Positions 1 to 34,657 of a DNA stretch of 34,657 bases are shown here, piece after piece. The notes beneath the pieces were generated by a model that searched no databases, had not been told where the DNA came from, and saw only the letters and a program-made list of their open reading frames with translations. This DNA comes from a virus. Positions within the stretch are counted from its first letter, which is position 1, and each line of letters begins with the position of its first letter. The translations under genes and the position numbers were made by a program. The stretch covers positions 1 through 34,657 of the IMG/VR virus record IMGVR_UViG_3300042154_000151; one strand, written 5' to 3'.

Positions 1-160
1 TTACATGAGCAACATCGGTCGTGAGTCAATCAGCAACTCATTGTTTGAGTGGCAGACTGACACATTGGCTTCTGCTGCTGCTAACAAGCAGTTAGAGGGC
101 GACGATGTAACTTCTTTCGATAGCGTAACTGCTACTGTGCGTTTGCAAAACTATGCACAG
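1..160. repeat. Terminal redundancy, left copy
   Basis: These 160 bases recur at 34498-34657 in the same orientation with a single difference (A at 127, T at 34624). The two ends join into one reading frame for the capsid protein. This indicates a circular assembly or a terminally redundant molecule with a unit length of 34497 bases. Confidence 0.97.
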
Positions 161-865
161 ATCAGCCGTAAGACTATCGTCTTGTCTGCAACTGAAGAGA
201 CCGTCAACAAGGCTGGTCGTCGCTCTGAATTGGCATACCAAATTGCCAAGCGTAGCGCTGAGTTGAAGCGTGATCAAGAGTTCTCAATGTTGAACGGTGC
301 TGTCGCTGCTGCTGGTAACACCACAACTGCTCGCGGTACTGCTTCATTGCAAGCCTTCATCAAGACTAACTACGATATGCAGACGAACGGTGCTAACCCC
401 ACTTACACGACTGTGCCTACTGGCGCTCGTAGTGACGGCAATGTGCGTACCTTTACAGAAACCATCTTGAAGAATGTTATTCAACAAGTTTGGACTTCTG
501 GCGGTACACCAAAAATCTTGATGACTGGTCCAGTCAACAAGCAGCGCGTGTCTGGCTTCTCTGGTATCGCATCTTCACGCTTCAACATTGATGGCGGTGC
601 TCGTCCTGCAACCATCATTGGCGCAGCAGACATTTATGTGTCTGACTTCGGCAATGTGCAAGTCGTTCCTAACCGCTTCCAGCGTGAGCGTGACGCATTC
701 GTGATCGATCCAGATTACGCAAAAGTCACAACTTTGCGTCCTTACCAACAAGTTGAGTTGGCAAAGACTGGCGACGCTGAAAAGCGTATGCTGATCGTTG
801 AGTGGGGTCACAAAGTATTGGCAGAGAATGCCCACGGCATTGCTGCTGACTTGGTTACTTCTTAA
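1..865 (+). CDS. Major capsid protein, C-terminal 286+ residues (5' part is at 34400-34657)
   Basis: This forms the icosahedral shell of the phage head. The frame is open from base 2, and across the circle junction it continues the ATG at 34400. The full protein is therefore about 320 residues, and the Met at base 5 is internal, not the true start. The pattern resembles the SU10-type/DUF5309 major capsid family: an N-terminal region ending in an 'MSNIGRESISNSLFEWQTD' segment, a helical middle with 'RRSELAYQIAKRSAELKRD', and a C-terminal 'LRPYQQVELAKTGDAEK' region. It lies directly after a scaffold-like gene and before a strong terminator, as expected for the most abundant virion protein. Family assignment is from memory of the motif; the capsid role is well supported by context. 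Confidence 0.9.
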   Translation, partial: YMSNIGRESISNSLFEWQTDTLASAAANKQLEGDDVTSFDSVTATVRLQNYAQISRKTIVLSATEETVNKAGRRSELAYQIAKRSAELKRDQEFSMLNGAVAAAGNTTTARGTASLQAFIKTNYDMQTNGANPTYTTVPTGARSDGNVRTFTETILKNVIQQVWTSGGTPKILMTGPVNKQRVSGFSGIASSRFNIDGGARPATIIGAADIYVSDFGNVQVVPNRFQRERDAFVIDPDYAKVTTLRPYQQVELAKTGDAEKRMLIVEWGHKVLAENAHGIAADLVTS

Positions 866-876
866 TTGAACTAACG

Positions 877-907
877 AAGGGTCTGGGGAAACTCAGACCC
901 TTTTTTT
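877..907 (+). terminator. Rho-independent terminator after the capsid gene
   Basis: A 9-bp stem (AAGGGTCTG paired with CAGACCCTT) with an 8-base loop is followed by a run of seven T. It lies 12 bases after the capsid stop and runs into the start of the next gene. T7 has a comparable terminator after its capsid gene, so it may set capsid excess over tail proteins (inference). Confidence 0.88.
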
Positions 908-909
908 AC

Positions 910-1224
910 ATGATTGAAAAAAGACTATTTAGTACAGACGCTGATCAGGGGATCACGCGCACATTTGAATTTAACGATGAAACGAATCAGGCAACGATTC
1001 ACACGCAGCAAGATGTGACGGCGATCATTGAAGAGAATAAGCAAGAGTACGCACAGGTTGATGAGCGTGCTAGGTGGGGTGAGTGGAGCAGAGTCGCCAG
1101 CATCCCGATGTCTATCTACTTTCAGCTCAAGGCTGAAGGCAAATTAGATGATCAAGAGTACATGAAGAAGTGGCTCAACGATAAAGACAATCAGTATTTC
1201 AGAACAAGAGCAGGAAAAGTATGA
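910..1224 (+). CDS. Small conserved-type phage protein of unknown function
   Basis: A 104-residue soluble, mixed-charge protein. The N-terminal half looks like short beta strands (RTFEFNDETNQATIH) and the C-terminal half is helical and Trp/Lys-rich (EYMKKWLNDKDNQYFRTR). No signal peptide or membrane segment is visible. The ATG lies three bases after the T-run of the capsid terminator, so no Shine-Dalgarno site is visible outside the terminator; translation probably depends on read-through transcripts. Its stop overlaps the start of the glycosyltransferase by four bases (ATGA), suggesting coupled translation. I do not recognise the family. A minor head or morphogenesis role is only a guess from its place between capsid and adaptor. 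Confidence 0.8.
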   Translation: MIEKRLFSTDADQGITRTFEFNDETNQATIHTQQDVTAIIEENKQEYAQVDERARWGEWSRVASIPMSIYFQLKAEGKLDDQEYMKKWLNDKDNQYFRTRAGKV

Positions 1225-1904
1225 CACCAAACTACATTGCGGTATGCACCCCAGCGCGTGACATGGTTCACGCTAACTTCACCTTCTGTATGGTGAACAT
1301 GGTGGCGCATCACACGATTAACACGACTGATGCCGTGTCCTTGAAGATTATGCAAGGGACACTTATCCAGACCCAGCGTGCTGATCTGTGCCTAGACGCA
1401 ATGGCTGAAGGTTGTACCCATATCTTGTTTGTTGACTCAGACATGACCTTTCCGCAAGACATGATTGAGAGACTCTTGGTGCATGACTTGGACATCGTGG
1501 CAACGAACTGCGCAAGGCGCAGGATGCCCACAGGACCAACTGCACAGCGCTATGACGAGAACGGTGAGCGAGTGCTCATCTACACAATGCCAGAGTCCAC
1601 AGGGATTGAGGAAGTCGGCTCTATTGGCATGGGTGTCATGCTGATCAAGCGCAGAGTCTTTGAGGCTTTGAGTGAACCTTGGTTCGAGACTCCTTGGCGC
1701 AACGACAAGCGCGGTTATGTCGGTGAGGATGTTTTCTTCTGTCGTAAAGCACAGGCTGCTGGCTTTAAAATCTACATAGACCATGATGTGTCCAAAGAGA
1801 TCGGACACATTGGGACATTTGAATTCAAGCACGATCACACTTGGGTGATGCGTGATCTTGAGAAAGCAGAAAAGGCTGAAGATGGCGTTAACAACCTATG
1901 CTGA
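1221..1904 (+). CDS. Glycosyltransferase-like protein (GT-A fold)
   Basis: Probably transfers a sugar from a nucleotide-sugar donor; the acceptor is unknown. Residues 66-77 read THILFVDSDMTF, a typical GT-A strand ending in a DxD metal/nucleotide-binding motif (D72, D74). A second conserved-looking block, GYVGEDVFFCRKAQAAGFK, sits near residues 169-187, as in family-2 enzymes where an ED motif supplies the catalytic base. The 227-residue length suits a minimal GT-A domain without a membrane anchor. It is coupled by ATGA to the gene before and overlaps the next gene by 23 bases. It lies in the capsid-tail region with a second glycosyltransferase (29739) and a methyltransferase (30403), so it could decorate virions or modify the host surface (inference). 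Confidence 0.82.
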   Translation: MTPNYIAVCTPARDMVHANFTFCMVNMVAHHTINTTDAVSLKIMQGTLIQTQRADLCLDAMAEGCTHILFVDSDMTFPQDMIERLLVHDLDIVATNCARRRMPTGPTAQRYDENGERVLIYTMPESTGIEEVGSIGMGVMLIKRRVFEALSEPWFETPWRNDKRGYVGEDVFFCRKAQAAGFKIYIDHDVSKEIGHIGTFEFKHDHTWVMRDLEKAEKAEDGVNNLC

Positions 1905-2502
1905 ACTGAAGACTTCGGTCGGGGACTGGCTTAATCGCTCAGACCTGACTACTGCTATTCCTGACTTTATTAGTTTGGCAGAGGCTCAGATCGAGCGTAA
2001 TCTGCGCACCAGACAGATGATCGTGCGTGCTACCGCGTCGATCACTACCGAATACTCCGCAGTCCCAGATAACTTCTTGGAAGTTAAGTCCTTCAAACTC
2101 GATACCAATCCCGTCACGCCATTGCAGTTTGAGACTATCGACTCAATGGACACTTTAGCGGTTACATATCGCACATCGACTAAACCTATATTTTTTACCG
2201 TGGTGGGTGAGCAGTTTCGCTACCTACCAGTACCAGATACTGCCTACACAGGCGAGTTGATCTATTACGCAAAGTTGAGTAAGTTATCAACTACCAACAC
2301 AACAAACTGGCTATTGACTGCTGCACCTGATGTTTATCTCTATGGCGCTCTTATGCAAGCAGCACCGTACCTGCAAGATGATGCGAGAATTACGGTATGG
2401 GCATCGATGTACCGAGCTGGTCTTGAAGAGGTTACAAAGGCAGATGATCGTAGCTCTTCAACTGGTGGTGTACTGATCACACGCGCAAGGACTTTGGGAT
2501 AA
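1882..2502 (+). CDS. Head-tail adaptor / connector-like protein
   Basis: A 206-residue protein likely to sit under the portal ring. It shows the usual adaptor layout: N-terminal helices (LTTYAELKTSVGDWLNRSDL, then IPDFISLAEAQIERNLRTRQ), a beta-rich middle (FLEVKSFKL, PLQFETID, FRYLPVPD) and a C-terminal helical part (DVYLYGALMQAAPYL). This matches gp4/gp11-type or SU10-type adaptors of short-tailed phages, as I recall them. I take the ATG at 1882 rather than an upstream in-frame codon at 1852: AAGG lies just upstream and the extra ten residues look like read-through of the preceding gene. Its place after the capsid gene fits the role. Confidence 0.78.
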   Translation: MALTTYAELKTSVGDWLNRSDLTTAIPDFISLAEAQIERNLRTRQMIVRATASITTEYSAVPDNFLEVKSFKLDTNPVTPLQFETIDSMDTLAVTYRTSTKPIFFTVVGEQFRYLPVPDTAYTGELIYYAKLSKLSTTNTTNWLLTAAPDVYLYGALMQAAPYLQDDARITVWASMYRAGLEEVTKADDRSSSTGGVLITRARTLG

Positions 2503-2505
2503 CAG

Positions 2506-2697
2506 ATGCTAGTGAACACAACAAAAGGCGAGATGGATGTCTCCTTGCTAGAGAAGCGAGAAGGTTCTATCGATACCGACAACGAGACAACGAACTGGGT
2601 GGAATATTGGCTAGAAGGCGAGCTTGTGCATCGCTCAGTCCATATGACCTTAAAACGAAATGTGACTGGTGAAGCAGTCGCTCAATCTTTAAGTTAA
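2506..2697 (+). CDS. Small acidic phage protein, unknown function
   Basis: A 63-residue protein starting three bases after the adaptor stop. It is acidic in the first half (KGEMDVSLLEKREGSIDTDNE) and then has an aromatic stretch (NWVEYWLEGELVHRSVHM) that could form a small beta sheet. There is no membrane segment. Tight spacing on both sides places it in the structural operon. The family is unknown to me; a minor virion or assembly role is a guess. Confidence 0.75.
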   Translation: MLVNTTKGEMDVSLLEKREGSIDTDNETTNWVEYWLEGELVHRSVHMTLKRNVTGEAVAQSLS

Positions 2698-2705
2698 GGA
2701 AATTT

Positions 2706-3164
2706 ATGGCTAACACACAAGCCCTCTGTACATCATTCAAGGTTGATCTGCTCAACGCTGTACACGCATTCTCTACTAGCGTCCCAGCTCACACAGCGGG
2801 TACTGCCGACACATTCAAGGCTGCCTTGTACCTTGCGTCTGCCACGGTTAACGCAACAACAACCGCCTATTCGTCTACTGGTGAGGTAACAGGAACTAAC
2901 TACACGGCTGGCGGTGCTACGGTGACATTTGGCACAGCGCCAAGCTCTACCAGCACGACAGCATTTGTGACTCCAAGTGCATCGATTAGTTTCTCTAATG
3001 TGACCTTATCAACTGCCTTTGATGCCGTCTTGATCTACAACTCAAGCCAGTCTAATAAAGCAGTCAGCGTCCATACCTTCGGTTCACAGACCGTTACGGC
3101 TGGAACATTTACCTTAACCATGCCGACAAATGATTCAAGCACAGGCTTGATCAGACTCGCTTAA
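2706..3164 (+). CDS. Ser/Thr/Ala-rich structural protein
   Basis: A 152-residue protein rich in Ser, Thr, Ala and Val and nearly free of charged residues, a composition typical of beta-structured virion proteins. An AAGGA Shine-Dalgarno site lies six bases upstream of the ATG. The N-terminal segment (CTSFKVDLLNAVHAFS) is followed by many short strand-like stretches, ending in GTFTLTMPTNDSSTGLIRLA. No membrane segment is apparent. Neighbours are the adaptor region and a glycine-rich repeat protein. Likely a head decoration or fibre-associated protein, by analogy with similarly placed phage genes; the exact role is not known. Confidence 0.75.
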   Translation: MANTQALCTSFKVDLLNAVHAFSTSVPAHTAGTADTFKAALYLASATVNATTTAYSSTGEVTGTNYTAGGATVTFGTAPSSTSTTAFVTPSASISFSNVTLSTAFDAVLIYNSSQSNKAVSVHTFGSQTVTAGTFTLTMPTNDSSTGLIRLA

Positions 3165-3179
3165 TAAAGAGGCAGCAAG

Positions 3180-3701
3180 ATGGCTGCTTACGGCTCTGGC
3201 TACTACGGCAAGGGTGTTTATGGCATCGGTAATGTCGTCATTAGTGGCAACTCGTCTACTACTGCGGTTGGCACATTACTAGACGACAGATCAATCCAAG
3301 AAGACGGCAATGTCGCCACGGGTAATGTCGGAACGGTCGGCATCTCTTTAAGTTTTGCGATCACAGGTAACGATTCAACCTTATCTGTTAACTCGGTCTT
3401 AGTATCTCCAATTCTTACGGGTAGCTCGTCAACTGGTGCTGTCGGCACGATGTCGCCAGAGACAATCTCCTTTGTTGCTATTACTGGCGTTGAAGGTACT
3501 GGCTCAGTCGGTAGCGTTACAAACGGCATAAGTATTGAGATAATTGGGGCTGAGGCATCTGGCTCGGTCGGGACAATGATTGGCTTTGGATGGGGTGCAA
3601 TACCAGACACGGCAGAGACTTGGACGGCAGAGGCAGATACGCCAGAGACTTGGACAGCAATCGCAGACAATTCAGAAACATGGACGCAAGTCCCAGCATG
3701 A
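3180..3701 (+). CDS. Gly/Val-rich repeat protein, probably structural
   Basis: A 173-residue protein made almost wholly of repeats. After a Gly/Tyr-rich start (AAYGSGYYGKGVYG), about five degenerate units of 20-28 residues follow, each with a core like 'ITG...G.VGT' (for example SSSTGAVGTM, GVEGTGSVGS, GAEASGSVGT). The C-terminus carries three tandem 10-residue copies of 'D.xETWT.xx'. Such short beta repeats suggest a rod or decoration protein on the outside of the virion. It is followed directly by a homing endonuclease gene. Function is inferred from composition and location only. Confidence 0.72.
   Translation: MAAYGSGYYGKGVYGIGNVVISGNSSTTAVGTLLDDRSIQEDGNVATGNVGTVGISLSFAITGNDSTLSVNSVLVSPILTGSSSTGAVGTMSPETISFVAITGVEGTGSVGSVTNGISIEIIGAEASGSVGTMIGFGWGAIPDTAETWTAEADTPETWTAIADNSETWTQVPA
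3606..3698 (+). repeat. Three 30-base tandem repeats within the Gly/Val-rich gene
   Basis: Three in-frame copies of a 30-base unit encode DTAETWTAEA, DTPETWTAIA and DNSETWTQVP. The first two are nearly identical at DNA level, which suggests recent duplication. The copies keep E-T-W-T exactly, so the motif itself is probably selected. Confidence 0.9.
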
Positions 3702-3710
3702 AGGTGAACT

Positions 3711-4211
3711 ATGGCGAACACTAATCTATTAACGCAAGAGCGATTAAAAGAAGTGTTGAACTATGACGCTGAGTCTGGCGTGTTCACATGGAAGATCACC
3801 AGAACTAAAGCAGTAAAAGACATGGTAGCTGGAAACATTGATAGTCATGGATATTGGATTATTGGAGTAGATGGCGTAAGACATAGCGCACATAGACTTG
3901 CTTGGTTATATCTTTATGGTTTTTACCCAAAAGAGATTGACCATCAAAATCACAATAGGATTGATAATAGGCTTGTCAATCTTGAAGCAACTGACAGGTC
4001 TGGAAATGCTCGTAACATTTCAAAACCAATGAACAACAAGTCTGGCGTTATGGGAGTTTCTTGGACTAAAAGACTTGGCAAAAGAAACGACAAATGGGAA
4101 GTTAGGGCTTGCGGAAAGTTTTTAGGATATTTTGATAACTTTTTTGAGGCTGTTTGCAAGAGAAAATCGGCAGAACTTCAATTTGGCTTTCACCCCAATC
4201 ATGGAATTTAA
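3711..4211 (+). CDS. HNH homing endonuclease with C-terminal AP2-type domain
   Basis: A free-standing selfish DNA endonuclease, 166 residues. Residues 1-50 form a small N-terminal region (LTQERLKEVLNYDAESGVFT). Residues 60-101 form the HNH core, with H61, the D77-H78 pair and N90, followed by DRSGNARN. Residues 111-155 (SGVMGVSWTK, then KWEVRACGKFLGYFD) look like an AP2/NUMOD DNA-binding domain. A paralogue with the same layout lies at 17626-18114 on the other strand. The gene is AT-richer than its neighbours and sits between two structural genes, both signs of insertion. It probably cuts an allele lacking the insertion and spreads by repair; the target is not known. Confidence 0.9.
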   Translation: MANTNLLTQERLKEVLNYDAESGVFTWKITRTKAVKDMVAGNIDSHGYWIIGVDGVRHSAHRLAWLYLYGFYPKEIDHQNHNRIDNRLVNLEATDRSGNARNISKPMNNKSGVMGVSWTKRLGKRNDKWEVRACGKFLGYFDNFFEAVCKRKSAELQFGFHPNHGI

Positions 4212-4223
4212 TGGAGATTCATA

Positions 4224-5072
4224 ATGGCTGACTCAACTACAACAAACCTATTACTTACTAAACCAGAAGTAGGTGCAAGTACTGATTCTTGGGGTACAAA
4301 GGTAAATACGGACCTAGATTTGGTGGACTCAATCTTTGCAGCAGCAGGTACTGGAACATCGGTCGGTCTTAATGTTGGCTCTGGCAAGACAATTACTCTT
4401 GCTGGAACAACTAAATTTGCTGGCTCTACTTCTGGAACTACAACGGTTCAAGCAACTGCGGTTGCTGGCACTACCACTTTGACGCTACCAGCAGCAACCG
4501 ATACTTTAGTTGGTAAGGCAACGACAGATACTCTGACAAATAAGACTTTAACTTCGCCTACTTTAGTTACACCAGCATTGGGTACTCCCGCATCTGGAGT
4601 CTTAACTAACTGCACTGGATTACCACAGGCTGGTTTGGGTACAAATGTCGCAGGCAATGGTCCAGCGTTTCTTGCGTACCCAGCTTCAAATCAAGTGCTT
4701 TCAGCGGCAACTTGGACAAAAGTTACTTTGGGTAATGAAATATTTGATACAAACAATAATTTTGCGTCAAGCAGATTTACACCTACTGTTGCTGGTTATT
4801 ACCAATTTAATGCTACTGTAGGTGTTACTAGTCAAACTGCTGGGTCAGGAGCACAAGGGGCAATTTCTTTATATAGAAATGGTGCTCTTTATATGCAAGG
4901 CGTTAACTTGGCTATAACAGGTATAAATATACTGACAGTATCAGCACTAATATATTTTAATGGTTCATCAGATTATCTTGAGTTATATTGTTATTTAAGT
5001 GGCACATCATTGACAATAAATGGAGTTTTAGAAGCTACATTTTTTAGTGGTGCATTAGTGAGGAGCGCATAA
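4224..5072 (+). CDS. Tail fibre protein with C-terminal C1q-like domain
   Basis: A 282-residue receptor-binding or accessory fibre. The N-terminus has the motif familiar from many phage fibres ([20 protein letters not shown], then LDLVDS). The middle contains collar-type repeats ([39 protein letters not shown]). From about residue 150 the pattern [36 protein letters not shown] and FSGALVRS is that of a C1q/TNF-like trimeric jelly-roll tip. The DNA encoding the tip (about 4680-5070) is clearly AT-richer than the stem, suggesting the tip was exchanged. A small gene of unknown role overlaps its end. Confidence 0.87.
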
Positions 5073-5236
5073 TGACTTTAATAAAAAAAATCTTATCCAT
5101 TTATCCAGAGTTAGTAACTTTTGATTTTTCTAATGGCGTAATCACACTACAAAACGACTCTGACGGCAAAGGCGATTACATAGCAAAGTGGGAACACCCA
5201 ACATTGGCTAGACCTACTGACCAACAATTAGCATGA
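5072..5236 (+). CDS. Small protein following the fibre gene
   Basis: A 54-residue protein, too short to be found easily. It begins at an ATG overlapping the last base of the fibre stop codon (TAATG) and ends in an ATGA overlap with the holin gene. The sequence runs [14 protein letters not shown], then FDFSNGVITLQNDSDGKGD, then YIAKWEHPTLARPTD. The last part, with its W-x-H-P-x-L-x-x-P-T motif, resembles small fibre-associated proteins next to fibre genes in other phages (from memory). A fibre chaperone or attachment role is possible but not shown. Confidence 0.78.
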   Translation: MTLIKKILSIYPELVTFDFSNGVITLQNDSDGKGDYIAKWEHPTLARPTDQQLA

Positions 5237-5421
5237 CCACAGAGCACACAACTGAGACGGCTACTGCAATCGTCGCCAAGGCAGCACCGCCAGTAGGCGT
5301 GTCATTGGCGACTGTCGCTGGCTTTCAGGTCAGCGAAGTCTTGATCTGGGCGACTCTGATCTACACGGTCTTGATGATCTGCCACAAGCTGTACCAGATT
5401 TATAAAGACATAAAGAAGTGA
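5233..5421 (+). CDS. T7-like holin (class II type)
   Basis: A 62-residue membrane protein likely to form lesions in the inner membrane at lysis. It has a short polar N-terminus, then KAAPPVGVSLATVAGFQ, then one clear membrane segment (VSEVLIWATLIYTVLMI, residues 33-49) and a charged tail (CHKLYQIYKDIKK). The spacing and motif 'KAAP.VG...A.V' before an A-x-I/L-x-YTV segment match phage T7 gp17.5 closely, as I recall it. Its place just before other membrane genes and the M15 peptidase supports the holin call. Coupled by ATGA to the preceding small gene. Confidence 0.82.
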   Translation: MTTEHTTETATAIVAKAAPPVGVSLATVAGFQVSEVLIWATLIYTVLMICHKLYQIYKDIKK

Positions 5422-5422
5422 T

Positions 5423-6145
5423 GTGTTTGATCCCATCACCATTGGCGCTGCTTTCAAGGCAATGCAACTGGCTTATGACGGGATCACATACTGCTGCGAT
5501 GCCTTGTCTCAAGGCAAGGTCGCTGTACAGAAGATAAAGAAGGCAACCGATGATGCCCAAGCAATCGCAAAGGAAGTCAAAGGGATATGGGGATTCTTTA
5601 GTGGATTATTTGGTGGCTCAAAGCCAGCCGAGTCCAAGCCAGCAGCCACAGACGCAAAGCCTGTGGCGAAAAAGAAGGAAACCTATACAACCCACATCCC
5701 TAATGAAGCCGAGATCGTCCAGCAATTCATTAAGCACTTAGGTGCTTTTTTTAGACACCACAAGGAGTTAACCGAGTATGTGGAAATCAAATATGAAGAA
5801 GTATTTTCAAGCGTTGACCCAGACCCTGAGACAATTCTGGAACTCTCTGTTTACAAAAACGAACTAGACCAGAGCTATGTCAAGTTGAGTGGAATGATGA
5901 GGGGTGCAAATGTGCCTTATCAGCTCGGACCACTCTGGGAGAACTACAACAACATCTACTCCAAGGTTCAACTAGAACAGCAAAAACGCAAGGAACAAAT
6001 TAGAATCAGAAGACAGATAGAGGCATACAGACAAGAAAGGTTCAGACAAGAAAAGATTGAGCTTGGCATGGGATTGTTTATCACGCTGCTCGTAGTTTCT
6101 TGGCTATACGCGGTATGGATAAATTCATTTATCGAAGCATTCTGA
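5423..6145 (+). CDS. Lysis-region protein with C-terminal membrane anchor, function unknown
   Basis: A 240-residue protein that starts with GTG one base after the holin stop. Residues 1-60 are helical with Cys-Cys (ITYCCDAL). A Lys/Ala/Pro linker (about 65-87) follows. The body is long charged helices rich in Glu, Lys, Gln and Arg (QKRKEQIRIRRQIEAYRQER), probably coiled coil. A single membrane segment near the C-terminus (LGMGLFITLLVVSWLYAVWI) ends the protein. The layout is that of a C-tail anchored protein. I do not recognise the family. It overlaps the next membrane gene, so a lysis or membrane-disruption role is plausible but unproven. Confidence 0.75.
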   Translation: MFDPITIGAAFKAMQLAYDGITYCCDALSQGKVAVQKIKKATDDAQAIAKEVKGIWGFFSGLFGGSKPAESKPAATDAKPVAKKKETYTTHIPNEAEIVQQFIKHLGAFFRHHKELTEYVEIKYEEVFSSVDPDPETILELSVYKNELDQSYVKLSGMMRGANVPYQLGPLWENYNNIYSKVQLEQQKRKEQIRIRRQIEAYRQERFRQEKIELGMGLFITLLVVSWLYAVWINSFIEAF

Positions 6146-6300
6146 TCCTTGTGTGTGTAATGCTGACTATTATCTTAATCATCACGCCAGTCTTGATTAG
6201 TATGTGGATCAAGATACAAAAAGCCGAGGTGAGGTTGGAGAAAAAAGAGAGACAAATAAACCGACAATTAAGGTTAATGGAAAGGCAGAGCAATGAATGA
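6115..6300 (+). CDS. Small N-anchored coiled-coil protein, possible i-spanin-like
   Basis: A 61-residue protein with a membrane segment at residues 8-30 (SILILVCVMLTIILIITPVL) followed by a charged helix (KAEVRLEKKERQINRQLRL). This is the topology of an inner-membrane spanin, though it is much shorter than lambda Rz and no outer-membrane lipoprotein partner with a lipobox was found. I take the ATG at 6115; the frame extends upstream only to a TTG at 6100. It overlaps the gene before by 31 bases and the next by 8. Other small lysis roles are possible. Confidence 0.62.
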   Translation: MDKFIYRSILILVCVMLTIILIITPVLISMWIKIQKAEVRLEKKERQINRQLRLMERQSNE

Positions 6301-6790
6301 CTTACTCAATCTTCTCAAGGGTGTCGCACCCACGCTGGCAATGGCTGTCGCTGGTCCTTTGGGTGCTTCTGCTGTTACCGCTTTGGCTAGTAAGTTTGGC
6401 GTGTCTGATTCTGTTGATGCCGTTGCAAAGGCTATTGCTGGCGATCCAAAGGCTGCTGAGAAGATAGCAGAGCTTGAGCTGGAGATGGCGAAGATTGATG
6501 CAGCCAATACTGCCGACGCAAGGAAGATGAATTCAGAGATACAGAACTCTGCCACAGCGTCTTGGTTAGCAAAGAACATTGCCTATGTCATAGACACATC
6601 AATCATTGCTGGCGCTCTCACCATGACCTTTGTGGTGTTTATTGTTGGCGTACCAGAGCAAAACAAGTCGATGGCTTTCACGGCTCTAGGATCGTTGTGG
6701 ACTCTGACGGGTACGGTGGTGAACTTCCATCGCGGTAGTTCTGCTGGTAGCAAGGCTAAAACTGAAGAAATGATGAAAGGTGTGAAATGA
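6293..6790 (+). CDS. Holin of the 3TM type
   Basis: A 165-residue membrane protein. A hydrophobic N-terminal segment (APTLAMAVAGPLGASAVTAL) is followed by a helical soluble stretch rich in Ala and Glu (GDPKAAEKIAELELEMAKID). Two further membrane segments lie near residues 95-115 and 125-145. The end, NFHRGSSAGSKAKTEEM, matches the typical 'NFW.GSS.GS..K' end of 3TM holins found in many phages and gene transfer agents. It is a second holin candidate beside the T7-like one at 5233. Coupled at both ends by short overlaps (8 and 4 bases). Confidence 0.83.
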   Translation: MNDLLNLLKGVAPTLAMAVAGPLGASAVTALASKFGVSDSVDAVAKAIAGDPKAAEKIAELELEMAKIDAANTADARKMNSEIQNSATASWLAKNIAYVIDTSIIAGALTMTFVVFIVGVPEQNKSMAFTALGSLWTLTGTVVNFHRGSSAGSKAKTEEMMKGVK

Positions 6791-7104
6791 TTGAATTCTT
6801 AAAGCAACTATTGCTGGCTAAGGTCAACCGTCCGAAGCCTACTGTCGAAGAGGTCGAAGTCCAAGTCTGGGCATTCGTCGTCAAGTCGATCACCATCATG
6901 GTGCTTGGCATTGCGTTTGGTGTTTTGTACCTGATCGGGTTTGAGAAGCAAGACGCTGAACTCGCACCAATCGACTCTGTATTCTTGGAAATCTTGAAAG
7001 CCATTGCGTTTATGGGTGTCGGCACTATGGGCGGTATCTCAGGACGCAAGGCATCGACTGCCATTGCAAAAGCCATTGTGGGAGAAGACGATGCAATTAA
7101 GTGA
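6787..7104 (+). CDS. Small two-helix membrane protein of the lysis cassette
   Basis: A 105-residue protein with two membrane segments (residues 29-50, FVVKSITIMVLGIAFGVLYL, and 65-84, FLEILKAIAFMGVGTMGGIS). The N-terminus is basic and acidic, and the C-terminus is charged. It starts in an ATGA overlap with the 3TM holin and overlaps the peptidase gene by 14 bases. It may be an antiholin, a pinholin or a partner of the holins; the sequence alone does not decide. I do not recognise a named family. Confidence 0.75.
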   Translation: MIEFLKQLLLAKVNRPKPTVEEVEVQVWAFVVKSITIMVLGIAFGVLYLIGFEKQDAELAPIDSVFLEILKAIAFMGVGTMGGISGRKASTAIAKAIVGEDDAIK

Positions 7105-7558
7105 ACACTTCAGTCTTGAGGAGGCAACGCACTCCGATACTGCAACCCGTCTTGGTATCAGCAACCAGCCTTCACCACAGCAACTTGAGAACATGAAGGT
7201 TGCTGCTGCTGGCATGGAGAAGGTCAGAGAGCTACTTGGCAAGCCTATCAACATCAATTCATGGATTCGTCTGCCAGAGGTCAATGTGGCGGTGGGTGGA
7301 TCGAAGATCAGCTCGCACATGGACGGCTGGGCTATTGACTTTGTGTGTAGAGGCTTTGGCACTCCACTAGAGGTCTGCAAGGCTATCGACGCAGCAGGTA
7401 TTAAGTTTGATCAGATGATTCACGAATTCGGTGAAAAAGGGTGGACGCATCTCTCCTTTGCGCCAGCATTGCGTCAGCAAAAGCTCACCATCTTCAGACC
7501 TCAGAATAAGTACGCCATCGGTTTGCTGACTCAAGACGAGTACAACAAGGCTCTATGA
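7091..7558 (+). CDS. Endolysin: M15-type D-Ala-D-Ala carboxypeptidase-like peptidase
   Basis: A 155-residue peptidoglycan peptidase. The zinc site of the M15 family is visible: H76 and D83 in SSHMDGWAIDF and H120 in WTHLSF. The N-terminal LSEHFSLEEATHSDTA is typical of the family. There is no signal peptide, so it must leave the cytoplasm through a holin lesion, which the three membrane genes upstream could provide. The start at 7091 is supported by a GGAGAAG site just upstream; the frame runs further 5' over the preceding gene and was not used. It may cut peptide cross-links to lyse the host. Confidence 0.9.
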   Translation: MQLSEHFSLEEATHSDTATRLGISNQPSPQQLENMKVAAAGMEKVRELLGKPININSWIRLPEVNVAVGGSKISSHMDGWAIDFVCRGFGTPLEVCKAIDAAGIKFDQMIHEFGEKGWTHLSFAPALRQQKLTIFRPQNKYAIGLLTQDEYNKAL

Positions 7559-8208
7559 CGAACTTCTACCAGCAGCTCCAGACTCCTGCCGTACCAGACC
7601 TGCCTAATCCGCAAGACAGGTATGACCGTCTGACTGTTGCGCAGACGAATGGTGCGTTGCGTACCTTCTTCTTGAAGTTAACCAATGCCTTGCAATCCAT
7701 TGCGTCACCTCGCGGTGGTAGGTTTATAAACAACCCTTACGGGGCATTCCAAGACGGCACAGACCAGACGGCAGCCAATACGACGACTGCGTACGCAATC
7801 ACATTTGACACAACTGACTTCAATAATGGAGTTACCTTGTCTAACTCGTCAAGGCTTAATGTGTCTCAGGCTGGAATTTATAACATTCAATTCAGCGTGC
7901 AGTTAGTAAACACGACAAATGCTTCGGTAGACATTGACATCTGGTTTAGAAAGAACGGCACAAACATCGACAAGTCAAACTCACGCTTTGGACTAGCACC
8001 GCGAAAGAGCGTAGGAGACCCATTCCATGTTATCTGTGCAATTAACTTCTTTGTAAGTCTTGACACAAACGACTATGTTGAACTCATGTGGCGCACTTCA
8101 GATGTTGGCGCATACATTGAGCACTACGCTGCCAGCTCCACACCAACAAGACCATCTATACCGTCTGTCATCGCGACGGTTACCTTTGTGTCCAATCTTT
8201 CAGCATAA
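7555..8208 (+). CDS. Second fibre-like protein with C1q-like beta domain
   Basis: A 217-residue protein. The N-terminus (DRYDRLTVAQTNGALRTFFL) is helical and probably attaches to the tail. From about residue 60 it is a jelly-roll-like domain: GAFQDGTDQTAANTTTAYAI, then a strand with F-x-T-x-x-F, then SRLNVSQAGIYNIQFSVQL, FRKNGTNID, NFFVSLDTNDYVELMWR. The G-x-Y-x-x-x-F pattern is the same as in the fibre at 4224. It is coupled by ATGA to the endolysin gene and is followed by the nozzle gene. Probably a second host-contact or accessory virion protein. Confidence 0.78.
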   Translation: MTNFYQQLQTPAVPDLPNPQDRYDRLTVAQTNGALRTFFLKLTNALQSIASPRGGRFINNPYGAFQDGTDQTAANTTTAYAITFDTTDFNNGVTLSNSSRLNVSQAGIYNIQFSVQLVNTTNASVDIDIWFRKNGTNIDKSNSRFGLAPRKSVGDPFHVICAINFFVSLDTNDYVELMWRTSDVGAYIEHYAASSTPTRPSIPSVIATVTFVSNLSA

Positions 8209-8217
8209 TTAGACCCT

Positions 8218-9699
8218 ATGGCACTCGTACCACTCAAAATCCCTGCTGGCGTATACCGTAACGGTACTGAGTACCAGTCTGCGGGGCGCTGGTATGACTC
8301 CAATCTAGTCAGATGGTTTGAGAACACATTGAGACCTTGGGGCGGGTGGCGTAAGAGGTCAGAGTCTCAGATGACTGGTGTCAGTCGTGGGATGCTGACT
8401 TGGCGCGATAACTCCAATTTGCGTTGGATTGCTGCTGGTACTCCCACAAAGCTCTACGCCATGAATGAGGCGGGAACTCTCAAGGACATTACCCCCACAA
8501 CCTTTACTACTGGTGCGACAGACGCAACGATAAAGACTGGTTACGGTTACAGCACATACGGTTCTTTCTCTTATGGTGTGGCGCGTCCAGACTTGGGCGA
8601 CATAGTGCCAGCCACAACTTGGACAATGGACTCTTGGGGCGAGTATCTGGTCGCGTGTTCTAGCAAGGACGGTCAACTCTTGGAGTGGCAGTTAGGCTTT
8701 ACCACACCAACAAAGGCGGTTGCCATTACTAATGCGCCAACGAGCTGTGCAGCCGTGATGACTACGGCAGAGCGATTTGTCTTTGCCCTTGGCGCGTCAG
8801 GCAATCCACGCAAGGTCTCTTGGTGTGATCAAGAAAACAATACAACTTGGACACCATCTGCTACCAATCAGGCTGGTGACTTTGAACTCAACTCTGTCGG
8901 CTCTTTGAAATGCGGTAAGCGCGTCAGGGGTATCAATCTTCTGTTTACCGATGTAGATGTCCACGCTGCTACCTATATTGGACTGCCTTATGTCTACTCC
9001 TTTGAGAAGGCTGGATCAGGCTGTGGCGTGATCAGCTCTCAGGCTGTCGCAGCCATTGACACCGCAGCCATTTGGATGTCTAAGTCAGGCTTCTGGGTGT
9101 ACGACGGCTATGTCAAGCCCTTGGTGTCGGATGTTGGCGACTACATCTTCCAGAATATCAACTACAACCAAGCCTCTAAGGTCTACGCTGTCCACAATAG
9201 TAAGTATGGCGAGATCATCTGGTTTTACCCGTCTAGCGCCAGCAATGAGAACGACTCCTATGTCGTCTACAACTACCGCGAAGGACATTGGGCTATTGGC
9301 ACTTTGTCTCGTACTGCTGGAACTGACAGGGGTGTCTTTGTCAATCCTTTAATGATCTCGTCAGATGGTTACATCTATGAGCACGAGGTTGGATTTGCGT
9401 ATGACAGCGCTGTCCCATATGCTGAGTCTGGTCCTTACGAGATTGGCTCTGGCGACAACATCATGTCGGTGCGTCGGGTTATCCCAGACGAGCAAACGCT
9501 TGGCGAGGTCGTTGTGTCCTTCAAGACTCGGATGTACCCGATGGCGACTGAGACGACTTATGGACCATATTCCGCAGCTCAACCCACAGATGTGAGGTTT
9601 GCTGCCAGACAGGTCAAGGTTAGATACACGGGCAATGTCTTAGACGATTGGCGCGTTGGCGTTAACCGTTTTGATGTTGTCGCAATGGGTAAGCGGTGA
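8218..9699 (+). CDS. Tail nozzle / DNA stabilisation-like protein (beta-propeller type)
   Basis: A 493-residue protein rich in Trp, Tyr, Gly and Thr with many short strands. The start (PLKIPAGVYRNGTEYQSAGR, then WYDSNLVRWFENTLRPWGGW) is characteristic of tail tubular or stabilisation proteins of podoviruses, equivalent in position to T7 gp12 or P22 gp10. Repeating blades such as WTMDSWGEYLVACS, RFVFALGASGNPRKVSWCDQ and AAIWMSKSGFWVYDGYVKP support a propeller. It closes the short tail and holds the DNA inside. It is followed by internal virion-type genes as in T7. Confidence 0.8.
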   Translation: MALVPLKIPAGVYRNGTEYQSAGRWYDSNLVRWFENTLRPWGGWRKRSESQMTGVSRGMLTWRDNSNLRWIAAGTPTKLYAMNEAGTLKDITPTTFTTGATDATIKTGYGYSTYGSFSYGVARPDLGDIVPATTWTMDSWGEYLVACSSKDGQLLEWQLGFTTPTKAVAITNAPTSCAAVMTTAERFVFALGASGNPRKVSWCDQENNTTWTPSATNQAGDFELNSVGSLKCGKRVRGINLLFTDVDVHAATYIGLPYVYSFEKAGSGCGVISSQAVAAIDTAAIWMSKSGFWVYDGYVKPLVSDVGDYIFQNINYNQASKVYAVHNSKYGEIIWFYPSSASNENDSYVVYNYREGHWAIGTLSRTAGTDRGVFVNPLMISSDGYIYEHEVGFAYDSAVPYAESGPYEIGSGDNIMSVRRVIPDEQTLGEVVVSFKTRMYPMATETTYGPYSAAQPTDVRFAARQVKVRYTGNVLDDWRVGVNRFDVVAMGKR

Positions 9700-10015
9700 C
9701 TTAGAATTGAGTCAAGAATTAAGGGCGGGGAAAGTACCTGTATGTATCCGAGAGGATTACACCGTGTACTTGGAGTTCTTCAGAGGTAATTTGTGGATTC
9801 ATGTGGAGATCAGAAGATGGTCTTCTGGGGTCAAAAAGGACTGCTTGAAGAGCATTGCTCTGATTGAGAATTTAATTGGGAAGCCTCTCGTCGCGCTGAT
9901 ACGCGAAGAAGACATCAAACTTGCAAGATTTGCCAAGTCATTTGGCTGGTCTGAGAAATGTCAAATATCACTATTAGACGGATCGAAGGCTTTTATCTAC
10001 ACCAACAAGGTGTGA
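9674..10015 (+). CDS. Small protein in the position of T7 gp13
   Basis: A 113-residue protein that overlaps the end of the nozzle gene by 26 bases. The frame is open further 5' to a TTG at 9656, but the ATG at 9674 is the best start I can see; a TTG at 9707 is another option. The C-terminal part (EEDIKLARFAKSFGWSEKCQ) recalls the end of GNAT acetyltransferase folds. T7 gp13 also has such a fold and follows gp12, so the gene order fits. This is an inference. The catalytic acetyl-CoA loop (R/QxxGxG/A) is not visible, so enzyme activity is unlikely. Confidence 0.68.
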   Translation: MLSQWVSGDLELSQELRAGKVPVCIREDYTVYLEFFRGNLWIHVEIRRWSSGVKKDCLKSIALIENLIGKPLVALIREEDIKLARFAKSFGWSEKCQISLLDGSKAFIYTNKV

Positions 10016-10028
10016 CAAGGGAGATGAT

Positions 10029-11267
10029 ATGGGTGGAGTAGTAAGCGAAGTAGGCGAGATTGGTCAAGGCATCATTAGTGGCGTTGATGAGGGATTAACT
10101 CAACTCGACGATGCAATACCACAAGAAGCCAAGATTGCAGCAGCTATCTATTTGGCGAGTCAGGGTTTGCCTGTCGGGGCTGAAGGTTCTGTATTGTCTG
10201 GAGCAAATGCAGCAGTCGCTGCCGATAACGCATACCTTGCAAGTCAGGCTCTTACTCCAGCACAGCTTGCTACTGCTGCTGCCAGCTCGGTTGAGGCATC
10301 TCAACTGGCGGGGCTTACTGGCAGTACAACCACGCCAAGCATCTATGACCAAGTAATAAGTCAACTCAATCAATATCCGACAACATTACCTCCAACAACT
10401 ACACCGACAGTTACCCCGTCGACTATCCCTTCAGCCGTTACGACTGCTGGCGAGATGACTGCACAGCAGACGGCTGAAATGATAGCTAAAGAGCAAGCAG
10501 CGTCTAAGGGTTTAATTGGTGGCGCAATGGATTGGGCTTCTGCTAACGCACCGTTAGCGTTGGCTGGTGCTGGTTTGGCTGCAAAGGCTTTGGGTGGTAG
10601 CACTCCATCATCTTCAACTACGACAACTAGCATTGACCCAGATGTCAAGGCAGCATATCTACGCAACTTGGAAGAAGCCAGAACAACGGCTGCTGGTTTA
10701 GGTCAAAGACAGTTTGCACCATATCCTGAGTACAACCTCGGTATGGTTCAGAAGTACATGAACCCTTACGAGCAAGAAGTTATCCAAGGCACTTTGGGTG
10801 ACATAGAGCGTGCTCGTCAAGGTCAAATATCTGCTGAAGGCGCAAGAGCGACTGCTGCTAAAGCCTTTGGCGGTACACGCCAAGGCGTAACCAGATCGCT
10901 AGTGGATGAGGCAGCGTTACGCAATGCAACTAATGCGGTTGCTCAACTTCGTCAGACTGGCTTTGCACAGGCTCAGAACTTGGGTCTATCGCAACAGCAA
11001 ATGCTTCAACAGTATGAGCAACAAAGACTCGATGCAGCTCGCAACTTAGGTTTAGAGCGATTGAATGTGGCTCAAGGCGCTTTGAGCTTGCAACCTGCAA
11101 GGATCGGAGAAAGCACCACAAAGCCAATCTACACAAACCCAGTAGCGTCTGGATTTGGTGGTGCTTTGGGTGGCGCTCAACTTGGATCATTGATCGGTGG
11201 AACTGCTAACCCTGAGTATGCTGGCTATGGCGCTGGCATTGGCGGTCTGCTTGGATTCTTAGGTTAA
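10029..11267 (+). CDS. Internal virion protein-like (T7 gp14 position)
   Basis: A 412-residue protein, Ala/Gly/Thr/Gln-rich. The N-terminal 140 residues are small and Ser/Thr/Ala-rich (PTTLPPTTTPTVTPSTIPSA). A glycine-rich hydrophobic stretch (ANAPLALAGAGLAAKALGG) follows. A helical middle with YMNPYEQEVIQGTLGDIERA, GARATAAKAFGGTRQGVTR and QQQMLQQYEQQRLDAARN comes next. The end is a Gly/Ala-rich glycine-zipper stretch (GALGGAQLGSLIGG). Such proteins are ejected ahead of the DNA to span the envelope in T7-like phages. The function is inferred from gene order and composition. Confidence 0.75.
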   Translation: MGGVVSEVGEIGQGIISGVDEGLTQLDDAIPQEAKIAAAIYLASQGLPVGAEGSVLSGANAAVAADNAYLASQALTPAQLATAAASSVEASQLAGLTGSTTTPSIYDQVISQLNQYPTTLPPTTTPTVTPSTIPSAVTTAGEMTAQQTAEMIAKEQAASKGLIGGAMDWASANAPLALAGAGLAAKALGGSTPSSSTTTTSIDPDVKAAYLRNLEEARTTAAGLGQRQFAPYPEYNLGMVQKYMNPYEQEVIQGTLGDIERARQGQISAEGARATAAKAFGGTRQGVTRSLVDEAALRNATNAVAQLRQTGFAQAQNLGLSQQQMLQQYEQQRLDAARNLGLERLNVAQGALSLQPARIGESTTKPIYTNPVASGFGGALGGAQLGSLIGGTANPEYAGYGAGIGGLLGFLG

Positions 11268-11277
11268 GGGGTAAGAC

Positions 11278-12720
11278 ATGGCAACAATGCAAGACTTTGG
11301 TGGTTTACTCTTTGGCGGTGGTGGTACTGGACTTGAAGACTATTTAAGTGCAGACCAGCAAAGCGGAATTAGAAACCAAGCGCTTCTTCAAGCAGCAGCA
11401 GCATTGCTATCTGCTGGCGGTCCAAGCGAGAGACCAGTCTCCATAGGTCAAGCCCTTGGCGGTGCTCTGCAAGCAGGTTCTGCTGGGTATCAGCAAGCAC
11501 AGCAGGGTGCTGTGCAGAGTTTGCTCAGTAGACAGAAGTTACAAGAAGGCGCATTAGAACAAGCCAGAATGAAGGCTTATATGCAAGCGCTTAGTGGAGA
11601 AGGTGGTGCTCCAGCCGTTGCAGGTCAAACAGGTGTGCCAACTACTGGTGCTGCACCAACTGCAATGCCTATGGGTGCTTCAGCTCCTCAAGGTGGCGGT
11701 GGAATGTTTGCAGGGCTTACGCCAGAGCAAAGAAGAATTCTGCCGTTAATGAAACCAACCGAGGCTATCGGTGAAGCATTTAAGGCTGCTGGACAGAGGG
11801 CTACTTTGCTGAGTGAAGGAGACTTAACTTCACTTGGTTTGCCTGTCGGCACTTTGGCTTATAGGTTACCTAGTGGTGAAACAAAAATAGTTTCTCAAAA
11901 GTCTAACCAGTTAACAGAGTCAGAAATAACACAATTAGGTTTACCGCCAACGACTTTGGCTTATAAATTACCTAGTGGTGAGATAAAAATTGTTGCTCGT
12001 CCTGACTACCAGTATGTTGAGACACCTGCTGGTGGCAAGCAGTTAATTGATATGAACAACCCACTAGGCATAGTGCCTAAGCCTGTGCAAGATAGGGTGA
12101 TAGCAAGTGGAACAGTACCAAAGCCAACTGGCGGTACTCCTACCTACGCTGGTGGTTTTGCTCCAGCATTGAAGCCTGAGCAGATTATGACTGCGATACA
12201 GGACTGGGACACCAAATATAAAACTCCAGTCGATAGCATCTTGTCGAGTTACAGCATCGTCAAGGACTTAGTAACGACTGGCGGTGGCGGTATCTCTGAC
12301 TATGGTGTGCTAATCAAGTCGATTAAGGCGCTTGATCCGACCTCTGCTGTTATGCAGGGTGAGGCTAGTGCTGCTGCACAGATGCAAGGCATGGCTGACC
12401 GTATGCAAGGATTCTTAGACAAGATCGCTGCTGGTGGCGTTGGTAGTGAGCAAGCAAGGCTTGATCTTGCTAACTTAGCACGCTCTTCCGCAAAGGTGGC
12501 GATTGAGACATACAACCGACAGGCAGACCGTAAGGCTGCATTAATTGGTCAATATGTACCTAAATCAGTTCTTGACTCTACATTCCAGAAGTACGCAATA
12601 CCAGAAGAGTTGACATCTAAAAAGTCATTCCAAGAAGCCATGAAAGCTGGTACAGCACCTGTTGCTGCTGGTACTGTATTGACATTTGATCCCAAAACCA
12701 ATACTTGGAGTTACAAGTAA
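11278..12720 (+). CDS. Internal virion protein-like (T7 gp15 position)
   Basis: A 480-residue protein rich in Ala, Gly, Gln and Ser. The N-terminus is helical (RNQALLQAAAALLSAGGPSE). A low-complexity Gly/Pro/Ala segment follows at about 110-140. Two 34-residue tandem copies then occur, each containing a form of 'LGLP..TLAY.LPSGE.KIV' (starting near residues 184 and 218). The C-terminal half is charged and helical (MQGEASAAAQMQGMADRMQG). The stop overlaps the next start as TAATG. Likely a virion protein that enters the host envelope at injection; this is by gene position, as no family motif is certain. Confidence 0.73.
   Translation: MATMQDFGGLLFGGGGTGLEDYLSADQQSGIRNQALLQAAAALLSAGGPSERPVSIGQALGGALQAGSAGYQQAQQGAVQSLLSRQKLQEGALEQARMKAYMQALSGEGGAPAVAGQTGVPTTGAAPTAMPMGASAPQGGGGMFAGLTPEQRRILPLMKPTEAIGEAFKAAGQRATLLSEGDLTSLGLPVGTLAYRLPSGETKIVSQKSNQLTESEITQLGLPPTTLAYKLPSGEIKIVARPDYQYVETPAGGKQLIDMNNPLGIVPKPVQDRVIASGTVPKPTGGTPTYAGGFAPALKPEQIMTAIQDWDTKYKTPVDSILSSYSIVKDLVTTGGGGISDYGVLIKSIKALDPTSAVMQGEASAAAQMQGMADRMQGFLDKIAAGGVGSEQARLDLANLARSSAKVAIETYNRQADRKAALIGQYVPKSVLDSTFQKYAIPEELTSKKSFQEAMKAGTAPVAAGTVLTFDPKTNTWSYK
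11821..12000 (+). repeat. Tandem 102-base repeat inside the internal virion gene
   Basis: Two in-frame copies, offset by 102 bases, encode 'LGLPVGTLAYRLPSGETKIV' and 'LGLPPTTLAYKLPSGEIKIV'. The DNA has diverged more than the protein, so this is an older duplication kept by selection on the protein. Confidence 0.85.
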
Positions 12721-14648
12721 TGACAACTGTTAATGTTGAAGGGTACGGTCCAGTAGAACTACCAGATGGAATGACACGCGAGCAAATGGCTGCTGCCATT
12801 GCTTTGCTGCCAAAGCCTGAGACGCAACGCATTAGGCAATTCGCTCAAGGCGCAACTATGGGTACTGCTGACGAAGCAGAAGCCCTAGTCCAGTCTCAAC
12901 TCAAAGGCACAAAGTACGAAGACGAGCTGTCTGCTATTCGCGGGAAACTCGGTGCTTACAAGAAAGCCTATCCAGCAGAATCAGTAGGGTACGAACTAAG
13001 TGGTGCAATAGCGCCAGCAGCAGTCCTTGCACCGTTTACTGGTGGCGGTTCTGTGGTTGCTGGAACTGCTACGGCTGGACCACAGCTCTTAAAGTTGATG
13101 GGTATGGGTGGACTGCAAAGCGGTATTACTGGTGCAGCCAGCGCTGAAGGCGATGCAATGTCTCGCGCTAAAGCTGGCGGTGTTGGTTTTATTGAAGGCA
13201 CTATGGTTGCTCCAGTCGCACAACAAGCAATCAAACTTACTGGCGCTTTAGTCAATGGCGTGATCGACGCAACCCGTCGTCGTGTCGGTGACCGTGGCGC
13301 GAAGGTAGTGGAGACTGAGATCAATCGACTGGCTACTGAGTCAGGTCTTACTGCCGACGAGATTGTCCAGAGAGTGGCTCGCGGTGAGATCATGGCAGAG
13401 AACGCAACCCTGCAAGATGCTGTGCGTGCCTTTGCGCGTGGTGGTGGTAAGGCATCAACTGCACTCAAAGAAGCCCTAACCCGTCGTCCTCCAGCCCTTC
13501 GTGGTCAAGCCATGAATGAACTGCAAGCAGGACTAGCTGGAGACTTAGACGAAAACATAATCAGGTCTTACCGTTTAGGTGAGCAAGAACTTGGTAAGTT
13601 GGAAAAAGACTTGTACACAGGTGCTTTCAAACAGGGCGGTGTAGTCAATAAGCCAATGCTAGATGCTGCCTCAGACGCACTAAAACGCACCCCAGAGGCA
13701 GGTAAAGCAATCAATGATGCCTATCAGTCAGCTACTGGTAAAAAGCCATTCTGGACGGTTACGCCAGCAGGTGATGTCAACTGGAGTCGCACGCCAACAT
13801 TGGAAGACATGGAGATCATTCGTCGTGGCGTGTCGTCTGCAAAGAACGCTGCCTATACTGGCGGGTACGGTGAGGTCGGTAAGAACTTAGGTGCTGCTGA
13901 AGATGCACTTCGCACCCAGCTTGATACTTCGTCCTTGGCTTTAAAGACTGCACGCGACACATTTGCTCAGAACCGTTTAGCGTCTGAGTCATTTGAGGCT
14001 GGTCGCAAGGTCTTTACAAAGAGCGCAGACGAGATTGCATACGACTTTGAGAATTTAGCCAATAAAAACGAAGGTGCTGCCAAGGCTTTTAAAGCTGGAG
14101 TTATGGATGCCTTGCGCAAAAAGTCCACTCTTCCTGCAAGAAAAACTATGATGCAAGAAATTGCAGACCCAGCCACAAAAGAAGGTCAGATTCTGCGCAC
14201 CATATTCCCAGAAGATGAAGTGGACAGAATGCTCGCAACTGTCGGTCGTGCGTCTCAGTCTCAGAAGGCTGCAACTGCAATCCTTGGTGGATCAGGCACA
14301 GCGCCAACGGTCTTCAACCAGAACCGCATTGGCATGAACATCTCAACCGAAGAGGTTGCTGGCGCTCTGTCAGGAAACATGGGAAGTTATCTATCTTTGG
14401 CGAGAAAAGCCTTGGCTAAGTCTTCACCAAACCTGACAGATGATCAGAGACTCAAGGTCGCGCAGGTATTGATCTCCGAAGACCCTAAGTTTGTGATGAA
14501 TGCACTCAACGATCAGGGTGGCATCAAGATGCTGCAAGACCGTGTGGCGCAGTTATTTGGCACAGCACAGCGCGTACTGCCTTCGGCTGCTGCGATAACT
14601 GCTGGAAGCTATGCACCCAATATCTCTGGTGGACTTTTAGGGAAATAA
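12720..14648 (+). CDS. Large internal virion protein-like (Ala/Gly-rich, membrane-active type)
   Basis: A 642-residue protein. The ATG at 12720 overlaps the preceding stop (TAATG); the frame extends 15 bases upstream but without a better start. The N-terminus has VEGYGPVELPDGMTREQMAA, a common N-terminal signature of phage internal proteins. Residues about 90-170 are hydrophobic, Gly/Ala-rich helices (AIAPAAVLAPFTGGGSVVAG and following) that could insert in membranes. The remainder is amphipathic helical (RAFARGGGKASTALKEALTR). No lytic transglycosylase motif was seen, unlike T7 gp16. Likely ejected into the host envelope; function inferred from position. Confidence 0.75.
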   Translation: MTTVNVEGYGPVELPDGMTREQMAAAIALLPKPETQRIRQFAQGATMGTADEAEALVQSQLKGTKYEDELSAIRGKLGAYKKAYPAESVGYELSGAIAPAAVLAPFTGGGSVVAGTATAGPQLLKLMGMGGLQSGITGAASAEGDAMSRAKAGGVGFIEGTMVAPVAQQAIKLTGALVNGVIDATRRRVGDRGAKVVETEINRLATESGLTADEIVQRVARGEIMAENATLQDAVRAFARGGGKASTALKEALTRRPPALRGQAMNELQAGLAGDLDENIIRSYRLGEQELGKLEKDLYTGAFKQGGVVNKPMLDAASDALKRTPEAGKAINDAYQSATGKKPFWTVTPAGDVNWSRTPTLEDMEIIRRGVSSAKNAAYTGGYGEVGKNLGAAEDALRTQLDTSSLALKTARDTFAQNRLASESFEAGRKVFTKSADEIAYDFENLANKNEGAAKAFKAGVMDALRKKSTLPARKTMMQEIADPATKEGQILRTIFPEDEVDRMLATVGRASQSQKAATAILGGSGTAPTVFNQNRIGMNISTEEVAGALSGNMGSYLSLARKALAKSSPNLTDDQRLKVAQVLISEDPKFVMNALNDQGGIKMLQDRVAQLFGTAQRVLPSAAAITAGSYAPNISGGLLGK

Positions 14649-14652
14649 GACG

Positions 14653-16269
14653 ATGGCTGACTACATTGGCGCTACACCGCAGAACCCTTTGCTTGGTTTA
14701 CTCTATGGTGGCTACGATTATTTAAGGTCACCACAACGCACCCAGCAGATGCAGGGTCTGGCTAGTCTGCTTGAGTCAACTGGCATACCTAAGACCATTG
14801 AGCGTATGTCCTACGGTGAACCGTTGACGAACATTGGGCGCGCCAATGTGCCATTGCTAAAACCAGAGACTGCTGAAGCAATGATGACGGTTGCGCCTAT
14901 GGCTGGTCCTGCTGCAAGGGCTACCGCAAAAGGTGTGCAAAGAGCTGGTGGTCTGCTTGGGCAAGAGATGGTGGACAGACTTACAACTGGTAGGTCTATG
15001 CTGCCTAGTTTATTGGCTGAACCTCAAGCAGCGATGTTTGCAGTAAGTCCATCTAAGGCGCAAAGATCACCTTACCCGCAAGAAGAAGTATTGCGTCTGG
15101 CACAGCAAAGAGCTGCATTGCCTAGAGAACAGGGTGGTCTTGGTTTGCTTGCTGAGAATACGCCAGAGATGAGAGCAGAAGCCATGAATGCGATTGACTA
15201 TTTGCATGGAACTGATCGAATGGACAGGTTATTGGCTGCAAATACTTTTGATCCAAGAAAAGCTACTTCTGGTCCAATGCCATTCGGAACTAATACACCG
15301 CCAATGGCATCAAACTATGCAATGAATAAGGCAGATACATCATTGGCTCTTAATAACTTTGGAAATCTTGAGGATTATTTTCAAGTTTTACCAAAGTCAA
15401 TGGGTCAAAGAGGTACTGCTCCAAGAAATGTTGAAAATGTTTGGTACACACTTTCACCTGAGAAAAAATCAGAAATACTTGATAAGGCAAGTCGCATTGG
15501 ATATGAAATCCCAGAAGAGGCTGGCGGTGGATTTGTTTTACATAAAACAAGCGAGGGGATGCCATACTCAAAAAGTCATTGGGACTATGTATTAAATCGT
15601 GAGTCAGGGGGAAATCCACTTACTGCTTTGCGTAAAACATTTGCTGAGAGTGGAATGCTTGATGCTTATGCACCAAGTGAATTGGCTGATATATATAAAC
15701 TGGCTGGATTTCCTTATGAGATCACGCAAACAAATGCTCCTTGGACATCTGCAAAAGGAGTGTTTACTGGCAAAGCATTGATAAGCAATCCATTAAATAC
15801 ATCTGACACATCAACCCTTCAAGAAACTGTAATTCCATTTTTAAAAGAACAATTTAAAAATGACAGGACTAGAGTTAAAACAGGTGGCGTAGATGACTGG
15901 GATAAAAATACAAGATTCACACCAAAGCAATGGGTGACTAGGCTTGAAGATGATTTGTCAAAAGGTGAGAATTCATTTGTTTGGACTTCAATTCCAGACA
16001 AAGTAACAAAGCAGTTAGAGCAATTAGGCTTTAATGGAATTCTAGATACTGGCGGTAAATTGGGTGGTGAAGCACATCAAGTAGTTATCCCATTTAGACC
16101 AGATCAAATTCGATCACGCAATGCTGCCTTCGATCCATTCCGCAAAGATGTAGCAACGGCAACCGCAATGGGCGTTGCATTACCTGATCTGCTTGCGAGT
16201 CCAGTAGATCAGCAGCGCCAACAACCAAATATTCAAGACTTGATTGACTACGGGCTACTTTCCCCCTAA
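14653..16269 (+). CDS. Virion-associated protein with putative ADP-ribosyltransferase-like domain
   Basis: A 538-residue protein at the end of the internal virion block. Residues 1-180 are Ala/Gly/Gln-rich like the genes before. From residue 183 the sequence resembles phage and polymorphic-toxin ART domains: YLHGT (H185), then FDPRKATSGPMPFGTNTPPM with the Tyr at 222 in 'SNYAM', and near the end GFNGILDTGG, then GGEAHQVVIPF (E473) and RPDQIRSRNAAFDP. This would be an H-Y-E triad. The end 'V.P.QI.S.NAAFDP' is common in such proteins from memory. The DNA at about 15250-16110 is AT-richer than its flanks, so the domain may be an insert. If real, the enzyme could be ejected with the DNA to modify host proteins, as T4 Alt does. 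The ART call is moderate and the target is unknown. Confidence 0.7.
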   Translation: MADYIGATPQNPLLGLLYGGYDYLRSPQRTQQMQGLASLLESTGIPKTIERMSYGEPLTNIGRANVPLLKPETAEAMMTVAPMAGPAARATAKGVQRAGGLLGQEMVDRLTTGRSMLPSLLAEPQAAMFAVSPSKAQRSPYPQEEVLRLAQQRAALPREQGGLGLLAENTPEMRAEAMNAIDYLHGTDRMDRLLAANTFDPRKATSGPMPFGTNTPPMASNYAMNKADTSLALNNFGNLEDYFQVLPKSMGQRGTAPRNVENVWYTLSPEKKSEILDKASRIGYEIPEEAGGGFVLHKTSEGMPYSKSHWDYVLNRESGGNPLTALRKTFAESGMLDAYAPSELADIYKLAGFPYEITQTNAPWTSAKGVFTGKALISNPLNTSDTSTLQETVIPFLKEQFKNDRTRVKTGGVDDWDKNTRFTPKQWVTRLEDDLSKGENSFVWTSIPDKVTKQLEQLGFNGILDTGGKLGGEAHQVVIPFRPDQIRSRNAAFDPFRKDVATATAMGVALPDLLASPVDQQRQQPNIQDLIDYGLLSP

Positions 16270-16970
16270 ACACGACTTCTCAGCGCAATAAGCTCCAGCA
16301 CATTAGGATCATTTTCCTGACCCTTTGCTGGAGAGTACAGCGCTCGGTATCTTTCCTCTGCTTGCGGTCTTGGCTCGCACAAGTAATACACCGCAAGAGA
16401 CTTGCGTGCAAAGTCTTCTGGGCATTGGACTGGTCGTGAGAGTCCATGCAATGAGTTTGTTGTGTCAAACAGCACAGCACGATTGAATTTAGGCATCACC
16501 TCTTTTACGAGGTTAGACGGCTCGCTCCACATCCCTAAGTGACCGCCAAAGTCTTTGTGCCAGTCTGGTGTCAGATACACGATTAGATTTAATCGTCTCT
16601 CAAGCAAGAGTTTGGGGTGTATGGAGTAATCGAGATGCGGGTTTAACTTTCCCCCAGAGATGTGCCTGTGCATACCAGCGCCATGCAGACCAGCGTCAGC
16701 GTAGAGCGTGCAGCCAGTCAGGTGCTCAATTTGTTGCACAAAGTCAGGAGACACAAGGTGCTGCATTGCTTTATAAATACTGGCAGGGAAAGCACCCCAG
16801 TAATTCATGGTTGACTTGTGCTCAAGTGCATTGTTGTAATGCACCCAAAAATCTTTTACTGCGTCAAAGTCTTGAGATATTTGTAACGCTAGTTGCGGTG
16901 GAAAGAAGTCATCAATTACCAAGTGCTTGAACGGGTGCTCGGACTGCCAAGCGAATGTGTGTGTCTTCAT
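16266..16970 (-). CDS. 2-oxoglutarate/Fe(II)-dependent oxygenase (prolyl 4-hydroxylase-like)
   Basis: A 234-residue cytosolic oxygenase. The iron ligands of the double-stranded beta-helix fold are visible: H112 and D114 (NPHLDYSIH) and H175 (NSLHGLSRP); R189 (FARKSLAVYYL) is placed to bind 2-oxoglutarate. An N-terminal 'HPFKHLVIDDFFPPQLA' is typical of this group. Phage members of this family are often near structural or sugar genes and may hydroxylate proteins, sugars or nucleic acid; the substrate is unknown here. It is the last gene of the leftward operon and its stop overlaps the convergent virion gene by four bases. The start forms an ATGA overlap with the gene upstream. Confidence 0.88.
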   Translation of the reverse strand: MKTHTFAWQSEHPFKHLVIDDFFPPQLALQISQDFDAVKDFWVHYNNALEHKSTMNYWGAFPASIYKAMQHLVSPDFVQQIEHLTGCTLYADAGLHGAGMHRHISGGKLNPHLDYSIHPKLLLERRLNLIVYLTPDWHKDFGGHLGMWSEPSNLVKEVMPKFNRAVLFDTTNSLHGLSRPVQCPEDFARKSLAVYYLCEPRPQAEERYRALYSPAKGQENDPNVLELIALRSRV

Positions 16971-17338
16971 ATCTCACCAAAGAATGCAGCAGTTAACGGG
17001 TCACGCTTAATCTTGCGTCTGAGTTGGTTCTGCTTGGTTAGTCTTCTTTCCTTTGCGTCTGCATCTTCTTTGGCTCGGTGCTTACGCAACCGCGAGCTGC
17101 TGCTCACAGGCTCTGGCTTATCTGCATCCACTCCGATGCCGTAGCGATACACAGCAGACCATTGCGTCACACTCGTCTTACGCCACGACTGGATGTGTAC
17201 ATTGCCTTCTTTGCGTAACTTGGCGATCATGTCTCTGCTGGACCTGATAGTGCAGAACAGCACTTCAGCCAGCTCGACCGCGGTGTATCCCTTTTGAGTG
17301 ATCAGGGCTATGAGTCGAGGCAACCTGACTGGCTTCAT
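16967..17338 (-). CDS. Basic protein with N-terminal winged-helix-like segment, unknown function
   Basis: A 123-residue, strongly basic protein. Residues 1-60 (RLPRLIALITQKGYTAVELA, then RSSRDMIAKLRKEGNVHIQS) look like a winged helix-turn-helix, the second helix of which could read DNA. The C-terminal half is very rich in Arg, Lys and Glu (RLRKHRAKEDADAKERRL). It is chained by ATGA overlaps to its neighbours on both sides. A DNA-binding regulator of phage or host genes is a reasonable inference; no named family was recognised. Confidence 0.75.
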   Translation of the reverse strand: MKPVRLPRLIALITQKGYTAVELAEVLFCTIRSSRDMIAKLRKEGNVHIQSWRKTSVTQWSAVYRYGIGVDADKPEPVSSSSRLRKHRAKEDADAKERRLTKQNQLRRKIKRDPLTAAFFGEI

Positions 17339-17439
17339 TTGTCGTCGAGTCCAAAGTACAGAACTGCAAACATGACGGCTACTGCAATGACACCGCCAAG
17401 AATCAGCAAGACAATCATCGTCAGGATGTTTTCAATCAT
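17335..17439 (-). CDS. Tiny single-pass membrane protein
   Basis: A 34-residue protein with one hydrophobic segment (ILTMIVLLILGGVIAVAVMF) between short polar ends (MIEN and GLDDK). Its stop overlaps the start of the basic protein as ATGA, and its start lies within the last eight bases of the 65-residue gene. The precise overlaps on both sides are the main evidence that it is a real gene. Function unknown; small membrane proteins in phage operons may act in exclusion or lysis timing. Confidence 0.62.
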   Translation of the reverse strand: MIENILTMIVLLILGGVIAVAVMFAVLYFGLDDK

Positions 17440-17629
17440 AGTTAAGCCCTTTCAGTTTTAACTCAATATTCTTGGCGGTCTGCTCAATCTCACATCCCCC
17501 TTTGCCGTAATGGATACACTCATGTATCTGCTCGTCGGTGAGGGATACCCACGGCTTTTTGTAGGTCTGGATGTCGTCGTCGTCCACAACCTTGCGGTGC
17601 GGTACTGATATTCCTATGTGTCGTGTCAT
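17432..17629 (-). CDS. Small polar protein, unknown function
   Basis: A 65-residue protein containing DDDD, KPWVSLTDEQIHECIHYGKG and GCEIEQTAKNIELKLKG. The 'W.SLTDEQI..C' pattern is common in small early phage proteins that I know only as hypothetical. It has two Cys and two His within 15 residues (CIHYGKGGC), a possible metal site. It overlaps the upstream homing endonuclease by four bases (ATGA), and the small membrane gene follows. Role not known. Confidence 0.72.
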   Translation of the reverse strand: MTRHIGISVPHRKVVDDDDIQTYKKPWVSLTDEQIHECIHYGKGGCEIEQTAKNIELKLKGLNYD

Positions 17630-18114
17630 GCTGTCTTCTCCACATGAGTAAATAATTCTTCTCGTTTAAGTCTTGCTGCAAGTCCTGCTTCTTCTTTTGA
17701 ATAAAACATTCCAACAATTATTCTTTTTTTATTGTGAGAAATTGAAGCTATCCACTTTTTTGCAGATTCATGCCAGTGAACGCCTCTATACCCGCTAGTA
17801 TTATCTTTTCGTGGAGATATGTTTTCACAATTTTGCTTTTGAGTTGCAAGTCTCAAGTTGCACATCCTATTATCTGAACAATCTCTGTTTATGTGGTCAA
17901 TGTTCAACTCTGGAAAATGCCCGTAAACATAAAGCCAAGCCAGTCTGTGCGCTTTGTAATATTTACGGTCAACTCCAACATGGATATATCCACGCGGATG
18001 CTGTGTTCCAGCTATCTCTCCAACTTTTCTTCTTTTTACTTGTTTTATTCTCGTAAACAAGCCAGTTGTCTCACTGTAATGAAACAACTCTTTAAGTCTT
18101 AATTGATTAATCAT
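17626..18114 (-). CDS. Second HNH homing endonuclease with AP2-type domain
   Basis: A 162-residue paralogue of the endonuclease at 3711. It shares the order of elements: an N-terminal 'LRLKELFHYSETTGLFTR', the HNH core (AHRLAWLYVYGHFPELNIDH, N-x-x-L at SDNRMCNLRLAT) and an AP2-like C-terminal part (SGYRGVHWHESAKKWIAS, GMFYSKEEAG). I choose the ATG at 18114, not the one at 18129, because GAGGTG lies just upstream and the first residues then match the paralogue. It is AT-richer than its neighbours and sits inside an otherwise tightly coupled operon, with four-base overlap downstream and eight-base overlap upstream. Target site unknown. Confidence 0.88.
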   Translation of the reverse strand: MINQLRLKELFHYSETTGLFTRIKQVKRRKVGEIAGTQHPRGYIHVGVDRKYYKAHRLAWLYVYGHFPELNIDHINRDCSDNRMCNLRLATQKQNCENISPRKDNTSGYRGVHWHESAKKWIASISHNKKRIIVGMFYSKEEAGLAARLKREELFTHVEKTA

Positions 18115-18229
18115 GTCGCACCTCATCATTGGTGGAAGTCATCACTAAAAGAAAGTGACAGCAGGACGGTGATGAATCGCCTTTTCCTCCGCTAAAAGTA
18201 GCTGTCACTTGCATCTTAGCATTTTTCAT
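18107..18229 (-). CDS. Possible 40-residue gene, or the 5' remnant of a gene interrupted by the HNH endonuclease
   Basis: Starts in an ATGA overlap with the gene upstream and runs 40 codons before stopping just inside the HNH gene. The protein (KNAKMQVTATFSGGKGDSSP, then SCCHFLLVMTSTNDEVRHD) has no clear homologue that I know. The start context is good and fits the overlap style of the operon. The endonuclease start falls on its last codons, so it may be a gene cut short by the insertion. The 10-base inverted repeat at 18153-18210 lies inside it. Confidence 0.45.
   Translation of the reverse strand: MKNAKMQVTATFSGGKGDSSPSCCHFLLVMTSTNDEVRHD
18153..18210. repeat. Perfect 10-base inverted repeat, 38 bases apart
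   Basis: AAGTGACAGC at 18153-18162 is matched by GCTGTCACTT at 18201-18210. It lies between an unknown gene and the HNH gene, inside the possible 40-residue gene. It could be a recognition or insertion site, an operator, or coincidence. Half of it (GTGACAG) recurs in the control region at 20466 and 20540. Confidence 0.6.
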
Positions 18230-18699
18230 GTCTTTTCCAATATTGGTCTAGCTCTACGCATCATGATCTCTTTAGTGACAATATCAAGTGCCTTCTCAAG
18301 TTCGCCAATGGTGGTTATCTCAAGCATTGCGTCATGCAAAGCCATGCCGTAGTTGATCGCCATCAGCTCGGATGCCTTCGCCACAAACCTGTCGTCTCGA
18401 TTGATACCGCGACGCGATAACTCCAGCAAGGCATCCTGTCCTTGCTTGATCTCGTCTACATACTCATGCCCAATGCCAAGCCTTGAGAGAGCTTCGGAGA
18501 CATTGAGAGCAGAGATGATGGAGTCGATGTCGTAGCGCTTTGCCTGACCCGTCCTGAGAGCTTCTAGGGCAGAGTGATTCTTTATCTTTAGATCGAGTGC
18601 TGCACCGCCAGTCGTGGACACAAGTCTAAAACCGTTTAAGACATAGGTGGTGGCATCGAGGCGCACACCTTTGGGTTTGTATTTACTTCTTTTTCGCAT
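18226..18699 (-). CDS. Alpha-helical phage protein, unknown function
   Basis: A 157-residue protein. The N-terminus is basic (MRKRSKYKPKGVRLD) and the rest is mostly helix: SALEALRTGQAKRYDIDSII, NVSEALSRLGIGHEYVDEIK, RRGINRDDRFVAKASELMAI, EKALDIVTKEIMMRRARPIL. It has no membrane segment and no metal motif. Its start lies in the last 17 bases of the zinc-ribbon-like gene and its end overlaps the next ORF by four bases. I know similar proteins only as hypothetical genes in the early regions of proteobacterial phages. Confidence 0.78.
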   Translation of the reverse strand: MRKRSKYKPKGVRLDATTYVLNGFRLVSTTGGAALDLKIKNHSALEALRTGQAKRYDIDSIISALNVSEALSRLGIGHEYVDEIKQGQDALLELSRRGINRDDRFVAKASELMAINYGMALHDAMLEITTIGELEKALDIVTKEIMMRRARPILEKT

Positions 18700-18829
18700 T
18701 GCGTTTTAACCTTGGGCAGTTTATGCAGAACACTTTTTCCTTGGACTGACACACGCCAAGGGTCTCGCACTTGGTGCGTAGCGTTACCCACGGTGGCGGT
18801 GTTACCCATCTAGTTTTGACTTCCGTCAT
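18683..18829 (-). CDS. Small four-cysteine (zinc-ribbon-like) protein
   Basis: A 48-residue basic protein, too short to be found easily. It has four cysteines at positions 21, 27, 35 and 38 (KCETLGVC ... FCINCPR), a spacing that could bind one zinc, followed by a strongly basic tail (RLKRNAKKK). The start codon overlaps the stop of the repressor gene by one base (TAATG) and the end overlaps the next gene by 17 bases. The cysteines and overlaps argue for a real gene. It may be a nucleic-acid or protein-binding inhibitor of a host enzyme, but this is not shown. Confidence 0.68.
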   Translation of the reverse strand: MTEVKTRWVTPPPWVTLRTKCETLGVCQSKEKVFCINCPRLKRNAKKK

Positions 18830-19413
18830 TATGAATTCTTCTCTTTTAAGAATAATTGAACCAACATAATAAGATCGTATGTAGAAGTCTTTTGCAATTT
18901 TGAACAGATCAATATTGCGTCAATGTCTGCATGGTTTAGCAACTTAAAATTAGAGTTACTGCTTTCAATATCTCCTTCAAACTGCTCGCCAACAAGCAGC
19001 TCAAACTTTTCGAGTATCTCTTTAGTTGGTTTACTTCTGGCGGTTTCCCAATGAGCTATCGTTGATCTCAGCACGCAAAGTTCATTGGCTACATCTTCTT
19101 GTCTCAGGTTCTTGCGTTTTCTGGCGTAACGAAGCCAATGGGAAAGGCTATTCATGTTTAACGCAACGGCTGGAATAACTGATGATGCGTCTCTTAGCTG
19201 TGACTCACTAGCAATCAGAGTAAATTCACATTCAAAGAAATTGCAAAGCCTATCTAGGGCTGCCATGCGTGGATAAGAGTTACCAACTTCCCACTTGGCT
19301 ATTGACTGCTGGCTGATTGATACAGCGTCAGCAACCTGTTGCTGGTTTAGTCCTAGAGTAGTTCTCTCAAGCAGTAACTGCTTGGCAAACTTATTTGTGT
19401 AGTCTTCGCTCAT
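18829..19413 (-). CDS. XRE-family regulator with two helix-turn-helix domains (putative phage repressor)
   Basis: A 194-residue DNA-binding protein. The first HTH spans residues about 8-62 (KQLLLERTTLGLNQQQVADA, VSISQQSIAKWEVGNSYPRM). The second spans about 91-145 (HWLRYARKRKNLRQEDVANE, CVLRSTIAHWETARSKPT). Both have the usual QEDVA/SQQSIAKWE layout of the XRE/Cro-CI family. The C-terminus (about 150-194) is a short helical part with no peptidase motif, so RecA-stimulated self-cleavage is unlikely. It lies in the leftward operon that begins at the promoter by the operator at 20371, so it may repress its own promoter. Having two HTH domains in one chain is unusual for a CI-like protein. Confidence 0.85.
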   Translation of the reverse strand: MSEDYTNKFAKQLLLERTTLGLNQQQVADAVSISQQSIAKWEVGNSYPRMAALDRLCNFFECEFTLIASESQLRDASSVIPAVALNMNSLSHWLRYARKRKNLRQEDVANELCVLRSTIAHWETARSKPTKEILEKFELLVGEQFEGDIESSNSNFKLLNHADIDAILICSKLQKTSTYDLIMLVQLFLKEKNS

Positions 19414-19670
19414 TGCATCGCAATCATTTGCATCTCTAACTCTTTGACGCGCTCGGTCAACTCTTTGACGGTCAGCTCTGCAACCTCCAGCTCGTTGCCG
19501 TGAGCACGCAAGGACATCTTCATGCCAGCGTCGTAACCAACCATTGCACCTTTGTGCATTGCCTCTCTGACCAGTTTACCGATGTCTGGTGGCGACATGA
19601 TTCTGGCTTTGCCTTCGGCAGCAAGTATGTACTTCAAGACCATCTCGTCGATTTTCTTTTCTACTGACAT
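19410..19670 (-). CDS. Coiled-coil protein, unknown function
   Basis: An 86-residue protein. The N-terminus (SVEKKIDEMVLKYILAAEGK) and the C-terminus (ELTVKELTERVKELEMQMIA, a clear heptad pattern) are helical, with a Gly/Ala-rich turn in the middle. There is no membrane segment. An AGGA site lies just upstream inside the end of the preceding gene. Its stop overlaps the repressor start as ATGA, so both are translated together. It may be a regulator or multimer partner of the repressor (inference). Confidence 0.72.
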   Translation of the reverse strand: MSVEKKIDEMVLKYILAAEGKARIMSPPDIGKLVREAMHKGAMVGYDAGMKMSLRAHGNELEVAELTVKELTERVKELEMQMIAMQ

Positions 19671-19671
19671 A

Positions 19672-19815
19672 TTAGTTTCCTGTGGTTAAGATAAATCCAA
19701 TGACACCGACGGTTACGCCAGCAAGAAAGATGAAGACGCAATCAACAAGGCTGATATTGTTGTCTTGATAAGGACCGTCGACTTCAAAGTTCTCGGTGTA
19801 GTTTTGGTGTTTCAT
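19672..19815 (-). CDS. Small single-pass membrane protein
   Basis: A 47-residue protein. A polar N-terminus (KHQNYTENFEVDGPYQDNN) is followed by one membrane segment (LVDCVFIFLAGVTVGVIGFI) and a short tail. The start overlaps the stop of the gene upstream by four bases (ATGA) and only one base separates it from the next gene. It could act in superinfection exclusion or membrane signalling, as small membrane proteins of other phage immunity regions do; no direct evidence exists here. Confidence 0.68.
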   Translation of the reverse strand: MKHQNYTENFEVDGPYQDNNISLVDCVFIFLAGVTVGVIGFILTTGN

Positions 19816-20048
19816 TCGTCGCTTTCAGAGTTAAATGTTGTGAGGGCTTCTTCGCAGATATGATCCACGATGGACTGCATAAGAATGTGGGCGATGTCAA
19901 TGTCACCACAAAAGGCATTGACGAGGTTCATGCACTCAGGGAAGTCTGGCGCTTCTCCGTGATTTAATTCTGCTGGTTCGTGTTCTAAGAAGCAAACGAG
20001 AGTTACCCCTTCCACTTCGCACTTGAATCTGTACAGGTCTTCTAGCAT
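19812..20048 (-). CDS. Small acidic protein, unknown function
   Basis: A 78-residue strongly acidic protein with many Glu and Asp, including LEHEPAELNHGEAPDFPECM and the tail NSESDE. It has four Cys and is likely soluble. The AAGGA site lies just upstream of its ATG in the terminator-like spacer. Acidic small proteins of phages may mimic DNA and block host nucleases; this is a possibility only. It is coupled by ATGA to the next gene. Confidence 0.72.
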   Translation of the reverse strand: MLEDLYRFKCEVEGVTLVCFLEHEPAELNHGEAPDFPECMNLVNAFCGDIDIAHILMQSIVDHICEEALTTFNSESDE

Positions 20049-20060
20049 TGTTGTGTCCTT

Positions 20061-20081
20061 AAAAGATGGGGCTTTCGCCCC
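20061..20081 (-). terminator. Possible weak terminator or attenuator between the first two leftward genes
   Basis: On the minus strand a perfect 5-bp GC stem (GGGGC/GCCCC) with a GAAA loop is followed by ATCTTTT. The U-run is short, so it would act as a partial terminator that lowers expression of the genes after the first one. A GNRA loop makes the hairpin stable. Confidence 0.5.
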
Positions 20082-20088
20082 GTTGGTT

Positions 20089-20349
20089 TTACTTGCGTTC
20101 TACTGTGCCGACTAACTCGCCATCCATGATCTGGAACATAATTGTTTTAGCAACATTCAATGTTTGACGAGCACGCTCTACATCACCGTGTGCCATCAAT
20201 TCTTGAGCGTCAGACATAAGACCTGCGACGATCATATTTCCGCCAGTAAATTTGTAAGTGATAGATTGTTTTACTGACTCAATGTATGCGTCAATATCAG
20301 CAAAGCCATACATTGCTTCGTTGCGTGTAGTTTGTGTTGCGTTTGTCAT
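20089..20349 (-). CDS. First gene of the leftward operon, unknown function
   Basis: An 86-residue protein preceded by GGAG on the minus strand. The sequence shows helical stretches (NEAMYGFADIDAYIESVKQS, GLMSDAQELMAHGDVERARQ) ending in a Met/Glu-rich stretch (IMFQIMDGELVGTVERK). No motif is recognisable. It is transcribed from the promoter at 20382-20409 and its transcript may be cut back by the hairpin at 20061. As the first gene of the operon it may be made in larger amounts than the others. Confidence 0.78.
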   Translation of the reverse strand: MTNATQTTRNEAMYGFADIDAYIESVKQSITYKFTGGNMIVAGLMSDAQELMAHGDVERARQTLNVAKTIMFQIMDGELVGTVERK

Positions 20350-20370
20350 TTCATTTACTCCGTTGTGTTG

Positions 20371-20391
20371 TTGATATGCGTATCATATCAA
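20371..20391. promoter_or_regulatory. Palindromic operator
   Basis: A perfect 8-base inverted repeat (TTGATATG and CATATCAA) with a 5-base centre. It overlaps the -10 element of the leftward promoter and ends two bases before the -35 element of the rightward promoter at 20394, so a protein bound there could control both. The two-HTH repressor or the Cro-like protein is the likely ligand (inference). Confidence 0.78.
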
Positions 20392-20409
20392 AGTTGACTA
20401 CATCATCAA
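20382..20409 (-). promoter_or_regulatory. Leftward sigma70-type promoter for the 16266-20349 operon
   Basis: On the minus strand, TTGATG (-35, 20404-20409) is separated by 16 bases from TATGAT (-10, 20382-20387). The predicted start lies about 25 bases upstream of the first leftward ATG. The -10 is inside the palindromic operator. Confidence 0.65.
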
Positions 20410-20422
20410 GAACTATTTATTA
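20394..20422 (+). promoter_or_regulatory. Rightward sigma70-type promoter for the leader/sRNA
   Basis: TTGACT (-35, 20394-20399) is followed after 17 bases by TTATTA (-10, 20417-20422), with a start near 20429. The next coding gene begins only at 20609, and a strong terminator lies at 20532, so the immediate product would be an RNA of about 135 bases. Confidence 0.55.
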
Positions 20423-20428
20423 GACCCT

Positions 20429-20564
20429 ACAACTTTGTCGGGTATTACCGCCATAAAATACATAGTGACAGGGTGTAGTTTCCCTGTCTGCTGTGCCTTA
20501 TGTCTCCGCAAGAGGTGCAGTTGCCTTGATAGGGGCTGGGTGACAGGACTCAGCCCCTTTTTTT
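20429..20564 (+). ncRNA. Structured leader or small RNA with alternate pairing
   Basis: From the promoter at 20394 to the terminator at 20564 no good coding frame occurs; the longest plausible one has nine codons. A 7-bp hairpin (GACAGGG/CCCTGTC, 20467-20488) is followed by the terminator. GACAGG occurs at 20467 and again at 20542 in the terminator loop, and CCTGTC at 20483 and 20566, so arms can swap partners. It may be a stable regulatory RNA or an antitermination leader for the rightward operon. Confidence 0.42.
20532..20564 (+). terminator. Strong Rho-independent terminator before the Cro-like gene
   Basis: A 10-bp stem (GGGGCTGGGT with ACTCAGCCCC, one G-T pair) encloses a 6-base loop, GACAGG, and is followed by seven T. 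It stands between the rightward promoter and the first rightward gene. Confidence 0.88.
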
Positions 20565-20571
20565 GCCTGTC

Positions 20572-20601
20572 TTGTTGAAGTAGTCAATTCTAGGTTAACA
20601 T
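20572..20601 (+). promoter_or_regulatory. Second rightward promoter, giving a nearly leaderless transcript
   Basis: TTGTTG (20572-20577) and TTAACA or TAACAT (from 20595/20596) stand 17-18 bases apart, so transcription would begin at or next to the ATG at 20609. No clear Shine-Dalgarno site precedes that ATG, which fits a leaderless message like that of lambda cI from PRM. Confidence 0.45.
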
Positions 20602-20608
20602 ACTCAGC

Positions 20609-20821
20609 ATGAACTACATAACCGAAATCATAGAACGCGCTGACAAGGCGGGGTTCAAGATGTCCGATATATGCCGTGAAGCTGGCATAGATCAGGCTCA
20701 AATGTCTCGCTGGATAGCGGGGCATACCGTACCCCTGATCACCAGCATAGAGAAACTCAAAACCGCAACAGATCGCTTGATCGCTAACCGCATTGCATCA
20801 CTAGGGGTCAAGAATGATTAG
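20609..20821 (+). CDS. Cro-like helix-turn-helix protein
   Basis: A 70-residue DNA-binding protein and the first gene of the rightward operon. Residues 12-48 form the HTH (AGFKMSDICREAGIDQAQMS, then RWIAGHTVP), with the Ser-Arg-Trp of an XRE recognition helix. The remainder (SIEKLKTATDRLIANRIASL) is a helical tail. It is divergent from the leftward operon that holds the larger repressor, as in lambda Cro/CI. No good ribosome site is seen and the transcript may begin at the ATG. It may bind the operator at 20371 or sites inside the leader. Confidence 0.8.
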   Translation: MNYITEIIERADKAGFKMSDICREAGIDQAQMSRWIAGHTVPLITSIEKLKTATDRLIANRIASLGVKND

Positions 20822-21281
20822 ACAGCTTGGGATTGATGTTGGCAACAACGGTGCTCTGGCATTGGTAGTTGATGGCGTGCTGGAGTCTGTCGTCGATATG
20901 CCCATCGTCGAGATCAAGCGCGGTAAGACGACAAAGCGCCAAGTGTCTGCGCAAGCCTTGGTCGGTATCTTGAAGGATATGAACCCGACGCACGCAGCAG
21001 TCGAGAAGGTCAGCTCAATGCCAAACCAAGGCGTGAGTTCCATGTTTGCGTTTGGACGCTCTGCTGGTGTCATTGAAGGCGTATTAGCAGCGCTCCAAGT
21101 ACCTGTGACTTATGTCCAGCCAGCAGTCTGGGCAAGGACTATGAATAAGGGCTACGGCAAGGACGCATCAAGACACCGCGCAATGGAGTTATTTCCAGAC
21201 AAGCAAGAACTCTTTAAGTTGGTGAAGCATGATGGTCGTGCTGAAGCTGTGCTGATCGCAATGTGGGGGACTAAGCAATGA
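20814..21281 (+). CDS. RuvC-like Holliday junction resolvase
   Basis: A 155-residue nuclease of the RNase H fold that would cut four-way DNA junctions before packaging. Acidic residues match RuvC: D8 in 'LGIDVGNNGALA', E64 in 'HAAVEKVSSMP', and D140 with E144 in 'KHDGRAEAVLIAMWG'. The 'GVSSMFAFGRSAGVIEG' segment (73-89) and 'YVQPAVWART' (100-109) are also characteristic. AGGGG lies just upstream and the start overlaps the Cro-like gene by eight bases. Replicative recombination or branch removal is the likely role, in step with the nuclease, SSB and primase genes after it. Confidence 0.9.
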   Translation: MIRQLGIDVGNNGALALVVDGVLESVVDMPIVEIKRGKTTKRQVSAQALVGILKDMNPTHAAVEKVSSMPNQGVSSMFAFGRSAGVIEGVLAALQVPVTYVQPAVWARTMNKGYGKDASRHRAMELFPDKQELFKLVKHDGRAEAVLIAMWGTKQ

Positions 21282-21475
21282 TCGACGAAGAACGAGGCGC
21301 AATGCGCGAGCACATTGTTTGGCTCACCAAGGAGCTGGAGGACACCAGAATCAAACTCAAGGTAAGGGACGAGTTGCTGTCTGAGTTGCTTGATCCAGAG
21401 CAGCTCGGTCACGCAGTAACCAACGAGGTGCGCGGTCGCATCTACACACTTTTGCACTTACAGGAAAACAACTAA
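21278..21475 (+). CDS. Small coiled-coil protein
   Basis: A 65-residue protein, helical and highly charged (EHIVWLTKELEDTRIKLKVR, DELLSELLDPEQLGHAVTNE). It starts in an ATGA overlap with the resolvase and ends overlapping the nuclease ATG (TAATG). The heptad-like leucines suggest a dimer. Function unknown; an accessory factor for resolvase or nuclease is a guess from position. Confidence 0.7.
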   Translation: MIDEERGAMREHIVWLTKELEDTRIKLKVRDELLSELLDPEQLGHAVTNEVRGRIYTLLHLQENN

Positions 21476-22575
21476 TGATCAAACTACGCCCATCGGCAGC
21501 GACACGCTGGCTCTCATGTCCTGCATCTGTGAGGCTGTGTGCAGACATCCCCTACCAGCCAGCAGGTGAAGCTGCGCAGATCGGTACTGCGATACATGAG
21601 GTGGCTGAGACTGCATTCTTGACTAACGCATCACCGTATGACTGGGTTGGCAAGACGATCAAGGACATTCTTATCACCGAGCAGAACGCTGACTTTGCAA
21701 TGGCTCATGTGAACCACATCAGGGACTTGGAGTTGCGTCTTGGCACGCTAAAGGTCGAGCAGTATGTGACGGTGTACAAGGACAAGGACATCGAGCTGGG
21801 TGGTACTGCCGATGTGGTCGCATGGAACGACGAGAAGTCAACCTTAGTTATTGCAGACCTCAAAACTGGCAGAGGTTATGTGGACGCTGACTCAGACCAG
21901 ATGAAGATATACGCCATCGGTGCGATGCGTCACGCAAAGATTGAATTCAACAACATTGAGCTGTCGATCATTCAACCTCACCACGGTGAACCCAGAACGC
22001 ACAAGATCACATTCAAAGAGCTGAACGACTGGGCAGCGACTAGATTAACTCCAGCGATCCAAGCAATCAAGAAGGGCGACACCGAACCAACACCGACAGA
22101 AGACGGTTGTCAATGGTGTCCAGCAAAAGCAATCTGTCCTGCGCAACGCAAAGGCTTTGAGGTCATTGCTGCCACGCCAAACCTTGCTGTGATGTCTAAA
22201 GAAGAGATGAAGTCTGTGGTGGTAACACTATCACCAGAGCAGATCGCAGACTTGCTAGAACGCGCTCCACTTGTTGAGAAGTTTATCGATGCAGTAAGAG
22301 ACCACGCAGTCAAACGCATTGAGGCAGGTGAAGTGATCAAGGGCTGGCAGATGCAGCCGAAGCGTGCGTACCGCAAGTGGATTGACGAGACTGAGGCAAA
22401 GATTCAATTACATGACGCTGGTATCCCAGCAGATCAGTTGGTCTCTAGCGAACTAATTAGCCCATCTGAAGCAGCCAAACTACTGCCCAAAGAATCAAAA
22501 GACTTAATTGACAAGTTAACACGCAAGGAGTCTAGTGGTCTCACTCTTGCGCGTGATTACTCTTTAGGTCAATAA
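21475..22575 (+). CDS. PD-(D/E)XK nuclease, DUF2800-type with iron-sulphur cysteines
   Basis: A 366-residue nuclease of the RecB/Cas4-like group. The N-terminal helix carries 'SAATRWLSCPASVRLC' (C15, C22) and 'GTAIHEVAE' (H41, E45). The catalytic core is 'GGTADVVAW' (D113) and 'LVIADLKTG' (D128, K130), followed by 'DQMKIYAIGA' (Q142). A C-terminal 'CQWCPAKAICPAQR' (C212, C215, C221), with one of the early cysteines, probably holds a 4Fe-4S cluster. It likely processes DNA ends for recombination along with the SSB-like and resolvase genes. The start overlaps the previous stop as TAATG. Length and motif order match the family as I know it. Confidence 0.9.
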   Translation: MIKLRPSAATRWLSCPASVRLCADIPYQPAGEAAQIGTAIHEVAETAFLTNASPYDWVGKTIKDILITEQNADFAMAHVNHIRDLELRLGTLKVEQYVTVYKDKDIELGGTADVVAWNDEKSTLVIADLKTGRGYVDADSDQMKIYAIGAMRHAKIEFNNIELSIIQPHHGEPRTHKITFKELNDWAATRLTPAIQAIKKGDTEPTPTEDGCQWCPAKAICPAQRKGFEVIAATPNLAVMSKEEMKSVVVTLSPEQIADLLERAPLVEKFIDAVRDHAVKRIEAGEVIKGWQMQPKRAYRKWIDETEAKIQLHDAGIPADQLVSSELISPSEAAKLLPKESKDLIDKLTRKESSGLTLARDYSLGQ

Positions 22576-22625
22576 TCCATTCCCCCAAACCGTTGCCTTG
22601 TGCAACATAAACTCGAAAGGCTCAA

Positions 22626-23234
22626 ATGCTTAATCTTTCATCATCATCTGGCGGTGGTAATTACATCCGCTTTATGCCAAGCGCAAACGCATGGCTCAAC
22701 TCAAACAAGGAAGAGTTCACACCAAAGAAAATGGTTGTCGATACAGACTCACTCCAAACAGGTTGGATGCACCTCGGAGAAGGTGTGCGCGACTGGCAAC
22801 CAGACGCAATTCTTGGAAAGAAAGGTGCTCAACCGTCACCTGATCACAAGCGCGGTTTCTCCATCAAGTTTTATAACAAGGAGATGGGACTCGCTGAGTG
22901 GAGTGCTAACGGCACAGGTCCGAACATGGGGCTTGAAAAACTGTGGAAGGCAATCGAGGCGGGTCAAGCTGCCAATGCTGGCAAGTTACCTGTGATTGAG
23001 TACAAGTCCTCCACGCTAGAGAAGATCGGCAAGGGGACAACAAGAATCCCTAACTTTGATGTGGTGTCTTGGATCGAGAGACCTGCTGGCATGGATGCGG
23101 TGGACGACGGCACGCAGTCCTTCGACAGCGACGGCAAGATCAGCATGGCAGCACCAGCTCCAGTTGCACCACAACCAAAAGCAGCACCTAAGACTGCAAT
23201 GGCGCAGGCAGTCGAAGACGACGAGATGTTTTAA
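22626..23234 (+). CDS. Single-stranded DNA-binding protein-like
   Basis: A 202-residue protein with a GAAAGG site before its ATG. Residues 1-150 are a beta-rich domain (GGGNYIRFMPSANAWLNS, FSIKFYNKEMGLAEW, IEYKSSTLEKIGKG), and the C-terminus is a long Ala/Pro/Lys linker (APVAPQPKAAPKTAMAQ) ending in VEDDEMF. An acidic tail ending in an aromatic residue is typical of phage and bacterial SSBs and recruits partner proteins. It stands between the nuclease and the primase-helicase. The exact family is not certain. Confidence 0.8.
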   Translation: MLNLSSSSGGGNYIRFMPSANAWLNSNKEEFTPKKMVVDTDSLQTGWMHLGEGVRDWQPDAILGKKGAQPSPDHKRGFSIKFYNKEMGLAEWSANGTGPNMGLEKLWKAIEAGQAANAGKLPVIEYKSSTLEKIGKGTTRIPNFDVVSWIERPAGMDAVDDGTQSFDSDGKISMAAPAPVAPQPKAAPKTAMAQAVEDDEMF

Positions 23235-23247
23235 CTATTAAGAGAGG

Positions 23248-23281
23248 CGGGGCTGGCTGAAAGGTCAGTCCCGTTTTTTTT
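23248..23281 (+). terminator. Rho-independent terminator after the SSB-like gene
   Basis: An 11-bp stem (CGGGGCTGGCT with GGTCAGTCCCG, three G-T pairs) and GAAA tetraloop are followed by eight T. It would limit read-through into the primase operon. Confidence 0.88.
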
Positions 23282-23286
23282 CCTCT

Positions 23287-23403
23287 ATGGAAAACACACA
23301 AGAATTTTGGATGCTGCTTCTCATTGCGTTGGCTCAAAGGGTCTACGAATTGGAGCAGAGATTAGAACTATTAGAAGGACAAGAATGCAAGCCGAACAAA
23401 TAG
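23287..23403 (+). CDS. Possible 38-residue gene overlapping the primase start
   Basis: An ATG at 23287 opens a 38-codon frame (ENTQEFWMLLLIALAQRV, then a charged helix rich in Glu and Leu) ending at 23403 and overlapping the primase-helicase start by 19 bases. The first part could be a membrane or amphipathic helix and the second a coiled coil. No clear Shine-Dalgarno site precedes it. It is either a small protein coupled to primase synthesis or a leader peptide. The case rests on the composition and on the overlap placing the primase ribosome site inside it. Confidence 0.45.
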   Translation: MENTQEFWMLLLIALAQRVYELEQRLELLEGQECKPNK

Positions 23404-25433
23404 CGCAAGCGCTTGGCAACGCAAAGAAGGTGAATGGTCAATGGATGGCGAGCTGTCCTGTAAGCAGTCATGGGCAGGGTAACGGGGACAGGAATCCAAG
23501 TCTTTGCGTCAGCGAGACAGACGAAGGCAAGCCGTTGTTTAAGTGCTTTAGTGGGTGCTCTCAGGAGTCGGTCTTCAATGCTGTGAAGGACTACGGTCTG
23601 CTGCCAGACTTTCCCAATCCCACAGACTTCCTCACCCAGATCAAGCCGTTACCAAAACAGCAAGAACCTGTGCTTGAACAAGAGTGGCACTACACCGACG
23701 AGGATGGCGTAGTCCAGCACATCAAGCAGAGATACAAGACCTTCGACTCCAAAGGAAAGACATACAAGCAGTACAGGGTGGATGAGAACGGCAGACGGCA
23801 CGCATCAATGACGGGTGCGAACATCGTCCCGTACAACCTTCCCGAAGTTGACTTTGCACGCAAGACTGGCAGAACTGTATTTCTCTGTGAGGGCGAGAAG
23901 GCAGCAGACGCTCTCAAGTCTTTAGGTGTGGTGGCAACCTGTACGCACAACGGTGCAAGTAACTTCCCCGAAGATGTAGTCAAGCACCTAGTCGGACTGA
24001 CTATTGCAATAGTCCCTGACAACGATGTCGTCGGCTGGGAGTACGCAAGGAAAGCAGTTGCAGCTCTCAAGTCGGTTACAAAAAGTATCCGAGTGGTGGA
24101 CCTTGGACTTGAAGAGATCAAGGAAGACGCATACGAGTTCGTCCATAAGTATGGCGGTGACAAGGACAGGCTGGTTGACCTGACAAAAGCCACGCAAGCA
24201 ATAGCATCTGAACTGGATGTAACGACTCCTGCAAGATTAAATAATTCTGTTGAGACACCTGTATTGGAAGAGTTGGAGCTGCCACAAGTACCGCTTCAAC
24301 GCGAAGGATTCAAGCTCGAAGCATGGGACGACATAGAGGACGAACCAGTCGAGTGGTTAGTGCAAGGAGTAATACCGCAGAAGTCTTTTGTGGCTTTATA
24401 CGCACCGCCAGCCAGTTTCAAGTCATTCATTGCCTTGGACATTGCGGAGTGCATTGCCACAGGCAGAGCATTCCTTGGCAACCAGATTACTAGACAAGGT
24501 GCAGTCCTGTACATCGCAGGGGAAGGACATGGCGGTATCGGGTCACGGATCAAGGCGCTCAAGACGCATCACAACACACCAGAGAACACACCAGTCTATT
24601 TCCTGCGCAGACAAGTCAACCTTCGGTCAAGTAAGACAGACCTGCAAGACTTGGTGCAAGCCATTGACGACTTGAAGGCGATCCACGACATCAACTTCGA
24701 GCTGATCATCATCGACACATTGGCTAGAGCGTTTGGCGGTGGCAATGAGAACGCATCCGAGGACATGGGTGCATTCATTACGGCTGCTGGCGCTATACAA
24801 GGCAGATATGAGTGCGGACTGCTGGTAGTTCACCACGCTGGTAAGGACGCAACCAAAGGACTCAGGGGACACAGCTCATTACTCGGAGCAGTAGACACCG
24901 AGCTAGAGATCATCAGGATCGAAGGCGCTCAACCGCCAAAAGGAATACTCCACATCTCCAAGCAAAAGGACGGGGAAGACGGGCAGAGGATCGGATTCAA
25001 GATGGTCGAGGTCACGACTGGATCAAGTGGAATCGTGGACTTTGAAGGCGCGTCTAGTCTGGCGGTTGAACCAGATGAAGAGATGGATACCGAAAGAAAG
25101 TCAATCAAACCGCCAGATAAGACAGGTAAGGGCATGAATCAGCGACTCGCTTTGAACTGTCTGCACGACTCAATTAAGAAGTTTGGCGAGATGAAGGTGA
25201 TCGATGACAAACGCAATAAGTGCATAAAGCTAGACCTTTGGAGGGACGAATTCAAGGCTCGGATGGGCAGCGATGTGCAGTTGGCGAGCTTCAACAAGGC
25301 ATGGTATCGCGTCAAAGCAGACCTTGTTGATTTTAAGAAAGTAGTAATTTATGGTGATATGTGCTGGGCGGTTTATGCGGAAGATGACGACGCAAAAACA
25401 GCCAATTCGGTGGTCGTATCGATCAAGAAATGA
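23385..25433 (+). CDS. Primase-helicase (CHC2-type zinc finger, TOPRIM, RepA-like AAA helicase)
   Basis: A 682-residue replication protein. Residues 20-60 carry a zinc-binding primase motif (C24, H29, C54, C58). A TOPRIM domain follows (FLCEGEKAADAL with E169-G-E171, and IVPDNDVVGWEYA with D212, D214). Residues 330-510 form a RepA/AAA_25-type helicase: a Walker A region at 340-347 reading APPASFKS, YIAGEGHGGIGSR, Walker B IIIDTLARAF (D444), and VVHHAGKDATKGLRGHSSL. The ATG at 23385 has AAGGA nearby; a frame extension upstream to 23307 has no such site. It primes and unwinds host-polymerase-dependent replication. The P-loop lacks two of the usual glycines. Confidence 0.92.
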   Translation: MQAEQIAQALGNAKKVNGQWMASCPVSSHGQGNGDRNPSLCVSETDEGKPLFKCFSGCSQESVFNAVKDYGLLPDFPNPTDFLTQIKPLPKQQEPVLEQEWHYTDEDGVVQHIKQRYKTFDSKGKTYKQYRVDENGRRHASMTGANIVPYNLPEVDFARKTGRTVFLCEGEKAADALKSLGVVATCTHNGASNFPEDVVKHLVGLTIAIVPDNDVVGWEYARKAVAALKSVTKSIRVVDLGLEEIKEDAYEFVHKYGGDKDRLVDLTKATQAIASELDVTTPARLNNSVETPVLEELELPQVPLQREGFKLEAWDDIEDEPVEWLVQGVIPQKSFVALYAPPASFKSFIALDIAECIATGRAFLGNQITRQGAVLYIAGEGHGGIGSRIKALKTHHNTPENTPVYFLRRQVNLRSSKTDLQDLVQAIDDLKAIHDINFELIIIDTLARAFGGGNENASEDMGAFITAAGAIQGRYECGLLVVHHAGKDATKGLRGHSSLLGAVDTELEIIRIEGAQPPKGILHISKQKDGEDGQRIGFKMVEVTTGSSGIVDFEGASSLAVEPDEEMDTERKSIKPPDKTGKGMNQRLALNCLHDSIKKFGEMKVIDDKRNKCIKLDLWRDEFKARMGSDVQLASFNKAWYRVKADLVDFKKVVIYGDMCWAVYAEDDDAKTANSVVVSIKK

Positions 25434-25435
25434 TG

Positions 25436-25548
25436 ATGGACAAATGGACAAATGGAGGACAAACGATGGACAGCGAAAAATCCATTTGTCTATGCCAAAA
25501 CGATGGACAGATGGATGGTGTGTGTATGTATACACACCATCTGTCCAT
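25436..25548. repeat. Iteron-like repeat block after the primase-helicase gene
   Basis: ATGGACA occurs four times in direct orientation (25436, 25444, 25466, 25503) and once inverted (25542). GACAAATGGA occurs at 25439 and 25447 and inverted at 25481. CGATGGACAG occurs twice (25464, 25501). Repeats beside a replication gene are typical of iterons or operator arrays. The block has no convincing coding frame and continues into a hairpin. Confidence 0.8.
25503..25548. repeat. Long inverted repeat (bulged hairpin)
   Basis: ATGGACAGATG (25503-25513) pairs with CATCTGTCCAT (25538-25548). A six-base bulge follows, then GTGTGTAT (25520-25527) pairs with ATACACAC (25530-25537). This makes 19 pairs with a two-base centre. 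No T-run follows, so it is not a normal terminator; a cruciform or replication structure is possible. Confidence 0.85.
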
Positions 25549-25594
25549 TGTGGCAATGCGTCCGATTTGGAAAAGTTAAAAAAAGGAGAAGGTA

Positions 25595-26284
25595 ATGGTT
25601 AAGAAGAGTTTGAGTAAAGCACTTGGTGGTCTAAAACAGCCAGATTTCCCTATGAATACTTTCGAGGTATTTATGAATTCGAGGTTAGTTGAGCTGTCTG
25701 TGGTGAAGAGGGAGCACGAAAAGCGTTGGGGTATCAATCGCTTGATCGAGTTGGTGGACTCAGAGTTTCGGATCAAGGTATGGCGACAGGCTGAGAGAGT
25801 GTTCGAGGCTTCGGTGTCCAGAGATGAGGTGAAGTTGGATCGAGCTGTCGGTGGGATGGTCAAGGCTTATGCAGCGTTGGAGACTTGGGCGGTCGAGAAC
25901 GGTGTGCCTGAGATGCCAGCGATAGTTGCAGTCGAGCATGAGATGCAAGACGGGTCGGTGATGGTGGTGGTTGGGAATCATCACGACGCGACGCTTTACC
26001 AGCAGTTCAGACCAGATGTCCAGAACAGACACATCTGGACGATGGAGGAGCTGGAGTTGATCATGGAGTCACCAGTCATCAAGGACACGATGAAAGTCAA
26101 GGCTTTGATGCCTTGTGCAGCAATGGTCAGACTGGACAAGGATGCGAAGGAGTTTCCGATGGGTGGTGCGACAGGCTTTGATGATGTCAAGTCGGACGAG
26201 CTGGAGGCTTCGTCGTTGCCAAAGGTGTTCGATACCAGCAAGATGCGTAAAAATACGGCTAACAGGGCTTTGGAGGAGATTTAG
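25595..26284 (+). CDS. Unknown phage protein between replication and packaging genes
   Basis: A 229-residue protein with a strong AGGAGAAGG site before its ATG. It is mostly helical and charged (ELSVVKREHEKRWGINRLIE, FRIKVWRQAERVFEASVSRD, then ALETWAVENGVPEMPAIVAV), with a middle that contains EMQDGSVMVVVGNHHDATLY and a C-terminal region of FPMGGATGFDDVKSDELEAS. No known motif is visible. It lies after the iteron/hairpin block and before the small terminase. A role in replication or packaging control is possible; I do not recognise it. Confidence 0.75.
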   Translation: MVKKSLSKALGGLKQPDFPMNTFEVFMNSRLVELSVVKREHEKRWGINRLIELVDSEFRIKVWRQAERVFEASVSRDEVKLDRAVGGMVKAYAALETWAVENGVPEMPAIVAVEHEMQDGSVMVVVGNHHDATLYQQFRPDVQNRHIWTMEELELIMESPVIKDTMKVKALMPCAAMVRLDKDAKEFPMGGATGFDDVKSDELEASSLPKVFDTSKMRKNTANRALEEI

Positions 26285-26341
26285 ATGCGGGTTGATACTT
26301 TGTGGTGGGTAACGGGTTCTGATCGCTTGGAGGGCTTTTAA

Positions 26342-26782
26342 ATGGCTGGAAGACCAAAACGAAAAGCAGACATGGCAACGCTTGACTTGATGCCACGCGA
26401 ACACATCGTCTCAATGCTTGAGGCTGGACAACCGATTGCACGCATCTGTTACGCGCTCGGTGTTGGGCGTGTTGCACTTGAAGAATGGTTGAATTCACCC
26501 GATAATGAAGGTCTTGCCTCGCGTGCGCGTGCGAAGGCAGCAGATGACATGGTCGCTGAAAGCATCCTGATCGCTGACGAAACCGAGGTGGAAGAGGTGC
26601 AGAAGGCGCGTCTGCGCGTCCAGACGAGGCAATGGGTAGCAGAGCGCTGGAATCCTGCCTCATACGCCCAAAACAAGATGCCTAGCGTGCAAGTGAACCT
26701 GTCTGGGATGCGACTGGACGCATTGCGACGCATTGAGGTGGTCGAGGACATATCCACAGAAAACAGCGCGAAGTTGTCCTAG
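26342..26782 (+). CDS. Small terminase subunit-like DNA-binding protein
   Basis: A 146-residue protein directly before the large terminase locus. The N-terminus (MAGRPKRKADMATLDL) is basic. Residues 22-55 contain an HTH-like stretch (HIVSMLEAGQPIARICYALG, VGRVALEEWLN), a layout found in many small terminases. A central helix (SRARAKAADDMVAESILIAD) would drive ring assembly, and the C-terminal part (QKARLRVQTRQWVAERWNP) is typical of the Terminase_1/terS group. A GGAGGG site lies just upstream. It would recognise the packaging site with the large subunit. Confidence is moderate because small terminases diverge widely. Confidence 0.8.
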   Translation: MAGRPKRKADMATLDLMPREHIVSMLEAGQPIARICYALGVGRVALEEWLNSPDNEGLASRARAKAADDMVAESILIADETEVEEVQKARLRVQTRQWVAERWNPASYAQNKMPSVQVNLSGMRLDALRRIEVVEDISTENSAKLS

Positions 26783-26846
26783 TTGTCCACAGTTGTGTGG
26801 AAACTGGCAGAGTTATCCACATTTATGCTTACAAACCTGTGGATAA
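26783..26846. promoter_or_regulatory. DnaA-box cluster, candidate replication origin
   Basis: Directly after the small terminase stop are TTGTCCACA (26783-26791), TTATCCACA (26813-26821) and TTATCCACA on the other strand (26838-26846). The last two are perfect matches to the strong DnaA box and face each other. An AT-rich stretch follows at 26847-26890. This suggests that host DnaA starts or aids replication here. Confidence 0.7.
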
Positions 26847-26856
26847 CAGCAAAATA

Positions 26857-26884
26857 ACTTTACATAATGAACATAGTGTAAAGT
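26857..26884. repeat. Perfect 8-base inverted repeat beside the DnaA boxes
   Basis: ACTTTACA (26857-26864) is matched by TGTAAAGT (26877-26884) with a 12-base spacer, in an AT-rich stretch 10 bases after the last DnaA box. It could be a protein-binding or unwinding element. Confidence 0.7.
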
Positions 26885-26922
26885 AGGAAAATACGACGAT
26901 ATGCGAATGTGTAGGATTCATG

Positions 26923-26938
26923 CTCTCTTCTAGGAGAG
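26923..26938. repeat. Small hairpin in the terminase intergenic region
   Basis: CTCTC at 26923-26927 pairs with GAGAG at 26934-26938 around a 6-base loop. No T-run follows. Role unknown. Confidence 0.5.
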
Positions 26939-26980
26939 TGGTCACTCACTAACCGATTCTGCCTGACTGATTAGGGTTTA

Positions 26981-27101
26981 CCCCCCCCTTCGATCTGCGC
27001 GACGGGGCGGGCTGAAACTGCACCCCGACAGATACCGAACCCACACCCCCCCCCACTACCCCTCCCCACAGCACCACACCCCCACAAAAAAATAAAAAAA
27101 A
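26981..27101. other. C-rich / A-rich strand-asymmetric tract before the large terminase
   Basis: The 338-base gap 26782-27120 holds no gene. Its second half has runs of eight C (26981-26988), nine C (27046-27054), four C twice (27059-27062, 27064-27067) and five C (27079-27083), then a run of A (27086-27101). On the minus strand four G-runs with loops of 3, 4 and 1 base could form a G-quadruplex. It may be the packaging (cos/pac) site or part of the origin; this is inference. Confidence 0.6.
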
Positions 27102-27119
27102 TCAAGGCACAATCCTGAC

Positions 27120-28619
27120 ATGACGACAGAATCAACTGCACCAGAAAAAAAGAAACTACACCCCGATGTGGTGGCAAAGATAGACCGCATCCAAGACAAG
27201 AGGGAAGACGAACTCAACAATAATCCCTTTGTTGCGTTCACCATACGCTACAAGAACAACCCCGTGCTCTTCGTCAGGGAAGTCTTAAAAGCAAACCCCG
27301 ACACTTGGCAAGAGACCTTCCTAACGCACATCGCAAAGGGCAACCGACGCATCTCTGTCAGATCAGGTCATGGCGTAGGAAAGTCCACAGCAGCGAGCTG
27401 GGCGATCATCTGGTACTTACTGCTCAGATACCCCGTCAAGGTGGTGGTCACCGCACCAACATCAAGCCAACTCTACGACGCACTCTTTGCGGAACTAAAG
27501 CGCTGGGTGAAGGAACTGCCTGAGACTTTGCGGGATATGCTCGAAGTCAAGCAAGACAGGATCGAGGTTAAGGAGGCAGCGACAGAGGCTTTCGTCTCCG
27601 CAAGGACATCGAGGGCAGAGCAGCCCGAAGCCCTACAAGGTGTCCACTCAGAGAATGTGATGCTGGTGGCTGACGAGGCATCTGGCATCCCAGAGGCTGT
27701 CTTTGAGGCTGCTGCTGGCTCAATGTCTGGACACAATGCCGTCACCCTTCTGCTGGGCAACCCTGTACGCTCTAGCGGATTCTTCTACGACACCCAGAAC
27801 CGACTGGCGAACGACTGGGTGACGATGAAGGTCTCTTGCGTTGACTCTCCAAGGGTCTCAGACGCATATGTCGAAGAGATGAAGTCGCGGTATGGTGAGG
27901 AATCCAACGCTTACAGGATCAGGGTACTAGGCGAGTTTCCAAGGTCAGACGACGACACCATCATCCCGATGGAACTCTTGGAGTTGGCAAAGCACAGGGA
28001 TGTCGAGACAAGCCAGCACGCCAAACTGATCTGGGGTCTGGATGTCGCACGCTTTGGTGGCGACAGGTCTGCACTCTCGAAGAGACAAGGCAACGCATTG
28101 ATCGAACCCACAAAGACTTGGAAAAACCTAGACTTGATGCAACTCACAGGAGCAGTCGTCGCGGAGTGGGAAGCATTACCGCCAAGCCAGAGACCACATG
28201 AGATCATGGTGGACTCTATTGGTCTTGGTGCTGGTGTCGTTGACCGTCTTAGAGAACTAGGTCTTCCCGCTAGAGGCATCAATGTCTCAGAGTCTCCAGC
28301 GATGGGTACGACTTACAGGAATCTAAGGGCAGAGCTTTGGTACAAGGCAAAGGCGTGGTTTGAGGCGCGTGACTGCCGTATCCCCAATGACGAGGAGCTG
28401 GTGGCTGAACTGGCGACTGTCAGGTACTTCTTTAGCAGCGCGGGGAAGATGCAGGTAGAGGGCAAGGACGACATTAGAAAGCGTGGCTTGAAGTCCCCCG
28501 ACAAGGCAGACAGCTTTGTGTTGACCTTTGCGAGTGACGCTGCCGTCTCGATGTTTGGTGCGAATACAAGCCAGAAGTGGTCGCAACCGTTGAAAAGAAA
28601 CCTGTCAAGGGTTGCATAA
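27120..28619 (+). CDS. Large terminase subunit
   Basis: A 499-residue packaging motor and nuclease. The ATPase has Walker A at 82-90 (SGHGVGKST, K88), Walker B at 180-187 (VMLVADEA, D185 E186) and a coupling motif at LLLGNP (210-215). The nuclease domain has D308 in 'LIWGLDVARFGGDRS', D365 in 'EIMVDSIGLGAGVVDRL' and D461/D464 in 'SPDKADSFVL'. Length and motif spacing fit a complete, functional protein. The ATG is preceded only by a weak, distant AAGG and lies just after the C-rich and A-rich tract, so translation may be poor. It starts the late packaging-structural operon. Confidence 0.95.
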   Translation: MTTESTAPEKKKLHPDVVAKIDRIQDKREDELNNNPFVAFTIRYKNNPVLFVREVLKANPDTWQETFLTHIAKGNRRISVRSGHGVGKSTAASWAIIWYLLLRYPVKVVVTAPTSSQLYDALFAELKRWVKELPETLRDMLEVKQDRIEVKEAATEAFVSARTSRAEQPEALQGVHSENVMLVADEASGIPEAVFEAAAGSMSGHNAVTLLLGNPVRSSGFFYDTQNRLANDWVTMKVSCVDSPRVSDAYVEEMKSRYGEESNAYRIRVLGEFPRSDDDTIIPMELLELAKHRDVETSQHAKLIWGLDVARFGGDRSALSKRQGNALIEPTKTWKNLDLMQLTGAVVAEWEALPPSQRPHEIMVDSIGLGAGVVDRLRELGLPARGINVSESPAMGTTYRNLRAELWYKAKAWFEARDCRIPNDEELVAELATVRYFFSSAGKMQVEGKDDIRKRGLKSPDKADSFVLTFASDAAVSMFGANTSQKWSQPLKRNLSRVA

Positions 28620-28650
28620 TTCGGGTATCCAAATTCAAGGAGTCATTGAC

Positions 28651-28821
28651 ATGATGAAGAAGACAAAGACAGAGAAGAAAATCTCTAGCGCTTATAAAGA
28701 ATTTAAGGCTGGCAAGATGCATAGCGGATCGAAGTCTGGACCAGTCGTCAAGAGCAAGGCTCAAGGTTTGGCTATTGCCTTGTCCTCTGCTGGCGTGAAG
28801 CCTAAGAAGGGAATGAAATAA
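28651..28821 (+). CDS. Small basic protein, DUF6496-like
   Basis: A 56-residue protein from the ATG at 28651, supported by AAGGAG nine bases upstream. The frame is open back to 28612, but those residues are not typical. The sequence SSAYKEFKAGKMHSGSKSGP, then VVKSKAQGLAIALSSAG resembles the DUF6496 family of small basic phage proteins. The stop overlaps the next ATG by one base (TAATG). It may be a DNA-binding virion protein; the family's role is not known to me. Confidence 0.78.
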   Translation: MMKKTKTEKKISSAYKEFKAGKMHSGSKSGPVVKSKAQGLAIALSSAGVKPKKGMK

Positions 28822-29297
28822 TGGCAACCTCATACCCCAAGAGCTTACAAGGTGCGATGGATCAGATGATGTCCGACAGCGACACCAGCGAGTGTCCAGC
28901 ACCCACGCAAGACATCACCCTTAATCTGAAGAACCGCGCCAAGGCGATCACGGCTGCGAAGTACGGTCCAGAGAACCCAGATTTACCTAACGAGGCTTAC
29001 TGGAAGCGCATGGCTGATGAGTGGGATGTGTCTACCGAAGACGCAAAGAAAAGCCGTTGCGGTAACTGCGCAGCGTTCAATGTCTCAGAAGACATCAAGC
29101 AATGTATCGCTGACGGCATCGGAAATGAAGCAGACCCGTGGGGGACTATTGAACTGGCTGACCTCGGCTACTGCCAGATTTTTGATTTTAAATGTGCGTC
29201 TAATCGTAGCTGTAGGGCATGGATTGTCGGTGGTCCGAATACTGGTGAAGCCAAGGACGAGGACATGGAAGAGGACGAGATGGAGGACGAGGAATGA
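28821..29297 (+). CDS. Cysteine-rich protein with acidic tail, possible metal-binding virion protein
   Basis: A 158-residue protein. Residues 80-131 contain six cysteines (C80, C83, C95, C118, C125, C131) in 'RCGNCAAF', 'KQCIADG', 'GYCQIFDFKCASNRSCRAW', a pattern suited to one or two metal or Fe-S sites or disulphides. The C-terminus is a run of Glu/Asp (EDMEEDEMEDEE). The N-terminus (SYPKSLQGAMDQMMSDSDTS) is polar. I have met similar cysteine-rich genes near portal genes of phages with no known role. The stop overlaps the next start by four bases (ATGA). Confidence 0.75.
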   Translation: MATSYPKSLQGAMDQMMSDSDTSECPAPTQDITLNLKNRAKAITAAKYGPENPDLPNEAYWKRMADEWDVSTEDAKKSRCGNCAAFNVSEDIKQCIADGIGNEADPWGTIELADLGYCQIFDFKCASNRSCRAWIVGGPNTGEAKDEDMEEDEMEDEE

Positions 29298-29452
29298 AGA
29301 CTGGACTCTACGAGAATATTCGCGCAAAGAGAGCACGCATCGCTGCTGGCTCTGGCGAGAAGATGAACAAGGTCGGCTCTAAGGCAGCACCGTCTGCTGC
29401 CGACTTTAAGGCTGCTGCCAAGACAGCCAAGAAGCCGAAGGCTAAGAAGTGA
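29294..29452 (+). CDS. Small basic Ala/Lys-rich protein
   Basis: A 52-residue protein easily missed because of its size. It starts in an ATGA overlap and ends in a GTGA overlap. It begins with KTGLYENIRAKRARIAAGSG, followed by EKMNKVGSKAAPSAADF, then an Ala/Lys-rich tail (KAAAKTAKKPKAKK). The Arg/Lys-rich sequence is histone-like and may bind nucleic acid. I know it as a common companion of DUF6321-type genes next to it in viral genomes. No function is known. Confidence 0.78.
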   Translation: MKTGLYENIRAKRARIAAGSGEKMNKVGSKAAPSAADFKAAAKTAKKPKAKK

Positions 29453-29742
29453 GTGCAGCATGGCAACGCAAAGAGGGCAAGTCACCAACTGGTGGCTTGA
29501 ACGCTAAAGGTCGTGCCTCCGCGAAAGCCGAAGGCATGACCTTGAAGCCTCCCGTCAAGTCAGGCGACAACCCCAGACGCGCCAGCTTTTTGGCTCGCAT
29601 GGCGGGGAATGCTGGAGCTGAGTACAAGGACGGTGAAAAGACCCGTCTTCTCTTGAGTCTCAACGCATGGGGTGCGTCCAGCAAGGCAGATGCCAAGGCA
29701 AAAGCCAAGGCGATCACCGCAAGGAATAAGGCTAAGAAGTGA
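29449..29742 (+). CDS. DUF6321-like basic protein
   Basis: A 97-residue protein that begins with GTG at 29449 in a GTGA overlap with the gene before. It contains AAWQRKEGKSPTGGLNAKGR, LKPPVKSGDNPRRASFLARM, and LSLNAWGASSKADAKAKAKA with a basic tail, which match DUF6321 as I recall it. It is strongly basic (many Lys/Arg) and could bind DNA or RNA. It sits between the cysteine-rich gene and the glycosyltransferase, and its end also makes a GTGA overlap. Function unknown. Confidence 0.82.
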   Translation: MSAAWQRKEGKSPTGGLNAKGRASAKAEGMTLKPPVKSGDNPRRASFLARMAGNAGAEYKDGEKTRLLLSLNAWGASSKADAKAKAKAITARNKAKK

Positions 29743-30428
29743 TCCCCATCTGCATATCGACTGTCAACGGCAAGGGATTGCCAGTCCTACTCGAATCCAT
29801 CAAGCAATACGCACCAGAGGCGTTTGTTTACTTGCGTGGCACAGAGAGAGTCGTCTCTGGCTACAAGAACGCAAGGCTAATCTTTGGTGAACCCCGTAAC
29901 TTTGGCGACGATTACAACGAAGTAATCGACGACGCTCTGAAGTACGCACAGGCGTGCATCGTCTGCAATGACGATGTAGTCCTGACACCGACAAGTTACC
30001 AGCGACTCTTGGAAGATGTCGAAGTGATCCGCGAGCTGGAGGTCAATGTCGGCTGGGTTGGCGCAAGAAGTGACTATGTGAGACCAGCTCAAAACATTCG
30101 CTACAACCCCGATGGCGATCACCTAGAGATGTGCAGGTTCAAGTCTGAGCAGTTCATTCGCCATGCCAGCGCCATCGCACCGATCTTTGCATACATAAGC
30201 AGAGACGCATGGCATCACGGCAGATTTCCTCCGATCAACTGGTTTTCTGACGATGTGAGCTGCGCAGACCTCAGTAATCAGGGCTACGAGCACTTTGTCT
30301 CTAGCGCGTATGTCCATCATGTCGGCAGCCAGACAACTGGCGACAACTCAAAACAACTAACTGCCGAGGCAATGCCTTGGGTAAAAGAGCACCGCCCCCA
30401 GTATGTCAAACGATTCTTTGGTACTTAA
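29739..30428 (+). CDS. Glycosyltransferase-like protein (GT-A fold), second copy
   Basis: A 229-residue protein starting with GTG at 29739, coupled by GTGA. Residues 1-30 (IPICISTVNGKGLPVLLESI) are a nucleotide-sugar-binding first strand. Residues 72-82 (ACIVCNDDVVL) give an N-D-D variant of the DxD motif (D78, D79). WFSDDVSCADLSNQGY at about 188-203 is a second acidic site. It ends inside the next gene, which overlaps by 26 bases. It lies 3' of the terminase with a methyltransferase, so both could modify a sugar, a cell-wall polymer or a virion component. The donor and acceptor cannot be told. Confidence 0.82.
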   Translation: MIPICISTVNGKGLPVLLESIKQYAPEAFVYLRGTERVVSGYKNARLIFGEPRNFGDDYNEVIDDALKYAQACIVCNDDVVLTPTSYQRLLEDVEVIRELEVNVGWVGARSDYVRPAQNIRYNPDGDHLEMCRFKSEQFIRHASAIAPIFAYISRDAWHHGRFPPINWFSDDVSCADLSNQGYEHFVSSAYVHHVGSQTTGDNSKQLTAEAMPWVKEHRPQYVKRFFGT

Positions 30429-30936
30429 CTTAGGCTCTGGAAAAGATTTCAGAGACGACTGCATCAACGCAGATATACAACTGCGCGTCAAGCACGACTG
30501 GTTACTCGACATCTGCAATGTGCCTTGGGGCGACGCGATTTCCACAAGGCTCGGAGACTTCGAGGTGCAGCCAGAGATGTTTGACGCAATACTGGCGAAT
30601 GATGTGCTTGAGCACCTGCCCGATCTGGTCGGTGCAATGACGAGCTGTAAGAAGTTATTGAAAACTGGTGGCGAGATGCGCATCCATGTGCCTTATGACT
30701 TGAGCTATGGCGCGTGGCAAGACCCGACTCACCTGAGAGCGTTTAACGAGAAGTCGTGGCTTTATTACACCGACTGGCATTGGTATCTTGGTTGGGAAGA
30801 TCGGTTTTATGTGACCCACTTGGAATTTAGGTTAAATCCCATCGCACAAGACCTAAAATTGACGCAAGAAGAATTACTTAGGACTCCGCGAGCTGTGGAC
30901 TCCATGTTTGTCGTATTGACTAAGGGTACAAAATGA
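30403..30936 (+). CDS. Class I SAM-dependent methyltransferase
   Basis: A 177-residue enzyme. Motif I is LVLNLGSGKDFRDD (residues 6-19), followed by INADIQ with an acidic residue for the SAM ribose. The segment MFDAILANDVLEHLPDL (about 59-75) and LLKTGGEMRIHVPYDLS (about 85-101) are the typical motifs after it. The later DPTHLRAFNEKSWLYY is common in methyltransferases that act on sugars or small molecules (from memory). The gene overlaps the glycosyltransferase by 26 bases and the portal by four (ATGA). The substrate is unknown. Confidence 0.85.
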   Translation: MSNDSLVLNLGSGKDFRDDCINADIQLRVKHDWLLDICNVPWGDAISTRLGDFEVQPEMFDAILANDVLEHLPDLVGAMTSCKKLLKTGGEMRIHVPYDLSYGAWQDPTHLRAFNEKSWLYYTDWHWYLGWEDRFYVTHLEFRLNPIAQDLKLTQEELLRTPRAVDSMFVVLTKGTK

Positions 30937-33125
30937 ACATTACCAACGAGCTGGGATTGAGCACAGACATCGCGTCACAGGTTGACCCGACACTTATGCC
31001 TATGACAGACATGGATTTAGAAGCCATGATGGGTCAAGAGATCACAGACGCTGTGAGCTATATCGACTCTGACTTGAGTCCTATCCGCGCTCGCGGTACT
31101 GAATACTATCGTGGTGATCCTTTTGGCAATGAGGAAGATGGACGCTCGCAAGTCGTGGCGATGGAGGTGCGTGACACCGTGTCTGCCATGCTGCCGTCCT
31201 TGATGCGTGTGTTTTTCTCTACCGAGAACACGGTAGAGTTTGTCCCGCGTGGTCCAGAGGATGTAGAAAACGCACAGCAAGCCACAGACTACTGCAACTA
31301 TGTTTTTAACAATGACAACAACGGTTTTATGGTGGCATACGCCACATTTAAAGACGCTCTTGTAAGGAAGTGTGGCATTGTCAAGGCGTGGATTGAGGAC
31401 ACCGAGTCTGTGCGAATTGAGGAATATTCTGGTCTTGATGACCAGACATTGCAGGTCGTCATGCAAGAGGGCGACGCAGATGTGCAGATCATTGCGAGTT
31501 ACCCAGACGAGAGTATGCAAGGCGCGATGCAGATCGATCCTATGACTGGTCAGCCGTTACCCCCAGCCATGATGCACGATGTGCAGGTCAAGCGCAAGGT
31601 AACTGACAAGCGTATCCATGTGGCGTGCTTACCGCCAGAAGAATTGCTGCTTTCGCGTCAAGCAATGTCGTTTAAGGACGCACCTTTTATCGGTCACCGC
31701 AAGATGGCAACTGTGGCTGAGTTGATCTCTATGGGGTATGACGAAGACGAGGTGATGGACTATGTTGGCTCGTCCGACTTGAATGACAACGAAGAGGCTT
31801 TGGCACGCGCACCGTTGGCAAATAACCAGTATTTCAATGAGAGCGCTAATCCGATGATGCAGCGCGTTCTCTATGTCGAGGGCTACGCTAAGGTTGACTT
31901 TGATGGCGACGGTATCCCTGAGCTGCGCAAGATGTGCTTTATGGGGTCTAGTTACAAGATGGTGCGCAATTTGCCAGCGTCATACATCCCGTTTATTGAA
32001 TTCCCATGTGACCCAGAACCCCACACATCACCACTTGAGGCGATGTCGATCTTTGACATTACGAGAGACTTACAAGAGATCAAGTCCGAAGTCATGCGCA
32101 ATACGCTCGACTCTCTGGCGCAGTCTATCCATCCCCGCACCGTGATCGTTGAGGGTCAGGTCAACATTGACGATGCCTTGAATAACGAGACAGGCGCGAT
32201 CATTCGTGCGCGTGCTCCGAACATGGTGCAGCCGTTGGTGACACCATTCGTTGGACAGGCTGCTTTCCCCGTCCTTGCGTACTTGGACGAGATCAAGGAG
32301 AGTCGCACAGGAATGTCCAAGGCATCTATGGGATTGAACCCAGATGCGTTGCAATCGAGCACAAAGGCTGCCGTGGCTGCCACAGTAAGCGCCAGCCAAG
32401 GACGCATTGAGTTGACTGCGCGTCTCATGGCTGAAGGCATGAGGGAGCTGTTTAAGACGATTCTTTTCTTGGTCACGACGCACCAAGACAAACCACGCAT
32501 GATCCGATTGCGTAACCGTTGGGTGCAGATTGACCCACGCGCTTGGGACAACACGATGGATGTCAACATCAACATCGGTCTGGGCAATGGCGACACCAAT
32601 GAGCGTATCGCAACCATGATGCAGATACTCGCCAAGCAAGAATCCATCATCAACCAGTACGGTCTTGAGAATCCTGTGGTGTCACCACAGATGTATGTGC
32701 GAACCTTGAAGAAGGTCGTCGAACTCTCAGGATTCAAGGACGCATCGAGCTACTTTGCGGACATTCCAGACGGTTGGAAAGCACCGCAAGCACCGCAAAA
32801 GCCAAGCCCAGAAGAGGTTTTGGCGCAGGTGCAAGCCGAGTCGATTAAGGCAGACATCCAGAAAAAGGCTGCCGATCTTGAGTTACAGCGCCAGAAGATG
32901 ATGATGGACGACGACTTCAGACGCGATCAAATGAACCAAGATAGACTACTTCGTCAGTACGAACTTGAGTTAAAGTACAACACACAGGTGAGCACCGCGC
33001 AAATTGTTGCGGAGCAGAATGTCAACCGAGAGGTTGTAAAAGAGCAAAGTGCGTTGGTACAACAGGCGATGGCGCAAGCCCAGCCAGCACCAATGCAACC
33101 CATCAACCCACAAGGAATGGTCTAA
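30933..33125 (+). CDS. Portal protein
   Basis: A 730-residue protein forming the DNA entry/exit ring of the head. The N-terminus has 'RARGTEYYRGDPFGNEEDGR', then SQVVAMEVRDTVSAMLPSL, a classical portal segment, followed by VFFSTENTVEFVPRG. The middle has FVAYATF-like helices, PPEELLLSRQAMSFKDAPFI and SYIPFIEFPCDPEPH. The long C-terminal part is a Gln/Lys/Asp-rich helix (KADIQKKAADLELQRQKMMM) like the barrel of P22-type portals. It stands after the methyltransferase with an ATGA overlap, then a small gene and scaffold. Size and position agree with a podoviral portal. Confidence 0.9.
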   Translation: MNITNELGLSTDIASQVDPTLMPMTDMDLEAMMGQEITDAVSYIDSDLSPIRARGTEYYRGDPFGNEEDGRSQVVAMEVRDTVSAMLPSLMRVFFSTENTVEFVPRGPEDVENAQQATDYCNYVFNNDNNGFMVAYATFKDALVRKCGIVKAWIEDTESVRIEEYSGLDDQTLQVVMQEGDADVQIIASYPDESMQGAMQIDPMTGQPLPPAMMHDVQVKRKVTDKRIHVACLPPEELLLSRQAMSFKDAPFIGHRKMATVAELISMGYDEDEVMDYVGSSDLNDNEEALARAPLANNQYFNESANPMMQRVLYVEGYAKVDFDGDGIPELRKMCFMGSSYKMVRNLPASYIPFIEFPCDPEPHTSPLEAMSIFDITRDLQEIKSEVMRNTLDSLAQSIHPRTVIVEGQVNIDDALNNETGAIIRARAPNMVQPLVTPFVGQAAFPVLAYLDEIKESRTGMSKASMGLNPDALQSSTKAAVAATVSASQGRIELTARLMAEGMRELFKTILFLVTTHQDKPRMIRLRNRWVQIDPRAWDNTMDVNINIGLGNGDTNERIATMMQILAKQESIINQYGLENPVVSPQMYVRTLKKVVELSGFKDASSYFADIPDGWKAPQAPQKPSPEEVLAQVQAESIKADIQKKAADLELQRQKMMMDDDFRRDQMNQDRLLRQYELELKYNTQVSTAQIVAEQNVNREVVKEQSALVQQAMAQAQPAPMQPINPQGMV

Positions 33126-33392
33126 GTGAGCAAACAAGAAGAAGATGTAAGAAAAGGCAAGAAGGCTGAGTCACTAATCGCTGACGAGGCTTTCTCAACT
33201 GCTTTGTTGAAGATGGAGAATGATGCCGTCTGGTTTTGGAAAGATACGAAGCCAGAGGACATCACGAAGAGAGAACACGCTTGGCATATGTTGCGTGCGA
33301 TTGACAACTTCCGAACCGAGATTTCAAAGATCATGGATAACGGGAAAGTCGCACAGCGCCAGATTGAGCGTGAACAAAAGTCGTTGGTGTAA
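33126..33392 (+). CDS. Small protein between portal and scaffold
   Basis: An 88-residue protein that starts with GTG immediately after the portal stop. It is helical and charged (EEDVRKGKKAESLIADEAFS, ENDAVWFWKDTKPEDITKRE, then FRTEISKIMDNGKVAQRQIE). Such small genes are common between portal and scaffold in podoviruses but have no clear name. A head assembly role is a guess. Confidence 0.75.
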   Translation: MSKQEEDVRKGKKAESLIADEAFSTALLKMENDAVWFWKDTKPEDITKREHAWHMLRAIDNFRTEISKIMDNGKVAQRQIEREQKSLV

Positions 33393-33403
33393 AGGACTAG
33401 GAA

Positions 33404-34390
33404 ATGGAAATAACCCAAACCCCTATGTCTGTGGCTGATGCAGCCAGTGCTCTTGATCAGATGATGTTGCCGTTAGACGGAGAACAGCAGAAAACTGACA
33501 AGGCGCGTTTGACTGAGGAAGAAAACTCCGAGGTCGCGGTCTCTGTAGATGAAGAACTCGATGTGCAAGACGACGAATTGAGTGACGAAACGACAGAGGA
33601 ACAGTCTGAAGAAGGTGAAGAAACCGACGAAGAAGAAAAGCCAACCGAGGTCTACACCGTCAAAGTTGACGGTAAAGAGGTCGAGGTAACGCTAGACGAA
33701 CTTCAAAAAGGATATTCCCGTACTCAGGACTACACACGAAAGACGCAACAGATCGCTGAGACCCGTAAGGCTGTCGAAGCAGAGGCTAGTGCGATTCGTG
33801 CCGAGCGTGAACAGTACGCCCAGTTATTGGGAGCGTTGCAACAGCAACTTGAGACGACTGAAGTACCAATAGATATGGATCGTCTTCGAGATGAAGACCC
33901 TATCGAATGGGTAAGACAGTCGGAGATTAGGCGACAGAAGCAAGAAAAACTCGCAGCTATTCAGTTTGAGCAGCAGCGACTTTCTCAGCTAACAGCGCAA
34001 CAAAGAGCACAGGAGATGAACGCTCACCTTGCGACACAGCAAGAAGCCCTGATCCAAGCCGTACCTGAGTGGAAAGATTCCAAGAAGGCACAGGCTGAAA
34101 AGGCTCTACTCGTCGAATTCGGAAAAAAGATCGGATTTAGCGATGATGAACTCAAGAATGTCTATGACCACAGAGCTGTCATTGCGTTGCGTAAAGCAGC
34201 GCTCTATGACCAGATGATGTCCAAGCGTGGACAGATCAAGCCAGTCGTCAACAACGGTCCTCGCCCCGCCAAGCCTAGTGCAGCAGGTCGCGTCTCCACA
34301 ACAACTGAAAGTACACGCGCAAAACAGCGTCTTGCAAAGTCAGGTCGCGTCAATGACGCTGCCTCCGCAATAGAACTTCTTTTGAAATAG
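33404..34390 (+). CDS. Scaffold-like head assembly protein
   Basis: A 328-residue protein. Residues 40-82 are extremely acidic (EELDVQDDELSDETTEEQSE). The region YTVKVDGKEVEVTLDELQKG, then YSRTQDYTRKTQQIAETRKA is a small alpha/beta segment and a helix, as in T7 gp9-type scaffolds. A long coiled coil follows (EAEASAIRAEREQYAQLLGA). The basic C-terminus (PRPAKPSAAGRVSTTTESTR) would contact the capsid. It is the gene before the capsid, as expected, and would guide shell assembly and then leave. Confidence 0.87.
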   Translation: MEITQTPMSVADAASALDQMMLPLDGEQQKTDKARLTEEENSEVAVSVDEELDVQDDELSDETTEEQSEEGEETDEEEKPTEVYTVKVDGKEVEVTLDELQKGYSRTQDYTRKTQQIAETRKAVEAEASAIRAEREQYAQLLGALQQQLETTEVPIDMDRLRDEDPIEWVRQSEIRRQKQEKLAAIQFEQQRLSQLTAQQRAQEMNAHLATQQEALIQAVPEWKDSKKAQAEKALLVEFGKKIGFSDDELKNVYDHRAVIALRKAALYDQMMSKRGQIKPVVNNGPRPAKPSAAGRVSTTTESTRAKQRLAKSGRVNDAASAIELLLK

Positions 34391-34399
34391 GACACTCAA

Positions 34400-34657
34400 A
34401 TGGCAATCGTAACCAACACCTTTACAACCTTTGATGCAAAGGGTATCCGCGAGGACTTATCCAACATCATCACTAACATCGCTCCCGAAGAGACTCCTTA
34501 CATGAGCAACATCGGTCGTGAGTCAATCAGCAACTCATTGTTTGAGTGGCAGACTGACACATTGGCTTCTGCTGCTGCTAACAAGCAGTTAGAGGGCGAC
34601 GATGTAACTTCTTTCGATAGCGTTACTGCTACTGTGCGTTTGCAAAACTATGCACAG
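34400..34657 (+). CDS. Major capsid protein, N-terminal part (continues at base 1)
   Basis: The true start of the capsid gene: ATG at 34400 with AGGACAC just upstream, ten bases after the scaffold stop. It encodes AIVTNTFTTFDAKGIREDLS, then NIITNIAPEETPY, and then the segment repeated at bases 2-160. Joined through the circle it gives a 320-residue protein. The frame runs off the window end and is not truly truncated. Confidence 0.9.
   Translation, partial: MAIVTNTFTTFDAKGIREDLSNIITNIAPEETPYMSNIGRESISNSLFEWQTDTLASAAANKQLEGDDVTSFDSVTATVRLQNYAQ
34498..34657. repeat. Terminal redundancy, right copy
   Basis: Same 160 bases as at 1-160, apart from T at 34624 in place of A at 127. In the capsid frame this is GTT versus GTA, both valine. 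Confidence 0.97.

Follow-up and report, generated by a model that had tools for sequence, protein, structure and literature searches.

A predicted small RNA family in the early control regions of freshwater phages

The early control region of a virus record of 34,657 bases, which in its entirety we call the window, very probably contains a gene for a structured RNA, and comparison of the available sequences indicates that this RNA belongs to a family carried by dozens of freshwater phages just before the same regulator gene, a cro-like gene. Our preferred reading, to which we give a probability of roughly 0.6, is that the locus is an independently transcribed phage small RNA (sRNA) gene of the early control region, whose product would pair with other RNAs through the loop of its second hairpin and the linker that follows. 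That the transcript would be a discrete one is suggested by the combination of a promoter-like element and a terminator, and the structure itself by compensatory base changes among relatives.

Anatomy and covariation of the predicted RNA

The features of the region are collected in Table 1, which sets out three hairpins, one linker element and the signals that surround them.

Table 1. Features of the control region in window coordinates
Feature	Position	Strand	Basis or remark
O1, operator-like dyad TTGATATGCGTATCAT	20371-20386	.	perfect 8-nt arms reach 20391
Leftward PL-like promoter	20382-20409	-	-35 TTGATG at 20409-20404, -10 TATGAT at 20387-20382
O2, operator-like 16-bp dyad TTGACTACATCATCAA	20394-20409	.	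consensus TTGAC-N6-GTCAA
-10 box TAAAAT, predicted small-RNA promoter	20454-20459	+	without a good -35 box
Predicted small RNA, about 99 nt	20466-20564	+	covariance models R1 and R2 match 20464-20564; start inferred from the -10 box
Hairpin H1, 7 bp, loop UGUAGUUU	20467-20488	+	contains the first GACAGG and CCTGTC; fold, double changes
Hairpin H2, loop exposes UCUCC (CUCC at 20504-20507)	20490-20521	+	fold, covariation
GUUGCC, end of H2 and start of linker	20520-20525	+	most conserved sequence element
H3, intrinsic terminator, 11-bp stem and T7, loop with the second GACAGG	20531-20564	+	fold, strong covariation
O3, operator-like 16-bp dyad TTGTTGAAGTAGTCAA	20572-20587	.	covers the cro-like promoter's -35 region
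-10 box TAACAT of the cro-like gene	20596-20601	+	7 nt before the ATG
Cro-like helix-turn-helix protein, 70 aa	20609-20821	+	adjoins the RNA in 74 of 76 relatives searched

The stretch at 20429-20575, which a preliminary description of this DNA had marked out for folding, does fold better than its shuffles (z -3.9), and the core at 20464-20564 does better still (z -5.05, with none of 200 shuffles as good). A transcript start at 20429, as had been supposed there, would lie some 37 nt too far upstream, since the conserved -10 box points to a start near 20466. Indeed, equivalents of this box (TACAAT, TAGAAT or TAAAAT) stand in the same place in many of 72 distinct loci, an automatic caller having picked other words in the remainder; no -35 box is recognisable at this promoter. 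The second hairpin had gone unmentioned before, and together with the linker after it this is the best conserved part of the RNA: UUGCC is present in 69 of the 72 distinct RNAs, and CUCC is mostly unpaired in 54 of them. The group of relatives in which CUCC is missing from the loop (L447 and L461, for example) is a real exception, and the anti-Shine-Dalgarno element is therefore not universal. A nine-codon reading frame within the RNA (ATG at 20500) was also considered and set aside, as by eye it is not kept in RNA types B and C.

Covariation supports all three helices, as judged from alignments of related sequences. In A1, a MAFFT alignment of 21 sequences that was not fitted to any structure (its structure line was written from the RNAalifold result together with single-sequence folds), 95.3% of cells are paired under the three-helix structure, a share that falls to 49-52% when the helices are slid by one to three columns. 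Cells with double changes number 32 in this alignment versus 9.4 in shuffles, and the covariation score is 0.292 versus 0.171, a value that none of 500 shuffles reached; within the terminator, for example, columns 78-95 of A1 carry C-G, G-C, A-U and U-A. A larger alignment of 45 sequences (41 distinct), which was built with model R2 and hence leans towards the structure, has double changes in 12 of 25 pairs, including six of the seven pairs of H1. The compensating changes that the preliminary description proposed to look for in related phages are thus present in each of the helices, and in H1 they go so far that the arm sequence is exchanged wholesale among relatives while its complementarity is retained.

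The region was originally singled out for four interleaved hexamers, and here the observations have held up well. GACAGG does occur at 20467 and 20542 and CCTGTC at 20483 and 20566, as a check of the sequence confirms; the first pair forms the perfect hairpin that was claimed for it (7 bp, 20467-20473 with 20482-20488), and the second GACAGG forms the loop of a strong terminator, whose 11-bp stem spans 20531-20558 and is followed by T7. The interpretation built on these words, an RNA switch or pseudoknot that works through interleaved pairing of the arms, is nevertheless scarcely credible. On paper the terminator loop could pair with the 3' arm of H1, but the complete alternation is a local affair, kept in one of 18 distinct terminator/tail variants compared among related phages (one of which ends before H1), and that one is the window's own. 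The loop is replaced in many relatives, where GACAGG, AAGAGG, GTCAAAC, GTAAAAC and ATCACTGT are all found, and the helices persist regardless; the text after the T-run is likewise variable, CCTGTC being almost private to the window at that place. Singly, the hexamers are common enough, with 18 copies of GACAGG and 8 of CCTGTC in the window against about 8.5 expected. The comparison of variants indicates that the alternation arises from H1 together with a chance recurrence of the H1 words in the terminator loop and tail, both of which change rapidly. A further suggestion, that the symmetry operates at the level of DNA only and the arms are half-sites for a binding protein such as the repressor, draws on the position of the region between clear operator-like dyads, but it fails for H1, whose arms have been replaced with complementarity kept, whereas binding sites would keep their sequence, as the TTGAC-N6-GTCAA dyads do. 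Because of the covariation, pure DNA symmetry is contradicted, and we regard this reading as highly improbable.

Operators, promoters and the leader alternative

The dyads at 20371, 20394 and 20572 are likely to be operators. In 71 of 73 loci O2 matches at least 8 of the 10 consensus positions, versus one in shuffles, and O3 does so in 60 of 73 versus four, and at the place of O1 relatives have TTGAT(G)..ATCAT. Together O1 and O2 cover the leftward promoter, and at its place relatives such as L003 have TTGACA and TATGAT. The -10 box of the small RNA lies outside the dyads, and the distance from O2 to the small-RNA promoter varies from 31 to 44 bp among relatives (counted by eye); because this box is free of operators and its distance from O2 is variable, the RNA may be produced when the leftward and cro-like promoters are under repression. 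On the other side of the RNA, nearly all of the 73 loci have a cro-like gene whose -10 box ends 6-7 nt upstream of the ATG, and a leaderless cro-like mRNA is therefore predicted.

The main rival to an independent sRNA gene is a leader that acts in cis, either an attenuator or a processive-antitermination element of a put-like or riboswitch-like kind, in which the hairpins would sense some factor and polymerase would pass the terminator into the cro-like operon. A structured element with a strong terminator ahead of an operon does have the anatomy of an attenuator, and in truncated transcripts the GCC of the linker can pair with part of the terminator 5' arm. That pairing, however, is inconsistent (0.09 to 0.89), and in eight diverse members the terminator 5' arm has no alternative partner that recurs consistently. 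Among relatives the terminator sequences vary freely with no matching changes upstream. In addition, a read-through mRNA would have no obvious Shine-Dalgarno sequence before 20609, and the downstream gene has, in nearly all of the loci, the closely placed -10 box of its own described above. The put RNA of phage HK022 has two adjacent hairpins near an early promoter and acts in cis to suppress terminators; unlike it, the window RNA has a strong terminator within about 10 nt of H2, and a separate promoter precedes the next gene. All in all we consider such a leader improbable, and the antiterminator-like leader offered in the preliminary description, for which no consistent antiterminator pairing was seen, is unlikely too. 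Its alternative suggestion of a regulatory RNA has proved the better one, supported as it is by a promoter-like element, a separate terminator, compensatory changes in three helices and a conserved place. As a side observation, in L091 and relatives with TTAACAGGGGGGCTAGG a truncated transcript can form a long helix between the 3' arm of H1 and the 5' arm of the terminator, and this helix is not shared by the other terminator variants.

Relatives and genomic place

Contigs of IMG/VR that match the locus were reached via two of its genes, the leftward gene of 86 aa and the cro-like gene of 70 aa, and the two lead to rather different company. Relatives found with the cro-like query that have upstream sequence all have a recognisable RNA between the leftward promoter and the cro-like gene, and some relatives to which only the 86-aa gene led have another kind of control region, lacking the RNA; because of the latter, we take the RNA to accompany the cro-like gene and not the 86-aa gene. 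Within the 86-aa family, L006, L013, L025, L033 and others have quite different control regions with no small RNA, and several such loci have CTAG-containing dyads. Among 76 more distant cro-like loci, searched with R2 at an E cut-off of up to 1, the model matches 74, always in the same place, the weakest match having an E of 0.027. H1 is absent from several distant types (L442, L447, L453 and L454), in which H2, AGUUGCC and the terminator remain.

The RNA and the cro-like gene are both found in all ten larger syntenic relatives examined, and BLAST finds the repressor-like gene with two helix-turn-helix motifs (18829-19413) in one of the ten and the 86-aa gene (20089-20349) in three. These last two genes appear to be swapped out among relatives that are otherwise syntenic, and the RNA and cro-like gene stay. 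Elsewhere in the window, the gene at 17626-18129 matches HNH endonuclease families and the protein encoded at 3711-4211 looks similar by eye; neither gene was found in the ten syntenic relatives, as expected for mobile endonucleases.

Beyond this set of relatives the searches returned little. The DNA of the locus has no match in 50,697 phage records apart from a 21-base chance match, and cmsearch of the five records with the nearest TerL gave two weak matches only, the better one in L408 and the other in L409 (E 0.048); the match in L408 is a terminator after a capsid gene and not the RNA. Weak model matches in L043-L050 were likewise discounted, as on reading by eye they resemble the beginning of the ruvC coding sequence. 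A lax pattern scan of the genome collection matched 117 stretches, and none of the 80 that were searched fits the model. The RNA model has no match in 399 genomes of the order of a Rhodoferax-labelled MAG, and a search of the same genomes with the portal protein gave one distant match only.

Proposed action, candidate targets and known counterparts

If the locus is an independent sRNA gene, RNA polymerase would start near 20466, from a promoter left uncovered by the flanking operators, and transcription would stop at 20564 with the intrinsic terminator; the product, about 99 nt long, would consist of H1, H2, the single-stranded linker and the terminator hairpin with its U tail, in that order. 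Such an RNA would act in trans by base pairing and lower the translation of phage and/or host mRNAs, its pairing elements being the CUCC of the H2 loop, which is complementary to the Shine-Dalgarno sequence GGAG, and the (G)UUGCC linker, with H1 as a replaceable module, perhaps contributing specificity for targets or stability. Our leaning towards base pairing is a slight one, and we have it because these two elements, the loop CUCC and UUGCC, are short, accessible and conserved. A bolder proposal, which we think decidedly unlikely, is that the RNA is an anti-Shine-Dalgarno silencer, working across the phage or the host while the early promoters are repressed, from which the leaderless cro-like mRNA escapes; if this is true, a silencer RNA would block Shine-Dalgarno-led translation and yet spare the master switch. 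Our search of the literature found no such two-part circuit of RNA and leaderless mRNA for phages.

No phage target conserved across the RNA types emerged among those examined, namely terL and the sequence GGCAAC at start codons. For the window's own group there is a tentative and rather doubtful candidate in antisense regulation of terL, which would delay DNA packaging. A scan of the window for complementarity found that, within RNA positions 20471-20530, the H1 loop, the H2 3' arm and the linker can pair colinearly with 27152-27163, 27133-27142 and 27101-27109. These antiparallel matches around the terL start codon comprise 12, 10 and 9 Watson-Crick pairs, and two of the pairing sites are largely single-stranded in the RNA. 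By chained-segment score terL is the top gene in all six type A genomes examined, and the fraction of window shuffles matching its score is 0.008 at a minimum segment of 7 and below 0.001 at a minimum of 8 (none of 1000), although several statistics were tried on this one observation and the smallest value is not to be taken alone. Against it, the pairing was found after the fact, by scanning, the 12-mer codes for conserved residues, several type A relatives lack sites 2 and 3, the score is not significant in G027 and is weaker in G021, and there is nothing at terL in relatives of types B and C. Whole-duplex energy did not single out terL either (192 of 430 shuffles were as good), and it was dropped as an uninformative target statistic. 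We therefore treat terL as a lead for type A and not as a finding. The long intergenic stretch before terL (26785-27110) has, by eye, the DnaA-box-like words TTATCCACA and TGTGGATAA together with a C-rich run, and is possibly a replication origin.

Other pairings were tried and rejected. One candidate partner for the linker was GGCAAC at start codons, but its matches do not stand out clearly from background, since in the window 10 of 90 permuted hexamers score as well. Pairing of the H1 loop with the 86-aa gene (AAACUACAC, 20325-20333) or with the start of the cro-like gene was set aside, since the loop differs both in type B and in L125, and L125 keeps the cro-like start.

As for known RNAs, no Rfam 15 family reaches its gathering score with the window RNA or with ten diverse relatives; C4 antisense RNA, which has an Rfam family, is among those that the window RNA does not reach. 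The best similarity of the window RNA is to AniS (RF02274), where it scores 21.9 bits (E 0.11) and the gathering score is 50. AniS is itself an sRNA and, aligned with the window RNA over the full model, shares with it a 5' hairpin, a middle part and a terminator hairpin with a U run, but it has no helix equivalent to H2, and we do not count the window RNA as a member; suhB and a microRNA were also sub-threshold matches and were rejected as the known family. In its proposed mode of action the RNA is most like the sibling sRNAs NmsRA and NmsRB of Neisseria meningitidis, which have three predicted stem-loops, with a UC-rich anti-Shine-Dalgarno motif in the loop of SL2 and another in a single-stranded linker, and which are chromosomal, their tested targets belonging to the TCA cycle (PMC5362039). 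Three predicted stem-loops and a single-stranded linker are common to both, and the CUCC in the H2 loop of the window RNA is a candidate counterpart of the motif in SL2, although the second anti-Shine-Dalgarno motif of the NmsR RNAs lies between SL1 and SL2, whereas the linker element of the window RNA comes after H2; the likeness is one of anatomy and proposed action, and we do not claim homology. Among phage RNAs, P22 sar, lambda OOP and P1 c4 are tied to the control genes of lysis and lysogeny, and as reviewed they are antisense RNAs to a named phage target (PMC12197685); the window RNA, in contrast, has no overlapping gene and no conserved phage target. VpdS of VP882 and PreS of lambda are phage sRNAs for which trans action on RNAs of both host and phage, and dependence on Hfq, have been reported (PMC12197685); like the window RNA they are phage-encoded, and their genomic places differ from its own.

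This RNA was not found in the open-access literature that we searched, and it is apparently an undescribed family, in a setting where phage control-region sRNAs as such are already known (sar, OOP and c4; PMC12197685). Phage control regions are usually read as repressors and operators only, and here they would gain a structured RNA family with strong covariation, one that is widespread among freshwater phage contigs. The RNA keeps its place though the left-hand genes and the repressor change, and this suggests a core role. Since its conserved elements, the CUCC of the H2 loop and the UUGCC linker, are short and defined, the mode of action that we propose for it is directly testable.
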